DNA from: Tenacibaculum adriaticum
Lineage (GTDB): Bacteria; Bacteroidota; Bacteroidia; Flavobacteriales; Flavobacteriaceae
DNA: 64,000 bases
Reading direction: 5' to 3'
NCBI RefSeq assembly: GCF_008124875.1
Contig: NZ_VNIA01000001.1
Span: forward strand, 62,001-126,000
Part shown: positions 1 through 64,000 of the stretch, piece by piece
How the letters are laid out: each line of letters begins with the position of its first letter
Position numbering within the stretch: the stretch's first letter is position 1
Made by a program: the position numbers and the translations under genes
The notes under the pieces: generated by a model
Databases searched by the model: none
Told to the model about the DNA's origin: nothing
Seen by the model: the letters and a program-made list of their open reading frames with translations, nothing else

Positions 1-1
1 A

Positions 2-88
2 TCCTCAATTTCTGAAAGAGGTGCTAGAATAGATGACAAACGTTCTGAAGCTGCAATGGAAAAACGTAAGCAACAAGGATACTTTTAA
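2..88 (+). CDS. cysD: Sulfate adenylyltransferase subunit 2, C-terminal end (partial)
   Basis: Only the last 28 codons are in the window, in frame from base 2 to the TAA at 86-88. The visible tail ends in MEKRKQQGYF, the arginine/lysine-rich QGYF ending typical of CysD. Its position directly before cysN supports this. CysD is the ATP-pyrophosphatase half of ATP sulfurylase, which makes adenosine phosphosulfate from sulfate and ATP. The gene start and any cysC or cysH partners lie outside the window. Confidence 0.85.
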   Translation, partial: SSISERGARIDDKRSEAAMEKRKQQGYF

Positions 89-112
89 TAACAAAACAAT
101 AAAGCTAAAAAA

Positions 113-157
113 GCTGTAAGAGATTAAATACATAATGGAGATTATAACACTTACAGC
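113..157 (+). promoter_or_regulatory. Inverted repeat between cysD and cysN
   Basis: A perfect 8-bp inverted repeat, GCTGTAAG at 113-120 and CTTACAGC at 150-157, encloses 29 bases just before the cysN start at 180. It is not followed by a T-run, so it does not look like a terminator. It may be an mRNA structure that sets the cysD/cysN ratio or a protein-binding site; the function is not known. Confidence 0.35.
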
Positions 158-179
158 CTAAAGCATAAAATATAAAAAA

Positions 180-1783
<1,604 letters not shown>

Positions 1784-1818
1784 GAGTAACGCTTTTTATA
1801 AGTAAATCATAAAAAATT

Positions 1819-3921
1819 ATGCAAAGTTTTAGATCTGAAATAGAAAACCCTATTGTAGAAAAAGATATTCTTGAGTTAGAACGTAAAATTCAATTATTTA
1901 AAGAAGGAAAAATTGATGAAGAACGATTTAGAAGTTTACGTTTGGCCAGAGGTGTTTATGGGCAACGCCAACTAGGAGTGCAAATGATTCGTATAAAATT
2001 ACCTTATGGTAAAGTTAGTAGCGAGCAATTGCATAGAATAGCCAATGTTTCTGACGAATACTCTCGTGGGCGATTGCATATTACGACGCGTCAAGACATT
2101 CAAATTCATCATGTAAGTTTAGATAGAACACCTGAGCTTTGGGCACAATTAGAGAAAGATGATATTACCCTTCGTGAAGCTTGTGGTAATGCTGTACGAA
2201 ACGTAACAGCTTCTGAAACAGCTGGAATAGACATCAACGAACCATTTGACGTTTCCCCTTATGCACATGCTACTTTTCAATTTTTCTTACGTAACCCAAT
2301 TTGCCAAGAAATGGGAAGAAAATTTAAAATGTCTTTTTCTGCTACGGATGATGATACAGCCTTAAGTTTTATGCACGATTTAGGTTTTATAGCTAAAACT
2401 AAAACAATAAACAAAAAAGAGGTTAAAGGCTTTAAAGTGTTATTAGCTGGAGGTCTTGGTTCTCAACCTCGTCATGCAGATGTAATTTATGAATTTTTAG
2501 AAGCAGATTTATTAATACCAACTATTGAAGGAGTTTTACGCGTATTTGATCGCTATGGTGAGCGTTCTAAAAGAGCTAAAGCACGTTTAAAATTTTTAGT
2601 AAAAGATCTAGGTGTAAATGAGTTTTTAACACTAATAGAAACAGAAAGAAAAGCACTTGCTTATCAGTCTTATCCTATCGACACTTCAAAATTTGAAGAA
2701 GAACCTGTTTTTAAAACTAACGATATACCTTCTGTTACTATTTTAAATCAAAAGGCATACCAAGAATGGAAAGAAACCAATGTAATAAAACAAAAACAAG
2801 AAGGCTTATATGCTATAGGAATTAAAGTTCATTTAGGAGATTTTTATACAGATAAAGCACGCTTATTAGCGGATTTAATAAAAAAATATGCCGCAAATGA
2901 ATTGCGTTTTACTTTGCGCCAAAACATATTAATCCGTCACGTTAGAGAAGCTTTTTTACCTTTTTTTTATACCGAATTACAAAAATTAGGTTTTGCAGAG
3001 ATAGGTTACAATAGTCTCTCAGACATTACTGCTTGTCCAGGAACAGATACTTGTAATTTAGGTATTTCGAGTAGTACAGGTATTGCGGCTGAATTAGAAC
3101 GTGTATTAAAAACAGAGTATCCAAAATATTCAAACAATAAAGATATTACCATTAAAATTAGCGGCTGTATGAATGCTTGTGGACAACATAATATGGCGCA
3201 TATAGGCTTTCAAGGAATGTCTATTAAAGTAGGTAATTTACTAGCACCTGCATTACAAGTATTAATTGGTGGAGGTATTCTAGGTAACGGTAAAGGTCGT
3301 TTCTCTGACAAACTAATTAAAATACCCAGTAAAAAGGGTCCAGAAGCTTTAAGAATTCTGTTAAATGATTTTGAAAAAAATCAAAAAATAAAGGAACCTT
3401 ATTTAGACTATTATGATAGACTTGGAAAAACCTATTTCTACGATTTATTAAAACATTTATCTGACATTACTAATTTAAAAGAAGATGACTTTATTGATTG
3501 GGGACATGATCAAAACTACATAAAAGCTATTGGTGTTGGAGAATGTGCTGGTGTGGTCATCGATTTAATCGCAACATTATTATTTGAAAGTGAAGAAAAA
3601 TTAGACAATGCTACAGAAGCCTGCAATGAAAAGCAATGGTCTAATAGTATTTATTTTTCATATACAGCAATAATTAACACAGCAAAAGCTCTATTAACTG
3701 CTGAAGAAGAAAAAACAAATACACAGGCTGGAATTATAACCAATTTTGATACTGTTTTTGTAGCTACTAAAAAAATAGATTTACCTGTTTCATTTTCTGA
3801 TTTTGTGTATCAAATTAATAAAAATGAGCCTACAGAAACCTTCGCAAAAAAATATTTACAAGAGGCCAAGGATTTTTATAAAACCATTGATGCTTATAGA
3901 AAAGCTACAATAGAAAAATAA
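1819..3921 (+). CDS. Siroheme sulfite/nitrite reductase with HEPN-like C-terminal extension
   Basis: Assimilatory reductase giving sulfide from sulfite in six electrons, using siroheme and [4Fe-4S]. The N-terminal half has the duplicated ferredoxin-like fold of the family (GRLHITTRQDIQIHH near residue 80). The cluster ligands are C406 and C412 (ACPGTDTC) and C450 and C454 (GCMNACGQHN). The 700 residues exceed the usual 550-570: after about residue 545 there is an extra helical region that matches the HEPN-like tail annotated on Bacteroidota sulfite/nitrite reductases. The sulfate-activation, siroheme and cysteine-synthase neighbours argue for sulfite rather than nitrite as substrate. The role of the tail is unknown. 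Confidence 0.92.
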   Translation: MQSFRSEIENPIVEKDILELERKIQLFKEGKIDEERFRSLRLARGVYGQRQLGVQMIRIKLPYGKVSSEQLHRIANVSDEYSRGRLHITTRQDIQIHHVSLDRTPELWAQLEKDDITLREACGNAVRNVTASETAGIDINEPFDVSPYAHATFQFFLRNPICQEMGRKFKMSFSATDDDTALSFMHDLGFIAKTKTINKKEVKGFKVLLAGGLGSQPRHADVIYEFLEADLLIPTIEGVLRVFDRYGERSKRAKARLKFLVKDLGVNEFLTLIETERKALAYQSYPIDTSKFEEEPVFKTNDIPSVTILNQKAYQEWKETNVIKQKQEGLYAIGIKVHLGDFYTDKARLLADLIKKYAANELRFTLRQNILIRHVREAFLPFFYTELQKLGFAEIGYNSLSDITACPGTDTCNLGISSSTGIAAELERVLKTEYPKYSNNKDITIKISGCMNACGQHNMAHIGFQGMSIKVGNLLAPALQVLIGGGILGNGKGRFSDKLIKIPSKKGPEALRILLNDFEKNQKIKEPYLDYYDRLGKTYFYDLLKHLSDITNLKEDDFIDWGHDQNYIKAIGVGECAGVVIDLIATLLFESEEKLDNATEACNEKQWSNSIYFSYTAIINTAKALLTAEEEKTNTQAGIITNFDTVFVATKKIDLPVSFSDFVYQINKNEPTETFAKKYLQEAKDFYKTIDAYRKATIEK

Positions 3922-3929
3922 TTATTAAA

Positions 3930-4697
3930 ATGAAAAAGCAACCAAAATTAACAGTAGTAGGTGCTGGCCCAGGTGATATTGAATTAATCACCTTAAAAGC
4001 TATAAAAACATTAAAACAAGCAGACGTTGTTTTATACGATGCCCTAGTTAACATTAAACTTTTAAGCTATGTTCGTAAAAATACTGAGTTAATTTTTGTA
4101 GGAAAACGAAAAGGTTGCTACCGTTATCAACAAGAACAAATTAATGAATTGATTGTTGCTAGAGGTTTTTCACATGGTCATGTAGTTCGTTTAAAAGGAG
4201 GAGATCCTTTCATTTTTGGTCGTGGAGCTGAAGAGATGGAGTATGCACAAAAAAATGGATTAGAAGTAGCAATGGTTCCTGGTATATCATCATCATTAGC
4301 TGTTCCTGCATATCAAAATATACCATTAACAAAACGTGGTAGCTCAGAAAGTTTTTGGGTTATTACAGGCACCACAAAACAGCACCAATTATCAAGTGAT
4401 GTAGAGCTCGCTGCTAAGTCTAATGCTACCGTTGTTATTTTAATGGGAATGGGAAAATTATCAGAAATAATTAATCTTTTTAAACAAGAAGGTAAAAACA
4501 AACTTCCTGTAGCTATTATTCAAAACGGTACTACACCGCAAGAAAAAATAGGAATTGGAACAGTAAACACCATTGAAAAAGTGGTAAAAGATAACCATCT
4601 TAGCAATCCTGCAATTATTGTTTTAGGAAGTGTAGTAAATCATCGACAAAAATTATTAAACGTTCAACAACAAGTTGAGATCAAAGATGTTGTTTGA
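3930..4697 (+). CDS. cobA: Uroporphyrinogen-III C-methyltransferase
   Basis: Makes precorrin-2 from uroporphyrinogen III with two SAM molecules, the first step towards siroheme. The 255-residue protein shows the N-terminal GAGPGDIELIT motif, RLKGGDPFIFGRG around residue 90 and a VPGISS motif, all conserved in SUMT enzymes. It is a stand-alone methyltransferase, not the trifunctional CysG. It starts 8 bp after the sulfite reductase and its stop lies directly beside the next start, so the siroheme needed by the reductase is made from the same transcript. Confidence 0.93.
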   Translation: MKKQPKLTVVGAGPGDIELITLKAIKTLKQADVVLYDALVNIKLLSYVRKNTELIFVGKRKGCYRYQQEQINELIVARGFSHGHVVRLKGGDPFIFGRGAEEMEYAQKNGLEVAMVPGISSSLAVPAYQNIPLTKRGSSESFWVITGTTKQHQLSSDVELAAKSNATVVILMGMGKLSEIINLFKQEGKNKLPVAIIQNGTTPQEKIGIGTVNTIEKVVKDNHLSNPAIIVLGSVVNHRQKLLNVQQQVEIKDVV

Positions 4698-4698
4698 A

Positions 4699-5286
4699 AT
4701 GAGTGAAGAAAGAAACAACCTATATCCAGTTTTTTTAAAAGTTAAAAATTTAGAAATCTTGATTGTTGGTGGCGGATTTGTTGCTGAAGAAAAGCTTCAT
4801 TTTTTACTAAAATCAAGTCCAGAGGCTAATGTAACTATGGTTTCTCCTTTTTACAGGGAAAAAACTGAGATTTTAGCCAAAAAATCAAATATTCATATAA
4901 TTTCCGATGGTTATAACGAAAAATACATTGATGGAAAACATATCGTTATTGCTACTACAGATAACCCTAACGTTAATATTCAAGTTTATAAAGACTGTAG
5001 GGCTCAAAGTAAATTAGTTAATGTCGCAGATAACCCACCCTACTGCGATTTTTACATGGGAGGAATTGTTACCAAAGGAAATGTAAAATTGGCCATCTCA
5101 ACCAATGGAAAATCTCCAACAACTGCTAAAAGATTACGTCAGTTTTTTGAAGAAGTTATCCCTGAAAACATAGATGATTTAGTTAAAAATTTAAACGAAT
5201 ATAGAAAAACAATTAAAGGCGACTTTGAACAAAAAGTTGAAACTCTAAATGAATTCACCAAAAGTTTAGTGGCTAAAAAAAAGTAA
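4699..5286 (+). CDS. Precorrin-2 dehydrogenase / sirohydrochlorin ferrochelatase-like (Met8 family)
   Basis: Completes siroheme synthesis: NAD-dependent oxidation of precorrin-2 and, in Met8-type enzymes, iron insertion. The Rossmann motif GGGFVAEEK is near the N terminus, and VNVADNPPYCDF keeps the conserved Asp of the CysG/Met8 active site. The open frame extends upstream to a TTG at 4675 and an ATG at 4687, which overlap cobA; I prefer ATG 4699, one base after the cobA stop, giving 195 residues and the usual N terminus. Whether this protein also chelates iron cannot be read from the sequence. Confidence 0.85.
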   Translation: MSEERNNLYPVFLKVKNLEILIVGGGFVAEEKLHFLLKSSPEANVTMVSPFYREKTEILAKKSNIHIISDGYNEKYIDGKHIVIATTDNPNVNIQVYKDCRAQSKLVNVADNPPYCDFYMGGIVTKGNVKLAISTNGKSPTTAKRLRQFFEEVIPENIDDLVKNLNEYRKTIKGDFEQKVETLNEFTKSLVAKKK

Positions 5287-5288
5287 AA

Positions 5289-6344
5289 ATGATACAAACA
5301 GATATATTAATTATAGGTGCAGGACCTACTGGATTATTTACCGTTTTCGAAGCAGGATTATTAAAATTACGTTGTCATTTAATTGATGCATTACCTCAAC
5401 CTGGTGGACAATGTTCAGAAATTTACCCGAAAAAGCCCATTTATGATATCCCTGCTTATCCAGAAATTTTAGCAGGAGATCTAACCAAAAATCTACTAGA
5501 ACAAATTAAACAATTTGAACCAGGATTTACCTTAGGTGAACGCGCAGACACTATTGAAAAACAAGATGATGGTAGTTTTATTGTAACCACTAACAAAGGA
5601 AACAAACACCACGCTCCTATTATTGCTATTGCAGGAGGCTTAGGTAGTTTTGAACCAAGAAAACCCCCCATTCAAAATATTACAAATTTTGAAGATAAAG
5701 GAGTTGAGTATATAATTAAAGAACCAGAATTATACCGTGATAAAGACGTAGTAATTGCTGGAGGAGGTGATTCAGCATTAGATTGGTCTATTTTCTTAAC
5801 AGATGTTGCAAAATCAGTTACTTTAATTCACCGTAGAAACGAATTTCGTGGCGCTTTAGATTCTGTAGAAAAAGTTCAAGAATTAAAAAATTTAGGAAAA
5901 ATAAAGTTAATTACACCTGCTGAGGTTAAAGGTGTTTTAGGAGACGACCACGTAACTGGAGTGGTTGTTGAACAAAAGGGAAAGGAACCATATATAATAG
6001 ATACAGATCACTTTATACCGTTATTTGGATTAGCTCCAAAATTAGGTCCCATTGGAGATTGGGGTTTAGAAATTGAAAAAAATGCAATTAAAGTGAACAA
6101 TGCTTTAGATTATCAAACAAACATTCCAGGAATCTACGCCATAGGAGATGTAAATACATATCCTGGAAAATTAAAATTAATTTTATGTGGTTTCCATGAA
6201 GCAACATTAATGTGTCAAAGTGCGTTTCAGCGTATTTTCCCAGATAAAAAATATGTAATGAAATATACAACAGTAGGTGGCGTAGATGGTTTTGATGGCA
6301 CACGAAAGGAAGCACCAAAAGCAGTAGTTAAAGCAATAGAATAA
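5289..6344 (+). CDS. Ferredoxin-NADP reductase, thioredoxin-reductase-like (NAD(P)/FAD oxidoreductase)
   Basis: A 351-residue flavoprotein with the FAD motif GAGPTG (residues 9-14), the NAD(P) motif GGGDSALDW in the middle, and the C-terminal AIGDVNTYPGK segment that contacts FAD. There is no CxxC redox motif in the NADPH domain, so it is the thioredoxin-reductase-like type of ferredoxin-NADP reductase rather than a thioredoxin reductase. It lies 2 bp after the siroheme gene. In this operon it probably reduces the ferredoxin at 1436-1783, completing an NADPH to sulfite chain; this is an inference from position. Confidence 0.88.
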   Translation: MIQTDILIIGAGPTGLFTVFEAGLLKLRCHLIDALPQPGGQCSEIYPKKPIYDIPAYPEILAGDLTKNLLEQIKQFEPGFTLGERADTIEKQDDGSFIVTTNKGNKHHAPIIAIAGGLGSFEPRKPPIQNITNFEDKGVEYIIKEPELYRDKDVVIAGGGDSALDWSIFLTDVAKSVTLIHRRNEFRGALDSVEKVQELKNLGKIKLITPAEVKGVLGDDHVTGVVVEQKGKEPYIIDTDHFIPLFGLAPKLGPIGDWGLEIEKNAIKVNNALDYQTNIPGIYAIGDVNTYPGKLKLILCGFHEATLMCQSAFQRIFPDKKYVMKYTTVGGVDGFDGTRKEAPKAVVKAIE

Positions 6345-6474
6345 TGGAACAAGAGTGTGGTTTTCGTAATTGCTACCAAGAAAAGCATTATTATTTCGCT
6401 TTGCTAATTCAACAGTTATACATAAATTAGAAAAAGTATATATTTTTATTAGATCTCTTTTTAAAAATAAAAAA

Positions 6475-7362
6475 ATGATAACAAAAAAAATAACAGATTT
6501 TGTAGGTAATACCCCTTTAGTAGAAGTTACAAATATTTTCAATAAAAAAAATGTTCACTTACTATTAAAATTAGAGGGTAATAACCCAGGTGGTAGTGTT
6601 AAAGACAGAGCTGCATATTATATGATCTCTGAAGCAATTAAAAGAAAAAACATTAAAAAAGGAGATACTTTAGTAGAAGCTACAAGTGGAAATACAGGTA
6701 TAGCTCTTGCTTTAATGGCAAAAGTATTAGGTGTTAACATGGTGTTAGTTATGCCTGAAAATGCAACAATAGAAAGAGTAAAAACGATGAGGGCATATGG
6801 TGCAGAAGTCATTTTAACTCCTGCTTCAATAGGAATGGAAGGTGCTATTGATTATGCGCTTGAATTAAAATATAAAAAAGGATATTTTAGATTAAATCAG
6901 TTTGATAATTTAGATAATCCAAAAGCACATTATTCCACAACTGGTCCGGAAATCTGGAAAGATACCGAAGGAAAAATTACTCATTTTGTTTCTGCTATGG
7001 GAACCACAGGCACTATTACAGGAGTATCCAGCTACCTAAAAGAACAAAATAAAAATATTAAAATAATTGGTGTACAGCCCAAAGATGGAGCTAAAATACC
7101 TGGTATAAGGAAATGGCCAAAAGAATATTTACCCGCTATATTCAAACCTGAAAAAATAGATATGATATTAGAAGTTAATGAAGAAGAAGCAAAAACAATG
7201 ACATTAAAGTTAGCACAACAGGAAGGTATTTTTTCTGGTATAAGTAGTGGTGGTGCAGTTGCCTCTGCTCTCAAAATAGCTAGCTCTATAGACGAAGGAG
7301 TTGTAGTTGCTATTATTTGCGATCGAGGAGACCGTTATTTATCTTCAGATATTTTTAATTAA
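6475..7362 (+). CDS. cysM: Cysteine synthase B (O-acetylserine sulfhydrylase)
   Basis: Joins sulfide to O-acetylserine to make cysteine, consuming the product of the upstream reductase. The PLP lysine lies in GGSVKDRAA, the phosphate-binding loop is TSGNTGIAL, and the C terminus has GISSGGAV and ICDRGDRYLS. The open frame runs upstream to a TTG at 6370, but family alignment begins at MITKKITDFVGNTPLVE, so ATG 6475 is chosen (295 residues, normal length). The gap of 130 bp after the reductase gene is the widest in the operon, so an internal promoter is possible, though I found no clear TAnnTTTG box. Confidence 0.93.
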   Translation: MITKKITDFVGNTPLVEVTNIFNKKNVHLLLKLEGNNPGGSVKDRAAYYMISEAIKRKNIKKGDTLVEATSGNTGIALALMAKVLGVNMVLVMPENATIERVKTMRAYGAEVILTPASIGMEGAIDYALELKYKKGYFRLNQFDNLDNPKAHYSTTGPEIWKDTEGKITHFVSAMGTTGTITGVSSYLKEQNKNIKIIGVQPKDGAKIPGIRKWPKEYLPAIFKPEKIDMILEVNEEEAKTMTLKLAQQEGIFSGISSGGAVASALKIASSIDEGVVVAIICDRGDRYLSSDIFN

Positions 7363-7424
7363 ATTATTAAATCAAAAAAAAAGTTCGTTAATTTGTAACC
7401 AAATTAGTTCATTAATTTATTGAT

Positions 7425-7525
7425 GTTATCAAGAAAGGTGGAGGGATTAGACCCTTTGAAACCTTAGCAACCCTTTGTAAAAACAAAGAAGGTGCTAAAT
7501 TCTACTGCATTTGCAGAGAGATAAC
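7425..7525 (+). promoter_or_regulatory. SAM-I (S-box) riboswitch
   Basis: The aptamer matches the SAM-I consensus in order: P1 GTTATC (7425-7430) with GATAAC (7520-7525); GGTGGAGGGA and ACCCTTTGAAACC forming P2; the AGCAACC junction; a P3 hairpin CTTTGT/ACAAAG; GGTGCTAAATTCT; and a P4 hairpin CTGC/GCAG. It binds S-adenosylmethionine and sits 52 bp before a methionine synthase gene. Control appears translational: no strong T-run terminator follows, but a start-codon-masking hairpin does (7549-7577). Confidence 0.94.
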
Positions 7526-7548
7526 GGAAAGAATTTTACTTCTCTTTT

Positions 7549-7577
7549 CCTGATAACACTATTATTTATATATCAGG
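7549..7577 (+). promoter_or_regulatory. Riboswitch expression platform masking the metH start
   Basis: CCTGATA (7549-7555) can pair with TATCAGG (7571-7577), which lies directly against the ATG at 7578; the A of the start codon can add one more pair with T7548. The same segment contains TGATAACA (7551-7558), the exact complement of TGTTATCA (7424-7431), which includes the 5' strand of aptamer helix P1. The two pairings exclude each other, giving a SAM-off translational switch. Pairing is seen in the sequence; the mechanism is inferred. Confidence 0.7.
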
Positions 7578-8588
7578 ATGTCAAATATTTATTCAGAAAT
7601 ACAAAAACGAATTCTCGTACTCGATGGGGCTATGGGAACCATGCTTCAGCAATATAATTTTACTGAAGAAGATTTTCGCGGCAAGCGATTTAAAGAACAC
7701 CCCAGTTCTTTAAAAGGAAACAACGATTTATTATCAATTACACAGCCAGAAGCAGTAAAAGAAGTACATCGAAAATACTTCGCCGCAGGAGCAGATATTG
7801 TAGAAACCAATACTTTTTCTGGGACTACAATCGCTATGGCAGATTACCAAATGGAAGATTTGGTCTACGAACTCAATTATCAATCAGCTAAAATCGCCAA
7901 AGAAGTCGCAGATGAATTCACAATTAAAGAACCTCATAAACCGCGTTTTGTTGCAGGATCTATAGGGCCTACTAATCGAACTGCAAGCATGTCTCCAGAT
8001 GTAAATGACCCAGGCTATAGAGCTGTAACTTTTAACGAACTTCGTATAGCTTACAAACAACAAGCAGAAGCTTTACTAGATGGAGGTTCAGATATTTTAT
8101 TAGTAGAAACCGTGTTTGACACCTTAAATGCTAAAGCTGCTTTATTTGCTATAGAAGAAGTAAAAACGGAACGAAATATTGATGTTCCTGTAATGGTCTC
8201 TGGAACTATAACAGATGCCTCTGGAAGAACATTATCAGGACAAACAGCAGAAGCTTTTTTAATTTCAATTTCCCATATTCCGTTATTATCTGTCGGCTTT
8301 AACTGTGCTTTAGGAGCAAACTTAATGCAACCTCATTTAGAAGCTATTGCCTCTAAAACAAATTTCGCTATCTCAGCACATCCTAATGCTGGGTTACCTA
8401 ACGCCTTTGGTGAATATGATGAAACCCCTAATGAAATGTCTATACAAATAGAAGAATATTTAAAAAAAGGTCTTATCAATATTATAGGAGGTTGTTGCGG
8501 TACAACACCAAAACACATTACGGCCATTGCAGAATTAGCAACTAAATATGAACCCAGAAAAATAAAAGAAGCTGTATATGGAGAGTGA
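7578..8588 (+). CDS. metH: Methionine synthase, homocysteine-binding module (split MetH, part 1)
   Basis: The 336-residue protein corresponds to the first domain of cobalamin-dependent MetH: a TIM barrel that binds zinc and homocysteine. It starts [12 protein letters not shown], and the zinc cysteines are in GFNCALGA and in [12 protein letters not shown] near the C terminus. The other MetH domains follow as a separate gene overlapping or nearly overlapping its stop, so the enzyme is split in two chains, as is common in Bacteroidota. The riboswitch platform abuts its ATG, so its translation is probably repressed by SAM. Confidence 0.92.
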
Positions 8589-8601
8589 GTGTATAAAATA
8601 T

Positions 8602-11256
8602 ATGAAATTATCTGGCTTAGAGCCATTAATAATTACTCCCGAAAGTAATTTTATTAATGTTGGTGAACGCACAAATGTTGCTGGTTCTCGCAAATTTTTA
8701 CGATTAATAAAAGAAGAACAATTTGATGAAGCTTTAGCTATTGCTCGTCACCAAGTAGATGGAGGTGCTCAAATTATCGACATTAATATGGATGATGGTT
8801 TAATTGACGGGAAAGAAGCCATGGTTCGTTTTCTAAACCTAATTGCTGCCGAACCCGATATTTGTCGTGTTCCTATTATGATTGATAGCTCTAAATGGGA
8901 AATTATTGAAGCAGGTTTACAAGTTGTACAAGGTAAATGTGTTGTAAATTCAATCAGTTTAAAAGAGGGAGAAGAAAAATTTATTTGGGAAGCTACACAA
9001 ATTAAAAGGTATGGTGCTGCAGTAATAGTAATGGCTTTTGATGAGATAGGACAAGCTGATAATTATCAAAGAAGAATTGAAATAGCAGAACGATCTTATA
9101 AAATATTAGTAGATAAAGTAGGCTTTCCTTCTGAAGACATTATTTTCGATTTAAATATCTTCCCTGTAGCTACAGGAATGGAAGAGCATCGAAAAAATGC
9201 GATCGATTTTATAGAAGCAACACGTTGGGTGCGTCAAAACTTGCAAAATGCAAGTGTTAGCGGAGGTGTAAGTAATGTTTCTTTTTCATTTAGAGGAAAC
9301 AATACGGTTCGAGAAGCAATGCATTCTGTATTTCTATTTTACGCGATACAAGCAGGTATGAATATCGGAATTGTAAATCCAACAATGTTAGAAGTATACG
9401 ATGATATTCCGAAAGATTTATTAGAGCATATAGAAGATGTAATTCTTGATAGACGAGACGACGCAACCGAACGTTTATTAGATTTTGCAGAAACAGTAAA
9501 AGGAATTAAAAAGAATGATTCTACAAAAAATTTAGAATGGCGTAGTTTACCTTTACAAGAAAGAATTACACACGCATTAGTAAAAGGAATAGATACTTTT
9601 ATTATAGAAGATTCTGAAGAAGCTCGGTTAAGTGTAGCAAGACCTTTACATGTTATTGAAGGACATTTAATGACTGGAATGAATGTAGTTGGAGATTTAT
9701 TTGGTGCTGGTAAAATGTTTTTACCTCAAGTGGTAAAATCTGCTCGTGTAATGAAAAAAGCCGTTGGATACTTAAACCCTTTTATTGAAGCCGAAAAAGG
9801 AGAAAAACAAAAAGCATTAGGGAAAATTTTAATGGCAACTGTAAAAGGAGATGTACATGATATTGGTAAAAACATTGTCTCGGTCGTATTAGGATGTAAC
9901 AATTATCAAATTGTCGATCTAGGCGTAATGGTTCCTCCAGAAAAAATTATAGAAGCTGCAAAAAGAGAAAATGTTGATGCCATTGGTTTAAGTGGATTGA
10001 TAACTCCTTCTTTAGATGAAATGGTTTATTTAGCCAAAGAAATGGAGCGCCAAAATTTTGAAGTTCCGTTGCTAATTGGTGGCGCAACAACTTCTAAAGC
10101 CCACACCGCAGTTAAAATAGATACTCAATATAAAAATGCAGTAGTTCATGTAAATGATGCTTCAAGAGCAGTAACAGTCGTTGGCGACTTATTAAACGAG
10201 AACACAAAAAACGAATATGTAGCCAACTTAAAAAAAAACTATGAAGAATTTCGGGAGAAGTTTTTAAAAAGAGGAAAAACCAAAACCTATATTTCTATTG
10301 AAGAAGCTCGTAAACGCAAGTTTAAAATAGATTGGAAAACATCAACCATCAAAAAACCGAAAGAACTAGGAATACAAACTTTACAACAAATAAGTTTAAA
10401 AGAATTAATTCCATATATAGACTGGTCTCCATTTTTTCGTTCTTGGGATTTACACGGAAAATTTCCCGATATTTTAACAGATGAACTTGTGGGTGAACAA
10501 GCTACAAGCTTATATGAAGATGCTCAAATAATGCTCCAAGAAATAGTCACGAAACAATTACTAAAACCGAAAGGAATTTTTGGCTTATTTGAAGCAAACA
10601 CAATAAACGATGATGATATCTCTATTCAGAAAAAAGGAAAAGAAATTACAATTTTTAGAACCCTTCGTCAGCAATTAAAAAAGCGTGATGATAAACCAAG
10701 TTTTGCCTTAGCAGACTTTATTGCTCCGAAAACAACTAACAGAACTGATTATATGGGAGCTTTTTGTACAGCAATTTTTGGTGCTGACGAGTTAGCAAAT
10801 AGATATAAAGCACAAGAAGACGATTATAATGCAATTATGGCACAAGCTTTAGCAGACCGTTTTGCAGAAGCCTTTGCTGAATATTTACATCACAGAATAA
10901 GAACTAAACATTGGGGCTATGCAATAAATGAAAACCTAACAAATGAAGATTTAATTAAAGAAAATTATAAAGGTATTCGTCCTGCTCCTGGATATCCTGC
11001 GTGCCCAGATCATTTAGAAAAAGAGACTATTTGGCAATTGTTAAACGTAAAAGAATCTATTGGTGTTACACTTACCGAAAGTTTAGCAATGTGGCCCGCT
11101 GCTGCTGTTTCTGGGTATTATTTTGCCAATGAACAAGCTAAGTATTTTGGATTAGGAAAAATAATGGATGATCAAGTGGAAAATTTTGCTAAAAGAAAAA
11201 ATATTTCTTTAGATAAAGCACGTAAATGGTTGCATCCCAATATTACAGATAATTAA
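8602..11256 (+). CDS. metH: Methionine synthase, folate/cobalamin/reactivation module (split MetH, part 2)
   Basis: An 884-residue protein carrying the rest of MetH: the pterin-binding barrel ([14 protein letters not shown] near the start), the cobalamin cap and Rossmann domain with the DxHxxG signature in [12 protein letters not shown] and [10 protein letters not shown], and the SAM-binding reactivation domain with [12 protein letters not shown]. It transfers methyl from methyl-tetrahydrofolate through cobalamin to homocysteine bound by part 1. An ATG at 8578 would overlap part 1 by 11 bp and add eight residues; the family pattern starts near MKLSGLEPL, so ATG 8602 is preferred, but coupling from 8578 cannot be excluded. 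Confidence 0.94.
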
Positions 11257-11269
11257 CTTAATAAAATGT

Positions 11270-11372
11270 AGTTGCGCTAGCGATTGCATTGGCACCCCTT
11301 TTTTTAGCTATTACTTTAACAAAGCTGTAACTAAAAAAATATAATATAAAGCGTGCGCCTTGTGGTAACACC
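11270..11372. repeat. Possible degenerate interspersed palindromic element
   Basis: This stretch between metH and metF does not look like the surrounding AT-rich spacers. It contains GCGCTAGCG with an 8-bp palindromic core, a perfect 9-bp inverted repeat TTTTTTTAG (11299-11307) and CTAAAAAAA (11331-11339) around an imperfect hairpin with a CTTT/AAAG core, and a GC-rich edge GCGTGCGCC (11351-11359). The layout, a long imperfect hairpin with GC-rich ends, is that of short interspersed repeats. Only one copy is visible in the window, so repeat status is unproven. Confidence 0.35.
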
Positions 11373-11419
11373 AAAAAAATAATTAATAATAAAAAGTCCT
11401 TTAATAAGGATTCAGAAAC

Positions 11420-12376
11420 ATGAAAGTAACAGAACATATAAAGAAAGCTAACGGCAACACCTTGTTTTCTTTTGAAATTTTACCCCCATTAAAAGGACAA
11501 CACATTCAATCTGTTTTTGATAATTTAGATCCACTAATGGAGTTTAAACCTCCATTTATAGATGTAACATATCATAGAGAAGAATATACCTACAAAGAGC
11601 AAGAAAATGGTTTGTTAAAAAAACAAGTGGTAAAAAAACGACCTGGAACAGTAGGGATTTGTGCCGCAATTCAAAATAAATATCAAGTAGATGCCGTTCC
11701 GCATATTTTATGTGGTGGCTTTACCAAAGAGGATACTGAGAACTTTTTAATCGATTTAGATTTTTTAGGAATTAACAATGTGGTTGCTTTGAGAGGTGAT
11801 GCTGTAAAAAGTGAGACGTATTTTAAAGCAGAAAAAGAAGGACATAAATATGCTAGTGATTTGGTAAATCAAATTCAAGATTTAAACAACGGATTGTATT
11901 TAGATGATGCCTTATTAAATTCATCAAAAACTGATTTTTGCATCGGCGTTGCTGGATATCCTGAAAAACATATGGAAGCGCCAAGTTTAGATAGCGACAT
12001 CCATTTTTTAAAAAAGAAAATAAAAAAAGGTGCCGATTATATTGTTACACAAATGTTTTTTGACAACCAGAAGTATTTTGATTTTGTGGAAAAATGTAGG
12101 GAAGAAGGAATAACTGTTCCCATCATTCCTGGCTTAAAACCTTTATCAACCAAAAACCAATTAAATTTAATTCCACATCGTTTTAAAGTTGACTTACCAG
12201 ATGAATTAATTAAAGAAGTAGTTTCTTGTAACGATAATAAAGCTGTAAGGCAGGTTGGTATAGAATGGTGTATATCTCAAAGTAAAGAATTAATACAAAA
12301 AGGAATTCCTGTTTTACATTACTATAGTATGGGAAAGAGTAGTAACATAAAAGAGATTATAAAAAAAGTATTTTAA
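11420..12376 (+). CDS. metF: Methylenetetrahydrofolate reductase
   Basis: Makes 5-methyl-tetrahydrofolate, the methyl donor for the methionine synthase encoded just upstream. The 318-residue TIM-barrel flavoprotein begins with LFSFEILPPLKGQ, the FExxPP motif that includes the catalytic glutamate, and has NNVVALRGD and ADYIVTQMFFD, both conserved in MetF. It follows metH by 163 bp that contain a possible repeat element but no clear terminator, so it may be transcribed from the riboswitch-controlled promoter. Confidence 0.94.
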   Translation: MKVTEHIKKANGNTLFSFEILPPLKGQHIQSVFDNLDPLMEFKPPFIDVTYHREEYTYKEQENGLLKKQVVKKRPGTVGICAAIQNKYQVDAVPHILCGGFTKEDTENFLIDLDFLGINNVVALRGDAVKSETYFKAEKEGHKYASDLVNQIQDLNNGLYLDDALLNSSKTDFCIGVAGYPEKHMEAPSLDSDIHFLKKKIKKGADYIVTQMFFDNQKYFDFVEKCREEGITVPIIPGLKPLSTKNQLNLIPHRFKVDLPDELIKEVVSCNDNKAVRQVGIEWCISQSKELIQKGIPVLHYYSMGKSSNIKEIIKKVF

Positions 12377-12460
12377 TTTATAGTGATTAATCTATATTCG
12401 TATATTGGCAGAATATAAGTTAAATCAATAGAACAATAATTAAAACAAATTTCATAAAAA

Positions 12461-12490
12461 TTGGTTTGGTCAAATATTTGTTTATTTTTG
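12461..12490 (+). promoter_or_regulatory. Probable promoter of trxA
   Basis: TATTTTTG at 12483-12490 fits the Bacteroidota -7 box TAnnTTTG, with TTG at 12461-12463 and a 19-nt spacer as a weak -33 box. The leader to the trxA ATG at 12532 would be about 35 nt. Confidence 0.45.
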
Positions 12491-12531
12491 TTGACTTAAA
12501 TACGTGATTTATAAATTAAAACATAAATAAA

Positions 12532-12849
12532 ATGGCATTAGAAATTACAGACGCGTCTTTCGAAGAATTAGTATTAAAATCAGACAAACCTGTATTGGTT
12601 GATTTTTGGGCAACATGGTGTGGTCCTTGTAGAATGGTTGGACCAATCGTTGATGAAATTGGTAAAGAATACGAAGGTAAAGCAATCGTTGGAAAAGTTG
12701 ACGTAGATGCTAACCAAGAATTTGCAGCAAAATATGGTGTAAGAAACATTCCTACTGTTTTATTATTTAAAAATGGAGAAGTTATTGCTAAACAAGTGGG
12801 TGCAGCTCCCAAAAAATCTTACACAGAAAAATTAGATGCAGCTTTATAA
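12532..12849 (+). CDS. trxA: Thioredoxin
   Basis: A 105-residue cytoplasmic protein disulfide reductase of normal length. The redox motif WCGPC is at residues 27-31 within FWATWCGPCRM, and the cis-proline loop is RNIPTVLLF. There is no signal peptide. It stands alone between metF and a DUF58 gene, with its own likely promoter and a strong terminator, so it is probably monocistronic. Confidence 0.97.
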   Translation: MALEITDASFEELVLKSDKPVLVDFWATWCGPCRMVGPIVDEIGKEYEGKAIVGKVDVDANQEFAAKYGVRNIPTVLLFKNGEVIAKQVGAAPKKSYTEKLDAAL

Positions 12850-12870
12850 TAAAAAAAGCTTGTAATCCTA

Positions 12871-12902
12871 AAAAAGGTTTGGCAATAGCCAAACCTTTTT
12901 TT
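12871..12902 (+). terminator. Intrinsic terminator of trxA
   Basis: Stem GGTTTGGC with GCCAAACC around an AATA loop, extended by flanking A and T runs (12871-12875 and from 12895). The T-tract follows at once. The downstream DUF58 gene starts 13 bp later, so its promoter must lie within or near this element, or it relies on read-through. Confidence 0.85.
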
Positions 12903-12915
12903 ATTTTCGATATCT

Positions 12916-13842
12916 ATGGTTGATCTTAGTAATCTTAATTCTGCCTCGGAAATTAAAAATCTTGACATACTTGCAAAACAAGTTGTTGAAGGTTTTATTA
13001 CCGGAATGCATAAGAGTCCATTTCATGGTTTTTCTGTTGAGTTTTCTGAACACAAACTATACAACAAAGGTGAAAGTACACGCCATATAGATTGGAAATT
13101 ATTTGCCAAAACAGAAAAACTTTACACCAAAAAATACGAAGAAGAAACCAATTTAAGATGTCATATTATTATTGATAATTCTGCATCGATGCACTACCCT
13201 ATTGTTAAAACACAATCAATCAACACTCTAAATAAAATTGGTTTTTCAGCCGTGGCATCTGCATCATTAATAGAAATTTTAAAACGACAGCGTGACGCGG
13301 TTGGTTTAAGTGTCTATTCCGATACATATGAGTATTATGCTCCCGAAAAAGGAAGTGAACGACATAGAAAATTACTGATTAGTCAATTAGAAAGCTTATT
13401 ATCCTCTCCCACAAGCTCATCTACAGAAACATATCAGTATTTACATGAAATAGCTGAGAAAATTCATCGTAGGTCGTTAATTTTTCTATTTACAGATATG
13501 TTTCAAACCTCTAAAAATCAAGAAGAATTATTTGATGCGCTACGCCATTTAAAATACAATAAACATGAAGTTGTTCTTTTTCATACTTATGATGGAAAGT
13601 ATGAATTTAATTTTGATTTTGACAATACCCCTAAAAAATTTGTTGATGTAGAAACTGGAGAAGAAATTAATTTATACACCGCTACAATTCAAGAAAAATA
13701 CACAAACTTAGTCTCTGAATATTTCAAAGAACTAAAAAACAAATGCTTACAATATAAGATTGATTATATACCTGTAGATATTCATAAAGGATTCAATGAA
13801 GTTTTAACAACCTACCTTGTAAGTAGGAGAAAAAATTTATAA
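12916..13842 (+). CDS. DUF58 domain protein with von Willebrand A-like fold
   Basis: A 308-residue soluble protein. The DUF58 core includes GESTRHIDWKLFAKTEKLY near residue 55, where the family consensus is a conserved Asp-Trp, followed by a VWA-like domain starting IIIDNSASMH, which keeps the DxSxS metal site. DUF58 proteins commonly pair with MoxR AAA+ ATPases in BatA/BatD-type clusters. No MoxR or Bat gene is adjacent here, so its partner is elsewhere or it works alone. Function is otherwise unknown. Confidence 0.85.
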   Translation: MVDLSNLNSASEIKNLDILAKQVVEGFITGMHKSPFHGFSVEFSEHKLYNKGESTRHIDWKLFAKTEKLYTKKYEEETNLRCHIIIDNSASMHYPIVKTQSINTLNKIGFSAVASASLIEILKRQRDAVGLSVYSDTYEYYAPEKGSERHRKLLISQLESLLSSPTSSSTETYQYLHEIAEKIHRRSLIFLFTDMFQTSKNQEELFDALRHLKYNKHEVVLFHTYDGKYEFNFDFDNTPKKFVDVETGEEINLYTATIQEKYTNLVSEYFKELKNKCLQYKIDYIPVDIHKGFNEVLTTYLVSRRKNL

Positions 13843-13858
13843 TTTTTTTTAAAAAAAG

Positions 13859-13890
13859 TTTTGCAGAAAGAAAAAAGGCTCATATATTTG
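13859..13890 (+). promoter_or_regulatory. Promoter of tRNA-Asp
   Basis: A textbook Bacteroidota promoter: TTTTG at 13859-13863, 19 nt, then TATATTTG at 13883-13890. The predicted start is about 13897, some ten bases before the mature tRNA. Confidence 0.75.
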
Positions 13891-13907
13891 CATCCGCTTA
13901 GAGCAAC

Positions 13908-13981
13908 GGTCTGGTAGTTCAGCTGGTTAGAATACATGCCTGTCACGCATGGGGTCGCGGGTTCGAGTCCCGTCCAGACCG
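13908..13981 (+). tRNA. tRNA-Asp (GTC)
   Basis: A 74-nt cloverleaf: acceptor strands GGTCTGG and CCAGACC, discriminator G at 13981, D-loop AGCTGGTTAG, anticodon loop CTGTCAC with anticodon GTC, and T-arm GCGGGTTCGAGTCCCGT. The CCA end is not encoded. A terminator follows immediately, so it is a single-gene transcript. Confidence 0.97.
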
Positions 13982-13982
13982 C

Positions 13983-14015
13983 AAAAAGCTTCTCAAAATT
14001 TGAGAAGCTTTTTTC
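13983..14015 (+). terminator. Intrinsic terminator of tRNA-Asp
   Basis: Inverted repeat AAAAAGCTTCTCAA / TTGAGAAGCTTTTT with a tiny loop and a long T-rich tail. The symmetry also lets it serve the minus-strand gene that ends at 14036. Confidence 0.85.
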
Positions 14016-14035
14016 TTTTTTACGACCTAAATTAT

Positions 14036-14362
14036 TTAAAATACAAACCCTTTAATTACGTCGAAAATTGTTTTAATCACTTTATTCTTAAAATGACCTA
14101 AACTTATTTTAGACACACCTACCTTATGCAACGCTTTCATATGAAGTAAATCTTTTTGCGCGTTTAATAACCACTCAAAATCTTCTAAAGTTAATTTTCC
14201 TTCTGCTAACAAAAGTGTCCATCGTTCTAATCGATCTCTAGATTGTTTCAAAATCTCATCAATATCCTTCACAGATTCGCTTTTAAACTCCGAATATTTC
14301 TCTTTAAAAAGAGTTAAAAGAACGTTTTTTAATTCTTTGAGTATTTTTTCAAAATCTATCAT
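14036..14362 (-). CDS. Hypothetical protein, 108 residues
   Basis: I do not recognise a family. The protein is highly charged and helical, without signal peptide or membrane segment, and has the stretch LERWTLLLAEGKLTLEDFEWLL, which reads as two amphipathic helices. It begins 2 bp after the stop of the lipoprotein gene upstream, so the two are co-transcribed and probably act together. A single open frame with normal codon use supports it as a real gene. Confidence 0.7.
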   Translation of the reverse strand: MIDFEKILKELKNVLLTLFKEKYSEFKSESVKDIDEILKQSRDRLERWTLLLAEGKLTLEDFEWLLNAQKDLLHMKALHKVGVSKISLGHFKNKVIKTIFDVIKGFVF

Positions 14363-14364
14363 GT

Positions 14365-14826
14365 TTAATTTTTTGAAATTATATCAAGTAATCTAGCTTT
14401 AAATTCAGGTTCTTTTTTTGCTTCATATTGAATTAACAAGTCCATCGCCTCTTCATTAATTTTTTTTGCTTCTTCAATAAAATAAGAACTCAATTTTTCT
14501 TTCTCTTTCCATCGTTTAAAAAAACCTGCTAGTAAATTTTTATCTTTATCAGAAAGCAACAACCACATTTTGTAGGTTACCTCATTATTCGGCTTATACT
14601 TTTCATACGCTACTATCTTTTCAATTTCCAATTCCAATTCGTCCACTTCATTTGAATATTGCTGATACTGTTCGGTTGCTTTTTCCATTAACTTTAAAGC
14701 TTCAATTTTGATTTCTATAGATTTCTGATAAGAATACTGATCAAAAACAGCAGTCTTAAGAGCGTTACATCCTAAAAGAATTACAGAAATTGAAAAAACT
14801 AAAAAAATTGATTTTAAAAATCTCAT
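14365..14826 (-). CDS. Hypothetical lipoprotein, 153 residues
   Basis: The N terminus has a basic start, a hydrophobic stretch and the lipobox ILLGC with Cys20, so it should be a lipidated envelope protein. The mature part is helical and rich in Glu and Lys, with a likely coiled coil around ELELEIEKIVAYEKY. No family is recognised. It is the first gene of a two-gene unit transcribed away from the aromatic operon; the spacer 14827-15121 therefore contains divergent promoters. Confidence 0.75.
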   Translation of the reverse strand: MRFLKSIFLVFSISVILLGCNALKTAVFDQYSYQKSIEIKIEALKLMEKATEQYQQYSNEVDELELEIEKIVAYEKYKPNNEVTYKMWLLLSDKDKNLLAGFFKRWKEKEKLSSYFIEEAKKINEEAMDLLIQYEAKKEPEFKARLLDIISKN

Positions 14827-14925
14827 AACTAACTACTATTAAATTAGTTAAATTTAAATAAAATTCTATTATTAGAAGAATTAAACATATTATTAAATTG
14901 ACACGTAAAAATCAACTGCATAATA

Positions 14926-14956
14926 TTTGTTTATTTCAATTTAATGTTTAGATTTG
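14926..14956 (+). promoter_or_regulatory. Promoter of the aromatic amino-acid operon
   Basis: TTTG at 14926-14929, exactly 19 nt, then TAGATTTG at 14949-14956: a perfect match to the Bacteroidota promoter. The transcript would start near 14962, about 14 nt before the leader peptide and about 160 nt before pheA. Confidence 0.75.
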
Positions 14957-14975
14957 CTTTTCAACAATTATTACA

Positions 14976-15059
14976 ATGATGTTACAAAACGTTTGGCAAG
15001 GTTTTTATTTTTACTTTTATTTTTACAATAAGAGCGGAGACTTTGTATACGTTAGGTAA
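14976..15059 (+). CDS. Phe/Tyr-rich attenuator leader peptide
   Basis: A 27-codon open frame, ATG 14976 (or ATG 14979) to TAA 15057-15059, inside the transcribed leader. Residues 10-17 read FYFYFYFY (codons 15003-15026), and Phe23 and Tyr25 follow; in total 10 of 27 residues are Phe or Tyr. The genes downstream make exactly these two amino acids. The design matches the trp and phe leader peptides of enterobacteria: a ribosome slowed at these codons reports shortage of charged tRNA-Phe or tRNA-Tyr. The peptide itself probably has no function after release. Confidence 0.85.
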   Translation: MMLQNVWQGFYFYFYFYNKSGDFVYVR

Positions 15060-15113
15060 ATTAAAATACTAAACTATTAATATAAAGTCTCGATAATTCG
15101 AGGCTTTTTTTTT
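15037..15113 (+). terminator. Attenuator: antiterminator and terminator hairpins before pheA
   Basis: Terminator: AGTCTCGA (15086-15093), loop TAAT, TCGAGGCT (15098-15105), then a T-run to 15113. Antiterminator: GAGACTTTGTAT (15037-15048) pairs with ATATAAAGTCTC (15080-15091), 12 bp with one G-U, and uses the 5' arm of the terminator, so only one can form. The upstream arm lies within the end of the leader peptide frame, 10 nt after the Phe-Tyr codons, so ribosome position can decide the outcome. Confidence 0.85.
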
Positions 15114-15121
15114 ATATAATA

Positions 15122-15946
15122 ATGAAAATAATAGCCATTCAAGGAGTTGAAGGAAGTAATCACCATATTGTTGCTAATACTTTTTTCAAACACAACTTTA
15201 CTCTCGACAAATGCATGTCTTTCGATGCCTTGGTAGATAGTTTATTAACGCGTAAAAGTGAGATTGGTGTAATGGCTTTAGAAAACTCCATAGCTGGCTC
15301 TATCATTCCAAATTATGCTTTAATTGACTCTAATAACCTACATATTATAGGTGAACATTATTTAAAAATCAGTATGAACTTTATGGCTTTAAAAGGTCAA
15401 AAAATTGAAAACATTACTGAAGTGTATTCGCATCCAATGGCATTGCTGCAGTGTAAAAATTACTTTAAACAATATCCGCATATAAAATTGATTGAAGATA
15501 AAGATACAGCGGAGGTTGCTGAAAGAATTCAAAAAAATCAATTAAAAGGAATTGCAGCTTTAGCTAGTAAACAAGCTGCAGAAATTTTTGATTTAGAAAT
15601 TTTAGCCGCAGACATACAAACCATTCAAAATAACGCTACCCGCTTTGTAATTGTACAAACATCAAATTCAGTTATTTCTAAGGAAGAAATTAACAAAGCC
15701 TCTTTAAAATTTGAATTAGATCATAAACGGGGAAGTTTAGCAGCTGTTTTAAACGTTTTAAGTGATTGTAAATTAAATCTAACAAAAATTCAATCATTAC
15801 CAAGAATAGAAACTCCATGGAAATATTCGTTTTTTGTGGATGTTACTTTTGATGCATATGATAATTATGACAAGGCAAAATCGATTATGCAAATTATGGC
15901 AGAGGATTTTAAAATATTAGGAGAATATAAAAACGGACGTATATGA
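15122..15946 (+). CDS. pheA: Prephenate dehydratase
   Basis: Converts prephenate to phenylpyruvate. The 274-residue protein has the two-lobed dehydratase domain with the catalytic NNATRFVIVQ (TRF motif) near residue 180, and a C-terminal ACT domain. In the ACT domain the positions of the Phe-binding motifs GALV and ESRP of the E. coli enzyme read GSLA and QSLP, so feedback by Phe may differ. No chorismate mutase is fused; that activity sits in the last gene of the operon. Its stop overlaps the aminotransferase start by 4 bp. Confidence 0.93.
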   Translation: MKIIAIQGVEGSNHHIVANTFFKHNFTLDKCMSFDALVDSLLTRKSEIGVMALENSIAGSIIPNYALIDSNNLHIIGEHYLKISMNFMALKGQKIENITEVYSHPMALLQCKNYFKQYPHIKLIEDKDTAEVAERIQKNQLKGIAALASKQAAEIFDLEILAADIQTIQNNATRFVIVQTSNSVISKEEINKASLKFELDHKRGSLAAVLNVLSDCKLNLTKIQSLPRIETPWKYSFFVDVTFDAYDNYDKAKSIMQIMAEDFKILGEYKNGRI

Positions 15947-17085
15947 TACAATTTGCTAACCGATTACAAACCGTAGAGGAATACTATTTTTCAAGGAAAT
16001 TACGTGAGGTACGTCAGTTAATTTCTGAAGGAAAACCTATAATTAACATGGGAATTGGAAGTCCTGATTTACTTCCTCCTACTTCAGTAATTGAAGTTTT
16101 AAAAGGGAGCTTAACTGACACAAACACCCATAAATATCAAAGTTACCAAGGTTTACCCGAGTTCAGAGAAGCGGTTGCTAATTTTTACTCAGATAAATTT
16201 TCGGTTTCAGTAAATCCAGATTCAGAAATACTTCCTTTAATGGGAAGCAAAGAAGGAATTTTACATATTTCATTAACAATTTTAAATGAAGGAGATGAAG
16301 TCTTAATTCCAAATCCCGGATATCCAACATACACCTCTGTAACCAAATTAGTGGGAGCAACTCCTATTTTTTACGATTTAACTGAAAAAAATAATTATCA
16401 ACCTGATTTTTCAGCATTAGAAAAATTAGATCTTACAAAAGTAAAATTGATGTGGGTAAACTATCCACATATGCCTACAGGGGCAAAAGCTTCGAAAGAA
16501 ACTTTTGAGAAATTGATTACTTTCGGGAAGAAACATAATATTTTGATTGTAAACGACAATCCCTATAGTTTTGTTTTAAATGATAATCCACAAAGTATTT
16601 TAAGCGTAGATGGGGCAAAAGATATCGCCATCGAGTTGAATTCATTAAGTAAAACCTTTAACATGGCAGGTTGGCGTGTGGGAATACTCTTAGGAAATCA
16701 AGAATTCATCAACCAAATATTAAAAGTAAAAACACAAATGGATTCTGGTATGTTTTACGGAATTCAAAAAGGTGCGATTGAAGCCTTGAAAACTTCAGCA
16801 GAATGGATTAAAAATCAGAATGAAGTCTATCAAAAAAGAAGAGAACTCATCTGGAAACTTGCAGAAAAATTAGATTGTACCTTCAATAAAAATAATTCAG
16901 GAATGTTTGTTTGGGCAAAACTGCCCGAAGGAAAAGAAGCCGAAAGAGTTGTAGATGATTTGTTATATGGGAAAGATATTTTTATCGCTCCAGGAACAAT
17001 TTTCGGAACAAAAGGAGATGGGTATGTTCGATTTTCGTTATGTGTTTCTGAAGAAAAAATAACCGAAGCAATTAATAGGTTTTAA
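15943..17085 (+). CDS. Class I/II PLP aminotransferase, probably aromatic
   Basis: A 380-residue fold-type I aminotransferase with the PLP lysine in SLSKTFNMAGWRVG and the C-terminal arginine region GYVRFSLC. Position between prephenate dehydratase and prephenate dehydrogenase suggests it transaminates phenylpyruvate and hydroxyphenylpyruvate, or prephenate itself; the family also includes aspartate and LL-diaminopimelate aminotransferases, so substrate is inferred from context. The usual NYPNNPTG motif reads NYPHMPTG. It overlaps pheA by ATGA, pointing to translational coupling. Confidence 0.88.
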   Translation: MIQFANRLQTVEEYYFSRKLREVRQLISEGKPIINMGIGSPDLLPPTSVIEVLKGSLTDTNTHKYQSYQGLPEFREAVANFYSDKFSVSVNPDSEILPLMGSKEGILHISLTILNEGDEVLIPNPGYPTYTSVTKLVGATPIFYDLTEKNNYQPDFSALEKLDLTKVKLMWVNYPHMPTGAKASKETFEKLITFGKKHNILIVNDNPYSFVLNDNPQSILSVDGAKDIAIELNSLSKTFNMAGWRVGILLGNQEFINQILKVKTQMDSGMFYGIQKGAIEALKTSAEWIKNQNEVYQKRRELIWKLAEKLDCTFNKNNSGMFVWAKLPEGKEAERVVDDLLYGKDIFIAPGTIFGTKGDGYVRFSLCVSEEKITEAINRF

Positions 17086-17086
17086 G

Positions 17087-17935
17087 ATGAATGTATTTGT
17101 AATAGGTCTAGGATTAATTGGAGGAAGTTTATCTTTAGATATTCAAGAGCATTTTGTGGATGCGAAAATTTACGGAATTGATGTAAGTGAAAATCACTTA
17201 CAAGAAGCTTTAGAAATTGGAATCATTCATGAAAAAGCAACATTTTCTGATTTAGAAAAAGCAGATGTTGTAATTGTTTCTATTCCAGTTGATGTTCAGT
17301 TGCAGGTTATTCCTGAAGTTTTAGATATAATAAATGATGATTGTTTGTTGATTGATGTTGGTTCTACCAAAGAAATGATTTGCACTGTTGTGGCAAATCA
17401 TCCGAAGAGAAGAAACTTTTTAGCAGCGCATCCAATTGCTGGAACAGAATTTTCTGGACCCAAAGCAGCAATAAAAGGTTTGTTCAAAAACAAAACTAAT
17501 ATTATTTGCGAAGTAGAAAAAACAGCCTTTAAACTACAAGAAAAAGCATTAGAAATTTTTTCAACATTAGGAATGAGAATCCGTTATATGGATTCAAAAT
17601 CGCACGATAAACATATTGCGTATGTTTCTCATTTATCGCACATAAGTGCATTTATGTTGGGAAAAACTGTTATCGAAAAAGAAAAAAATGAACGTGATAT
17701 TTTTGATATGGCAGGAAGTGGATTTGCATCTACAGTTCGTTTGGCAAAAAGCTCACCAGCAATGTGGACGCCAATTTTTGAACAAAATAAAACAAATGTT
17801 ATAGAAACTTTAAATGAATATATTATCAATTTACAACAATTTAAAGAGCTGATGGAGAACGATAATTTTCCTGAAATTTATAACGAAATGAAAAACACAA
17901 ATTACATAAAGCAAATATTAAACGGCATAAAATAA
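17087..17935 (+). CDS. tyrA: Prephenate dehydrogenase
   Basis: NAD(P)-dependent oxidative decarboxylation of prephenate to hydroxyphenylpyruvate for tyrosine. The 282 residues begin with the dinucleotide motif GLGLIGGSL, followed by AAHPIAGTEFSGP, which holds the catalytic His of the family, and HIAYVSHLSHISAF. There is no fused chorismate mutase or ACT domain. It starts one base after the aminotransferase stop. Confidence 0.93.
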   Translation: MNVFVIGLGLIGGSLSLDIQEHFVDAKIYGIDVSENHLQEALEIGIIHEKATFSDLEKADVVIVSIPVDVQLQVIPEVLDIINDDCLLIDVGSTKEMICTVVANHPKRRNFLAAHPIAGTEFSGPKAAIKGLFKNKTNIICEVEKTAFKLQEKALEIFSTLGMRIRYMDSKSHDKHIAYVSHLSHISAFMLGKTVIEKEKNERDIFDMAGSGFASTVRLAKSSPAMWTPIFEQNKTNVIETLNEYIINLQQFKELMENDNFPEIYNEMKNTNYIKQILNGIK

Positions 17936-17955
17936 AAGCCAAAACAATTAGAATA

Positions 17956-19038
17956 ATGGAGAATACAAAAGAATTAAGAACATGGTTGGATGATATGAAA
18001 TTAAATCATCCACTAGTAATAGCAGGGCCTTGTAGTGCAGAAACCGAAGAACAGGTTTTAAAAATTGCACACGAATTAAAAGATTCTGATGTAAATTATT
18101 TCCGTGCAGGAATTTGGAAACCAAGAACGCGTCCAGGTATGTTTGAAGGTGTTGGAGCAATCGGTTTAAAGTGGTTGCAAAAAGTGAAATCAGAAACAGG
18201 AATGAAAACCTGTACAGAAGTTGCCAATGCAGCACATGTAAAATTAGCGTTAGAATATGATGTGGATTTACTTTGGATTGGAGCAAGATCTACAGTTTCG
18301 CCATTTATTATGCAAGAAATTGCAGATGCTTTACAAGGAACAGATAAAATTGTATTGGTTAAAAATCCAGTAAATCCAGATTTGGCTCTTTGGTTAGGTG
18401 GAATTGAGCGTTTATACAAAGCAGATATTAAAAATTTGGGCGCAATTCACAGAGGGTTTTCAACATACGAAAAAACGAAATATAGAAATATCCCAGAATG
18501 GCAATTGGCAATTGAGTTTCAAAACAAATTTCCAGATTTACCATTAATTAACGATCCTTCTCATATCACTGGAAATAGAGATATGATTTTTGAAGTTTCT
18601 CAAACTGCTTTAGATTTAAATTTTGATGGATTGATGATTGAAACACATTTTGATCCAGACAACGCATGGAGCGATGCTGCTCAACAAGTTACTCCAACTA
18701 CGTTAAAGCAGATTATGCAAGATTTAAAAATTAGAAAAGAGACAAACACAGAGGCAGATTATAAAAATTCTTTAGATAATTTACGTGCTCAAATTAATGT
18801 TGTTGACAACCAATTAATAGAAATGTTGGGTAAAAGAATGAAGGTTGCCGATGAGATTGGGAAACTAAAAAAACAGAAAAATGTTGCTGTTTTACAAACA
18901 AAACGTTGGAACGAAATTCTTGGAAACATGATTTTAGAAGGTGAAAGTAAAGGTTTAAGTGAAGAATTCATCTTAAAAATGTTTAAAGCAATTCATCAAG
19001 AAAGTATCAACCATCAAGAAAAAATAATTAATTCATAA
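17956..19038 (+). CDS. Bifunctional DAHP synthase / chorismate mutase (AroQ)
   Basis: Carries the first step of the shikimate pathway and the chorismate to prephenate step in one chain. Residues about 1-260 form a type I-beta DAHP synthase (VIAGPCSAE, FRAGIWKPRTRPG, LINDPSHITGNRD), and residues about 270-360 an AroQ chorismate mutase (DNLRAQINVVDNQLIEMLGKR split over its first helix). The order, synthase first and mutase last, is that characterised in Prevotella nigrescens, where prephenate inhibits the synthase. With it, the operon holds every step specific to Phe and Tyr after chorismate, plus entry control. Confidence 0.94.
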   Translation: MENTKELRTWLDDMKLNHPLVIAGPCSAETEEQVLKIAHELKDSDVNYFRAGIWKPRTRPGMFEGVGAIGLKWLQKVKSETGMKTCTEVANAAHVKLALEYDVDLLWIGARSTVSPFIMQEIADALQGTDKIVLVKNPVNPDLALWLGGIERLYKADIKNLGAIHRGFSTYEKTKYRNIPEWQLAIEFQNKFPDLPLINDPSHITGNRDMIFEVSQTALDLNFDGLMIETHFDPDNAWSDAAQQVTPTTLKQIMQDLKIRKETNTEADYKNSLDNLRAQINVVDNQLIEMLGKRMKVADEIGKLKKQKNVAVLQTKRWNEILGNMILEGESKGLSEEFILKMFKAIHQESINHQEKIINS

Positions 19039-19045
19039 AAATAAG

Positions 19046-19070
19046 TTCCCGCTTTTGCGGGAATTTTTTT
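19046..19070 (+). terminator. Intrinsic terminator of the aromatic operon
   Basis: TTCCCGC, loop TTTT, GCGGGAA, then seven T. It closes the pheA-to-DAHP-synthase transcript. Part of the loop and 3' arm also lie where the -33 box of rsgA would fall. Confidence 0.9.
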
Positions 19071-19083
19071 ATCCTCATCTTTG
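19054..19083 (+). promoter_or_regulatory. Possible promoter of rsgA inside the terminator
   Basis: TTTG at 19054-19057, 18 nt, and CATCTTTG at 19076-19083 (one mismatch to TAnnTTTG). The ATG at 19088 follows after four bases, so the mRNA would be leaderless or nearly so. Confidence 0.4.
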
Positions 19084-19087
19084 TTAT

Positions 19088-20029
19088 ATGACAGGAACGG
19101 TTTATAAATCAACAGGAAGTTGGTATTGGGTAAAATCTGGAGACGAATTTTATAATTGTCGTATTAAAGGAAAATTTCGTCTTAAAGGAATTAAAAGCAC
19201 TAATCCAATAGCTGTGGGAGACAAAGTAGAATTTTCTTTAGAAACCAATAACGATGAAGTAACAGGCGTAATTACAAAAATCTTTGAAAGAAAAAATCAC
19301 ATTGTTCGTAAATCGGTAAACTTATCTAAACAAACGCATATTATAGCTGCCAATATTGATCAAGTTTTTTTATTAATTACCATAAACAACCCTCCTACTT
19401 TTACCACTTTCATCGATCGTTTTTTAGTTACTGCTGAAGCCTATTCAATAAAAGCAATTCTTGTTTTTAATAAAATTGACACTTATGAAATTGAAGAACG
19501 TGCAGAAATTTTATATTTAAAAGACATTTACGAATCCATTGGTTATGAGTGCATTGAAGTATCTGCCGTAACCGGTAAAAATGTAGATAAGATAAAAAAA
19601 ATGATGCTTGGTAAAGTAAGTATGTTTTCTGGTCATTCGGGGGTTGGTAAAACTACTCTGTTAAATACTCTTGAACCATCATTAAATTTAAAAACAAAAG
19701 AAATTTCTGAACAACACAAACAAGGTCAACACACCACCACTTTTGCCGAAATGTTTGATTTAAGCTTTGATGCGCGAATAATCGACACTCCTGGAATTAA
19801 AGGTTTTGGTGTGGTGGATATGGAAAAAGATGAATTAGGTGATTATTTTCCTGAGTTTTTCGCGTTAAAACAGCACTGTAAATTTAACAACTGCATTCAT
19901 GTTAACGAACCACAATGTGCTGTAAAAGAAGCTTTAGAACGTGAAGAAATTTCTTGGTCCCGTTACAAAAGCTACCTTCAAATTTTAGAAGGAGAAGAGG
20001 AACATTACCGAACGGATGTTTGGGAATAA
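19088..20029 (+). CDS. rsgA: Ribosome small-subunit-dependent GTPase A
   Basis: A circularly permuted GTPase that checks late 30S maturation. The 313 residues give an N-terminal OB fold, then the permuted motifs in the order NKID (G4), SGHSGVGKTTLLN (G1) and DTPGIKGFG (G3), and a C-terminal zinc knuckle with CKFNNCIHVNEPQC. The open frame reaches upstream to 19055, within the terminator of the previous operon, but the family start MTGTVYKSTG at 19088 is preferred. Confidence 0.94.
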   Translation: MTGTVYKSTGSWYWVKSGDEFYNCRIKGKFRLKGIKSTNPIAVGDKVEFSLETNNDEVTGVITKIFERKNHIVRKSVNLSKQTHIIAANIDQVFLLITINNPPTFTTFIDRFLVTAEAYSIKAILVFNKIDTYEIEERAEILYLKDIYESIGYECIEVSAVTGKNVDKIKKMMLGKVSMFSGHSGVGKTTLLNTLEPSLNLKTKEISEQHKQGQHTTTFAEMFDLSFDARIIDTPGIKGFGVVDMEKDELGDYFPEFFALKQHCKFNNCIHVNEPQCAVKEALEREEISWSRYKSYLQILEGEEEHYRTDVWE

Positions 20030-20049
20030 CAATCAAAAAAAAGAAGAAT

Positions 20050-20502
20050 ATGAAAGCTGTTATTCAGCGAGTTTCAAAAGCTAGTGTTACTATTAAAAAT
20101 AAAAAAGTTGCCGATATTCAACAAGGATTATTAATTCTTTTAGGTATCGAAGATTTAGACACAATGGAAGATATAAATTGGTTATCAAAAAAAATTGTAA
20201 ATCTTAGAATTTTTAATGATGAAAATAATATCATGAATAATTCGTTGTTAGAAATACAAGGTGATGCTATTGTAGTAAGTCAGTTTACACTACATGCATC
20301 TACTAAGAAAGGGAATAGACCAAGTTATATTAAAGCTTCTAAACCAGAATCTGCAATACCTATGTATGAAAAGTTTATTACTCAAATAGAGAACGTTTTA
20401 GGTAAGAAAGTAGAAACTGGTGAATTTGGAGCTGATATGAAAGTAGAATTATTAAACGATGGTCCTGTAACAATTATAATCGATTCAAAAGACAAAAAAT
20501 AA
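20050..20502 (+). CDS. dtd: D-aminoacyl-tRNA deacylase
   Basis: Removes D-amino acids, and glycine from mischarged tRNA, protecting translation. The 150 residues begin MKAVIQRVSKASVT and show the two active-site motifs SQFTLHA and NDGPVT. The open frame extends upstream into rsgA, but ATG 20050 gives the standard start. It follows rsgA by 20 bp and is likely co-transcribed with it. Confidence 0.95.
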   Translation: MKAVIQRVSKASVTIKNKKVADIQQGLLILLGIEDLDTMEDINWLSKKIVNLRIFNDENNIMNNSLLEIQGDAIVVSQFTLHASTKKGNRPSYIKASKPESAIPMYEKFITQIENVLGKKVETGEFGADMKVELLNDGPVTIIIDSKDKK

Positions 20503-20525
20503 TTCCACGGAAAATAAATATTTAA

Positions 20526-20533
20526 TATATTTG
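20526..20533 (+). promoter_or_regulatory. Probable -7 box for the YceI gene
   Basis: TATATTTG lies 43 bp before the ATG at 20576. No TTTG is present at the expected -33 position. It is flanked by two similar segments, CCACGGAAAATAAATATTTA (20506-20525) and CCATGGAAAATATATTTA (20534-20551), an imperfect direct repeat spaced by 28 bp that could bind a regulator. Confidence 0.45.
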
Positions 20534-20575
20534 CCATGGAAAATATATTTAATCCATAATCAATTTTAAAAACAA

Positions 20576-21226
20576 ATGAAAAAACTAATTTTATCCCTAG
20601 TAGTATTTGCATCAGTATTAACTGCATGTAAATCAGAAAAAAAAGAAAAAGTGGAAGTTAAAGAAGAAGTTGTAGTTGAAGAAACTGTAGCTGCTGAAGA
20701 AGTTGCTCTTGACAATGTTAATGTTGAAACTTCTGTATTAACTTGGAAAGGAACTAAGCCAACCGGAGCACACGAGGGTACAGTTGCTTTAAAAAGTGGT
20801 TCTTTAGTAGTAGAAGAAGGAACCGTTAAATCTGGAGAGTTTGTTGTTGATTTAAATACAATTAAATGTACTGATTTAGGTGATTCTGAATACGGACAAA
20901 AATTAATAGGACATTTAAAAAATGCTGATTTCTTTGATGTTGAAAAATACCCAACTTCTAAATTTGTAATTACTTCTGTTGAAAATAAAGACGATAAATT
21001 AGCTGTAACAGGTAACTTAACTATAAAAGATGTTACTAAAAGCATTACTATTCCTGCGACAGTATCTGAAGAAAACGGAGTTGTAACTTTTAAAAGTGAT
21101 AAATTTAATATCGATAGAGCTGATTTTAATGTAAAGTATGCTTCTAAAAAATTCTTCGACAATTTAAAAGATAAATTTGTTGATGATTTAGTAGAACTGT
21201 CTTTTGAAGTAAAAGCTACGAAATAA
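20576..21226 (+). CDS. YceI-family lipoprotein
   Basis: A 216-residue envelope lipoprotein: basic start, hydrophobic stretch and lipobox LTAC with Cys18, followed by a Glu/Val/Lys-rich linker of about 30 residues and then a YceI beta-barrel domain (VLTWKGTKPTGAHEGTVAL at its start, LTIKDVTKSITIPA near its end). YceI domains bind long isoprenoid or lipid chains; the ligand here is unknown. It has its own probable promoter and terminator. Confidence 0.88.
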   Translation: MKKLILSLVVFASVLTACKSEKKEKVEVKEEVVVEETVAAEEVALDNVNVETSVLTWKGTKPTGAHEGTVALKSGSLVVEEGTVKSGEFVVDLNTIKCTDLGDSEYGQKLIGHLKNADFFDVEKYPTSKFVITSVENKDDKLAVTGNLTIKDVTKSITIPATVSEENGVVTFKSDKFNIDRADFNVKYASKKFFDNLKDKFVDDLVELSFEVKATK

Positions 21227-21244
21227 TTAAACTTATTATTTTAT

Positions 21245-21278
21245 AAAAAAAAACCGAGCAAATGCTCGGTTTTTTTTA
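21245..21278. terminator. Bidirectional terminator between the YceI gene and lipB
   Basis: A-run, AAACCGAGC, loop AAAT, GCTCGGTTT, T-run. The two flanking genes converge on it, and A and T tracts on both sides let it act in each direction. Confidence 0.88.
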
Positions 21279-21977
21279 TAAAATATAATTATCTACTTCA
21301 AACAAATTTTTAAAGTGTTTTAATATTTTTTCTTTCACCTCATCTGTAGGTATTTTTCTACCCAATTCAGACTCCATCGAAGCAACAGCTTTTCCACGAA
21401 TTCCACACGGAATAATATTATCAAAATACCCTAAGTCAGTATTTACATTTAAAGCAAAACCATGCATGGTAACCCATCGGCTTGTTCTAATTCCCATCGC
21501 ACAAATTTTACGTGCAAATGGAGTCCCCACATCTAACCAAACGCCTGTTTCTCCTTCACTTCTTTCTCCTTTTAATCCATATTCATCAATAGTTAAAATA
21601 ATAGTTTCCTCTAACAATCGTAAATATTTATGAATATCAGTAAAGAAATTTTCTAAGTCTAAAATAGGATACCCAACAATCTGCCCAGGACCATGATATG
21701 TGATATCTCCTCCTCTATTTATCTTATAAAAAGTTGCTCCTTTTTCTTTTAATTGTTCTTCGTTGAGTAATAAATTGCTCATATCTCCACTTTTCCCTAA
21801 TGTATATACATGTGGATGCTCAACAAAAAGAAAGTGATTTTTTGTTTGGATTGAAGATTCATTTCTTCTGTTTTGAATTTTTAAGTCGACAATACTTTGC
21901 AGTAAATCAGCTTGATAATCCCAAATATATTTGTAATCTTTTTGAGATAAATCCTGCAAATAAACATTTTTATTCAT
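21276..21977 (-). CDS. lipB: Lipoyl(octanoyl) transferase
   Basis: Transfers octanoate from acyl carrier protein to lipoyl domains. The 233 residues contain the RGGDITYHGPGQIVGYPILD signature, a lysine in KICAMGIR and the catalytic cysteine in IIPCGIRGKAV, all conserved in LipB. Its 3' end runs into the shared terminator. It stands alone on this strand, and no lipA is visible nearby. Confidence 0.95.
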   Translation of the reverse strand: MNKNVYLQDLSQKDYKYIWDYQADLLQSIVDLKIQNRRNESSIQTKNHFLFVEHPHVYTLGKSGDMSNLLLNEEQLKEKGATFYKINRGGDITYHGPGQIVGYPILDLENFFTDIHKYLRLLEETIILTIDEYGLKGERSEGETGVWLDVGTPFARKICAMGIRTSRWVTMHGFALNVNTDLGYFDNIIPCGIRGKAVASMESELGRKIPTDEVKEKILKHFKNLFEVDNYIL

Positions 21978-22059
21978 ACTTTTGCTTAATTATTTCATTT
22001 TTATTGCGATTATCATAACGTAGAAAAACACTTTTTTTACCCCGAAACAACAAAAATAT

Positions 22060-25000
22060 ATGAAAAAAATTACATTGTTAGCTTTCTTTATGCTTTCTTT
22101 ATGCATAAATGCTCAAGAATTATGGAAAAAAACAAAAGGTAATGAAAATATTAATGGTATCTCAACGCATAAGTTAGATAGTGATAATTTCACTATTGTT
22201 AACTTAAATTTATTAAAATTTAAGTCTTTAATTACTAATTGCCCTAAAAGAGGATTAACTTCAGGTAATTTAGTTACTATTCCTGATGAAAAAGGAAATA
22301 TTGAGAGATTTGAAATTTTTGAAAATCCTATTCTTGCTCCTTCATTAGCCGCAAAATACCCTGAAATTAAATCGTACATAGGTGTAAACAAAAAAAATGG
22401 AGCTACTCTAAGAATGAGTGTATCACAAAAAGGTGTGCAAACTATGGTTAGCTACAAAAACAAACCAACTGTTTTTATACAACCAGTAGAAAACAGTACT
22501 GAAAAATATGTGGTTTATAATAGGTTATCTAAAACTAGCCTACCTAAAGAAGAATTCATTTGTTCTACGGCAGATGAAATTGTTTCTAAAGACAACATAA
22601 AAGACTCTTATAGCAGAGATGCAAATGACCAAACTTTGCGTAAGTTTAGATTAGCGATGTCTGTTAATGGAGAATATACAACATATCATGGAGGGACAGT
22701 TGCTGGAGCTTTAGCTGCAATAAATGCAACTATAACTAGAGTAAATGCTGTGTTTGAAACTGATATGGCAGTAACCTTTGAAGTACAAGATTTTCCAGAA
22801 TTGATTTATACGGACCCAGCCACCGACCCTTATTCAGGTTCATTAAGTGCTTGGAATGTTGAATTGCAAAACACTTTGACAAATACGATAGGTAACGACG
22901 CTTATGATATCGGACATATGTTTGGTGCTTCCGGTGGTGGCGGAAACGCAGGATGTATTGGTTGTGTATGTGTAGATGATACAACTTCCATCAATGATGA
23001 AAACAAAGGAGCAGGAATTACTTCTCCTGCCAATGCAATTCCAGAAGGAGATACTTTTGATATAGACTATGTTGCCCATGAAATTGGACATCAAATGGGG
23101 GCAAACCATACATTTTCTCATAATACAGAAGGCACAGGCGTAAATGCAGAACCAGGTTCTGGTTCTACAATTATGGGGTATGCTGGTATTACAGGCTCTA
23201 ACGTACAGCAAAATAGCGATCCATATTTTCACTATCATAGTATTCGTCAAATTTTAACAAATTTAGAAACTCAGACATGTTGGCAAAATAATAGTCCTAT
23301 AAATTTAACAAATAGCCCTCCTGTAGCCAACGCAGGTAATGATTATATAATACCTGGAGGCACTGCTTTTGTATTAAGAGGAGATGCTACTGATGCTGAT
23401 AGCAGTGATAATTTAATGTATTGCTGGGAACAAACAGATAGTGGCCAAGTTACAGCAAGTCAGTTTGGCCCTACAAGAGAAGTAGGAGCTCAAGCAAGAT
23501 CTTTGTCTCCTTCTCCTGATTCAGACAGATATATACCAAAATTAAGCCGTGTAATTGCAGGGCAATTAACAGAAACCAACCCCAGCTCTGGTGATGATTG
23601 GGAAACTGTTTCTCTGGTTGATCGGGAACTAAACTGGGCTTTAACTGTGCGAGATAGAGAACCAACAGCTTTAGGTTTAGGAGGACAAACCAGCTATGAC
23701 ACTATGAAAATAACTGTTGATACCACTGCAGGACCATTTATAATTACTTCTCAAACCACTAATGAATTATGGGATGTTGGATCAACACAAACTGTTACTT
23801 GGGATGTTGCTGGCACAGATTCAGGCGCAGTTAATACGACAACTGTAAACATAAAAATGTCCGTTGATGGTGGTATAACATTTCCTTATATACTAGCTAG
23901 TAATGTACCTAATGATGGGAGTCATGAAATAATCACGCCTGCTACAGGTGGTGATACAACCTCTGCCAGAATTATGGTAGAAGGTAACGATAACATCTTC
24001 TATGCAGTAAATTCATCTAACTTCTCAACACAAGAATCTGAATTCGCTTTAACTATTGATAATCCAACTTTAGATGTTTGTAAACCTAATGATGCTGTTT
24101 ATCAATTTACTTATAAAACATTTTTAGGTTTCACAGGTACTACGACATTTTCTGCAGATAATTTACCTGCTGGGGCTACAATTACATTCAACCCTGTTTC
24201 TGCAGTAGATAATAACACACAAGTAACTGCTACAATAACAACTACAGATGCTGCTAAAGCTAGCTACCCAATAATTTTAAAAGGAACATCTGGTAGTATT
24301 GTAAAATCCATAAATGCTACCTTAAATATATTTGATGATAGTTTTGACCAATTAACATTAACTTCTCCAACAGATGGAATTACAGGAGAACTTTTATCTC
24401 CCTTACTTAATTGGGTAGAAGACAACAATGCTACATCATATGACATAGAGTTAGCAATTGATAGTAACTTTGCAAGTATTGTTGCTAATGGTAATGTAAC
24501 AACTAATTCTTATACCGTTCCTACAATTTTAGAGTACACTACTAGATATTACTGGAGGGTAAAACCTAAAAACAATTGTGGTGAAGGTTCTTTTTCTAAC
24601 ATTTTTAATTTTACTACAGAAGAACCCTCATATTGTAGTTCAACTTTTACACAGTCTAATGGAAGCGAATACATTTCTAATGTTACTTTCAATACCATTA
24701 ATAATGATTCAGGAAATGATCACGATCCTGATGCAGATGATGGTTATCAGGATTTTACCAATATTTCAACCATAGTTCAATCTGGAGAAACCTATCAAGT
24801 GAGCGTTACATTTGATGCCAAAACCTTTAGAGACCATTGTTTTGTTTTCATTGATTGGAATCAAGACTATGTATTCAATATAGATGATGAAAGATATGAT
24901 TTAGGCACAATATCTGGAAGTATTGTTACTGGAACCATGGACATTACTGTTCCAGAAAATGCAGTAAACGGATCTACCAGAATGAGAGTTATTATTGAAT

Positions 25001-25377
25001 ACACCAACCCAAATGAAGATAGTTACGGAGAAGGTGCTTGTGATGAAGATCAAGGAAGTGAGTGGGGAGAAACAGAAGATTACACAATTGTTGTGGATAA
25101 CCCAGCATCCGTTAAAGACTTTTCTTTTAATAGCTTTAGCCTTTATCCTAATCCTTCAGAAGGAAAATTTAACTTGAGATTTGAAGTTTTAAATACAAAT
25201 AAAGTTTCTCTTAAATTATTTGATATCAGAGGACGAATGATAGAGCAAAAAGATTATAAAAATACTTCATCTATTTTCTCTGAAGAATTAACATTTGACA
25301 AAATTAATGCTGGATTATATTTATTACAAATTCAAAACGGCAATAAACAAACAACCAAAAAACTAATTATTAAATAA
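22060..25377 (+). CDS. Secreted reprolysin-like zinc metalloprotease with T9SS sorting tail
   Basis: A 1105-residue exported protease. It begins with a signal peptide ending near INAQE, followed by a propeptide-like region, then the metalloprotease domain with the metzincin site HEIGHQMGANH (residues 340-350) and a later Met-turn candidate in GSTIMGYAG. After this come beta-sandwich and fibronectin-like repeats, a GEVED-type domain (FVFIDWNQDYVFN, EDYTIVV), and a C-terminal type A sorting domain (SLYPNPSEGKFNLRF to KQTTKKLIIK) that directs T9SS export. It is a stand-alone gene. Confidence 0.92.
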   Translation: MKKITLLAFFMLSLCINAQELWKKTKGNENINGISTHKLDSDNFTIVNLNLLKFKSLITNCPKRGLTSGNLVTIPDEKGNIERFEIFENPILAPSLAAKYPEIKSYIGVNKKNGATLRMSVSQKGVQTMVSYKNKPTVFIQPVENSTEKYVVYNRLSKTSLPKEEFICSTADEIVSKDNIKDSYSRDANDQTLRKFRLAMSVNGEYTTYHGGTVAGALAAINATITRVNAVFETDMAVTFEVQDFPELIYTDPATDPYSGSLSAWNVELQNTLTNTIGNDAYDIGHMFGASGGGGNAGCIGCVCVDDTTSINDENKGAGITSPANAIPEGDTFDIDYVAHEIGHQMGANHTFSHNTEGTGVNAEPGSGSTIMGYAGITGSNVQQNSDPYFHYHSIRQILTNLETQTCWQNNSPINLTNSPPVANAGNDYIIPGGTAFVLRGDATDADSSDNLMYCWEQTDSGQVTASQFGPTREVGAQARSLSPSPDSDRYIPKLSRVIAGQLTETNPSSGDDWETVSLVDRELNWALTVRDREPTALGLGGQTSYDTMKITVDTTAGPFIITSQTTNELWDVGSTQTVTWDVAGTDSGAVNTTTVNIKMSVDGGITFPYILASNVPNDGSHEIITPATGGDTTSARIMVEGNDNIFYAVNSSNFSTQESEFALTIDNPTLDVCKPNDAVYQFTYKTFLGFTGTTTFSADNLPAGATITFNPVSAVDNNTQVTATITTTDAAKASYPIILKGTSGSIVKSINATLNIFDDSFDQLTLTSPTDGITGELLSPLLNWVEDNNATSYDIELAIDSNFASIVANGNVTTNSYTVPTILEYTTRYYWRVKPKNNCGEGSFSNIFNFTTEEPSYCSSTFTQSNGSEYISNVTFNTINNDSGNDHDPDADDGYQDFTNISTIVQSGETYQVSVTFDAKTFRDHCFVFIDWNQDYVFNIDDERYDLGTISGSIVTGTMDITVPENAVNGSTRMRVIIEYTNPNEDSYGEGACDEDQGSEWGETEDYTIVVDNPASVKDFSFNSFSLYPNPSEGKFNLRFEVLNTNKVSLKLFDIRGRMIEQKDYKNTSSIFSEELTFDKINAGLYLLQIQNGNKQTTKKLIIK

Positions 25378-25395
25378 CCATACCTTTTATAAAGC

Positions 25396-25426
25396 AAAAA
25401 AGCGAACTTAAAAAGTTCGCTTTTTT
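25396..25426. terminator. Bidirectional terminator between the protease and receptor genes
   Basis: AAAAAAGCGAACTT, loop AAA, AAGTTCGCTTTTTT: a 14-bp stem with A and T tracts on either side, between convergent genes. Confidence 0.9.
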
Positions 25427-25443
25427 ATTGATTAATAATTAAA

Positions 25444-28173
25444 TTACAAATTATACTTTACACTAAAAGTTGCATAACGTGGTTGTATTATATACGCTGA
25501 CGTACTATTAAAAATAGTATTTGTATCGTCTTGATTCAAAGATTTTGTATTTAATAAATTAGTCATTCCAATTTTATATTCCCATTTACTATCTTTCTTC
25601 TGATAGGTTAAATCTGCATCCCAAAAACTATAAGTATTTAGTGTTTTTTCTTCATTTCTATAGTTATTATATGTATATTTTGTATTGAAAACTAAATCGT
25701 TTGTAATAAACGCATCAAAATTTATAAATGGACTATGAGTAGTAAACGTGTTTATATTCCCTCCTTGATCATACTTATTAATACTTACGTTGTATCCAAC
25801 ATCAAAGTTAGGGGCATCTCTAAAGTTAGAACTTAAACGAGTTCTATACAATTGTGTAAACGAATTTGATTCTCTGTTTTCATTTGTGTTTGTCTCGCTT
25901 GAAAAAAATAAGTTATTAGATTTTGAATATCCTACATTACCTCCTAATGATAATTTAAATTTTCGATAACTTTTTTGAAAATTAGCATTCGCTGAAATAC
26001 TTTCATCTGGAAAAACCGAATTAATTGATGTTGAAGTTTGATCTACCCCATTAAACTCAGTTAATCCTTTTACAGCATCAATTCGTTTGTTATAATTAAT
26101 GTTAGCAAACACATTTGTATAATTAAACATGTTAAAACTGAAATAGCTTAAACTAATATTATGAGAAAGCGCACTTTCTAACTCTCGGTTACCAGAATAC
26201 AATCGATTGTAATTATTAAAGACGTACCCTTCTGCAACACTATTAATATCCGTAAAACTTACTTGTTGACTATAATTTAAACGTAATGTTTCTGATTTTT
26301 TTAACGCAACTTTAATCGAAGCATCAGGTAATAATTTAGTGAAATTATTATCAAACGATGTCCCTAATTGTATGTTTTCTGCTGAATATTGATGTAAAGT
26401 AAATCCTTGATCAAAGGTGAATATTCCTGTTATAAATTTATAATGCAATCCGCCAAAATAATCATTGAAAGTATACTCAACATCGTTAATTACATTTGTA
26501 TTATTAATATTTTGTTGGTTTCCGTTATCTAAAACTTGGAAAACATCAGAATTAAATTGCTGGGTACTTAGAGTACTTCCTAAACTAAAATTCAAATTAC
26601 TTTTAGCATTTAACACGTAATAATAATCAATTTTTACATCTAACTTGTTTGTCTTTACTCGTTTGTTTTGCGAAACATCAAACAACGTTTGGGGAGACGT
26701 TAATCCTAATTGATCAGCAAATGATAATTCTGCTAATTTTGCATTGTAAAATGGATCTTCGTTCTGCCATAAATGTTGCGCTTCAAAAGAAAAAATGTTT
26801 TTATCATTTAACGTATAATAATAATTTGCATTTTGACTGATTGAAAACGGATTTTGTGAAGAAACCTCATCAATAGGAACTGTAGTATTTGCTCCATTTA
26901 CAGTTATTCTATTTGAAGTAAAATTTTGATATTCGTTTTGATCAGAAACTTTTATAAAAATATCATAATCAAATTGATTGTTTTCATTCTTTTTATAGCT
27001 AGAACTCAACTTTATCAACCCTAAATTACTTTTTTGATTTGTGGAACTCTGAGTTGTTTCTGTTTCTATAGCGTCTGGATTATTTTCTTCTGGATTGATA
27101 TAATTCCTGGTTGTATTTTCTTCCATATCCGTATTAGTTCCTGAATAAATGGCAAACCCACTTAAGTCCCAATTCTGCTTAGGTGAGTAACTAAAATTTA
27201 CGGCACCAAAACGCGTTTCAATTTCTTTAGCCTTATCATTTCTCATAGTTAAAAAACCAATATCCGAAGAAGCTACATTAAAACTTGTACCGCGACCTCC
27301 ACCTCCTCTAAATCCACCAGTAAACTTAAAATAATCACGACGAGTAAATGGTATTTCTCCAATATTATTAAAGTCTGAAATTACATTTACACTATATTTT
27401 GGATTGTAATAAAATAATTTAGGATGTACTAAATAACGTTCATCTTGCATACCTAAACCAACTCCAGCAACTACTTCTCCAAACCAAAAATTTTTCTTTC
27501 CTTCTTTCAACTTCAAATTGATAACAATGTTATCTTCATTATCAGTAACTCTGCTCATTTGACTAACTTCACTATGATTTTTTAACACCTCTACTTTATC
27601 AATAGCATTGGCAGGAATGTTTTTGACAGCCAATTTAGAATCTCCATCAAAAAAATCTTTCCCTTCTACCATTACTTTTTTAACCGTTTTTCCTTCCACT
27701 TGAATTTCACCATCATCATTTACCTCAACGCCAGGTAATTTTTTTAAAACATCTCCTAATTTTTTTTCTGTTCCGCTTTTAAAAGAATCAGCATTGTACA
27801 CAATAGTATCTCCTTTAACTGTAACTGGCATTTTAGAAATAATTTCAACCTCATCTAATGTTTCATCTAATTCAAGAATAATATCTTTTAAAAGATCAGA
27901 TTCTTGTGTAACTATAGTTAGATCTGATGTTTTCATACCTACATAACTCGCTTTAATAGAATATGTCGCATTCTTCTTTAAATTAAGTTTATAATTACCA
28001 TAAGAATCTGTAAACCCATAAGAATCTAACTTTTTAGTGTTATTATTAATAGCAATTAAATTTGCCATTTCTAATGGATTACCAGTACTATCTTTTACAA
28101 CTCCTGATAGTTTAATTTGCGCATTGGTAATGTTAGCAATCATAATGACTGCGAGTAGTAATAGTTTTTTCAT
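25444..28173 (-). CDS. TonB-receptor-like outer-membrane beta-barrel protein
   Basis: A 909-residue outer-membrane protein: signal peptide ending NITNAQ, a carboxypeptidase-regulatory-like domain (GVVKDSTGNPLEMANL), a plug domain (VEGKDFFDGDSKLAVKNI) and a large barrel of the OMP_b-brl_3 type. A Gly-rich loop, GGFRGGGGRG, lies near residue 285. I see no SusD-like partner, so it is not a SusC/D pair. It lies 17 bp after a GLPGLI gene and is probably the last gene of that operon. Its substrate is unknown. Confidence 0.9.
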   Translation of the reverse strand: MKKLLLLAVIMIANITNAQIKLSGVVKDSTGNPLEMANLIAINNNTKKLDSYGFTDSYGNYKLNLKKNATYSIKASYVGMKTSDLTIVTQESDLLKDIILELDETLDEVEIISKMPVTVKGDTIVYNADSFKSGTEKKLGDVLKKLPGVEVNDDGEIQVEGKTVKKVMVEGKDFFDGDSKLAVKNIPANAIDKVEVLKNHSEVSQMSRVTDNEDNIVINLKLKEGKKNFWFGEVVAGVGLGMQDERYLVHPKLFYYNPKYSVNVISDFNNIGEIPFTRRDYFKFTGGFRGGGGRGTSFNVASSDIGFLTMRNDKAKEIETRFGAVNFSYSPKQNWDLSGFAIYSGTNTDMEENTTRNYINPEENNPDAIETETTQSSTNQKSNLGLIKLSSSYKKNENNQFDYDIFIKVSDQNEYQNFTSNRITVNGANTTVPIDEVSSQNPFSISQNANYYYTLNDKNIFSFEAQHLWQNEDPFYNAKLAELSFADQLGLTSPQTLFDVSQNKRVKTNKLDVKIDYYYVLNAKSNLNFSLGSTLSTQQFNSDVFQVLDNGNQQNINNTNVINDVEYTFNDYFGGLHYKFITGIFTFDQGFTLHQYSAENIQLGTSFDNNFTKLLPDASIKVALKKSETLRLNYSQQVSFTDINSVAEGYVFNNYNRLYSGNRELESALSHNISLSYFSFNMFNYTNVFANINYNKRIDAVKGLTEFNGVDQTSTSINSVFPDESISANANFQKSYRKFKLSLGGNVGYSKSNNLFFSSETNTNENRESNSFTQLYRTRLSSNFRDAPNFDVGYNVSINKYDQGGNINTFTTHSPFINFDAFITNDLVFNTKYTYNNYRNEEKTLNTYSFWDADLTYQKKDSKWEYKIGMTNLLNTKSLNQDDTNTIFNSTSAYIIQPRYATFSVKYNL

Positions 28174-28190
28174 TTTTTTAATTTCACTAG

Positions 28191-29030
28191 TTATCTTCCT
28201 CCTCTTCCGCCATCTCGTCGTCCTCTAAACATTTCTCGCATTTCCTCCATCTTCTTTTTCATAATTTTATTATATTCTTCACGAGTTACCTTGTCTCCCT
28301 TAGTCGGTGCTTCAATCATAACTTTTTCTGTAGGATTTAAAACCACTTCTGTGCATAAAATTGTAGTTCTATCTGAATTAATTTCTAAAATCAACCCTGG
28401 CAATCCCCAATACTTCTCTGGCCCATTACTCACAGGAATTTGAGGTGTATACCAAGCAGTAACTAGAGTTTCCTTTGGCGTTTCAATTTCATCCGAAACT
28501 TTGATAACCTTCGTTGAGTCTTTTGGTTTGTCATCATTTCTCCTTCGCATACTTCTCCAATCAAAATCATCGTTCTTTTTTATCATCGTTGCTTTATAAC
28601 AAGTATAGTTACCTATTTTTTTTGTTTCACCACTCATTTCCCATTGTGGCATTTCTACTTCTTCAGTTATTAAAAATTTTTTACCAAAAAACTCCTTGGC
28701 TTCTATCATTTTTTTTTCAGAAATATTTTTGTACTGTGTACCACCACTCATTCCTCCAAAACGAAAACCTCCTTGTCCTGGAGTTTCTAATTTTTCTTCT
28801 TCTTTATATAATGATGAAATTTTATTAAAATGAAGTATGTATGTTTTCTCTAACATATTCTTCATTCTATCCATCATTTGTTTTTTTCTTTGTTCAGACA
28901 TTTCACGATCATTAAAACGACTCATATCGAATGAAGTTTTTGATTGATAAACCGCTTTTCCTTGAAAATCTTTTTGCGCAAATACAACAACTGAACAAAA
29001 CAAAAACAGGTAAGTGAAAATTGATTTCAT
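28191..29030 (-). CDS. GLPGLI family protein (second copy)
   Basis: A 279-residue exported protein with a signal peptide ending VVFAQK and the family signature YWGLPGLILEI near residue 215. It is a clear paralogue of the gene upstream: both share DFQGKA, TSYKIGDYTCYKA-like text and AWYTPQIPVSNGP. The C terminus is unusual, ending RGRRDGGRGGR. GLPGLI (Porph_ging) proteins have no assigned biochemical role. The gene sits between its paralogue and an outer-membrane barrel on the same strand. Confidence 0.88.
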   Translation of the reverse strand: MKSIFTYLFLFCSVVVFAQKDFQGKAVYQSKTSFDMSRFNDREMSEQRKKQMMDRMKNMLEKTYILHFNKISSLYKEEEKLETPGQGGFRFGGMSGGTQYKNISEKKMIEAKEFFGKKFLITEEVEMPQWEMSGETKKIGNYTCYKATMIKKNDDFDWRSMRRRNDDKPKDSTKVIKVSDEIETPKETLVTAWYTPQIPVSNGPEKYWGLPGLILEINSDRTTILCTEVVLNPTEKVMIEAPTKGDKVTREEYNKIMKKKMEEMREMFRGRRDGGRGGR

Positions 29031-29053
29031 ATTTTTAGCTTTAATTTTTTATA

Positions 29054-29074
29054 AAGATAATTCTTAGTTATCTT
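29054..29074. repeat. Short inverted repeat between the two GLPGLI genes
   Basis: AAGATAA (29054-29060) and TTATCTT (29068-29074) with a 7-nt loop, in the 88-bp spacer. It could be a weak processing or termination structure that sets relative expression of the operon genes; no convincing T-tract follows on the minus strand. Confidence 0.3.
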
Positions 29075-29118
29075 CGTTAGACTTAAAAAAAAGCTAAAGG
29101 TTTAATCGGTAATTATTT

Positions 29119-29952
29119 TTACCCTTGAATTTCTATACTAATAGATTCTCCGTCTTTTTTAGATTTTCTTTGATTTTTAAACCTTTCCATCATCTCTTGT
29201 GTTTTTTCTTTCATAATTTCATCAAACTTCTTTTGAGTTATTTTTTTTCCTTTTGTAGGTTCCTCTATTTCAATTTTATCTTTCGAATTTAAAACTAGTT
29301 CACTACATACAATCGTTTGTTTTCCCTCTTGAACTTCTAAAATTAATCCTGGTAACCCCCAGTGCATTCCTGGTCCATTACTAACAGGGATTTGTGGTGT
29401 ATACCAAGCTGTTATTGCTACTGTAACTTCCTCTTTTTTCTCTTCTTTTTCTCCATCGGTCATAGTAAAACTAGTTCTCTTTTCTTCTCTACTTCTAGTT
29501 GCTTTATAACAAGTGTAATCACCAATTTTTTTAGTTTCTGATGTCATTTCCCATTCATGTTCTGGTAATTTATCTTTAATTAAAAATCGTTTTCCACTAA
29601 TTTCAGTTTTGTTGGTATAACTTTTATCTACAATGTTTTTATATAACACATCGGTACCCCCTCCACTACCAAACATTACAACTTCAACTCCGCCTGATTT
29701 TACTTCTGGTTCTAATTCTTTATTTTGTTTGTAGGTAGAAGCCGACTTGGAAAAATTCAACGTAAATGTTTTTTGAAACATTTTCTTCATACGCTCATGT
29801 AGCTTCTTTTGCATATCTGCATTTGGCGCTCCTTTATCTGTACTGATTTTAATTTCCGTTTTTCGGTGTGTTTTATACGTTGCTTTTCCTTGAAAATCTT
29901 GAGAAAAAACTACAGAACTCATCAATAGAAATAATAGAATAATTTTTTTCAT
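29119..29952 (-). CDS. GLPGLI family protein (first copy)
   Basis: A 277-residue exported protein: signal peptide MKKIILLFLLMSSVVFSQ, then DFQGKATYKTHRKTE and the signature HWGLPGLILEV near residue 215. The C-terminal third is strongly charged and helical. It is first in the minus-strand operon GLPGLI, GLPGLI, barrel, and is divergent from a sensor kinase gene; the 121-bp spacer holds tandem repeats that probably bind the regulator. Its role is unknown. Confidence 0.88.
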   Translation of the reverse strand: MKKIILLFLLMSSVVFSQDFQGKATYKTHRKTEIKISTDKGAPNADMQKKLHERMKKMFQKTFTLNFSKSASTYKQNKELEPEVKSGGVEVVMFGSGGGTDVLYKNIVDKSYTNKTEISGKRFLIKDKLPEHEWEMTSETKKIGDYTCYKATRSREEKRTSFTMTDGEKEEKKEEVTVAITAWYTPQIPVSNGPGMHWGLPGLILEVQEGKQTIVCSELVLNSKDKIEIEEPTKGKKITQKKFDEIMKEKTQEMMERFKNQRKSKKDGESISIEIQG

Positions 29953-29979
29953 TTTTATTTAATTTTAAATTGAATACTT

Positions 29980-29987
29980 CAAAGATG
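29980..29987 (-). promoter_or_regulatory. Possible -7 box for the GLPGLI operon
   Basis: On the minus strand this reads CATCTTTG, one mismatch to TAnnTTTG, 27 bp before the start at 29952. The tandem repeats at 30011-30035 begin 23 bp upstream of it, where a -33 box would otherwise be. Confidence 0.4.
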
Positions 29988-30010
29988 AAAACTCTACTCA
30001 ATTTTTATAG

Positions 30011-30042
30011 TTAATGAGTGTTAACGAGTGTTAACCGGTTAA
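30011..30042. promoter_or_regulatory. Tandem 10-bp operator between divergent promoters
   Basis: TTAATGAGTG, TTAACGAGTG and TTAAC follow one another in exact 10-bp register from 30011, ending in the palindrome TTAACCGGTTAA (30031-30042). One-turn direct repeats are the usual target of OmpR-family dimers, and an OmpR-family regulator is encoded in the divergent operon. The site lies 23-26 bp from both candidate -7 boxes, in place of -33 boxes. Confidence 0.6.
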
Positions 30043-30061
30043 AATTTATGATTATAAAACG

Positions 30062-30069
30062 TACTTTTG
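30062..30069 (+). promoter_or_regulatory. Probable -7 box for the sensor kinase gene
   Basis: TACTTTTG matches TAnnTTTG and lies only five bases before the GTG start at 30074, so the transcript would have little or no leader. No -33 TTTG is visible, in keeping with activator dependence. Confidence 0.5.
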
Positions 30070-30073
30070 AAAT

Positions 30074-31672
30074 GTGAATACAACAAGATATAACTGGGTA
30101 CTCTATTTAATATCAGCAACAATACTAACTACCATTGCTGTACAATTCTATTGGAATTATAAAAATTATGAAGTAAATAAGCAGCGCGTAATGAACGAAA
30201 TTCAATTAAGTTTAGACAACGCAATTGAACAGTATTATGTTGATTTATCTAAAAGAAGTTATTTTGCTATTGTAGAACCTAAGTTTCCTTCAAAATTAAA
30301 TAACACAAAAAAGAGTAATCTTTTTAAAAAAATATTTACTTCAAGTTCAAAGAAAGATACACTTCATAACAATACTCTTGACGTTTCAGGTGCGTCACTG
30401 GAGATTACTACGGACAACAAAAATGAATTACAGGAAATAGATTCTGTTTTAAGCATTGTAACGAAAGAAGTTAAAAAAAAGTTAGGTTCTAGTGCTACTA
30501 ATTCATTTAATAAAATAAAGGCTCTTACTCAGTTTTCTAAAGAGGGTAAATCTGGCTTTCACATACAATCAGAAGATATTAAAGAAGTAAAAGTATTTAA
30601 AGGAAAAAAAGCTACCGACAGTTTAAAACTCATTAAAGGATTACAAACCATTTTTGTTGCTGTACAAAACGATTCTTTAAATCATGAAAAAGTAGATTCA
30701 ATTTTACAAAAAGAATTGACTCAAAAGAAAATAAATGTGTCATATGCTTTTAAATTTTTTAAGAATGATACTTTACATACTTGGCACAATTCATTAACTA
30801 CAGATAAAAACCTTAACGAAATTGAGTCAAAATCTACTTTTTTGGGAGTTGGAAATCGTTTCGAAATGCTATACACAAATCCGTCAGCAGAGACATTAAA
30901 AAGAAGTTCAACTGGAATTTTATTATCTCTATTGTTATCAATTGCTGTAATTTCTAGTTTGTTTTATCTGTTGAAGATTATTAATCAACAAAAGCAATTA
31001 GCAGAAATAAAAAATGATTTAATCAGTAACATAACGCACGAATTTAAAACACCAATAACTACAGTTTCTACTGCTTTAGAAGCTATCAATAATTTTAACG
31101 TAATTGAAGATAAAGAAAAAACGCAGAAATATATTTCTATATCTGAAACCCAAATTAAAAAACTGCATTTAATGGTTGAAAAGCTATTAGAAACCGCAAC
31201 TTTAGACAGTGAAAAGCTATTACTAAAAAAGGAAGATGTAAATCTTACTGACTTATTAGATAAGCTTACCAAAAAACATCTACTTATCGCTCCTGAAAAA
31301 ACAATCTCTTTTTCATCTAACTTTGATGAATTATCTATAGAGGTTGATGAATTTCATTTTGAAAATGCGATTTCTAATTTAATTGACAATGCTGTAAAAT
31401 ACGGTGGAGGTACTATTGAAATTAGCTTATTAGCAGAAGACAATATAATTGCAATTTCAGTTTCAGACAATGGAAATGGGATTGAAAAATATCAGCAAGA
31501 AAAGATTTTTGGTCAGTTTTATAGAATTCCGAAGGGAAACACTCATGATGTTAAAGGCTTTGGGATTGGTTTGTATTACACTAAAAAAATCATTGAAAAA
31601 CACGAAGGAACAATCAGCATAAATTCTAATCCGAAGAAAACAACATTTAAAATTAAGTTACCTAATGTCTAA
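30074..31672 (+). CDS. Sensor histidine kinase
   Basis: A 532-residue membrane kinase. Two membrane segments (about residues 9-27 and 278-300) flank a sensor domain of about 250 residues outside the cytoplasm. The phosphoacceptor is in NITHEFKTPITTV, followed by the ATPase motifs NLIDNAVKYG, DNGNGI and GFGIGLYY. The start codon is GTG; the nearby ATG at 30072 runs into TGA. It overlaps the response regulator by 8 bp, so the two are coupled. It probably senses an envelope state linked to the divergent GLPGLI/barrel operon. Confidence 0.92.
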   Translation: MNTTRYNWVLYLISATILTTIAVQFYWNYKNYEVNKQRVMNEIQLSLDNAIEQYYVDLSKRSYFAIVEPKFPSKLNNTKKSNLFKKIFTSSSKKDTLHNNTLDVSGASLEITTDNKNELQEIDSVLSIVTKEVKKKLGSSATNSFNKIKALTQFSKEGKSGFHIQSEDIKEVKVFKGKKATDSLKLIKGLQTIFVAVQNDSLNHEKVDSILQKELTQKKINVSYAFKFFKNDTLHTWHNSLTTDKNLNEIESKSTFLGVGNRFEMLYTNPSAETLKRSSTGILLSLLLSIAVISSLFYLLKIINQQKQLAEIKNDLISNITHEFKTPITTVSTALEAINNFNVIEDKEKTQKYISISETQIKKLHLMVEKLLETATLDSEKLLLKKEDVNLTDLLDKLTKKHLLIAPEKTISFSSNFDELSIEVDEFHFENAISNLIDNAVKYGGGTIEISLLAEDNIIAISVSDNGNGIEKYQQEKIFGQFYRIPKGNTHDVKGFGIGLYYTKKIIEKHEGTISINSNPKKTTFKIKLPNV

Positions 31673-32345
31673 TAAAATTAAACTCTTACTCGCCGAAGAC
31701 GAACCTAGTTTGGGACAAATAGTAAAAGAAAGCTTAGAGACTCGAGACTTTAAGGTGTTTCATGCTATAAATGGAGAGGAAGCACTTGATGTTTATAATC
31801 AAGAACAACCAGAAGTTTTAGTATTAGATGTAATGATGCCGAAAAAAGATGGTTTTACTGTAGCTAAAGAAATTAGGGAGAACAATAAATCGATTCCAAT
31901 TATTTTTCTCACAGCAAAGTCTCAAACTAAAGACGTAATTGATGGATTTCAAAACGGTGGAAATGATTATCTAAAAAAGCCTTTTTCTATGGAAGAGTTA
32001 ATTGTTAGAGTTCACGCATTATTAAATAGAATTCATGTGAAAAAAAATCAAGAAAATATAACCTTAGGAAATTTCAATTTTAACTACACTAAACAAACGT
32101 TAAGTTTTAATAACGAAAGTGAGTTACTTACACATAGAGAAGCTGAATTACTTTTTCATTTATCAGAAATGAAAAACGAAATATTAGATCGAAGTTTCAT
32201 TCTAAATAAATTATGGGGTAGTGATGATTTTTTTAACGCTCGAAGTATGGACGTATTTATTTCTAAACTTCGAAAAAAGCTCAAAAAAGATCCAACAATT
32301 CAAATCATAAATATCCGCGGATTTGGATACAAATTGATGTGTTAA
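31665..32345 (+). CDS. OmpR-family response regulator
   Basis: A 226-residue regulator with a receiver domain (phospho-acceptor Asp in VLDVMMPKKDG, Lys in KKPFSMEEL) and a winged-helix output domain (LTHREAELLFHL, SMDVFISKLRKKLK, IRGFGYKL). It is the partner of the overlapping kinase. The tandem repeats at 30011-30042 are the most likely target, which would allow both self-regulation and control of the divergent GLPGLI operon. Confidence 0.94.
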   Translation: MSNKIKLLLAEDEPSLGQIVKESLETRDFKVFHAINGEEALDVYNQEQPEVLVLDVMMPKKDGFTVAKEIRENNKSIPIIFLTAKSQTKDVIDGFQNGGNDYLKKPFSMEELIVRVHALLNRIHVKKNQENITLGNFNFNYTKQTLSFNNESELLTHREAELLFHLSEMKNEILDRSFILNKLWGSDDFFNARSMDVFISKLRKKLKKDPTIQIINIRGFGYKLMC

Positions 32346-32400
32346 TTCCTTTCAAAATCGGAAATAATGTGTAATTTTACCCTCCTCAAATTATTGAATT

Positions 32401-33015
32401 ATGCACGTAGCCATTGCTGGAAACATCGGAGCTGGAAAAACAACCTTAACTAAATTATTAGCAAAACATTACAAATGGGAACCTCATTTCGAATCGGTTG
32501 ATGAGAATCCTTATTTAGATGATTTTTATGCCGAAATGGAACGTTGGTCTTTTAATTTACAGGTGTTTTTCTTAAACAGTCGTTTTCGTCAAGTTTTAGA
32601 GTTACGTCAATCAGGTAAAGATATCATTCAAGATAGAACAATTTACGAAGATGCACATATTTTTGCTCCGAACTTACATGCTATGGGCTTAATGACCAAT
32701 CGTGATTTCAGCAATTATTCTTCTTTATTTGAGTTAATGGAAAACTTGGTAACCCCTCCAGATTTATTAATTTATTTACGTGCGGATATCTCAACTTTAG
32801 TTGGGCAAATTCATAAACGCGGACGCGAATACGAAAGCTCTATTAGTATTGATTATTTAAGTAGATTAAATGAACGCTACGAAGCTTGGATAACAAAATA
32901 CAACAAGGGGAAATTATTAATTATTGATGTTGATAATTTAGATTTTGTAGACAAACAAGAAGATTTAGGGTATGTAATTGACAGAATAGATTCACAATTA
33001 CACGGATTGTTCTAG
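32401..33015 (+). CDS. Deoxynucleoside kinase
   Basis: A 204-residue salvage enzyme that phosphorylates deoxynucleosides. The P-loop is GNIGAGKTTL at the N terminus, with the substrate-binding QDRTIYEDAHIFAPN (where the family has a DRS-like motif) and the lid RGREYESS. It belongs to the dCK/dGK group rather than the thymidylate kinases. A second copy of this domain is fused to FolK at 41295-42425. Its TAG stop at 33013-33015 overlaps the stop of the convergent TrmH gene. Confidence 0.9.
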   Translation: MHVAIAGNIGAGKTTLTKLLAKHYKWEPHFESVDENPYLDDFYAEMERWSFNLQVFFLNSRFRQVLELRQSGKDIIQDRTIYEDAHIFAPNLHAMGLMTNRDFSNYSSLFELMENLVTPPDLLIYLRADISTLVGQIHKRGREYESSISIDYLSRLNERYEAWITKYNKGKLLIIDVDNLDFVDKQEDLGYVIDRIDSQLHGLF

Positions 33016-33740
33016 CCCCTTCTAAATTCACTTAATAAAATAGCGGTAGCCGTGGCTACATTCAAACTTTCAGTTTGTTGATTATCACCAAAACGAGGAA
33101 TCGTTAATTTGTTTTTTACAAGTTGATTTATTTCTTCGGAAACTCCGTTAGCTTCATTTCCCATAACCAAAATCGCTTCTCTCGGTAAATTCGTTTTATA
33201 TACATTTTTACCATCCATATCAGCAGTAAAAACAGGAAGTAAAGTTTCTTTTAAATAAGGATGTAAATCAGTATAATTAATTTGTACTCTTGTTATAGAC
33301 CCCATTGAAGATTGTACTACTTTTTGATTGTAACAATCTACCGTATTTTTAGAGCAAATTATTTGTTGAACACCAAACCAGTCACACAAACGAATAATAG
33401 TACCTAAATTCCCAGGATCATTAATTGCGTCTAATGCAATTATTAATCCGTTCTCTTTAATTTCTTTTTCCTCCGGAATTTCAAATAGTCCTAAAACTTT
33501 GTTAGGTGCTTTAAGTGTACTTATTTTTTTTAATTCATTTTCTGAAATATGAATTATTCTACTAGTATCTGCTTCAAAAGTAAAATCTTCAACAATAAAT
33601 AAAGTATCAATTTTTAATGATGATCTCAATAACTCACTTACTACTTTAACCCCTTCTGCAACAAATAAATTATGTTTTTGGCGATACTTTTTTTGCTGTA
33701 AACTAGTTATTAATTTTAATTGACTTTTAGATAAACTCAT
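33012..33740 (-). CDS. TrmH/SpoU family RNA methyltransferase
   Basis: A 242-residue SAM-dependent 2'-O-ribose methyltransferase with a trefoil knot. It has an N-terminal substrate-binding domain (KYRQKHNLFVAEG) and the three SpoU motifs: NDPGNLGTIIR, VMGNEANGVS and IPRFGDNQQTESLNVATA. The open frame extends ten codons upstream to 33770, but ATG 33740 gives the normal start. Whether it acts on rRNA or tRNA is not clear from sequence. It is divergent from tamL. Confidence 0.9.
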   Translation of the reverse strand: MSLSKSQLKLITSLQQKKYRQKHNLFVAEGVKVVSELLRSSLKIDTLFIVEDFTFEADTSRIIHISENELKKISTLKAPNKVLGLFEIPEEKEIKENGLIIALDAINDPGNLGTIIRLCDWFGVQQIICSKNTVDCYNQKVVQSSMGSITRVQINYTDLHPYLKETLLPVFTADMDGKNVYKTNLPREAILVMGNEANGVSEEINQLVKNKLTIPRFGDNQQTESLNVATATAILLSEFRRG

Positions 33741-33778
33741 TTGCTTTTTTTTAACAAGCAATAACCACAAAAAAATAG

Positions 33779-33786
33779 TATTTTTG
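33779..33786 (+). promoter_or_regulatory. Probable -7 box of tamL
   Basis: TATTTTTG fits TAnnTTTG. A transcript from it would start near 33793, almost on the ATG at 33794, which favours the next in-frame ATG at 33812 as the true start. Confidence 0.45.
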
Positions 33787-33811
33787 GTAATTAATGCGAC
33801 GCGTAAAGTTA

Positions 33812-36292
33812 ATGAAAAAACTTTCTATCTACTTTTTACTGTTACTATTTCTAAGCTCTTGTAGCACCATAAAACATGTTCCAGAAAAAGAACTTTTACT
33901 TACTAAAAACACAGTATACATAGACAGCGTAAAAAATTCTAAAAGTGAAATAACTGATTTATTATTACAACGCCCTAACACTAAAGCTCTTGGAATTCCT
34001 CTTTCATTATATTTTTATAACTTAGGAAACCCTAAAGGATCGCAAGATGTTTCTGAATGGAAAGAAAATCACCCAGGATGGTATCATACTTTTAAAGATC
34101 TTTTTTCTGAAAAACAAAGTATTTCAGTAGCAAGAACTTTTATTGGACTTAATAACTGGTACTTAGAAAACGGTCAAGCACCTATTATTATTAAGGATAA
34201 AAAAACTAAAGAAACCGTAAAAAACCTTGAGGCATACTATTTCACTGAAGGTTATTTTAGAACTAAAGTTTGGTCACAAAAAGACACACTTGGAAATAAA
34301 AAAGGAGCTATTAAATATTATATTTCGAGAGGTAAACCTTCTTTTCTAGATTCTATCTACAGTAATATAAAATCACCTGTTTTAGATTCTATTTACGCGA
34401 CAACTTCTCAAAAAAGTTTTTTAAAAAAAGGAGAGCAATATAAAAATCAAAACTTCATTAATGAAGCTGATAGATTAATCAAGTTGTTTAGAAACAAAGG
34501 TATTTATCATTTTAATGAAAATAGTATTGAGTTTGTAAATGACACCTTAAATAATTACAAAAAAACGAATGTAGAAATTTCCATATCAGATAGATTAATT
34601 GAAAAGGAGGGCGCTTATATTTCAAAACCTTTTAAAATTCAAAGAATAAAAAAGATAAATATTTTTACAGATTACTTATACTCATTAAGAAATGAACTTC
34701 ATAAAGATTCTATCAACTATAATGACATTTCATATTTTTCTCATACTAAATTAAGATACAATCCAAAATATTTATCACAATCTATTTTTATCAAACCCAA
34801 TCAGGTTTATACGGACTCCCTTCGTAATTTAACTCGAAATCATTTACGTGGATTGCGAAATTTTAAAACAACTTCAATACGTTATACAGAGCTAAATGAT
34901 GAAGAACTAGAAGCAAATATTTTTTTAACTCCCATAGAAAAGTACACCTTAGGAGTTGAAACTGAATTATCACGTTCTAACATCCGTACTTTTGATATTT
35001 CAGCAAAATTTTCTATCACAAACAGAAACACTTTTAAGGGAGCAGAAATTTTTAAATTTTCTATCCTTGGATCTTATTTTAATTCTAGAACAGTACCTGG
35101 TTGGGAAATAGGTAGTAACTTATCTTTAGAAGTACCTCGGTTTATGGCTCCTTTTGGTTTGCATAAATTTGTACCAAAAAGTATGTCGCCAAGAACAACT
35201 TTTCAAACAGGTATTAACATTCAAAAAAACATTGCTTTAGACAAGCAAAATATTTCTTTAGGGGTAGATTATAAATGGCAATATTCAAAACGAAAAACCA
35301 TACAAGTTGAACTATTAAATGCACAATATATTAGAAATTTAAATGTAGATAATTACTTCAACATTTATAATTCTGAATATGAAAAACTTAATGAAGTATC
35401 CTTAACTTATGATGGTAATCCTTTACCTCAACCAAACAATCAAGAAAGTATAAATAAGATTGTGGATTTCATGAAAGAAAGAGCTTCAGATACTAATTTT
35501 AAAAGCACAGATCCAACAGCTTTTCAAGACAATCTAAATATTTTAAATCGATATAATATAATCACTTCCGATTTCTTAATTCCAGTTATAGCCTATAATT
35601 TTACTTATAATAATCAAGAAAATATTAGAGATGCAAATTTTTCATATTTTAGAGTTAGAGTAGCAAATTCTGGAAATATAATGGCTTTACTCTCTAATCA
35701 AACTGATGCTAAAGGTCAAAAAACAGTGTTTAAACTTCCTGTAGCTCAGTATTTTAAAACAGATATTGAATATAAGAAGTTTTGGAGATTGGGTGAAAAT
35801 TCTGTACTAGCACACCGCTCTTTTTTAGGAGCTATTATAACGTATAACGACTCTAACATTCCTTTTTCGAAAAGTTATTTCGCTGGCGGCTCTAATGATA
35901 TTCGTGCATGGAGAACCTACGATTTAGGACCAGGAAGAAGAACTCCTGGATTAGAGTACAACATTGGTAGCCTAAAATTTTTATCTTCTTTTGAATATCG
36001 TTTTGATATGATTTCTAGCTTAAAAGGAGCTCTTTTTGTTGATGCTGGAAATATTTGGGACATCACCAATTCTTCTTTAGTTGATGATGCAGCTAAATTT
36101 AAAAACTTAAAATCAATAACAGACATGGCTGTTGGGGCTGGTTTTGGACTTAGGTATGACCTCAAGTTTTTAGTCGCTCGTTTAGATTTAGGATTTAAAG
36201 CACGTGAGCCTTATTTAACAGACAAGAGGTGGTTTCAAAACTTTAATTTTAGTAACGCTGTATATAATATTGGAATCAACTATCCTTTCTAA
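33812..36292 (+). CDS. tamL: BamA/TamA-family outer-membrane lipoprotein (TamL-like)
   Basis: An 826-residue outer-membrane assembly protein. The lipobox LSSC places the lipidated Cys at residue 17, which separates the Bacteroidota TamL type from ordinary TamA. POTRA-like domains follow (QRPNTKALGIPLSLYFYN early on), then a surface-antigen barrel with the conserved FAGGSNDIRAWRTYDLGPG loop and a C-terminal GINYPF, with the terminal aromatic residue typical of barrels. It probably helps insert outer-membrane proteins together with an inner-membrane TamB partner not present here. An upstream ATG at 33794 would add six residues. Confidence 0.88.
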   Translation: MKKLSIYFLLLLFLSSCSTIKHVPEKELLLTKNTVYIDSVKNSKSEITDLLLQRPNTKALGIPLSLYFYNLGNPKGSQDVSEWKENHPGWYHTFKDLFSEKQSISVARTFIGLNNWYLENGQAPIIIKDKKTKETVKNLEAYYFTEGYFRTKVWSQKDTLGNKKGAIKYYISRGKPSFLDSIYSNIKSPVLDSIYATTSQKSFLKKGEQYKNQNFINEADRLIKLFRNKGIYHFNENSIEFVNDTLNNYKKTNVEISISDRLIEKEGAYISKPFKIQRIKKINIFTDYLYSLRNELHKDSINYNDISYFSHTKLRYNPKYLSQSIFIKPNQVYTDSLRNLTRNHLRGLRNFKTTSIRYTELNDEELEANIFLTPIEKYTLGVETELSRSNIRTFDISAKFSITNRNTFKGAEIFKFSILGSYFNSRTVPGWEIGSNLSLEVPRFMAPFGLHKFVPKSMSPRTTFQTGINIQKNIALDKQNISLGVDYKWQYSKRKTIQVELLNAQYIRNLNVDNYFNIYNSEYEKLNEVSLTYDGNPLPQPNNQESINKIVDFMKERASDTNFKSTDPTAFQDNLNILNRYNIITSDFLIPVIAYNFTYNNQENIRDANFSYFRVRVANSGNIMALLSNQTDAKGQKTVFKLPVAQYFKTDIEYKKFWRLGENSVLAHRSFLGAIITYNDSNIPFSKSYFAGGSNDIRAWRTYDLGPGRRTPGLEYNIGSLKFLSSFEYRFDMISSLKGALFVDAGNIWDITNSSLVDDAAKFKNLKSITDMAVGAGFGLRYDLKFLVARLDLGFKAREPYLTDKRWFQNFNFSNAVYNIGINYPF

Positions 36293-36338
36293 TCATCAGT
36301 TTATCATAAATTTTAGTCATCACTTTCTTAAAAAAGTG

Positions 36339-36346
36339 TAGATTTG
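36339..36346 (+). promoter_or_regulatory. Probable -7 box of fbaA
   Basis: TAGATTTG fits the consensus exactly and lies 36 bp before the ATG at 36382. The -33 region holds TTTTAG rather than TTTG. Confidence 0.5.
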
Positions 36347-36381
36347 TTTTCTAATTACCAAACAACTAAAAAATTAAAAAC

Positions 36382-37440
36382 ATGATTAAACCTGGAGTTG
36401 CCACCGGAAAACAAGTACAAGAAATCTTTCAACTTGCTAAAGAAAAAGGATTTGCTTTACCCGCAGTAAATGTAGTAGGTTCTAATACAATTAATGCCGT
36501 TTTAGAAACTGCTAAAGATTTGAATTCACCTGTAATTATTCAATTTTCTAATGGTGGAGCACAATTTAATGCAGGTAAAGGTCTCTCTAACGAAAATGAA
36601 AAAGCAGCTATAGCAGGTGCTGTTGCCGGTGCAAAACATATTCATCTATTAGCAGAAGCATATGGCGTTCCAGTTATTTTACATACAGATCACGCTGCAA
36701 AAAAATTATTGCCTTGGATTGATGGACTTTTAAATGCTAGTGAACAACATTTTAAAGAAACTGGCAAACCATTATATAGTTCTCATATGATTGATTTATC
36801 AGAAGAACCCATCGAAGAGAATATTGAAATTTGTAAAGAATATTTAGCTCGAATGAGTAAAATGGGAATGACTTTAGAAATAGAGCTAGGAATTACAGGA
36901 GGAGAAGAAGATGGAGTTGACAATAGTGATGTTGATGTATCTAAATTATACACACAACCAGAAGAAGTTGGTTATGCTTACGAAGAATTAAAAAAAGTAA
37001 GTGATCAATTTACAATTGCAGCTGCTTTTGGTAATGTACATGGAGTTTACAAACCAGGAAACGTAAAATTAACTCCAAAGATTTTAAAAAATTCACAAGA
37101 ATATATTTCTAAAAAATATAACGTCCCTCATAACACAATAGATTTTGTATTTCACGGAGGATCAGGCTCTACAGTAGAAGAAATTAGAGAAGCTATTGGG
37201 TATGGTGTAGTAAAAATGAATATTGATACAGATTTACAATATGCATTTACTGAAGGTATTCGTGATTATATGAGTGAAAAATCTGCATATTTGCAATCTC
37301 AAATCGGTAACCCTGAAGGAGAAGAAGTACCAAATAAAAAATATTACGACCCTCGTAAATGGTTACGTGAAGGTGAATTAACCTTTAAAGCGAGATTAAA
37401 AAAGGCTTTTGAAGACTTAAATAATATAAATACGCTATAG
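36382..37440 (+). CDS. fbaA: Class II fructose-bisphosphate aldolase
   Basis: Zinc-dependent aldolase of glycolysis and gluconeogenesis. The 352 residues include the metal-site segment [14 protein letters not shown] near residue 110, the [14 protein letters not shown] loop, [14 protein letters not shown] and FVFHGGSGS, all hallmarks of the long class IIA enzymes of E. coli type. It is followed by accD after 34 bp and may share a transcript with it. Confidence 0.95.
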
Positions 37441-37474
37441 GAAAAGAAGCCTAAAACAAACAACATTTAAAATT

Positions 37475-38332
37475 ATGGCTTGGTTTAAACGTAAAGACAA
37501 AGGGATTCATACCCCTACTGAAGAGAAAAAAGACACACCAAAAGGCTTGTGGTATAAAACCCCAAGCGGAAAGGTTATAGACACCGAAGAATTAAAAGAA
37601 AACTTATATGTAAGTCCAGAAGATGGTTACCATGTAAGAATTGGAAGTAAAGAATATTTTGAGTTGTTTTTTGATAATAATGAATTTACAGAGTTAAATG
37701 AAAAACTAACTTCAAAAGATCCATTAAAATTTGAAGACACTAAAAAATATCCAGACAGACTAAAAGCAGTTCAAAAGAAAACAGGATTAAAAGATGCTGT
37801 TCGAACAGCTGTAGGAAAATCGGCAGGAAAAGACTTAGTTGTTGCTGCTATGGATTTTGCTTTTATCGGCGGATCTATGGGAAGTGTCGTTGGAGAAAAA
37901 ATTGCACGTGCAATTGATTATGCTATCAAAAATGAAATTCCTTTTTTAATGATTTCTAAATCGGGAGGAGCGCGTATGATGGAAGCCTCACTTTCATTAA
38001 TGCAGTTAGTAAAAACCTCAGCAAAATTAGCTCAATTAGCTGACGCAAAAATTCCATATATTTCATTATGTACAGATCCAACAACTGGTGGAACAACAGC
38101 CTCATTCGCAATGTTAGGTGATATTAATATTGCTGAACCAAATGCGCTAATTGCCTTTGCGGGTCCACGTGTTGTAAAAGATACTACAGGAAAAGAATTA
38201 CCAGAAGGTTTTCAACGTTCGGAATTTGTTTTAGAACATGGTTTCTTAGATGCTATTTACGAACGTAAAGACTTAAAAAAACAAGTAAACCTATATATTG
38301 ATTTAATCCAAAATCAACCTATTAGAGCATAA
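37475..38332 (+). CDS. accD: Acetyl-CoA carboxylase carboxyltransferase subunit beta, zinc ribbon lost
   Basis: Transfers carboxyl from biotin to acetyl-CoA to start fatty-acid synthesis, as AccA2D2. The 285 residues keep the crotonase-fold core ([47 protein letters not shown]). The N-terminal ribbon, CxxC then 15 residues then CxxC in E. coli, is present only in outline: [15 protein letters not shown] and [11 protein letters not shown] align with it but have no cysteine. No Cys occurs in the first 100 residues. Other flavobacterial AccD proteins I recall look alike, so it is a lineage trait. Confidence 0.93.
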
Positions 38333-38406
38333 TAAAAACAAAAAACTTAAATCTTGTAATCAAAATTCCTTAACAAAACGATATTCATTTATTTTAAAAA
38401 TAGTTG

Positions 38407-38436
38407 TATATTTGCAACTTCAATGAAAAATCATTG
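38407..38436 (+). promoter_or_regulatory. rpsO -7 box and 5'-terminal hairpin
   Basis: TATATTTG (38407-38414) fits the promoter box and predicts a start near 38421. At that point the RNA would begin with CAATGA, AAAA, TCATTG (38421-38436), a perfect 6-bp hairpin, 31 bases before the rpsO ATG. It may stabilise the 5' end or take part in feedback by S15. Confidence 0.5.
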
Positions 38437-38467
38437 TATACATTAAAATCATTTAAACAATATTGGT

Positions 38468-38737
38468 ATGTATTTAACAAAAGAAGTTAAAGGAGAGATT
38501 TTCGCAAAACATGGTAAAGGAGCAAACGATACTGGTAGTGCAGAGGGTCAAATCGCGTTATTTACGCACAGAATTAACCACTTAACAGAACACTTAAAGA
38601 AAAATCGTAAAGATTATAACACAGAGCGTTCGTTAGTAATGATGGTTGGTAAGCGTAGAAGTCTTTTAGACTATTTAAAGAAAAAAGAAATCAACAGATA
38701 TCGTGCGATTATCAAAGAATTAGGAATTAGAAAATAA
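38468..38737 (+). CDS. rpsO: 30S ribosomal protein S15
   Basis: The 89-residue protein is of standard length and has the S15 signature: GSAEGQIALFTHRINHLTEHLK and RSLVMMVGKRRSLLDYL around its rRNA-binding helices. It binds the 16S central domain early in 30S assembly. It is followed by a terminator and then pnp, the same gene order as in many bacteria. Confidence 0.98.
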   Translation: MYLTKEVKGEIFAKHGKGANDTGSAEGQIALFTHRINHLTEHLKKNRKDYNTERSLVMMVGKRRSLLDYLKKKEINRYRAIIKELGIRK

Positions 38738-38744
38738 TTTCAAC

Positions 38745-38776
38745 AAAAAGAGGCTCTATAAACGTGCCTCTTTTTT
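38745..38776 (+). terminator. Intrinsic terminator of rpsO
   Basis: AAAAAGAGGC (38745-38754), 11-nt loop, GCCTCTTTTT (38766-38775) with a further T-tract. It separates rpsO from pnp, possibly with read-through as in other rpsO-pnp pairs. Confidence 0.82.
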
Positions 38777-38828
38777 ATTTTTAAAAGAATACTTTTCTAT
38801 CTAATAAATAGAATTTTATATAAAAAAC

Positions 38829-38867
38829 TCAAAATTAGTAACAGCAATTTTGAATTTCCATTGGAAA
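38829..38867 (+). promoter_or_regulatory. Paired inverted repeats in the pnp leader
   Basis: TCAAAATT (38829-38836) with AATTTTGA (38846-38853), then TTTCCA (38855-38860) with TGGAAA (38862-38867). After them comes an unstructured CAACAACA-type tract up to the ATG at 38920. In E. coli a leader hairpin between rpsO and pnp serves PNPase self-regulation; a similar role here is only a guess. Confidence 0.3.
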
Positions 38868-38919
38868 AACAACAACACAACAACAACAAACAAAGTAAAA
38901 AATTTAGAATTAAAAATTT

Positions 38920-41145
38920 ATGATTCCAAAAGTATTTAGAGAGGTCATTGACCTTGGAGATGGAAGAACCATCTCATTAGAAACCGGTAAATTAGCAAAA
39001 CAAGCACACGGTTCAGTTGTTGTTCAGATGGGAAAAGCAATGTTATTATGTACTGTAGTATCTAACTACAAACAATCTGATGTTGATTTTTTACCATTAA
39101 CAGTAGATTATAGAGAAAAATTTGCTGCTGCAGGTCGTTACCCTGGTGGGTTCTTTAAAAGAGAAGCAAGACCAAGTGATGGAGAAGTATTAACAATGCG
39201 TTTAGTAGACCGTGTTTTACGTCCCTTATTCCCTAAAGATTATCACGCAGAAACACAAGTGATGATTCAATTAATGTCTCATGATGATGATGTGATGCCA
39301 GATGCTTTAGCTGGTTTAGCTGCTTCTACAGTAATACAGTTATCGGATATCCCATTCGAAACTCCAATTTCTGAAGTACGTGTTGCTAGAGTTAATGGAG
39401 AATTTGTAATCAATCCAAACAGGGAAGATTTAGCTAAATCGGATATTGACATGATGATTGGAGCTTCAGCAGATTCAGTAATGATGGTTGAAGGGGAAAT
39501 GGATGAAATTTCTGAAGAAGAAATGGCAGATGCCATCAAATTTGCACACGAAGCTATTAAAGTACAATGTGCTGCCCAAATTCGTTTAGCTGAGGCATTT
39601 GGTAAAAAAGAAACTCGTGAATACGAACCAGAAAGAGAAGACGAAGATTTGGCTAAAAAGATTAACGATTTAGCCTACAATAAATGTTACGAAATCGCTA
39701 AAAAAGGTACTTCAAAAGCAGAAAGAGGGTTAGCTTTTTCTGAAGTAAAAGAAGAAATTATTGCTACTTTTTCTGAAGAAGAAATTGCTGATTTTGGAGA
39801 TTTAATTGGAAAATACTTTAATAAAGCACAAAAGAACGCAGTTAGAGAGTTAACTTTAGCAGAAGGATTACGTTTAGACGGACGTAAGACTACTGATATT
39901 AGACCTATTTGGTGCGAAGTAGATTACTTACCATCTACACACGGATCTTCTATCTTTACTCGTGGAGAAACTCAAGCATTAGCAACCGTAACTTTAGGTA
40001 CATCTAGAGAAGCAAACCAAATAGATATGCCTTCTTACGAAGGTGAAGAAACATTCTATTTACACTATAACTTCCCTCCTTTTTGTACAGGAGAAGCACG
40101 TCCTTTGAGAGGAACTTCTCGTAGAGAAGTTGGTCACGGAAATTTAGCACAAAGAGCATTGAAAGGAATGATTCCTGCTGATTGCCCATATACAGTAAGA
40201 GTTGTATCTGAAGTATTAGAATCTAACGGTTCTTCTTCTATGGCTACAGTTTGTTCTGGTACAATGGCGTTAATGGATGCTGGGGTGCAGTTAAAGAAAC
40301 CTGTTTCTGGTATTGCAATGGGATTAATTTCTGACGGTGATCGTTATGCAGTTTTATCTGATATTTTAGGTGATGAAGATCATTTAGGAGATATGGACTT
40401 TAAAGTAACTGGTACAGCTGACGGAATTACAGCTTGCCAAATGGACATTAAAGTAAAAGGGTTAAGCTATGAGATCTTAGTAAACGCATTAAAACAAGCT
40501 CGTGATGGTCGTTTACATATCTTAGAAAAATTAACAGATACGATTGCTGCTCCTAATAAAGAAGTAAAAGCACACGCTCCTAAAATGGTAACTAGAGTTA
40601 TCCCTAACGATATGATTGGAGCATTTATCGGACCAGGTGGTAAACATATTCAAGAATTACAAAAAGAAACAGAAACTACTATCGTTATTAACGAAGACCC
40701 TGTTACTGAAGAAGGAATTGTTGAAATCCTAGGAACAAGTCCAGAAGGAATTGAAAAAGTTCTTGCTCGTATCGAATCAATGTTATTCAAACCGCAAGTA
40801 GGTAGTGTTTACGAAGTAAAAGTAATTAAAATGTTAGATTTTGGTGCGGTTGTGGAATATACAGAAGCTCCAGGAAACGAAGTTTTATTACATGTGAGTG
40901 AGTTAGCATGGGAACGTACAGATAATGTTTCTGACGTTGTTAAATTAGGAGATGTTTTAGATGTTAAATACTTCGGAATTGACCCAAAAACCCGTAAAGA
41001 AAAAGTTTCTCGTAAAGCTTTGTTGCCAAAACCAGAAGGTTATGTAGCTAGACCTCCTAGAGATAATAGTAAAGGTAGAGATAATCGTGGACGTGATAAT
41101 CGTCGTGACGATAGAAAACCTAGACAAGAAAAGAAAGAAAACTAA
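38920..41145 (+). CDS. pnp: Polynucleotide phosphorylase
   Basis: The 3'-5' phosphorolytic RNase of mRNA decay. The 741 residues contain two RNase PH domains (first [14 protein letters not shown], second [14 protein letters not shown] and [18 protein letters not shown]), then a KH domain ([16 protein letters not shown]) and an S1 domain ([20 protein letters not shown]). The C terminus adds about 30 low-complexity residues rich in Arg, Asp and Gly ([16 protein letters not shown]), likely a flexible RNA- or partner-binding tail. Confidence 0.97.
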
Positions 41146-41168
41146 ATATTTTCTTCCTAAGAATGTTG

Positions 41169-41203
41169 AAAAATCGGTAAAATATTTTACCGATTTTTTT
41201 TTT
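41169..41203 (+). terminator. Intrinsic terminator of pnp
   Basis: AAAAATCGGTAAAAT and ATTTTACCGATTTTT form a long stem with almost no loop, followed by T residues to about 41203. Confidence 0.85.
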
Positions 41204-41294
41204 GCTTTTCGTTTCTTTGCTCTCGATATCGGCCTTAATTATTTTAACGCTATATCCACTTATAATTAATAATAAAGTATTTAGTGGTTTTATA

Positions 41295-42425
41295 TTGAAA
41301 ATTCAACGTGTTACATATTTATCTCTAGGTACTAACCAAGGAAACAAGTTAGAAAACTTACAAAAAGCCATCAATTTAATTAGTGATAAGATTGGTGCTA
41401 TACAAAAAGTAGCTTCGGTTTACAAAACAGCTTCTTGGGGATTTGATAGCGAAGATTTTTTGAATACTTGCATTCAAGTTTCTACATATTTACCTCCAGA
41501 AGTTTTAATGGTAAAACTTCTTTCTATCGAAAAAGAATTAGGTAGAAATAGAAAAAACAAAAACGGTTATTCTGATAGAGTTATAGATATTGATATTTTA
41601 TTATTTGATGATGAAATTATCTTTTCTAAAAATTTAATTGTTCCACATCCACGAATGTTGGAACGTAAATTTGCCTTAGCTCCTTTAGTTGAAATTGCTC
41701 GTAATGTAATTCATCCAATCGTTAAAAAACATTTGTTTATTTGTTTAGAGAATTGTAACGATGATTCTGAAATTACAGTTATTGATGAAAAGTTAGTTAG
41801 ACCCATTCCAATTTCAGAGAAGTTTAATTACATTGCTATTGAAGGAAATATAGGTGCTGGCAAAACATCTTTAGCCAACATGATGTCTGACGAATTTAAT
41901 GCCAAAGTAGTCTTGGAACGTTTTGCAGACAATCCGTTTTTACCTAAGTTTTATCAAGACGAAGAACGCTTTGCTTTTCCTTTAGAAATGAGCTTCTTAG
42001 CAGATCGTTATCAGCAATTATCAGATGATTTAGCCCAATTTGACTTGTTTAAAAACTTCATTGTTTCTGATTACTATATTTTCAAATCCCTCATTTTTGC
42101 TCAAGTTACTTTACATAAAGACGAATATATTTTGTACCGAAAAATGTTTGATATGATGTACAATGAAATCACAAAACCAGATTTGTATGTATACTTATAT
42201 CAAAATACGGAAAGGCTACTACAAAACATAAAAAAACGTGGTCGTGATTATGAACAAAATATAGAAGGGAGTTACTTACAAAAAATACATGATGGTTACA
42301 GTAATTTTATCCAAACTCAACAAGATTTAAACATTTTAATTATTGATGTTTCTGAACTAGATTTTGTTAATAACGAAGATGATTACCACTATATAATAAA
42401 CAAGATCAAGAATCACAATCCTTGA
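41295..42425 (+). CDS. folK: FolK-deoxynucleoside kinase fusion protein
   Basis: A 376-residue fusion. Residues about 5-160 are 6-hydroxymethyl-7,8-dihydropterin pyrophosphokinase (YLSLGTNQGNKLENLQKAI, DRVIDIDILLFDD, VPHPRMLERKFALAPL), a folate-pathway enzyme. Residues about 175-376 are a deoxynucleoside kinase with P-loop EGNIGAGKTSL and lid KKRGRDYEQN. No ATG suits the FolK start; the TTG at 41295 gives KIQRVTYLSLGTN, while the frame also reaches back to a TTG at 41202. Similar fusions occur in Bacteroidota. A second, unfused kinase is at 32401-33015. Confidence 0.88.
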   Translation: MKIQRVTYLSLGTNQGNKLENLQKAINLISDKIGAIQKVASVYKTASWGFDSEDFLNTCIQVSTYLPPEVLMVKLLSIEKELGRNRKNKNGYSDRVIDIDILLFDDEIIFSKNLIVPHPRMLERKFALAPLVEIARNVIHPIVKKHLFICLENCNDDSEITVIDEKLVRPIPISEKFNYIAIEGNIGAGKTSLANMMSDEFNAKVVLERFADNPFLPKFYQDEERFAFPLEMSFLADRYQQLSDDLAQFDLFKNFIVSDYYIFKSLIFAQVTLHKDEYILYRKMFDMMYNEITKPDLYVYLYQNTERLLQNIKKRGRDYEQNIEGSYLQKIHDGYSNFIQTQQDLNILIIDVSELDFVNNEDDYHYIINKIKNHNP

Positions 42426-42457
42426 TCTTATGAATATAATATTTTTTAGAAGACTGC

Positions 42458-42796
42458 TTACTTCTGAATCAATTCTAACTTTTCAGCAAAATACTCACAA
42501 AAATCGCGCATGGTAGCACTCATTTTTTGGTCGTCTGTTGCGCGTTCAAAAGAGTTCGCCATAGATACGAGTGTTTGATGAAAAAATTGCTTCATTTCAT
42601 CTACAGGCATGTCTTTAGTCCATAAATCCATACGAAGTGTATCTTTTTTCTTATGATCCCAAACAGATAACATAATTGCTTTAGAAGGTTCATTATTAAT
42701 CCCACCATCTTGTGCATTCCAAGAAATTTCTTCTGGTACTCTATTTTCGTCTAATCCTACTGTAAATGTAATTTTTGATGTATGCTCTACCGCCAT
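42458..42796 (-). CDS. gldC: Gliding motility protein GldC
   Basis: A 112-residue soluble protein with the GldC sequence pattern: HTSKITFTVGLDENRVPE, then ISWNAQDGG and LWTKDMPVDEMK. It improves gliding in Flavobacterium johnsoniae, where it is found next to gldB, as here. Its ATG overlaps the last base of gldB, so the pair is coupled. The biochemical role is unknown. Confidence 0.92.
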   Translation of the reverse strand: MAVEHTSKITFTVGLDENRVPEEISWNAQDGGINNEPSKAIMLSVWDHKKKDTLRMDLWTKDMPVDEMKQFFHQTLVSMANSFERATDDQKMSATMRDFCEYFAEKLELIQK

Positions 42797-43752
42797 TATC
42801 TTTTCGGTTTATATTTAGATTTTTGGAAGATTTCCTCTTCTTTTATTTGCATTAATTGTTGCAAAGATACATCATTATTTTGCATATAAGAACGTACAAT
42901 TTGCCAGCCAATAAACACTCCTATTCGTCCTGGAGACAGCGTATCATTACCTAAATAAAACTTAGAAAATGGGGCTATATCTAAAAATCGCTGGTTTAAT
43001 TTTAAATCGGTACTATATAATAAGTCTCTCTCTATAAAATACTTCCAAACATCTTCTTCTGAGTTTATTGCCCAATTAAATTTCTCCTCTGAATACCCTA
43101 TTTTTTCTTTGTCAAATACTTTTGGTAAATAAGCATCTAGTAAGTACATCTTTTTCCCTTCTGAAATCATTTTCTCTAAAAACAGACGGTTTTTATTAGG
43201 TAAAACCTGTTTATTAATTATAGAATTAGCAACATCTACAATTATATGTTCTTTAGTATTGTTTTGTTTGATGTACGCTGGGTAATCATTATAAAACTCA
43301 TGCTTCTTTCCTAAATAAGCATCTAAAGAAATCAACAACAAACTATCTGCAAAAACCACGCGATTATCATAATCGATATTGGTTAGCATAGTAATTACTC
43401 TAGGTGTGTTGAATTTAGGATTGTAATACTTTACATGCTGAAAAAGACTTTTTAATTGAACTTCAATAGCAGATACATTATTAAACACTTTTTGAGTCTC
43501 TGAAAATAATTCTTGCTCATCCTTATTCTTAATTTTTTGAACCCAAATACTATCAACATCCGAAGGAAATAACATAGGATATTTTTTCTTGGTCGATGAT
43601 AATGTTTTTTCTGTTGATGTATAAAAATCAACATCAAATCTATCTATTTTTACATCTACTGGAATATGAGAAACATCAACCTGTTTTATAGTAGATTTTT
43701 GGCAAGAAATAAAAAGGAATATCAGTAGAGAAACTCTTAAAAAATTTTGCAT
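42796..43752 (-). CDS. gldB: Gliding motility lipoprotein GldB
   Basis: A 318-residue lipoprotein needed for gliding in F. johnsoniae. The lipobox FISC gives the lipidated Cys17 when translation starts at ATG 43752; the frame extends to 43776 but this start gives a proper signal. The mature part includes VDVKIDRFDVDFY and the PGRIGVFIGWQIVRSYM segment conserved in GldB. Gene order nadE / gldB / gldC is that of F. johnsoniae. Confidence 0.92.
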   Translation of the reverse strand: MQNFLRVSLLIFLFISCQKSTIKQVDVSHIPVDVKIDRFDVDFYTSTEKTLSSTKKKYPMLFPSDVDSIWVQKIKNKDEQELFSETQKVFNNVSAIEVQLKSLFQHVKYYNPKFNTPRVITMLTNIDYDNRVVFADSLLLISLDAYLGKKHEFYNDYPAYIKQNNTKEHIIVDVANSIINKQVLPNKNRLFLEKMISEGKKMYLLDAYLPKVFDKEKIGYSEEKFNWAINSEEDVWKYFIERDLLYSTDLKLNQRFLDIAPFSKFYLGNDTLSPGRIGVFIGWQIVRSYMQNNDVSLQQLMQIKEEEIFQKSKYKPKR

Positions 43753-43810
43753 TAACTTTAGTATATTTACATTCAAAATTAAAACTTCAAATTTACTAAA
43801 ATAGTATATA

Positions 43811-44599
43811 ATGAACGTACCAAAAGTTACTGAACATATTGTAAAATGGTTAAAGAATTACGCAGAAAATGCAAAAGTTAAAGGTTTTGTAGTTGGTGTT
43901 TCTGGAGGGATTGATAGTGCTTTAACTTCTACATTATGTGCTAAAACTGGCTTACCTACTTTATGTTTAGAAATGCCTATCCATCAAGCAGAAAGCCAAG
44001 TAAGCAGAGCTTTAAACCATGTAGATTGGTTAAAAAGTAATTTTGATAATGTCTCAATGAAACAAGTTAATTTAACCCCTGTATTTGACAGCTTAGTCAA
44101 TTCCTTGCCTCCTGTAGAAAACGAAGAAGAACGTTTTATGGCTTTAGCAAATACCAGAGCTAGATTAAGAATGACATCTTTATATTATTTTGCTGGCTTA
44201 CAAGGTTTACTAGTAGCCGGTACAGGAAATAAAGTAGAAGATTTTGGTGTTGGTTTCTTTACAAAATATGGTGATGGCGGTGTAGATTTAAGTCCCATTG
44301 CTGATTTAATGAAATCTGAAGTTTATGAAATTGCAAAACACTTAGGAGTAAACAAAGACATTATTGTTGCTCCCCCAACAGATGGATTGTGGGGTGATGA
44401 TCGAACAGACGAAGATCAAATTGGCGCTTCATACGACGAATTAGAATGGGCAATGCGAATGCAAGACGCAGGAAAATTGGACACCGATTTTAAAGGTCGT
44501 GAATTAGAAGTGTATAAAATTTACACACGGCTAAACCGTATTAACCAACATAAAATGGTACCAATACCTGTTTGTAAAATACCTAATAACCTAAAGTAA
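43811..44599 (+). CDS. nadE: NAD+ synthase, ammonia-type
   Basis: Amidates nicotinic-acid adenine dinucleotide, the last step to NAD+. The 262 residues start with a domain carrying the pyrophosphatase P-loop VSGGIDSALTSTL, then GTGNKVEDFGVGFFTKYGDGG. There is no N-terminal nitrilase-type glutaminase domain, so it must use free ammonia or an unseen partner. It is divergent from gldB, sharing a 58-bp spacer. Confidence 0.95.
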   Translation: MNVPKVTEHIVKWLKNYAENAKVKGFVVGVSGGIDSALTSTLCAKTGLPTLCLEMPIHQAESQVSRALNHVDWLKSNFDNVSMKQVNLTPVFDSLVNSLPPVENEEERFMALANTRARLRMTSLYYFAGLQGLLVAGTGNKVEDFGVGFFTKYGDGGVDLSPIADLMKSEVYEIAKHLGVNKDIIVAPPTDGLWGDDRTDEDQIGASYDELEWAMRMQDAGKLDTDFKGRELEVYKIYTRLNRINQHKMVPIPVCKIPNNLK

Positions 44600-44722
44600 A
44601 TTTGCTGATATCATCAGCATTTTTATTTTTCTGTAGGCATGCTTTTTGTGACCATTAGATATTTGAAACGGGAGTTTTAAAAACAGCCAGACAAGCTGAC
44701 AAATTTGTAGCAATTTTCTCAT
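44591..44722 (-). CDS. Possible small protein, 43 residues
   Basis: An open frame on the minus strand begins MRKLLQICQLVWLFLKLP and ends in MLMISANLL, with a hydrophobic N-terminal half and a basic middle (HKKHAYRKIK). Its stop overlaps the end of nadE by 9 bp. It starts about 40 bp after a good minus-strand promoter box at 44763-44770. No family is recognised. A hairpin with T-run within it (44679-44698) could instead end a short RNA, so coding status is doubtful. Confidence 0.3.
   Translation of the reverse strand: MRKLLQICQLVWLFLKLPFQISNGHKKHAYRKIKMLMISANLL
44600..44630 (+). terminator. Intrinsic terminator of nadE
   Basis: TGCTGAT (44603-44609), loop ATC, ATCAGCA (44613-44619), then a T-rich tract TTTTTATTTTT. 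It follows the nadE stop directly. Confidence 0.82.
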
Positions 44723-44762
44723 AATTTTTGGTTTTCTTATTCTTTTCTATAGGGGAGTGCCG

Positions 44763-44770
44763 CAAATGTA
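44763..44770 (-). promoter_or_regulatory. Minus-strand promoter box in the nadE-dnaG spacer
   Basis: Read on the minus strand the sequence is TACATTTG followed by CGGCACTCCCC, an exact TAnnTTTG box in the style of the tRNA-Asp promoter. Nothing annotated lies downstream except the possible small protein or RNA at 44591-44757. The -33 region has CTTTAA rather than TTTG. Confidence 0.4.
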
Positions 44771-44811
44771 CAAAAAAACAATGGATTAGTTAAAGTTATG
44801 AGAAAAAATAG

Positions 44812-46815
44812 TTAAACCACCCTATTTAACTTATCAAAAAGTAATTTTTTTAATTCAGTATAATTAGTGATTTCTTCTAAATCTGGAGTAATTTGCTGGG
44901 TTTGAATACCATTTAAAACTTCACTTATTTTCTTTTCAATTAAAATACGTCGTAAGTTTAACATCGCATCGCTTACCAATTTTGGTAGTATTTTAGCTGT
45001 AGAAGTGACAAATATTTCTTTTCGCTCCCAATCACTTAATGAATATTTTTCTTCATCCATTAAAATATTGGTCACTAAACCTGAAATCACTGGATTTTCA
45101 TGAGCTACTAACTGTTCAATAGAAATTTTTTCTTCTTGGTTTAGTTGATGTATTAATTCATAATACACCGTTTTAAACACTTCATTAGAAAACTCAATCT
45201 CATCTTCTTGTAAATTCAAATACAACTCATTAGAAACAGTATTTTTATACTCCTCTTTTTCTATTATGGGTCTTCCTTGTTTATCTTCACCGTCTACCCA
45301 ATTCACAAAATCTACTTCTTCATTTCCATACAATAATAGAATACGAAGTATCTCTTTTTCTAGAATATTAAGTTGGTTAATACTTTCTGATGATTTACCT
45401 GGTGACTTTACAACTCCCATTGCAGCTTGCTCTTGTTCTAAAAAGTACTCTGGCGGTGGTTGATCATAATTGCTTTGATTCTGTTTTGCTTTGTTTGTAA
45501 CATCTTTTTTAAGTAATTGTGCTAATTCACTAAACAAAACACGTTCTGAGATATCCATAATACGAGCACATTCTTGTATATATACTTCTCGCTGGATAGC
45601 ATCTGGGATTTTAGATATACTCGTAACAATATCACGAATTAAACCTGCCTTTTTTACAGGATCATTAGCAGCATCTTTCATTAATAAAGACACTTTAAAA
45701 TTAATAAAATCTTGCGCTGTGGTTTCTAAATATTCTTTTAACTCAACATCTGAATGTGATTTAGCGAAACTATCAGGATCTTCTCCTTCAGGAAAAGAAA
45801 CAACCTTCACATTCATTCCTTGTTCGAGAATTAAATCAATTCCACGAAGAGAAGCTCTTATCCCCGCTGCATCACCATCAAACAGCACTGTAATATTATT
45901 GGTTAATCGATGCACCAATCTAATTTGATCAGAAGTTAAAGCAGTACCCGAAGAAGCTACTACATTCTCTATTCCTGATTGGTGAAACGAAATAACATCT
46001 GTATATCCTTCTACTAAAAAACAATTATCTTGTTTTGCAATTTCCTTTTTAGCTTGATAAACTCCGTAGAGAATTTTACTCTTATGGTAGATATCGCTCT
46101 CAGGAGAATTTAAATATTTTGCCGCTTTTTTATCATTTGTTAGAATTCTTCCTCCAAAACCTAAAATTCGACCAGACATACTGTGGATAGGAAACATTAC
46201 ACGTCCTTTAAATCGATCGAATTTCTTTTCTTCTGCTCCTCCTTCTTTTACAATAGTTAACCCAGTAGATTTTAAGTATTTCAAGTCATATCCTTTACTC
46301 AATGCAGCCTTGGTAAAGTTGTCCCATTCATCTTTACAGTATCCTAAATCAAACTTCTCAACGACATCTTCTCTAAAGCCTCTCTCTTTAAAATATGATA
46401 ACCCGATAGCACGCCCCTGTTGAGTGTTCATTAATACATCATGAAAATAATCTTTGGCAAATTTGGAAACCAAAAACATACTCTCTCGTTCATTAATTTG
46501 TTGCTTTTGTTCATCAGTTTGTTCAGTTTCTTCAATTTCTATATTGTATTTTTTTGCTAACCAACGAATAGCCTCTGGGTATGAATAATGCTCGTGTTCC
46601 ATTAAAAATGAAATAGCATTTCCTCCTTTACCTGTACTAAAGTCTTTCCAGATTTGTTTTACTGGAGATACCATAAAAGATGGAGATTTCTCGTCAGTAA
46701 ATGGACTTAGCCCTTTGAAATTACTTCCCGCTTTTTTTAATTGTACAAACTCACCGATTACCTCCTCTACACGAGCAGTTTCAAAAACACGGTCTATGGT
46801 TTGTTTAGTTATCAT
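44812..46815 (-). CDS. dnaG: DNA primase lacking zinc ligands
   Basis: Makes RNA primers at the replication fork. The 667 residues have an N-terminal CHC2-type domain, a catalytic core with Toprim motifs (VEGYTDVISFHQSG, VLFDGDAAG) and a C-terminal helicase-binding region. In the N-terminal domain the four zinc-ligand positions (C-x2-H-x17-C-x2-C in E. coli) are Ser37, Thr40, Asp58 and Thr61 with spacing fully kept, so no zinc can bind there. The rest of that domain (FKGLSPFTDEKSPSF, GKGGNAISFLM) is well conserved, so the fold probably remains. Confidence 0.95.
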   Translation of the reverse strand: MITKQTIDRVFETARVEEVIGEFVQLKKAGSNFKGLSPFTDEKSPSFMVSPVKQIWKDFSTGKGGNAISFLMEHEHYSYPEAIRWLAKKYNIEIEETEQTDEQKQQINERESMFLVSKFAKDYFHDVLMNTQQGRAIGLSYFKERGFREDVVEKFDLGYCKDEWDNFTKAALSKGYDLKYLKSTGLTIVKEGGAEEKKFDRFKGRVMFPIHSMSGRILGFGGRILTNDKKAAKYLNSPESDIYHKSKILYGVYQAKKEIAKQDNCFLVEGYTDVISFHQSGIENVVASSGTALTSDQIRLVHRLTNNITVLFDGDAAGIRASLRGIDLILEQGMNVKVVSFPEGEDPDSFAKSHSDVELKEYLETTAQDFINFKVSLLMKDAANDPVKKAGLIRDIVTSISKIPDAIQREVYIQECARIMDISERVLFSELAQLLKKDVTNKAKQNQSNYDQPPPEYFLEQEQAAMGVVKSPGKSSESINQLNILEKEILRILLLYGNEEVDFVNWVDGEDKQGRPIIEKEEYKNTVSNELYLNLQEDEIEFSNEVFKTVYYELIHQLNQEEKISIEQLVAHENPVISGLVTNILMDEEKYSLSDWERKEIFVTSTAKILPKLVSDAMLNLRRILIEKKISEVLNGIQTQQITPDLEEITNYTELKKLLFDKLNRVV

Positions 46816-46826
46816 AAAAAGGAATT

Positions 46827-46861
46827 AAAAACCTCACAAACTTAAAAAATATCTGTGAGGT
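46827..46861 (-). terminator. Probable terminator of clpX
   Basis: On the minus strand ACCTCACA and TGTGAGGT enclose a 15-nt loop and are followed by TTTTTAATT, just before dnaG. A second hairpin, CTCTC/GAGAG at 46883-46901, precedes it in the same spacer. Confidence 0.55.
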
Positions 46862-46922
46862 AATTTAGATTTTATTAAAGCACTCTCAATTATTTCGAGA
46901 GATAATAATTTTGTTCTTTTAA

Positions 46923-48161
46923 TTAAGACGCTGCTTTTAATTTTTTTAATGTTGTATTCGTTAATTTATGTTCTGCATACTCTTTAGTCACCAAAAGTTC
47001 TTTGATTTCAGAACCTGGTAACTCAAACATTGCATCGGTTAAAATAGCTTCACATAAAGATCGTAAACCACGAGCTCCTAACTTATATTGTACCGCTTTA
47101 TCTACAATATATTGTAAGGCCTCTTCTTCAATTGAAAACGCTACGTCATCCATAGAAAAAAGCTTGGTATATTGTTTAATTATTGAATTTTTAGGTTCTG
47201 TTAAGATGGCTCTTAATGTTTTGGCATCTAACGGATTCATATAACTCAATACTGGTAAGCGACCAATAATTTCTGGAATTAACCCGAACGATTTTAAATC
47301 TGAAGGAATAATGTATTGTAGTAAATTTTCTTCATCAATTTTATCATCCTCTAAAGATGCCCCAAAACCAACTGCTTGACGGTTCAATCTTTTACTGATA
47401 ATTCTATCAATTCCTGAAAAAGCTCCTCCTGCTACAAATAAAATATCTTTTGTATCAACTTGAATAAACTTTTGCTCAGGATGTTTTCTTCCTCCTTTTG
47501 GAGCAACGTTAACTACTGTTCCTTCTAATAACTTTAGCAATGCTTGTTGTACTCCTTCTCCAGATACATCACGAGTAATCGAAGGATTATCTCCTTTACG
47601 AGCAATTTTATCTATTTCATCTATAAAAACAATTCCTTTTTCAGCTTTTTCAACGTCATAATCCGCCGCTTGTAATAAACGACTTAAAATGCTTTCCACG
47701 TCTTCGCCAACATATCCTGCTTGTGTTAAAACTGTAGCATCTACAATAGAAAAAGGAACATTTAACATTTTAGCAATTGTTCTAGCTACTAATGTTTTAC
47801 CTGTACCTGTATCTCCTACTAAAACAATGTTCGATTTTTCAATTTCAACTTCGTTTACATCGCTCTTAGTTTGTAATAACCTTTTATAATGATTGTAAAC
47901 AGCAACAGACATTGCTTTTTTGGTTTGATCTTGACCAATGATGTATTCATCTAAAAAGTCCTTTATTTCTTTAGGTTTTTTTAAAATCAAATCATTAGAT
48001 AGACTTGTACTTTTTGCTTCCGCAACTTCTTCTTCTACTATTCCGTGTGCCTGCTCAATACATTTATCACAAATATGAGCATCCATACCTGCTATAAGCA
48101 AATCTGTTTCAGATTTTTTGCGTCCGCAAAACGAGCACTGTAAGTCTTGTTCTTTTGACAT
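46923..48161 (-). CDS. clpX: ATP-dependent Clp protease ATP-binding subunit ClpX
   Basis: AAA+ unfoldase that feeds substrates to ClpP. The 412 residues start with an intact C4 zinc-binding domain (CSFCGRKK and CDKCIEQ), then Walker [14 protein letters not shown], the pore-loop GYVGED, Walker [15 protein letters not shown] and sensor-2 GARGLRS. It lies 41 bp downstream of clpP, forming the usual clpP-clpX operon. Its retained zinc cysteines contrast with dnaG and accD in this window. Confidence 0.97.
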
Positions 48162-48202
48162 TTTTTTATTGTTAAACCTTTAGCTCAGAGCTAAACTGAT
48201 CA

Positions 48203-48862
48203 TTATTTTCTGCTTAAAATTTCATCAACCATACCATAAGTTTTCGCTTCTTCAGCTTTCATCCAATAATCTCTATCAGAATCATCGTGAACTTTTTCTA
48301 TAGTTTGTCCTGAATGTTTTGCTATAATTTGATACAATTCATCTTTTAATTTCAAAATTTCACGAGTTGTAATTTCGATATCTGATGCTTGTCCTTGAGC
48401 TCCACCTAAAGGTTGATGAATCATAATTCTTGAATGTGGTAATGCAGAACGTTTTCCTGCTGCTCCTGCACACATTAATACAGCTCCCATAGAAGCAGCC
48501 ATACCTGTACAAATAGTGGCTACATCTGGCTTTATAAACTGCATGGTATCATATATACCTAAACCTGCATACACTCCACCTCCAGGAGAATTAATATATA
48601 TTGAAATATCTTTAGAAGCATCAACACTTTCTAAGAATAATAATTGAGCTTGAATGATGTTTGCTACCTGATCATCGATACCAGTACCTAAAAAGATAAT
48701 TCTATCCATCATCAAACGAGAAAAAACATCCATTTGAGTAATATTCATTTGACGCTCTTCCATAATATAAGGCGTTAAACTACTTACTATTTTACCGTAA
48801 TGAGTGCTATTTATTCCGTGATGCTTAGTTGCGTATTTTTCGAATTCTTTTCCGTAATCCAT
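48203..48862 (-). CDS. clpP: ATP-dependent Clp protease proteolytic subunit ClpP
   Basis: Serine peptidase that forms the 14-mer chamber used by ClpX. The 219 residues carry the catalytic Ser in GMAASMGAVLMCAG, the His in RIMIHQPLGGAQGQASDIEI (central part) and the Asp in DRDYWMKAEEA. Trigger factor, often found just upstream, is absent; a LytTR response regulator gene lies upstream on the same strand across a 129-bp spacer. Confidence 0.97.
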   Translation of the reverse strand: MDYGKEFEKYATKHHGINSTHYGKIVSSLTPYIMEERQMNITQMDVFSRLMMDRIIFLGTGIDDQVANIIQAQLLFLESVDASKDISIYINSPGGGVYAGLGIYDTMQFIKPDVATICTGMAASMGAVLMCAGAAGKRSALPHSRIMIHQPLGGAQGQASDIEITTREILKLKDELYQIIAKHSGQTIEKVHDDSDRDYWMKAEEAKTYGMVDEILSRK

Positions 48863-48991
48863 TATGGCTTTTTGTTTTTTAAGTTACGAACTGTAAAGAT
48901 ACAAAGATTTTCTGTGAAAAAAGAAGATGTTTCAGAGTTCCAAAATCACAACAAGGTTTCAAAGATAAACACGAAATTTCAGTTAAAGTAT

Positions 48992-49765
48992 TTAATAGAA
49001 AATGTCATTGTCTTTTCTAAAAATAGATTTATATCGTTCACTAAAAGGAACTTTCTCATTATTATCTAGAACAATTAAACTGTCTTCAAAATACATTTCT
49101 TTAATCTTATCTAAATTAACTAAATAACTCCTATGCACTTGTTTAAATTTAGTTTCTGGCAATAATTTCATAACCTCCTTTAATGACATTCTTATTAAAT
49201 AGGAACTATTTGCTGAATTTAGACTGCAATATTTTTCTTCTACCGAAACATAATAAATAGAAGGCACATCAATTTTTACTACTTTTTTATTTTTTTTAAC
49301 AAAAAGGTATTTTGAATATTTTTTCTTTTCTTGAATTACATTCAAATCATTACCTACATCATTAATTTTATTTTGTTTTATTTTATTTTTATTAAAATTT
49401 TCTAATACTATATTTATAGTCGTTATCAAGGTAGCTTCTTGGTATGGCTTCATTAGGTAACCATTAGGTTTTGTAGCAACAACCTCATTTAATGTTTTTT
49501 GATCTCCGTATGCTGTTAAATAGATAATTGGAATATGAAAACGGCCTCTCACTTGTTCTGCTAACCAAATCCCATTTTTATCTCCTGCTAAGTTTACATC
49601 TAATAATATCAAATCCACCTCCATCGTTTGAAGATCATTCCATACGTTTTCTGCCTTTGCAGAAGATCCAACAACTTCAAAATCATGCTCAAATAACATA
49701 TCTTCTAATGAGGCTCTTGCAATTGCAGCGTCTTCTACAATATAAATTTTTACCAAATCTTTCAT
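48992..49765 (-). CDS. LytTR-family response regulator
   Basis: A 257-residue regulator with a receiver domain (acceptor Asp in LILLDVNLAGDKNG, Lys in GYLMKPYQEATL) and a C-terminal LytTR DNA-binding domain (IYYVSVEEKYCSL, FKQVHRSYLVNLDKI). A linker of about 30 residues rich in Asn and Lys joins them. It begins 4 bp after the stop of a histidine kinase gene and is its likely partner. Target genes are not evident. Confidence 0.92.
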   Translation of the reverse strand: MKDLVKIYIVEDAAIARASLEDMLFEHDFEVVGSSAKAENVWNDLQTMEVDLILLDVNLAGDKNGIWLAEQVRGRFHIPIIYLTAYGDQKTLNEVVATKPNGYLMKPYQEATLITTINIVLENFNKNKIKQNKINDVGNDLNVIQEKKKYSKYLFVKKNKKVVKIDVPSIYYVSVEEKYCSLNSANSSYLIRMSLKEVMKLLPETKFKQVHRSYLVNLDKIKEMYFEDSLIVLDNNEKVPFSERYKSIFRKDNDIFY

Positions 49766-49769
49766 ATAC

Positions 49770-50516
49770 TTACTTAATCTTAAAATTTAATGTATAAGAC
49801 AATCCGTTATCATTTTTAACATTTAAATTTGCATCAATTTCTTCTGAAAACATTTTAATGAGTCTTAAACCTAATGTTTTTCTATCTCCTTTATTAGAGT
49901 TTAAATTCATTCCTACACCATTATCTTTATACTCAAATTCATATTCATCTTCACCAATATATTTTATTATGATTTCTATAACGCCAACTTCACCTTCAAA
50001 TGCATATTTTATTGAGTTCGTTATTAATTCATTCAAAATTAAACCCAAAGTAGTCGCATAATTAACAGGCAACATTATCTTTTTAATTTTTATTTCTAAT
50101 GAAATTTTTAAATCTTCTGATAACTTCACTAATCTACTTCCTAATTCACGCACATATTTATCCATTGAAATTGTTGATAACGTTTTTTCATTATAGAGCA
50201 TTTCATGCACTAATGCAATGGAATTAATATATCGTTGTAAATCATTTAACATATTTTCGATTTCTGGATTCTTATATTTTTTAGATTGTAAATAGAGTAA
50301 GCCTGATATCAACTGCAAATTATTTTTAACCCGATGATGGATTTCTTTTAGCAAAACTGTTTTCTGTGATAAAACTTGCTCAATTTCGAGCTTTTGACTT
50401 TGAATATTTTGCCTATCGCTTCTAGATTTTATTATAAATACAATAATACTTGTTAGTATAATTAATAAAAAAACAATTGCATATGTAACCTCTTTTAATA
50501 ATGTATTATCGACCAT
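49770..50516 (-). CDS. Histidine kinase, HisKA_2 type
   Basis: A kinase of about 248 residues with one membrane segment near the N terminus (AIVFLLIILTSIIVFII), a short coiled linker, the phosphoacceptor motif KEIHHRVKNNLQLISGLL and an ATPase domain with LNELITNSIKYAFEG and DNGVGM. It has no periplasmic sensor domain of its own. Starts at 50525 or 50516 both overlap the end of the membrane-protein gene upstream, which suggests that protein is its sensory partner. Confidence 0.88.
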   Translation of the reverse strand: MVDNTLLKEVTYAIVFLLIILTSIIVFIIKSRSDRQNIQSQKLEIEQVLSQKTVLLKEIHHRVKNNLQLISGLLYLQSKKYKNPEIENMLNDLQRYINSIALVHEMLYNEKTLSTISMDKYVRELGSRLVKLSEDLKISLEIKIKKIMLPVNYATTLGLILNELITNSIKYAFEGEVGVIEIIIKYIGEDEYEFEYKDNGVGMNLNSNKGDRKTLGLRLIKMFSEEIDANLNVKNDNGLSYTLNFKIK

Positions 50517-51156
50517 TATTAGCAACTTTATTTATAAATAACCATTCTTTAAATATCAAAAATTGAAATAAAATATAAAAAAAGGTATTAAAGATCCAAA
50601 TATCAATATAAGGATCTTCTATAAACACAAGTTGATAGTTCCCTGACATAAATATTAGAGAACTACATATCAAGTATAAAATAAGCCCTATGCTAAAATA
50701 AAAATATTCTTTTTTATTATTCAACGTGTTAAATAAATGAATGAATCCATAAATAACCAATAAGGCTGAAGTACTTACTATTTCAAACAAGTTAAATTGC
50801 CAAAAAATTTTAGGATTCAAAACATAACCAGCTGTAATTAATAGAGTTATTGTAACGTAAGAAACAATCACAATTTTCTTTAAAGTTATATCAATAAATA
50901 ATTCTCTAAAGAAAATACTCAACAATAAAAATTGACTGTTAAAATAAAAATGAGATAAAAAAGAATTTTCTCCTGGTTTTAAATAACCAATTAGATTGCA
51001 TAATAATTCAACAAAAAATAAGATCACAAGATATGCAGTAACAGTTTTGTATAATTTGTTACGTTTTTTCATTTTTAATGAAAATAAAAAAGCATTCATC
51101 AATAATAAAAAAAGACTAAAAATACTAAGAGTAAAACCCCAAAAAAATGGATCCAT
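50506..51156 (-). CDS. Multi-pass membrane protein, putative sensor partner
   Basis: A 216-residue integral membrane protein with about six or seven hydrophobic segments and short charged loops; I do not recognise a named family with confidence. It resembles in layout the multi-pass sensor modules found fused to kinases. Its 3' end overlaps the kinase gene, so the three genes form one coupled unit: membrane protein, kinase, LytTR regulator. It starts 26 bp after the nqr terminator. Confidence 0.75.
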   Translation of the reverse strand: MDPFFWGFTLSIFSLFLLLMNAFLFSLKMKKRNKLYKTVTAYLVILFFVELLCNLIGYLKPGENSFLSHFYFNSQFLLLSIFFRELFIDITLKKIVIVSYVTITLLITAGYVLNPKIFWQFNLFEIVSTSALLVIYGFIHLFNTLNNKKEYFYFSIGLILYLICSSLIFMSGNYQLVFIEDPYIDIWIFNTFFYILFQFLIFKEWLFINKVANNGR

Positions 51157-51181
51157 AATTTTATACTATTTTTTACTAATA

Positions 51182-51211
51182 TAAAAAAAACCGACACTTT
51201 CGTATCGGTTT
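51182..51211 (-). terminator. Intrinsic terminator of the nqr operon
   Basis: On the minus strand ACCGATAC, loop GAAA, GTGTCGGT, then eight T. The GNRA-type loop makes it a stable hairpin. Confidence 0.88.
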
Positions 51212-51236
51212 TATATATTTAATAATTTTCATTGAC

Positions 51237-52547
51237 CTATCCTCCAAAGTCATCAAAACGGATGTTTTCATCTGGTATACCAAAGTCTTCTCCCATTTTT
51301 TGTACTGCTTTGTTCATTAATGGTGGTCCACAGAAATATAATTCTATATCTTCTGGTGAATCGTGTTTACTTAAATAGTTGTCAATTACACAATTGTGAA
51401 CGAATCCTACAAAACCATCCCCTTCTGCTTCCATGCTATCTTTTACTTTCCAGTTATCTTCTGGTAAAGGCTCAGATAATGCAATATGGAATTTAAAGTT
51501 AGGGAAATCTTTCTCTAACTGGTAAAAATGATCTAAATAGAATAATTCACGTTTAGAACGTCCTCCATACCAATAAGAAACTTTTCTTCCTGTTTTTAAA
51601 GTTTTGAATAAGTGATATAAATGAGAACGCATTGGTGCCATACCTGCTCCTCCTCCTACATATAACATTTCTGCGTCAGATTCATTAATGAAGAACTCTC
51701 CATAAGGTCCTGAAATAGTCACTTTATCTCCCACTTTTCTTGAGAAAACATATGAAGAAGCAACTCCTGGATTTACATCCATCCATCCACCTTTTGCTCT
51801 ATCAAAAGGAGGAGTAGCAATACGAACGTTTAACATAATTTCACGTCCTTCCGCAGGGAAAGAAGCCATAGAATATGCTCTTTCAACCGTTTCTGGATTC
51901 TTCATTACTAACGGCCATAACTTAAACTTATCCCATTCCTCTTGGAACTTGTCTGGAGTTTCATGCTCTTCTGGGTGTGCTGTAATATCCATATCAGCAA
52001 ACTTCACTTCACAAGGTGGAATTTCAATTTGAATATATCCTCCTGCTTTGTACCCCATATCTTCTGGTATTTCTACCACAAATTCTTTAATAAAGGACGC
52101 AACGTTGTAATTGCGAACTACTGTAGCTTCCCATTTCTTAATCCCAAAAATCTCTTCTGGGATAGAAATATCCATGTCTTGTTTTACTTTTACCTGACAT
52201 GCTAAACGAATACCATGTTGTAATTCTTTGCGTGTAAAATGAGGTGTTTCTGTAGGTAAAGCTTCACCTCCGCCAGAGTTAACGTGACACTCACATTGTA
52301 CACAAGATCCACCACCACCACATGCAGATGGTAAAAATATTTTTTCATTTCCTAAAGTTGACAATAAAGTACCCCCTGAAGCTACTTCTATTGTTCTTTC
52401 ACCATTAATAGTAATTTTTACAGGTCCTGATGGCGCTAATTTTTGTTTTACAAATAACAATAAAGCTACTAATACTAAAGTAATAACTAAAAATGCTAAT
52501 ACTGTTACAGCTACTGTTCCTCCTGTGCTTACTTCTAAAAACATCAT
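51237..52547 (-). CDS. nqrF: Na+-translocating NADH-quinone reductase subunit F
   Basis: The NADH-oxidising entry subunit. The 436 residues have an N-terminal membrane anchor, a [2Fe-2S] ferredoxin domain (SACGGGGSCVQCECHV plus a later Cys in RLACQV), an FAD domain (ERAYSMASFPAEG) and an NADH domain (YVGGGAGMAPMRSHL, ELYFCGPPLMNKAV). It is the last gene of nqrABCDEF and its start shares a base with the nqrE stop. Confidence 0.97.
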   Translation of the reverse strand: MMFLEVSTGGTVAVTVLAFLVITLVLVALLLFVKQKLAPSGPVKITINGERTIEVASGGTLLSTLGNEKIFLPSACGGGGSCVQCECHVNSGGGEALPTETPHFTRKELQHGIRLACQVKVKQDMDISIPEEIFGIKKWEATVVRNYNVASFIKEFVVEIPEDMGYKAGGYIQIEIPPCEVKFADMDITAHPEEHETPDKFQEEWDKFKLWPLVMKNPETVERAYSMASFPAEGREIMLNVRIATPPFDRAKGGWMDVNPGVASSYVFSRKVGDKVTISGPYGEFFINESDAEMLYVGGGAGMAPMRSHLYHLFKTLKTGRKVSYWYGGRSKRELFYLDHFYQLEKDFPNFKFHIALSEPLPEDNWKVKDSMEAEGDGFVGFVHNCVIDNYLSKHDSPEDIELYFCGPPLMNKAVQKMGEDFGIPDENIRFDDFGG

Positions 52548-53314
52548 TATTCTGTAATTTTTTTAGTGTTATCTGCTAATTCTTTTTCAGTTTCTTCTTT
52601 CTCTGTTTCGTTTACTTTTGTTAACGAATCTTCTACTTGTTTTTGCTCTACTTTGATTTCAGCCTTTGGCGCTTCTTTCTTCTTACTAGCATCATCTCCA
52701 CCAGTTAACATTCCACCAAAACTCATAAATCCAATAGCCATCAAACCAGTAATAATAAATGTAATTCCTAGTCCTCTTAAGGCAGGAGGCACAGAAGAAT
52801 ATCTGATTTTCTCTCGAATTGCAGCAATTGCTAAAATAGCCAAAAACCAACCAATACCTGAACCAATACCATAAACTAATGATAAACCTAATGTTGGAAT
52901 CTCACGAGACTGCATAAATAAAGATCCTCCTAAAATTGCACAGTTTACTGCAATCAACGGTAAGAAAATACCTAATGAATTGTATAATGCTGGTGCAAAC
53001 TTCTCAACAATAATTTCTACCAATTGTACCATGGTTGCAATGGTTGCAATAAACATGATAAATGATAAGAAACTTAAATCGTACTCTGCATATTCTGCTC
53101 CTAACCAAGACAATGCTCCTGGCTGTAATAAATATTGATCTAATAACCAGTTGATAGGTACGGTAACTGCCAATACGAAGATTACCGCTGCTCCTAAACC
53201 TACTGCTGTAGATACTTTTTTAGATACTGCAAGATAAGAACACATTCCTAAGAACGTAGCAAATACCATGTTATCTATAAATATTGACTTGAAAAATAAT
53301 TCTAAATGTTCCAT
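52547..53314 (-). CDS. nqrE: Na+-translocating NADH-quinone reductase subunit E, with long charged tail
   Basis: One of the two homologous membrane subunits that hold an intramembrane iron centre. The six-helix core matches NqrE/RnfA ([31 protein letters not shown] with its conserved Cys). At 255 residues it is about 50 longer than the usual 200: the extra C terminus after [15 protein letters not shown] is a Lys/Glu-rich soluble tail. The tail may contact a neighbouring subunit or the cytoplasm. Confidence 0.95.
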
Positions 53315-53344
53315 TTTTCTATATTTTAATGAATCTAACTAAGG

Positions 53345-53989
53345 TTAGTCTTCAATTAATGCTTTATTTCTACTACGTTGTACCCAAATGATAATCCCTA
53401 CAACTATTAATGCCATTGGTGATAATAACATAAATCCGTTGTTTTCATATCCTAAAGCATATAATCCAGTTTTTTCTATTGGATCTCCTAGTACTTTAAA
53501 TCCTAATAGAGTTCCCGAACCTAATAATTCTCTAAAAAAACCAACAGCAATCAATATTAAACCGTAACCTGCTGCGTTCCCAATTCCATCTAAGAATGAT
53601 CTCCATGGTCCGTTACCCAAAGCAAATGCTTCAAAACGCCCCATAATAATACAGTTTGTAATAATTAACCCAACAAAAACAGATAGTGTTTTACTCAATT
53701 CGTAAGCAAAAGCTTTTAAAACTAAATCAACAATAATTACCAATGCTGCAACAACTATTAATTGTACAATAATTCTAATTTTTGATGGAATGATATTACG
53801 CATTAATGAAATTACCACATTCCCAATAGCTAAAACTGCCATTACAGAAATAGCCATCACTATTGACGCTTTTAACTCTGCAGTAATTGCTAATGCTGAA
53901 CAAATACCTAATACTTGAATAGTAATTGGGTTGTTGTCTGCTAATGGGTCAGTAATTAATGCTGCGTCTTTTTTTGATAAAAGTCCCAT
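53345..53989 (-). CDS. nqrD: Na+-translocating NADH-quinone reductase subunit D
   Basis: Membrane subunit of 214 residues, homologous to NqrE, with six predicted helices. The segment LIITNCIIMGRFEAFA contains the conserved Cys of the iron site, and NPITIQVLGICSALAIT the other. Standard length, within the operon, 3 bp after nqrC. Confidence 0.96.
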   Translation of the reverse strand: MGLLSKKDAALITDPLADNNPITIQVLGICSALAITAELKASIVMAISVMAVLAIGNVVISLMRNIIPSKIRIIVQLIVVAALVIIVDLVLKAFAYELSKTLSVFVGLIITNCIIMGRFEAFALGNGPWRSFLDGIGNAAGYGLILIAVGFFRELLGSGTLLGFKVLGDPIEKTGLYALGYENNGFMLLSPMALIVVGIIIWVQRSRNKALIED

Positions 53990-53992
53990 ATA

Positions 53993-54739
53993 TTATTTTT
54001 TTAAAGTTTTAAAATAAGGCATGTAAAGGTTTAAATCACTTTTAATCATAGCTGTTACACCATTCCCAGTAATTGTTGCTCCTGCTATAGCGTCTACCTC
54101 GTTATCTGTCTTATTTTCGTTTTTTGGATCGTTGTTTCCTTTGGTTACATTAATTCCTTTAAAATCACCTGCTTCATTTAACAAATGTTCACCGATAAAA
54201 TCATCCATAAAGAAACGTTGCTTTATATTAGCACCTAAACCAGGTGTTTCTCCTTTGTGATCAAAATAAGCACCTTGTACCACCATGTTTTCATCCATAG
54301 CTACGTACCCCCAAATAGCATCCCAAAGACCTTTACCTCTAATTGGAGCTATATAAAACATTTTACCTTCTTTTTCCCCAACAAACAATGGCAATCTTCT
54401 TGTTTTACCTGCCTTTGCATTTGTTTGTTCTTTTTTAACATCAATTAAATATGCTTGACTATCTTCAGTAATTTTATCACCTTCAATAACGATTTGTTTT
54501 TTGATGTACTTCGTAAACTCTTGTTCTGCAATCTCTGTAGAAACAAAATTTGCATTTGTTTCATCATTTTGATTTACGCCCATGGCGTATAAAATGTTTT
54601 GTTGCTTTTCTATACGTTTATTAGCATCAATATTTCCTCTTAATGAAGATGCTGTAAAAGCTAATAATGCACCTACTATTAACACCATTCCTATGGCGAA
54701 AAGTATTGTATATAAATTACTATCTGTTCTCTTACTCAT
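53993..54739 (-). CDS. nqrC: Na+-translocating NADH-quinone reductase subunit C
   Basis: Carries a covalently bound FMN. The 248 residues have one N-terminal membrane helix (TILFAIGMVLIVGALLAFTA) and a soluble FMN-binding domain. The flavinylation site is the Thr in VDAIAGATITGNGV, which fits the D-x-x-(S/A)GAT pattern recognised by ApbE. No apbE gene is seen in the window. It starts 2 bp after nqrB. Confidence 0.96.
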   Translation of the reverse strand: MSKRTDSNLYTILFAIGMVLIVGALLAFTASSLRGNIDANKRIEKQQNILYAMGVNQNDETNANFVSTEIAEQEFTKYIKKQIVIEGDKITEDSQAYLIDVKKEQTNAKAGKTRRLPLFVGEKEGKMFYIAPIRGKGLWDAIWGYVAMDENMVVQGAYFDHKGETPGLGANIKQRFFMDDFIGEHLLNEAGDFKGINVTKGNNDPKNENKTDNEVDAIAGATITGNGVTAMIKSDLNLYMPYFKTLKK

Positions 54740-54741
54740 AA

Positions 54742-55947
54742 TTAGGCAGTTTTAACTTTAGCACGTTTTAATCTTCTCTTCACATTTCCTTGAACCACAT
54801 AATGGTCAATTGTTGGAGCAAAAACGTTCATTAATAAAATCGCTAACATCACTCCTTCTGGATATGCGGGATTAAATACACGAATCATAATCGAAACAAA
54901 ACCGATTAAGAAACCGTAAATCCATTTTCCTTTGTTTGTTTGTGATGCAGATACTGGGTCTGTTGCCATATATACTGCTCCAAATGCAAAACCTCCAATT
55001 AGTAAATGTTTCCAAAAATCTAAAGACATCAATCCATAGAATTTACTTGTTTCACCAATCCAACCAAAATCAACAACTTGGTTAAAGATGAATCCCATTA
55101 CTAAGGCTCCAATTACTGATGACAACATAATTCTCCAACTTCCAATCTTCGTAAAGATTAAGAATAAAGCTCCTAATAAGATTAAGAATGTTGAAGTTTC
55201 ACCAACTGAACCCGGAATAAATCCGAAGAACATATCAGAAACTGAATAGCTTAATGGCTGTGATTGTGCTAAACTTCCTAGAATCGTTTCACCAGAAATA
55301 GCATCTGCTTTCCCTATTGACTCTACCGCTCCTTGTACCCAAACCTTATCTCCAGACATCCAAGTTGGATATGCAAAGAATAAAAACGCACGAATTGTTA
55401 GTGCTGGGTTTAAGATGTTCATCCCTGTTCCTCCAAAAACTTCTTTACCAATTACCACACCGAATACTACTGCAACAGCTAACATCCATAATGGTAAATC
55501 TACTGGTACAATTAACGGAACTAACATTCCTGTTACTAAGTACCCTTCTTCTACTTCGTGTCCTTTAATTACAGCAAAAATGAATTCTACTGCCAGACCA
55601 ACCACATAAGAAACTATAACTAATGGAAGAATCTTAACAATTCCAATCCATAAGTTATCAAGATTCCAAAAGTTTCCGCTAAAAAAGCTCATTGCTCTTT
55701 CAGCCTCTCCTGTTGCTACGTGATGTTGGTAACCAGCATTAAACATCCCGAAAATTAAACACGGCACTAATGCCATAATTACGATATTCATCGTACGTTT
55801 TAAATCGTCTGCTGCTTTAATATGAGTTCCATTGTGAGTGGTCTCATTTGGCAAATATAAAAAGGTGTGAATTGCGTTAAACGCAGGTGCCATCTTAGTA
55901 CCTTTATATTTCTCTTTTAAATTATGTAAATTTTGTTTTAAGCCCAT
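54742..55947 (-). CDS. nqrB: Na+-translocating NADH-quinone reductase subunit B
   Basis: The main sodium-channel subunit, 401 residues with about ten membrane helices and a covalent FMN. The expected flavinylation motif reads DAISGETILG, with Glu in the place usually taken by Ala before the acceptor Thr. NILNPALTIRAF and YMATDPVSAS are conserved helix ends. Starts 3 bp after nqrA. Confidence 0.96.
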   Translation of the reverse strand: MGLKQNLHNLKEKYKGTKMAPAFNAIHTFLYLPNETTHNGTHIKAADDLKRTMNIVIMALVPCLIFGMFNAGYQHHVATGEAERAMSFFSGNFWNLDNLWIGIVKILPLVIVSYVVGLAVEFIFAVIKGHEVEEGYLVTGMLVPLIVPVDLPLWMLAVAVVFGVVIGKEVFGGTGMNILNPALTIRAFLFFAYPTWMSGDKVWVQGAVESIGKADAISGETILGSLAQSQPLSYSVSDMFFGFIPGSVGETSTFLILLGALFLIFTKIGSWRIMLSSVIGALVMGFIFNQVVDFGWIGETSKFYGLMSLDFWKHLLIGGFAFGAVYMATDPVSASQTNKGKWIYGFLIGFVSIMIRVFNPAYPEGVMLAILLMNVFAPTIDHYVVQGNVKRRLKRAKVKTA

Positions 55948-55950
55948 ATC

Positions 55951-57297
55951 TTATCCTAATTCTTCTCTCATTAAATCTAATCCTTCGCGAACTATCTTTT
56001 GGTGAGGTTGTTTAGACACACAAATAAATTCTGTTAAAGCGAAATCTTCTGGTGCAACTTCGTAAGCTCCTAATCCTTCCATTTCGTCAAGATCTTTATA
56101 CATACAAGCTTTTAATAATTGCATCGGATAGATATCTAATGGAAATACTTCTTCGTACGAACCTGTTACCACAAATGCTCTGTGCTCCCCGTTTGTATTC
56201 GTATTTAAGTCGTATTTTTTCTTTGGATTTAGCCAAGAGAACGTAAATGCTCTTGAAGTAGAAATCTTATTAAATACTGGCTTGTTCCATCCGAATAACT
56301 CATAATCATTTCCTTCTGGAATAGCCGTAATTTGATTGTCATAAAAACCAATAAATCCTTTTTCACCAACTTCTAATCCGCTTAATACATTTCCACTAAT
56401 AACACGGGTGTTATCAGTATCTAAATTCCCTTTTACAACCTCAGCAATATTCGCTCCTGGTAATGCAGTAACATATTGTGGAGTTTTAAATTTAGAACCT
56501 GTTAAAGCAATCGTACGTTTTGCATTGAACTTCCCTGTTAACAATAACTCACCGATAACCACTAAATCTTGAGGTGTAACGACCCACACAACTTCTCCTT
56601 TGTTAATAGGATCTATTTGTGCAATTTGTGTGCTTACATTCCCTACAGGATGTGGTCCAGAAACTTTATGAACCTCAACTCCTTTTGTGGTAGCTAATGG
56701 CGAACTATTAGATCCTACAGAAACATGTACTTTACCATCAGTCAACTTTGTTAAAGCTGTTAAAGCAACTTGTAATTCAGCTTCTTTACCTTTTAACGTA
56801 TAGTCATAATCTGCTGCCAACGGAGCACTTGCATAAGCCGACACAAAAATAGCTTTTGGAGCTTGATTTGGATTTGCAACAACATCGTACGGACGTTGCT
56901 TGATGAATGGCCAGCATCCTGCTGCAAATAAGTGCTTTTTCACTTCTTCACCAGACATAGCTGCTACATCTTTTTTTCCAAAATCCTCAAACGCTTGATT
57001 GCTATCTGCAGTGATTTTAATTTCTAATACTTTTCTCCTTGCTCCACGCGTAATCTCAGTAATTTTACCACTTACAGGACTCGGAAATAAAATACGTTCA
57101 TCACTTTTTGCATGAAAAAGTGCTTGACCTGCTTTTACCTCAGTTCCTTCTTTTGCTAAAATTTTAGGAATAACGCCGTGAAAATCTTCTGGCTTTATTG
57201 CATAAACACTACCTATAGGAAGTTCGGTAGTCACTTGTTTTGCTTCACCAACGAGCTTAATATCAAGCCCTTTCTTTATACGGATGTCTTTTGACAT
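55951..57297 (-). CDS. nqrA: Na+-translocating NADH-quinone reductase subunit A
   Basis: Peripheral subunit linked to quinone binding; 448 residues from ATG 57297 (MSKDIRIKKGLDIKL), the family start, although the frame extends to 57330. It shows the RnfC-like N-terminal barrel (GSVYAIKPEDFHGVIPKI) and PVSGKITEITRGARR. It heads the nqrABCDEF operon, which pumps sodium with NADH oxidation and is typical of marine bacteria. Confidence 0.96.
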   Translation of the reverse strand: MSKDIRIKKGLDIKLVGEAKQVTTELPIGSVYAIKPEDFHGVIPKILAKEGTEVKAGQALFHAKSDERILFPSPVSGKITEITRGARRKVLEIKITADSNQAFEDFGKKDVAAMSGEEVKKHLFAAGCWPFIKQRPYDVVANPNQAPKAIFVSAYASAPLAADYDYTLKGKEAELQVALTALTKLTDGKVHVSVGSNSSPLATTKGVEVHKVSGPHPVGNVSTQIAQIDPINKGEVVWVVTPQDLVVIGELLLTGKFNAKRTIALTGSKFKTPQYVTALPGANIAEVVKGNLDTDNTRVISGNVLSGLEVGEKGFIGFYDNQITAIPEGNDYELFGWNKPVFNKISTSRAFTFSWLNPKKKYDLNTNTNGEHRAFVVTGSYEEVFPLDIYPMQLLKACMYKDLDEMEGLGAYEVAPEDFALTEFICVSKQPHQKIVREGLDLMREELG

Positions 57298-57331
57298 AGT
57301 AACTATTGATTTGATTCTCTTAAAAAACACG

Positions 57332-57339
57332 CAAATTTA
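57332..57339 (-). promoter_or_regulatory. Probable -7 box of the nqr operon
   Basis: On the minus strand the sequence is TAAATTTG, an exact TAnnTTTG, 34 bp before the nqrA start. A TTTG lies 24 nt further upstream, slightly too far for the usual spacing. Confidence 0.45.
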
Positions 57340-57422
57340 AAAATTTTGGGTACTAGATATGGCCAAATATTATTTTATCTTCCGTAAAACATCTTATTTA
57401 TATTTGTTCTAAATAATTTTAA

Positions 57423-57453
57423 TTTGTCTTTGGCTTACATTTTGATACTTTTG
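57423..57453 (+). promoter_or_regulatory. Promoter of the T9SS plug gene
   Basis: TTTG at 57423-57426, exactly 19 nt, then TACTTTTG at 57446-57453: a full consensus match. The ATG at 57460 is seven bases from the end of the box, so the mRNA would be leaderless or nearly so. Confidence 0.65.
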
Positions 57454-57459
57454 CTATAT

Positions 57460-58677
57460 ATGTTGAAAAAGTATTTTTTTTTACCCCTTATATTCTTTTC
57501 CTTTTTAGGGAAAGCACAAAATATTAAAACCGTACAGCTAAGACCCATAAATAGCAATTCCTTTTCTGCGATTGTTCCGTTAGGTAGTATTTTAGAATTA
57601 TCTTTTGATGATTTAGACGCTGACAATAAAGAATATCAATATAGAGTTCAGCATATGACCTATGATTGGAAACCGAGCAACCTAACCTCCAATCAATATA
57701 TAAATGGGTTTGCAGAAAATTACATTAATGATGTTACCAACTCATTTAACACTTTGCAAGATTACACGCATTATTCTGTGCAAATTCCTAATGAAAACAC
57801 AATCATCACAAAAAGCGGAAACTATTTAATTTCAGTATTAAACTATAATAATGAAGTTGTTTTTACACGTCGTTGTGTATTTTATGAAGACTTAACTATG
57901 GTTGGTGTTGCCGCTTTTAGAAGCAGGTTTATAAAAACCATAAACGAACAACAAACCGTTCAGTTTTCGATTAATTATCCCGAACTACAAATTAACAATC
58001 CTGCACAAGAAATTAAAGTTGTTCTTTTTCAAAATAATAACTGGAATACCGCAATCACCAATATACAACCACAGTTTTTTAGACCTCAACAGTTAATTTA
58101 CAATTATACTCAAACTACAAACTTTTGGGGAGGTAACGAGTTTTTAAATTTTGATAATAAAACTATCAGAAATACAAACTTAAACATCGCTAAAACTGAA
58201 CGCGAGGAAGTTTATCATAATTATCTTTATACCAACGAACCTCGCGCCAACAAACCTTATTCGTACAACCCTGATATTAATGGAGAATTTATTGTGCGTA
58301 CTTTAGATGCTAACGACAAAACAACCGAAGCAGATTATGCTACCATTCATTTTTCTTTGGATTCACATAAACCTTACCTTAATAAAGAAGTATACGTTTA
58401 CGGAGCGTTTAATAACTTCGAATTATCCGAAGAAAACAAAATGACGTACAACAAGAAGGATAAAATATACAAAGCTGCCGTTTCTTTAAAGCAAGGTTTT
58501 TATAATTATTGCTTTGCGACTGTTGATAGAGACAGAAACGTAAACTTAAACGAAGTAGACGGTTCTTTCTACGAAACTGAAAACGAATACACTGTCATCG
58601 TATACTACCACCCTTTTGGAGAAATTTATGATCGTGTTGTTGGAGTAGGAAACGGCTTCTTCAATCAAAACAGATAA
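57460..58677 (+). CDS. Type IX secretion system plug protein (DUF5103)
   Basis: A 405-residue exported protein of the DUF5103 family, whose characterised member plugs the SprA outer-membrane translocon of the T9SS. The signal peptide ends near FLGKAQ. The N-terminal domain has LGSILELSFDDLDADNKEYQ and MTYDWKPSNL; the C-terminal domain has VYVYGAFNNFELSEEN, which looks like a carbohydrate-binding-like beta-sandwich. The frame extends to 57424 but the promoter position favours ATG 57460. It fits with gldB, gldC and the T9SS cargo in this window. Confidence 0.88.
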   Translation: MLKKYFFLPLIFFSFLGKAQNIKTVQLRPINSNSFSAIVPLGSILELSFDDLDADNKEYQYRVQHMTYDWKPSNLTSNQYINGFAENYINDVTNSFNTLQDYTHYSVQIPNENTIITKSGNYLISVLNYNNEVVFTRRCVFYEDLTMVGVAAFRSRFIKTINEQQTVQFSINYPELQINNPAQEIKVVLFQNNNWNTAITNIQPQFFRPQQLIYNYTQTTNFWGGNEFLNFDNKTIRNTNLNIAKTEREEVYHNYLYTNEPRANKPYSYNPDINGEFIVRTLDANDKTTEADYATIHFSLDSHKPYLNKEVYVYGAFNNFELSEENKMTYNKKDKIYKAAVSLKQGFYNYCFATVDRDRNVNLNEVDGSFYETENEYTVIVYYHPFGEIYDRVVGVGNGFFNQNR

Positions 58678-58728
58678 TCTGTAAATTCTGCTGTTGTAAT
58701 ATTCAATAAAAACTTTTACATTTATTGA

Positions 58729-59115
58729 ATGTTTCAACAAATAACAAAAGGTATTAAGATTTCGGTAAAAACCACTTACAACGGAATCATAACACGTGGT
58801 CATTTTAATTATCATGCCTTTAGTTATTTTATAACTATTGAAAACAAATCGAAAGACACAGTACAGTTATTAGAAAGATACTGGACCATACACGATTCAT
58901 TAAACAAAACAGAATTTATAGAAGGAGAAGGCGTTGTAGGGCAAAAACCCATTTTACATCCTAATGATGAGTACAATTATAAATCTAATTGTTTTTTACT
59001 CTCTACACATGGGGCAATGTCTGGCAATTACAAAATGATAAAGACAGAATCTACTGAAAGATTTTTAGTAACCATACCAACTTTTCAACTAACCACAACC
59101 CCTACGCTTAACTAA
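58729..59115 (+). CDS. apaG: ApaG protein
   Basis: A 128-residue protein of the ApaG/FN3-like family: GIKISVKTTYNG, YFITIENKSKDTVQLLERYW, GEGVVGQKPILHPNDEYNY and a GAMSGNYKM segment. Its biochemical role is not settled. It shares its last base with the start of the DUF3667 gene downstream, so the two are coupled. Confidence 0.95.
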   Translation: MFQQITKGIKISVKTTYNGIITRGHFNYHAFSYFITIENKSKDTVQLLERYWTIHDSLNKTEFIEGEGVVGQKPILHPNDEYNYKSNCFLLSTHGAMSGNYKMIKTESTERFLVTIPTFQLTTTPTLN

Positions 59116-60251
59116 TGGCGAAAAAAAATAAGCTCGTAATAATTAAAAATTCAAATTGCTTAAACTGCGGATATCCTTTTTCGGGTCAAGAAATATTTTG
59201 CCCTGAATGTGGACAAAAAAATAAAGGAGATAAATTGACTTTCGGAGCTTTTCTTAAAGAACTTTTTAATGGTCTTACTTCTTGGGACGCTAAATTTTGG
59301 AAAACCTTAATCCCTTTATTATTTTCCCCTGGAAAAGTATCCAAAGACTATATTGAAGGAAAAAGAACTCGGTATGTAAATCCGTTTCGTTTTTATTTAA
59401 CTACATCTATTATTTTCTTTTTAATCATTGGTTTTACAGATAGTTATAGTAAATTAAACATGCTTAGAAGTGGTAGAAATGTCTCCTCTTTTAAAAATGT
59501 GCAAATATCAAAAAACGGAATTAAAACAGTTGAAAAACCAATAAATTTAGACTCCATTCAAGATGTTGTTTTCAAAGAAATAGATAAAGCTCAAAAGAGA
59601 AAAGATTCTATTAATAGCTTAATAGCACTCGATTCTTTAAACAATATTAACGACTCCATAAAAACTAAAAATCAAGCAGATGGCTTCAACGTGTCTTTAG
59701 CAGATAATAAAAACGTGATGTCATTTCTTAAATTTCAAAAGAACAATCCTAAAATTTCTATAGACACTGCTTTGGATAGTTTACATATGGAAAAAACATT
59801 TTCTAACAGATTTTGGTACTCAAGAGCAGAAGTTATAAACTCTTTTGTATCTAAAGAAGGTGAAAGTAATAAATTTAATAAGCAACTATTGTCTTACGCT
59901 TCTATTTCTCTATTCATTTTACTTCCTTTATTCACTTTCTTTTTAAGAATTATTTATTTTAGAAGAAAATTCACCTATGTAGAACACTTGGTTTTCGTAT
60001 TTCATGTACAAACCGTTTTCTTTTTACTTTTTTCTATTTTTTATCTAATTGATTTTGTAAAAGATACTAACTACATTATCCGTATTTTTTTACTTGTTTT
60101 TTTAGTTTACCTTTTTATAGCTATGAAGAAATTTTATGAGCAAGGTTACTTTAAAACTTTTTTAAAATTTATACTAGCAAACACTTTATTTATGATTATT
60201 TCATTGTTTGGAGCAATAATTGTGTCTGCAATTGCTTTTGCTTTATACTAA
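59115..60251 (+). CDS. DUF3667 membrane protein with zinc ribbon
   Basis: A 378-residue protein. The N terminus has a zinc-ribbon CLNCGYPF and CPECGQKN (C-x2-C twice), then LLFSPGKVSKDYIEGKRTRYVNPFRFYLTTSIIFF, the DUF3667 core leading into the first membrane helix (only part quoted is diagnostic: GKRTRYVNPFRFYL). A long polar loop of about 150 residues precedes four more membrane helices near the C terminus. Function is unknown. The gene overlaps apaG by one base and converges with the NRDE gene. Confidence 0.85.
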   Translation: MAKKNKLVIIKNSNCLNCGYPFSGQEIFCPECGQKNKGDKLTFGAFLKELFNGLTSWDAKFWKTLIPLLFSPGKVSKDYIEGKRTRYVNPFRFYLTTSIIFFLIIGFTDSYSKLNMLRSGRNVSSFKNVQISKNGIKTVEKPINLDSIQDVVFKEIDKAQKRKDSINSLIALDSLNNINDSIKTKNQADGFNVSLADNKNVMSFLKFQKNNPKISIDTALDSLHMEKTFSNRFWYSRAEVINSFVSKEGESNKFNKQLLSYASISLFILLPLFTFFLRIIYFRRKFTYVEHLVFVFHVQTVFFLLFSIFYLIDFVKDTNYIIRIFLLVFLVYLFIAMKKFYEQGYFKTFLKFILANTLFMIISLFGAIIVSAIAFALY

Positions 60252-60961
60252 GATAAAACGTTTTCTAATTTAAGAAGCGTATCATTCACAAAATCAATAT
60301 ATTTTATACTAACTTTTTCGGAAGATTTTTGTACAGAAGTAATACTTACCGTTTCGGCATAAGATCTTTTCATTTTTAAAGAAACTTCTTTATTTCCTTT
60401 TTTGGTATCTTGATGAAATGATAAAATATTTTCTTGTGAAAACTCTGGGTCTGAATTTAACCAATCTGCAAACCAGTCTTGTCTCAGTTTTTTCATTTCT
60501 TCGGTATACAAAGTCGAGCTCGACCAAATTTTAGGCTCTTGAGATAAACGGCTAAAATGCTTTTGATTTCCATCCCAAACTAACTCGTAGGCTTTTAAAG
60601 TATTTTTCCAATCAACCAACACAATTGTAAAAGGTTCTATTCCTTCAAAATCGAAATGCTCAATAATTTCTATCGGATTATTCACTTGTAGCAATTGTTT
60701 TACAATTACACCTCTACTCAATCTATATGAAGTATCCCTTTTATGTTTTTCAAAACCACCATTTAGCAAACAAATCAATCGTTTTTTTTCGCTTAATCCA
60801 ATCCAAGTTCCTCCTGCTATTTCATCTTTCGGATATATCAACTCCACCCCATTTTCTTTATACTTTATTGGCGGTATTGTTTTTCGCTTTGGATTCTCAT
60901 CTCGATTAGAGGTTAAAATAAAATCATTACCTCCAAGCGGTAAATAAGTTACTGTACACAT
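60248..60961 (-). CDS. NRDE family protein (TANGO2-like)
   Basis: A 237-residue protein beginning MCTVTYLPLGG, with the name-giving NRDE in LTSNRDENPKRKT. The N-terminal Cys2 exposed after Met removal is typical of Ntn-hydrolase-like members. It also has GGTWIGLSEKKRLICLLNGG. The human relative TANGO2 is linked to heme or lipid metabolism, but bacterial function is unknown. The stop overlaps that of the convergent DUF3667 gene by 4 bp. Confidence 0.9.
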   Translation of the reverse strand: MCTVTYLPLGGNDFILTSNRDENPKRKTIPPIKYKENGVELIYPKDEIAGGTWIGLSEKKRLICLLNGGFEKHKRDTSYRLSRGVIVKQLLQVNNPIEIIEHFDFEGIEPFTIVLVDWKNTLKAYELVWDGNQKHFSRLSQEPKIWSSSTLYTEEMKKLRQDWFADWLNSDPEFSQENILSFHQDTKKGNKEVSLKMKRSYAETVSITSVQKSSEKVSIKYIDFVNDTLLKLENVLS

Positions 60962-61097
60962 TAATTAGGGATTTATAAATAAACTCTCTAGATTTCTTTA
61001 AGTCGGTTTAATGTAGCAAACGTTACAAAATGTTTACACTAAAAATTGTACCTTTACACTTCAAAATTAAACGAATAAAACCAATAAACAAACAACA

Positions 61098-62723
61098 ATG
61101 GGAAAAGGATTTTTCAACGTACCAGTTGCTGTTAACGAACCCGTAAAAGGATACGCTCCAGGTTCGTCAGAAAGAGAAGCAGTAGCAAAACAATATAAAG
61201 AATACTTTAACGGTTCTGTTGACGTACCAATGTACATTGGTGGTGAGGAAATAAGAACTGGAAACACTAAAAACATGACGCCTCCACACGATCACAAACA
61301 TGTAGTGGGGCAATATCATGTAGGTAACAAAACACATGCAGCCAAAGCAGTAGCAAACGCTTTAGAAGCTCGTAAAGACTGGGCACAAATGCCTTGGGAA
61401 CAACGTGCTGCTATCTTTTTAAAAGCTGCGGATTTAATTGCAGGTCCTTACCGCGCAAAAATTAACGCTGCAACCATGATTGCACAGTCAAAAACCATTC
61501 ACCAAGCAGAAATTGATGCTGCTTGTGAGCTAATTGACTTTTTACGTTTTAACGTAGAATACATGACGCAAATTTATGCTGAGCAGCCAGATTCTGCTGA
61601 AGGAATTTGGAACCGTGTAGAATACCGTCCGTTAGAAGGATTTGTATATGCAATTACCCCATTTAACTTTACTGCAATTGCTGCTAATTTACCTGCATCT
61701 GCTGCAATGATGGGAAATGTTGTGGTTTGGAAACCTTCCGATAGCCAAATTTTTTCAGCTAAAGTAATTGCGGATGTATTTAAAGAAGCAGGGGTTCCTG
61801 ATGGCGTAATTAACATCATTTATGGGGATCCTGTAGAAATTACCAACGTAATTTTAGACAGTCCTGATTTTGCTGGATTACACTTTACAGGTTCTACCTT
61901 TGTATTTAAAGAATTATGGAAACAAATAGGTGCAAATATTCACAACTATAAAACCTACCCAAGAATTGTAGGTGAAACTGGTGGTAAAGATTTTATTGTT
62001 GCACATCCATCTGCAAACCCTAAGCAAGTTGCCACAGGAATTTCTCGTGGTGCTTTTGAATTCCAAGGACAAAAATGTTCTGCAGCATCGAGAGTGTATT
62101 TACCAAAATCGATGGCAAATGAAGTGTTAGATTTTGTAAAAGAAGACATCAAATCTTTCAAAATGGGTTCTCCAGAAGATATGAGTAATTTTATTACTGC
62201 CGTTATTCACGAAGGTTCTTTTGATAAATTAGCAAAGTATATTGATCAAGCTAAAAAAGATAGTGATGCAGAAGTTATTGCGGGTGGTAACTACGATAAA
62301 TCGAAAGGTTACTTTATTGAGCCAACCGTTATCTTAACAACCAACCCTAAATACACTACTATGGAAACTGAATTATTCGGTCCTGTAGTTACTATTTACG
62401 TGTACGAAGACAAAGATTGGGCAGCAACATTACAGTTAGTAGACCAAACTTCTGAATACGCATTAACAGGAGCAATTTTCTCTACAGATAGATATGCGAT
62501 TGTAGAAGCTACCAAAGCATTAGAAAACTGTGCAGGAAACTTCTATGTAAACGATAAGCCAACAGGTGCTGTAGTAGGACAACAACCATTTGGTGGAGCG
62601 AGAGCTTCAGGAACAAATGACAAAGCAGGTTCTGCACAAAACTTATTACGTTGGGTTTCTCCTCGTTTAATTAAAGAAACATTTGTTACACCAACAGATT
62701 ATCGTTATCCGTTTTTAGGATAA
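61098..62723 (+). CDS. pruA: L-glutamate gamma-semialdehyde dehydrogenase (1-pyrroline-5-carboxylate dehydrogenase)
   Basis: Second enzyme of proline breakdown, giving glutamate with NAD+. The 541 residues are the long form resembling the mitochondrial enzyme ALDH4A1. The catalytic Cys is in FQGQKCSAASRVY, the general-base Glu in VGETGGKDF, and the start reads GKGFFNVPVAVNEPVKGYAPG. No proline dehydrogenase domain is fused and no putA is adjacent. It has its own terminator and is probably monocistronic. Confidence 0.95.
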   Translation: MGKGFFNVPVAVNEPVKGYAPGSSEREAVAKQYKEYFNGSVDVPMYIGGEEIRTGNTKNMTPPHDHKHVVGQYHVGNKTHAAKAVANALEARKDWAQMPWEQRAAIFLKAADLIAGPYRAKINAATMIAQSKTIHQAEIDAACELIDFLRFNVEYMTQIYAEQPDSAEGIWNRVEYRPLEGFVYAITPFNFTAIAANLPASAAMMGNVVVWKPSDSQIFSAKVIADVFKEAGVPDGVINIIYGDPVEITNVILDSPDFAGLHFTGSTFVFKELWKQIGANIHNYKTYPRIVGETGGKDFIVAHPSANPKQVATGISRGAFEFQGQKCSAASRVYLPKSMANEVLDFVKEDIKSFKMGSPEDMSNFITAVIHEGSFDKLAKYIDQAKKDSDAEVIAGGNYDKSKGYFIEPTVILTTNPKYTTMETELFGPVVTIYVYEDKDWAATLQLVDQTSEYALTGAIFSTDRYAIVEATKALENCAGNFYVNDKPTGAVVGQQPFGGARASGTNDKAGSAQNLLRWVSPRLIKETFVTPTDYRYPFLG

Positions 62724-62747
62724 GATCTTAATCTTTTTATAAAACAC

Positions 62748-62777
62748 AAAAGCAACCTCATTTTAGGTTGCTTTTTT
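62748..62777 (+). terminator. Intrinsic terminator of pruA
   Basis: AAAAGCAACCT (62748-62758), loop CATTTT, AGGTTGCTTTTTT (from 62765). A clear stem and T-tract directly after the gene. Confidence 0.88.
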
Positions 62778-62829
62778 AGTTTGATTCTTAACTTACTTTT
62801 CGATAACTTCGCTATCGTCTGATTTAAGC

Positions 62830-62896
62830 CATTAAAACGAACTCATATCATTAAAGTTGGCAATAATTAAAATAAACAACTCTGAATATCATTAAA
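62830..62896 (+). promoter_or_regulatory. Repeated CATTAAA motifs before the AraC gene
   Basis: CATTAAA occurs at 62830-62836, 62849-62855 and 62890-62896; the last two belong to a longer exact repeat ATATCATTAAA (62845-62855 and 62886-62896) spaced by 41 bp, close to four helical turns. The last copy overlaps the ATG at 62896. This could be a self-regulatory site of the AraC protein. Confidence 0.3.
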
Positions 62897-63945
62897 TGAA
62901 TTATGAAAATCAAATTATCTTCTTTTTAAGCGCATTAGGAGCTTTTAATGGTCTTTTATTAAGCTTTTATTTTGCATACTCAACAAAGTATAAGAAGTTT
63001 GCAAACTATTTCCTATCATTACTTTTACTTGTTTTAAGTATAAGAATTATCAAATCTGTTTTCTTCCACTTCAATCCAAAAATATCAGTTACTTTTATTC
63101 AAATTGGCCTTACAGCTTGTGTTTTAATAGGTCCAGCATTGTACTTGTACATTGTATCTACATTAAACGAAAAAACACCTAAAAGATGGTTAATTCATAT
63201 TGTTCCATTAGTATTGTTATTAATTATATTAGGTATAATTTATCCATATTGGACATTTAAAGAACTTTGGTCAAAATTTATTGTTAAAGGGATATATTTA
63301 CAATGGTTAACCTATATTGTTTTAACTGGTTTTCGATTAAAACATATTCTAAAAAAAGTATTTTCGAAAGCTAAAAAACTCAATGAAATTGAGTTTTGGT
63401 TGTTGAGTATTTTTACAGGAGTATCAATCATTTGGTTTTCTTATACTATAGGTTCTTATACATCTTACATTGTTGGGGCATTATCATTTTCATTTGTTTT
63501 TTACCTTTTAGTATTATTATGGTTGTTTAAAAGAAATAAAAACACCTTATTTTTTCATGAAAAAGAAAAATACGAGAATAAAAAAATTGATACAGAAGAA
63601 GTAAAATTAATTACAGAAAAATTAACCATCATCAAGGATAAAAAACTCTTCAAAAATCCCAATTTAAAATTGTCAGATATTGCTAAACATCTAAATATTC
63701 CATCTCATCAATTATCACAATTTCTGAATGATAATTTAGGTAAATCATTTTCCTTATTTATAAACGAACTTCGAGTTGAAGAAGCAAAACAGTTGCTAAT
63801 TTCAAATGATGTACACACAATTGAAACCATTGGTTATGATTGTGGTTTTAACTCTAAATCTACTTTTTTTACAACCTTTAAAAAGATAACAAGAACCACG
63901 CCAGCTCAATACAAAAAAACAAAGAGTCAAAAAGAAAACACCTAA
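62896..63945 (+). CDS. Membrane-anchored AraC-family regulator
   Basis: A 349-residue protein with six or seven membrane helices in the first 215 residues and an AraC-type double helix-turn-helix at the C terminus (NLKLSDIAKHLNIPSHQLSQ, then TIETIGYDCGFNSKSTFFTTFKK, of which GYDCGFNSKSTFF is the second-helix signature). Membrane sensor plus AraC domain in one chain is a common Bacteroidota layout. The ligand and targets are unknown. The window ends 55 bp after the stop with no gene visible there. Confidence 0.9.
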   Translation: MNYENQIIFFLSALGAFNGLLLSFYFAYSTKYKKFANYFLSLLLLVLSIRIIKSVFFHFNPKISVTFIQIGLTACVLIGPALYLYIVSTLNEKTPKRWLIHIVPLVLLLIILGIIYPYWTFKELWSKFIVKGIYLQWLTYIVLTGFRLKHILKKVFSKAKKLNEIEFWLLSIFTGVSIIWFSYTIGSYTSYIVGALSFSFVFYLLVLLWLFKRNKNTLFFHEKEKYENKKIDTEEVKLITEKLTIIKDKKLFKNPNLKLSDIAKHLNIPSHQLSQFLNDNLGKSFSLFINELRVEEAKQLLISNDVHTIETIGYDCGFNSKSTFFTTFKKITRTTPAQYKKTKSQKENT

Positions 63946-64000
63946 AAGTTTTTATTTACAAATTAGTAGTTCGGATTTATAATAGAAAACCTATATAAAT

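Follow-up and report, generated by a model that had tools for sequence, protein, structure and literature searches.

A conserved candidate attenuator with mixed aromatic codons in the leader of the pheA operon of Flavobacteriaceae

Introduction

The window, a 64,000-nucleotide stretch of DNA from Tenacibaculum adriaticum, carries four genes of aromatic amino-acid synthesis that are arranged head to tail: pheA, an aminotransferase gene, tyrA and a DAHP synthase fusion. They are preceded by a short open reading frame in which Phe and Tyr codons alternate. The question raised by this locus is whether the short frame is the sensor of a transcription attenuator and, if it is, which amino acids are sensed. 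In the enterobacterial Phe leader, a peptide rich in Phe codons is combined with an antiterminator/terminator pair. One leader can also read several amino acids of a branched pathway, as thrL and ilvL of E. coli do; these differ from the leader described here in reading Thr/Ile and Ile/Val/Leu, not Phe/Tyr/Trp, and belong to Proteobacteria.

Here, it is concluded that the locus very probably attenuates transcription by means of a leader peptide: a ribosome that stalls at Phe and Tyr codons, and possibly at Trp codons, would likely switch on the operon of pheA, the aminotransferase gene, tyrA and DAHP synthase. This reading is drawn from the anatomy of the locus and its folds, a survey of the family, covariation, the geometry of codons and arms, and the way in which codon identity tracks the product of the downstream genes. 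Attenuator control had been proposed for this operon in an earlier note on the same DNA, and the comparison of sequences supports it, through homologous leaders and covariation in two helices.

Results

Anatomy of the leader and the operon

The features of the locus, all on the forward (+) strand of the window, are as follows.

14926..14956, +, predicted Bacteroidetes-type promoter (TTTG at 14926-14929, a spacer of 19 nt, and TAGATTTG at 14949-14956)
14976..15059, +, leader ORF MMLQNVWQGFYFYFYFYNKSGDFVYVR of 27 codons (ATG at 14976, or 14979; stop codon TAA at 15057-15059)
14994..14996, +, Trp codon (codon 7), a possible third sensing codon; W is frequent in family leaders
14996..15006, +, possible arm 1 of a protector hairpin, partner 15036-15046 (MFE fold of the window locus; the swap test gives no support)
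15003..15026, +, putative sensing run FYFYFYFY, codons 10-17 (TTT TAT TTT TAC, twice in succession)
15037..15048, +, arm 2, the antiterminator 5' arm, GAGACTTTGTAT (fold; covariation with arm 3)
15080..15091, +, arm 3, the antiterminator 3' arm, ATATAAAGTCTC, which overlaps the terminator 5' arm
15084..15093, +, terminator 5' arm (10 bp with 15098-15107; loop TAAT)
15098..15113, +, terminator 3' arm (15098-15107) and T-run (15105-15113), from fold and covariation
15122..15946, +, pheA, prephenate dehydratase (PF00800; ACT domain under the Pfam cut-off)
15943..17085, +, class I/II aminotransferase, likely the aromatic transaminase of the pathway (PF00155; substrate judged from context)
17087..17935, +, tyrA, prephenate dehydrogenase (NF006307, above cut-off)
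17956..19038, +, DAHP synthase - chorismate mutase fusion (PF00793 and PF01817)

The promoter, the 27-codon leader with its FYFYFYFY run, the 12-bp antiterminator and the overlapping terminator are thus all present as the earlier note had described them. The promoter elements, which are named after the Bacteroidetes-type consensus, end 19 nt before the leader ATG at 14976. Across all six frames of the window, there is a single run of eight F/Y codons; 40 first-order Markov sequences of 64 kb contain none. Arm 2 starts 13 nt past the first nucleotide of the last Tyr codon and pairs with arm 3 (15037-15048 with 15080-15091) over 12 bp, one of which is G-U. The antiterminator segment folds at -16.4 kcal/mol (z -4.2; 1 of 200 shuffles equally good) and the terminator at -12.8 kcal/mol (z -5.7; 0 of 200). 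When 14966-15113 is folded free of ribosomes (-32.2 kcal/mol), 15036-15046 pairs with 14996-15006 and the terminator is formed too. In this model, the pairing would correspond to the 'protector' (1:2) hairpin known from classic attenuators, and the folded state, which the earlier note had not described, would be the default-off state.

These parts suggest how the leader could work. When Phe- or Tyr-tRNA is scarce, the ribosome would stop in the run. Arm 2 (15037-15048) would then be open to pairing with arm 3, which would prevent the terminator. When supply is ample, the ribosome would reach the stop codon at 15057 and cover arm 2, so that transcription would end near 15113. Without translation of the leader, arm 2 would be sequestered in the 1:2 hairpin and the terminator would be formed. 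Three features of such attenuators are found here: a short leader ORF with clustered product codons, a mutually exclusive antiterminator and intrinsic terminator, and ribosome positions that fit, these by geometry only.

The order pheA>aminotransferase>tyrA>aroF-CM is kept in 25/25 loci (L001-L025). For the aminotransferase (15943..17085), the best NCBIfam names, which are below cut-off, are LL-diaminopimelate aminotransferase.

Conservation in the family and beyond

A PheA match is present in 136 of 149 family genomes, representing 135 of 148 genera. Upstream DNA was taken from all 136, and one second locus from the same genus was dropped to give 135 one-per-genus loci. An aromatic leader and a terminator are found in 130 of these and a contiguous antiterminator arm as well in 129, so that homologous leaders are aromatic-rich and have all parts in nearly every genus, as the earlier note's proposal required; one locus (L137) has leader and terminator only. 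The remaining five loci have no leader within 400 nt upstream of pheA. A covariance model, R1, was built from 42 of these pheA leader loci, and in three of the five leaderless loci's genomes (G050, G108 and G150) it gives a strong match further upstream; inspection of the upstream DNA of G050 and G150 showed the leader in both. In G150, a 197-aa ORF without a Pfam match (L325:435-1028) lies between the FY leader and pheA, and presumably resembles a REP-associated transposase. For L167, the contig begins only 385 nt upstream of the pheA match, and no leader was found in the stretch examined for L162.

R1 matches 131/136 PheA-positive genomes, including 89/94 of those outside the training set (cross-count by hand), and 3/13 family genomes without a PheA match, where it finds an FY leader (G138), a Trp leader (G068) and a Tyr leader (G077). 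In the window's own genome, the leader is the single strong match (79 bits). A paralogue there was considered and rejected, as the next match (42 bits, E 0.003) is without an aromatic leader. Ten second or weak matches (L324, L327-L335) were inspected and comprised one Tyr leader (L324) and two leader-like sequences before an MFS gene (L330 and L335); the others have no aromatic leader. The ORFs of the latter two, from two genera, end in RCFCI (L330:306-377) and ICRC (L335:282-344) and are followed by terminators and a transporter gene, which in L330 is MFS by Pfam. They are possible attenuators.

A relaxed -7 element, TAnnTT[TA]G, precedes the leader ATG by no more than 70 nt in 121/129 loci vs 11% in shuffles, at a median distance of 17 nt; this form was chosen after the strict TAnnTTTG had been counted in just 21/129. 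A transcription start downstream of 15037 would have spoken against the proposal, and the predicted start is upstream. In 58 of 60 sampled loci, the terminator is formed in the fold of the whole leader.

Outside the family, 23/24 same-class loci picked by hand reach 6 or more aromatic residues per 9 codons, vs 3/30 other loci, and in L207, of the same class and not among the 24, the leader was not found. The leader is not universal in the class, as 15/26 loci of a class sample (genomes partly shared with the 24) show the same aromatic content. Bacteroidia are only partly covered by this count, with a PheA match in just 41/149 class genomes. In addition, three loci from another class of the phylum (L232-L234) have a PheA 40-43% identical to that of the window together with an aromatic leader; here, leader and operon were possibly transferred together.

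Leader codons

Both F and Y are present in every leader (129/129), with means of 5.3 Phe and 3.5 Tyr codons per leader and with TTT/TTC and TAT/TAC all in use. The order and length of the run are variable, for example FYFYFYFY, FYFYFFF, FFFYFYFF, YYNWFYFFF and NFWFFYF. The earlier note had drawn attention to the strict alternation of Phe and Tyr and named its conservation in relatives as a check. Strict alternation is not conserved: FYFYFYFY occurs in 1/129 family leaders and in 3/23 same-genus loci, window included, and alternation was dropped as a conserved signal. It is the aromatic run itself that is conserved.

A Trp codon is present in 91/129 leaders vs 26 expected (maximum 42) in nucleotide-shuffled leaders, a 3.5-fold excess. 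Counting back from the end of the run, most of these Trp codons are 9-10 or 4-5 codons away. There are at most two Trp codons per FY leader, and WW occurs in 0/129 FY leaders. Of the earlier idea of a leader that reads two amino acids, the part concerning F and Y therefore stands in every leader, and what it lacked is Trp as a frequent third component. The attenuator probably reads all three aromatic amino acids.

Helix covariation

Compensatory changes, which the earlier note had predicted for both helices, were found in terminator and antiterminator. Using 99 diverse sequences, 93.7% of terminator cells have standard pairs, 8/10 pairs are changed on both sides, and there are 78 doubly changed cells vs 19.6 in shuffles. 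The antiterminator has 68 doubly changed cells vs 31.8 shuffled. Of its cells, 68.8% are paired, probably an underestimate, as the MAFFT alignment of arm 2 is one column off in one clade; column pair 53:124 pairs in 98/99 rows with three pair types. Two of five measures for the antiterminator are not clearly above shuffles, namely the number of pairs with double changes (101/500 as high) and the number of pair types (51/500). The shuffles leave relatedness among loci in place.

Because of the misaligned clade, alignment-free tests were preferred. Swapping arms between genera, without column alignment, lowers mean antiterminator pairing in 1000/1000 permutations; the segment used in this test, which was paired against the terminator 5' arm, had been chosen from the position of the codons and not for its pairing. 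Watson-Crick-perfect antiterminator cores are present in 40/99 sequences, compared to a shuffled mean of 14.8 and a maximum of 28 in 5000. The same swap test was left unused for the terminator, where it is circular, the arms having been picked by pairing.

The 1:2 protector was also considered as a conserved helix. Its first 8 arm-2 nucleotides are paired upstream at 6 or more positions in 40/60 sampled loci and the swap test is negative (own pairing 11.51 vs 11.29; 122/1000 permutations as high), so that conservation of this helix is unsupported.

Codon-to-arm geometry

Counted from the first base of the last aromatic codon, arm 2 starts at a distance of 10-15 nt in 120/129 leaders (median 14). 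This spacing is somewhat biased, because arm 2 was sought only downstream of that codon. The distance from run to arm 2 is nearly fixed although codon number and order vary, and by this geometry arm 2 would start about where a stalled ribosome ends. Ribosome positions were modeled with an E. coli-like footprint, an assumption on which the following counts depend. With a codon of the run in the A site, at least 5/6 nucleotides of the arm-2 core are free at 1066/1075 aromatic codons; with the ribosome at the stop codon, at least 4/6 are covered in 113/129 leaders.

Natural codon swaps

Prephenate dehydrogenase (PF02153) was found in none of the 13 family genomes that have no PheA match, vs 7/8 PheA-positive controls above cut-off; the eighth control, G091, combines PheA and an FY leader with just a weak TyrA match, of a kind also seen as a second match elsewhere. 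A strong DAHP synthase-chorismate mutase match is present in 12 of the 13, and its upstream DNA was readable in 11. The one excluded, G138, has the DAHP synthase starting at a contig end; its FY leader precedes a pheA-like start that runs off the contig, so G138 may have pheA.

A leader and terminator stand before DAHP synthase in 7/11, with WW in six (L341, L343-L346, L350) and a single W in L342, and no leader was found within 420 nt of DAHP synthase in 4/11 (L347, L348, L349, L351). Full-length TrpE is present in all seven Trp-leader genomes and in G077 (L348), and TrpE matches are only partial in G121, G076 and G086 (E 5e-81 or weaker). A Trp leader therefore precedes DAHP synthase in 7/8 genomes with trpE vs 0/3 without (one-tailed Fisher 0.024, relatedness ignored). 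The exception is G077, which has trpE and DAHP synthase and no leader before the latter. In the TrpE tree, which has long branches, six Trp-leader genomes form a clade (98/96) and G068 groups with the window genome (100/99). This tree forces two origins of Trp leaders; the DAHP synthase tree does not. Antiterminators of the Trp leaders are weaker, with arms of 6-7 bp near the stop codon in 4/7 (L342, L344, L346, L350) and of 4 bp in L343; in L341 and L345, the best antiterminator match is implausible. L350 and L323 both come from G068; there, and in L341-L346, the Trp leaders stand before stand-alone DAHP synthase-chorismate mutase genes.

Upstream of trpE itself, all 17 loci with full-length trpE, that of the window genome (L396, G000:C3) included, have a small ORF with WWW (15 loci) or WW (2 loci), and a terminator-like hairpin follows the run in 13/17. 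Tyr codons alone are seen before the short-type biopterin-dependent aromatic hydroxylase (Biopterin_H), which would make Tyr from Phe. A leader with terminator was found in 2/5 of these loci, and none of this kind in the other 3/5:

L324:397-459 (G077), YYYY leader before the hydroxylase, with terminator
L355 (G184), YYYYY leader before the hydroxylase, GTG start, with terminator

The identity of the leader codons follows the downstream product, and of all the results this speaks most strongly for the codons as the sensor. The Trp codons in relatives that are without pheA and tyrA likely reflect evolution retuning this sensor, as judged from the genes and leaders compared.

Discussion

Rival readings

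Leader peptides need not report on codon supply. In TnaC, the model for nascent-peptide arrest, free amino acid is the ligand. The leader could likewise be an arrest sensor, where the aromatic peptide in the exit tunnel plus a free amino acid ligand stalls the ribosome and codon supply goes unread. The peptide is indeed aromatic and partly conserved, and many leaders have a single conserved Trp. Against this, the order and length of the run vary, and WW or YYYY takes its place before other genes, as expected if it is codon identity and not a peptide motif that matters; the arrest reading is thus highly improbable. A similarly slender chance is given to a terminator that is constitutive and partial, or under other control (protein, translation coupling or Rho), with the leader ORF incidental. 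Although the window leader start has no obvious Shine-Dalgarno sequence, a lack that we take to be typical of Bacteroidetes, an incidental ORF would give no reason for the antiterminator covariation, the codon-to-arm spacing or the product-matched codons.

A more serious contender lies within the attenuator reading itself: only Phe, or only Phe and Tyr, may be sensed, with Trp kept for RNA pairing or by descent. Phe codons outnumber Tyr codons and there are at most two Trp per leader, which fits this variant. It is set against the presence of F and Y in all 129 leaders, the 3.5-fold Trp excess over shuffles, and the occurrence of Trp-codon leaders where pheA/tyrA matches are missing. Sensing restricted in this way is possible, and we regard it as less likely than a three-amino-acid input.

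The attenuator reading can be extended across relatives. On balance, we favour a modular attenuator of Bacteroidia, whose codon cassette is retuned to the shikimate branches that a genome retains. A Phe/Tyr/Trp mix would serve the pheA-tyrA-DAHP synthase operon, one leader reading all three end products; after loss of pheA and tyrA, Trp-Trp would precede DAHP synthase; the leader would be absent once trpE is gone too; and a Tyr-only version would precede phenylalanine hydroxylase.

Relation to known leaders

At the window locus and at the leaders of 15 relatives, Rfam 15 gives no family at threshold. No T-box or riboswitch was found at the locus at the gathering threshold, nor among the 24 matches at E<=10. 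One of the closest known systems is RF01859 Phe_leader, which we take to be the enterobacterial pheA/pheST leader. It matches the terminator half only (15062-15113), with 26.9 bits against a gathering threshold of 55. Both have a Phe-codon leader peptide and an antiterminator/terminator; in contrast to Phe_leader, Tyr and often Trp codons are mixed into the leaders described here, and the operon adds tyrA and DAHP synthase.

Bacteroid-trp, RF01692 (Weinberg et al. 2010, PMC2864571), is listed in Rfam as a Bacteroidete tryptophan peptide leader. This family matches upstream of trpE in L384 (52.1 bits; gathering 49), one of two trpE loci scanned, and leader peptides in this phylum are therefore not new. 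RF01692 differs from the window leader in having a Trp run and belonging to the trp operon, and is not among the matches to 14900-15130 at E<=10.

The earlier note named no described flavobacterial case; a flavobacterial pheA 5' element has, in fact, been flagged before. The passages on 5' elements in a 2021 transcriptome study of Flavobacterium psychrophilum (PMC9723704) describe structured elements of pheA and hisG, the former shared by other genera and without Rfam matches, and mention 'strong clues' for leader-peptide attenuation of amino-acid operons. By gene and family, that pheA element is very probably the same as the one in the window; those passages name no codons, sensed amino acids or antiterminator. 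Among the listed titles and abstract openings of open-licence papers, none beyond PMC9723704 points to Phe/Tyr leaders or their retuning in Bacteroidota.

What is described here is very probably an attenuator of a known kind; it is conserved, has no catalogued family and probably takes three amino acids as its input. The leader family is near-universal in one family of Bacteroidota, extends to other families of the class, and precedes the entry enzyme together with two branches of the pathway. As codon content follows gene content, changes of attenuator input become testable with natural FYW, WW and YYYY versions; if the retuning reading is true, gene loss has provided natural codon-swap experiments. 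The attenuator also predicts transcription-translation coupling in Flavobacteriaceae, and the alignment is available for a new Rfam family.

Two further RNA elements were seen in the window. A SAM riboswitch (RF00162, 85.7 bits) at 7423-7527 lies upstream of an ORF at 7578 that is presumably methionine synthase-like, and an S15-Flavobacteria ribosomal protein leader (RF03161) is found at 38407-38470.
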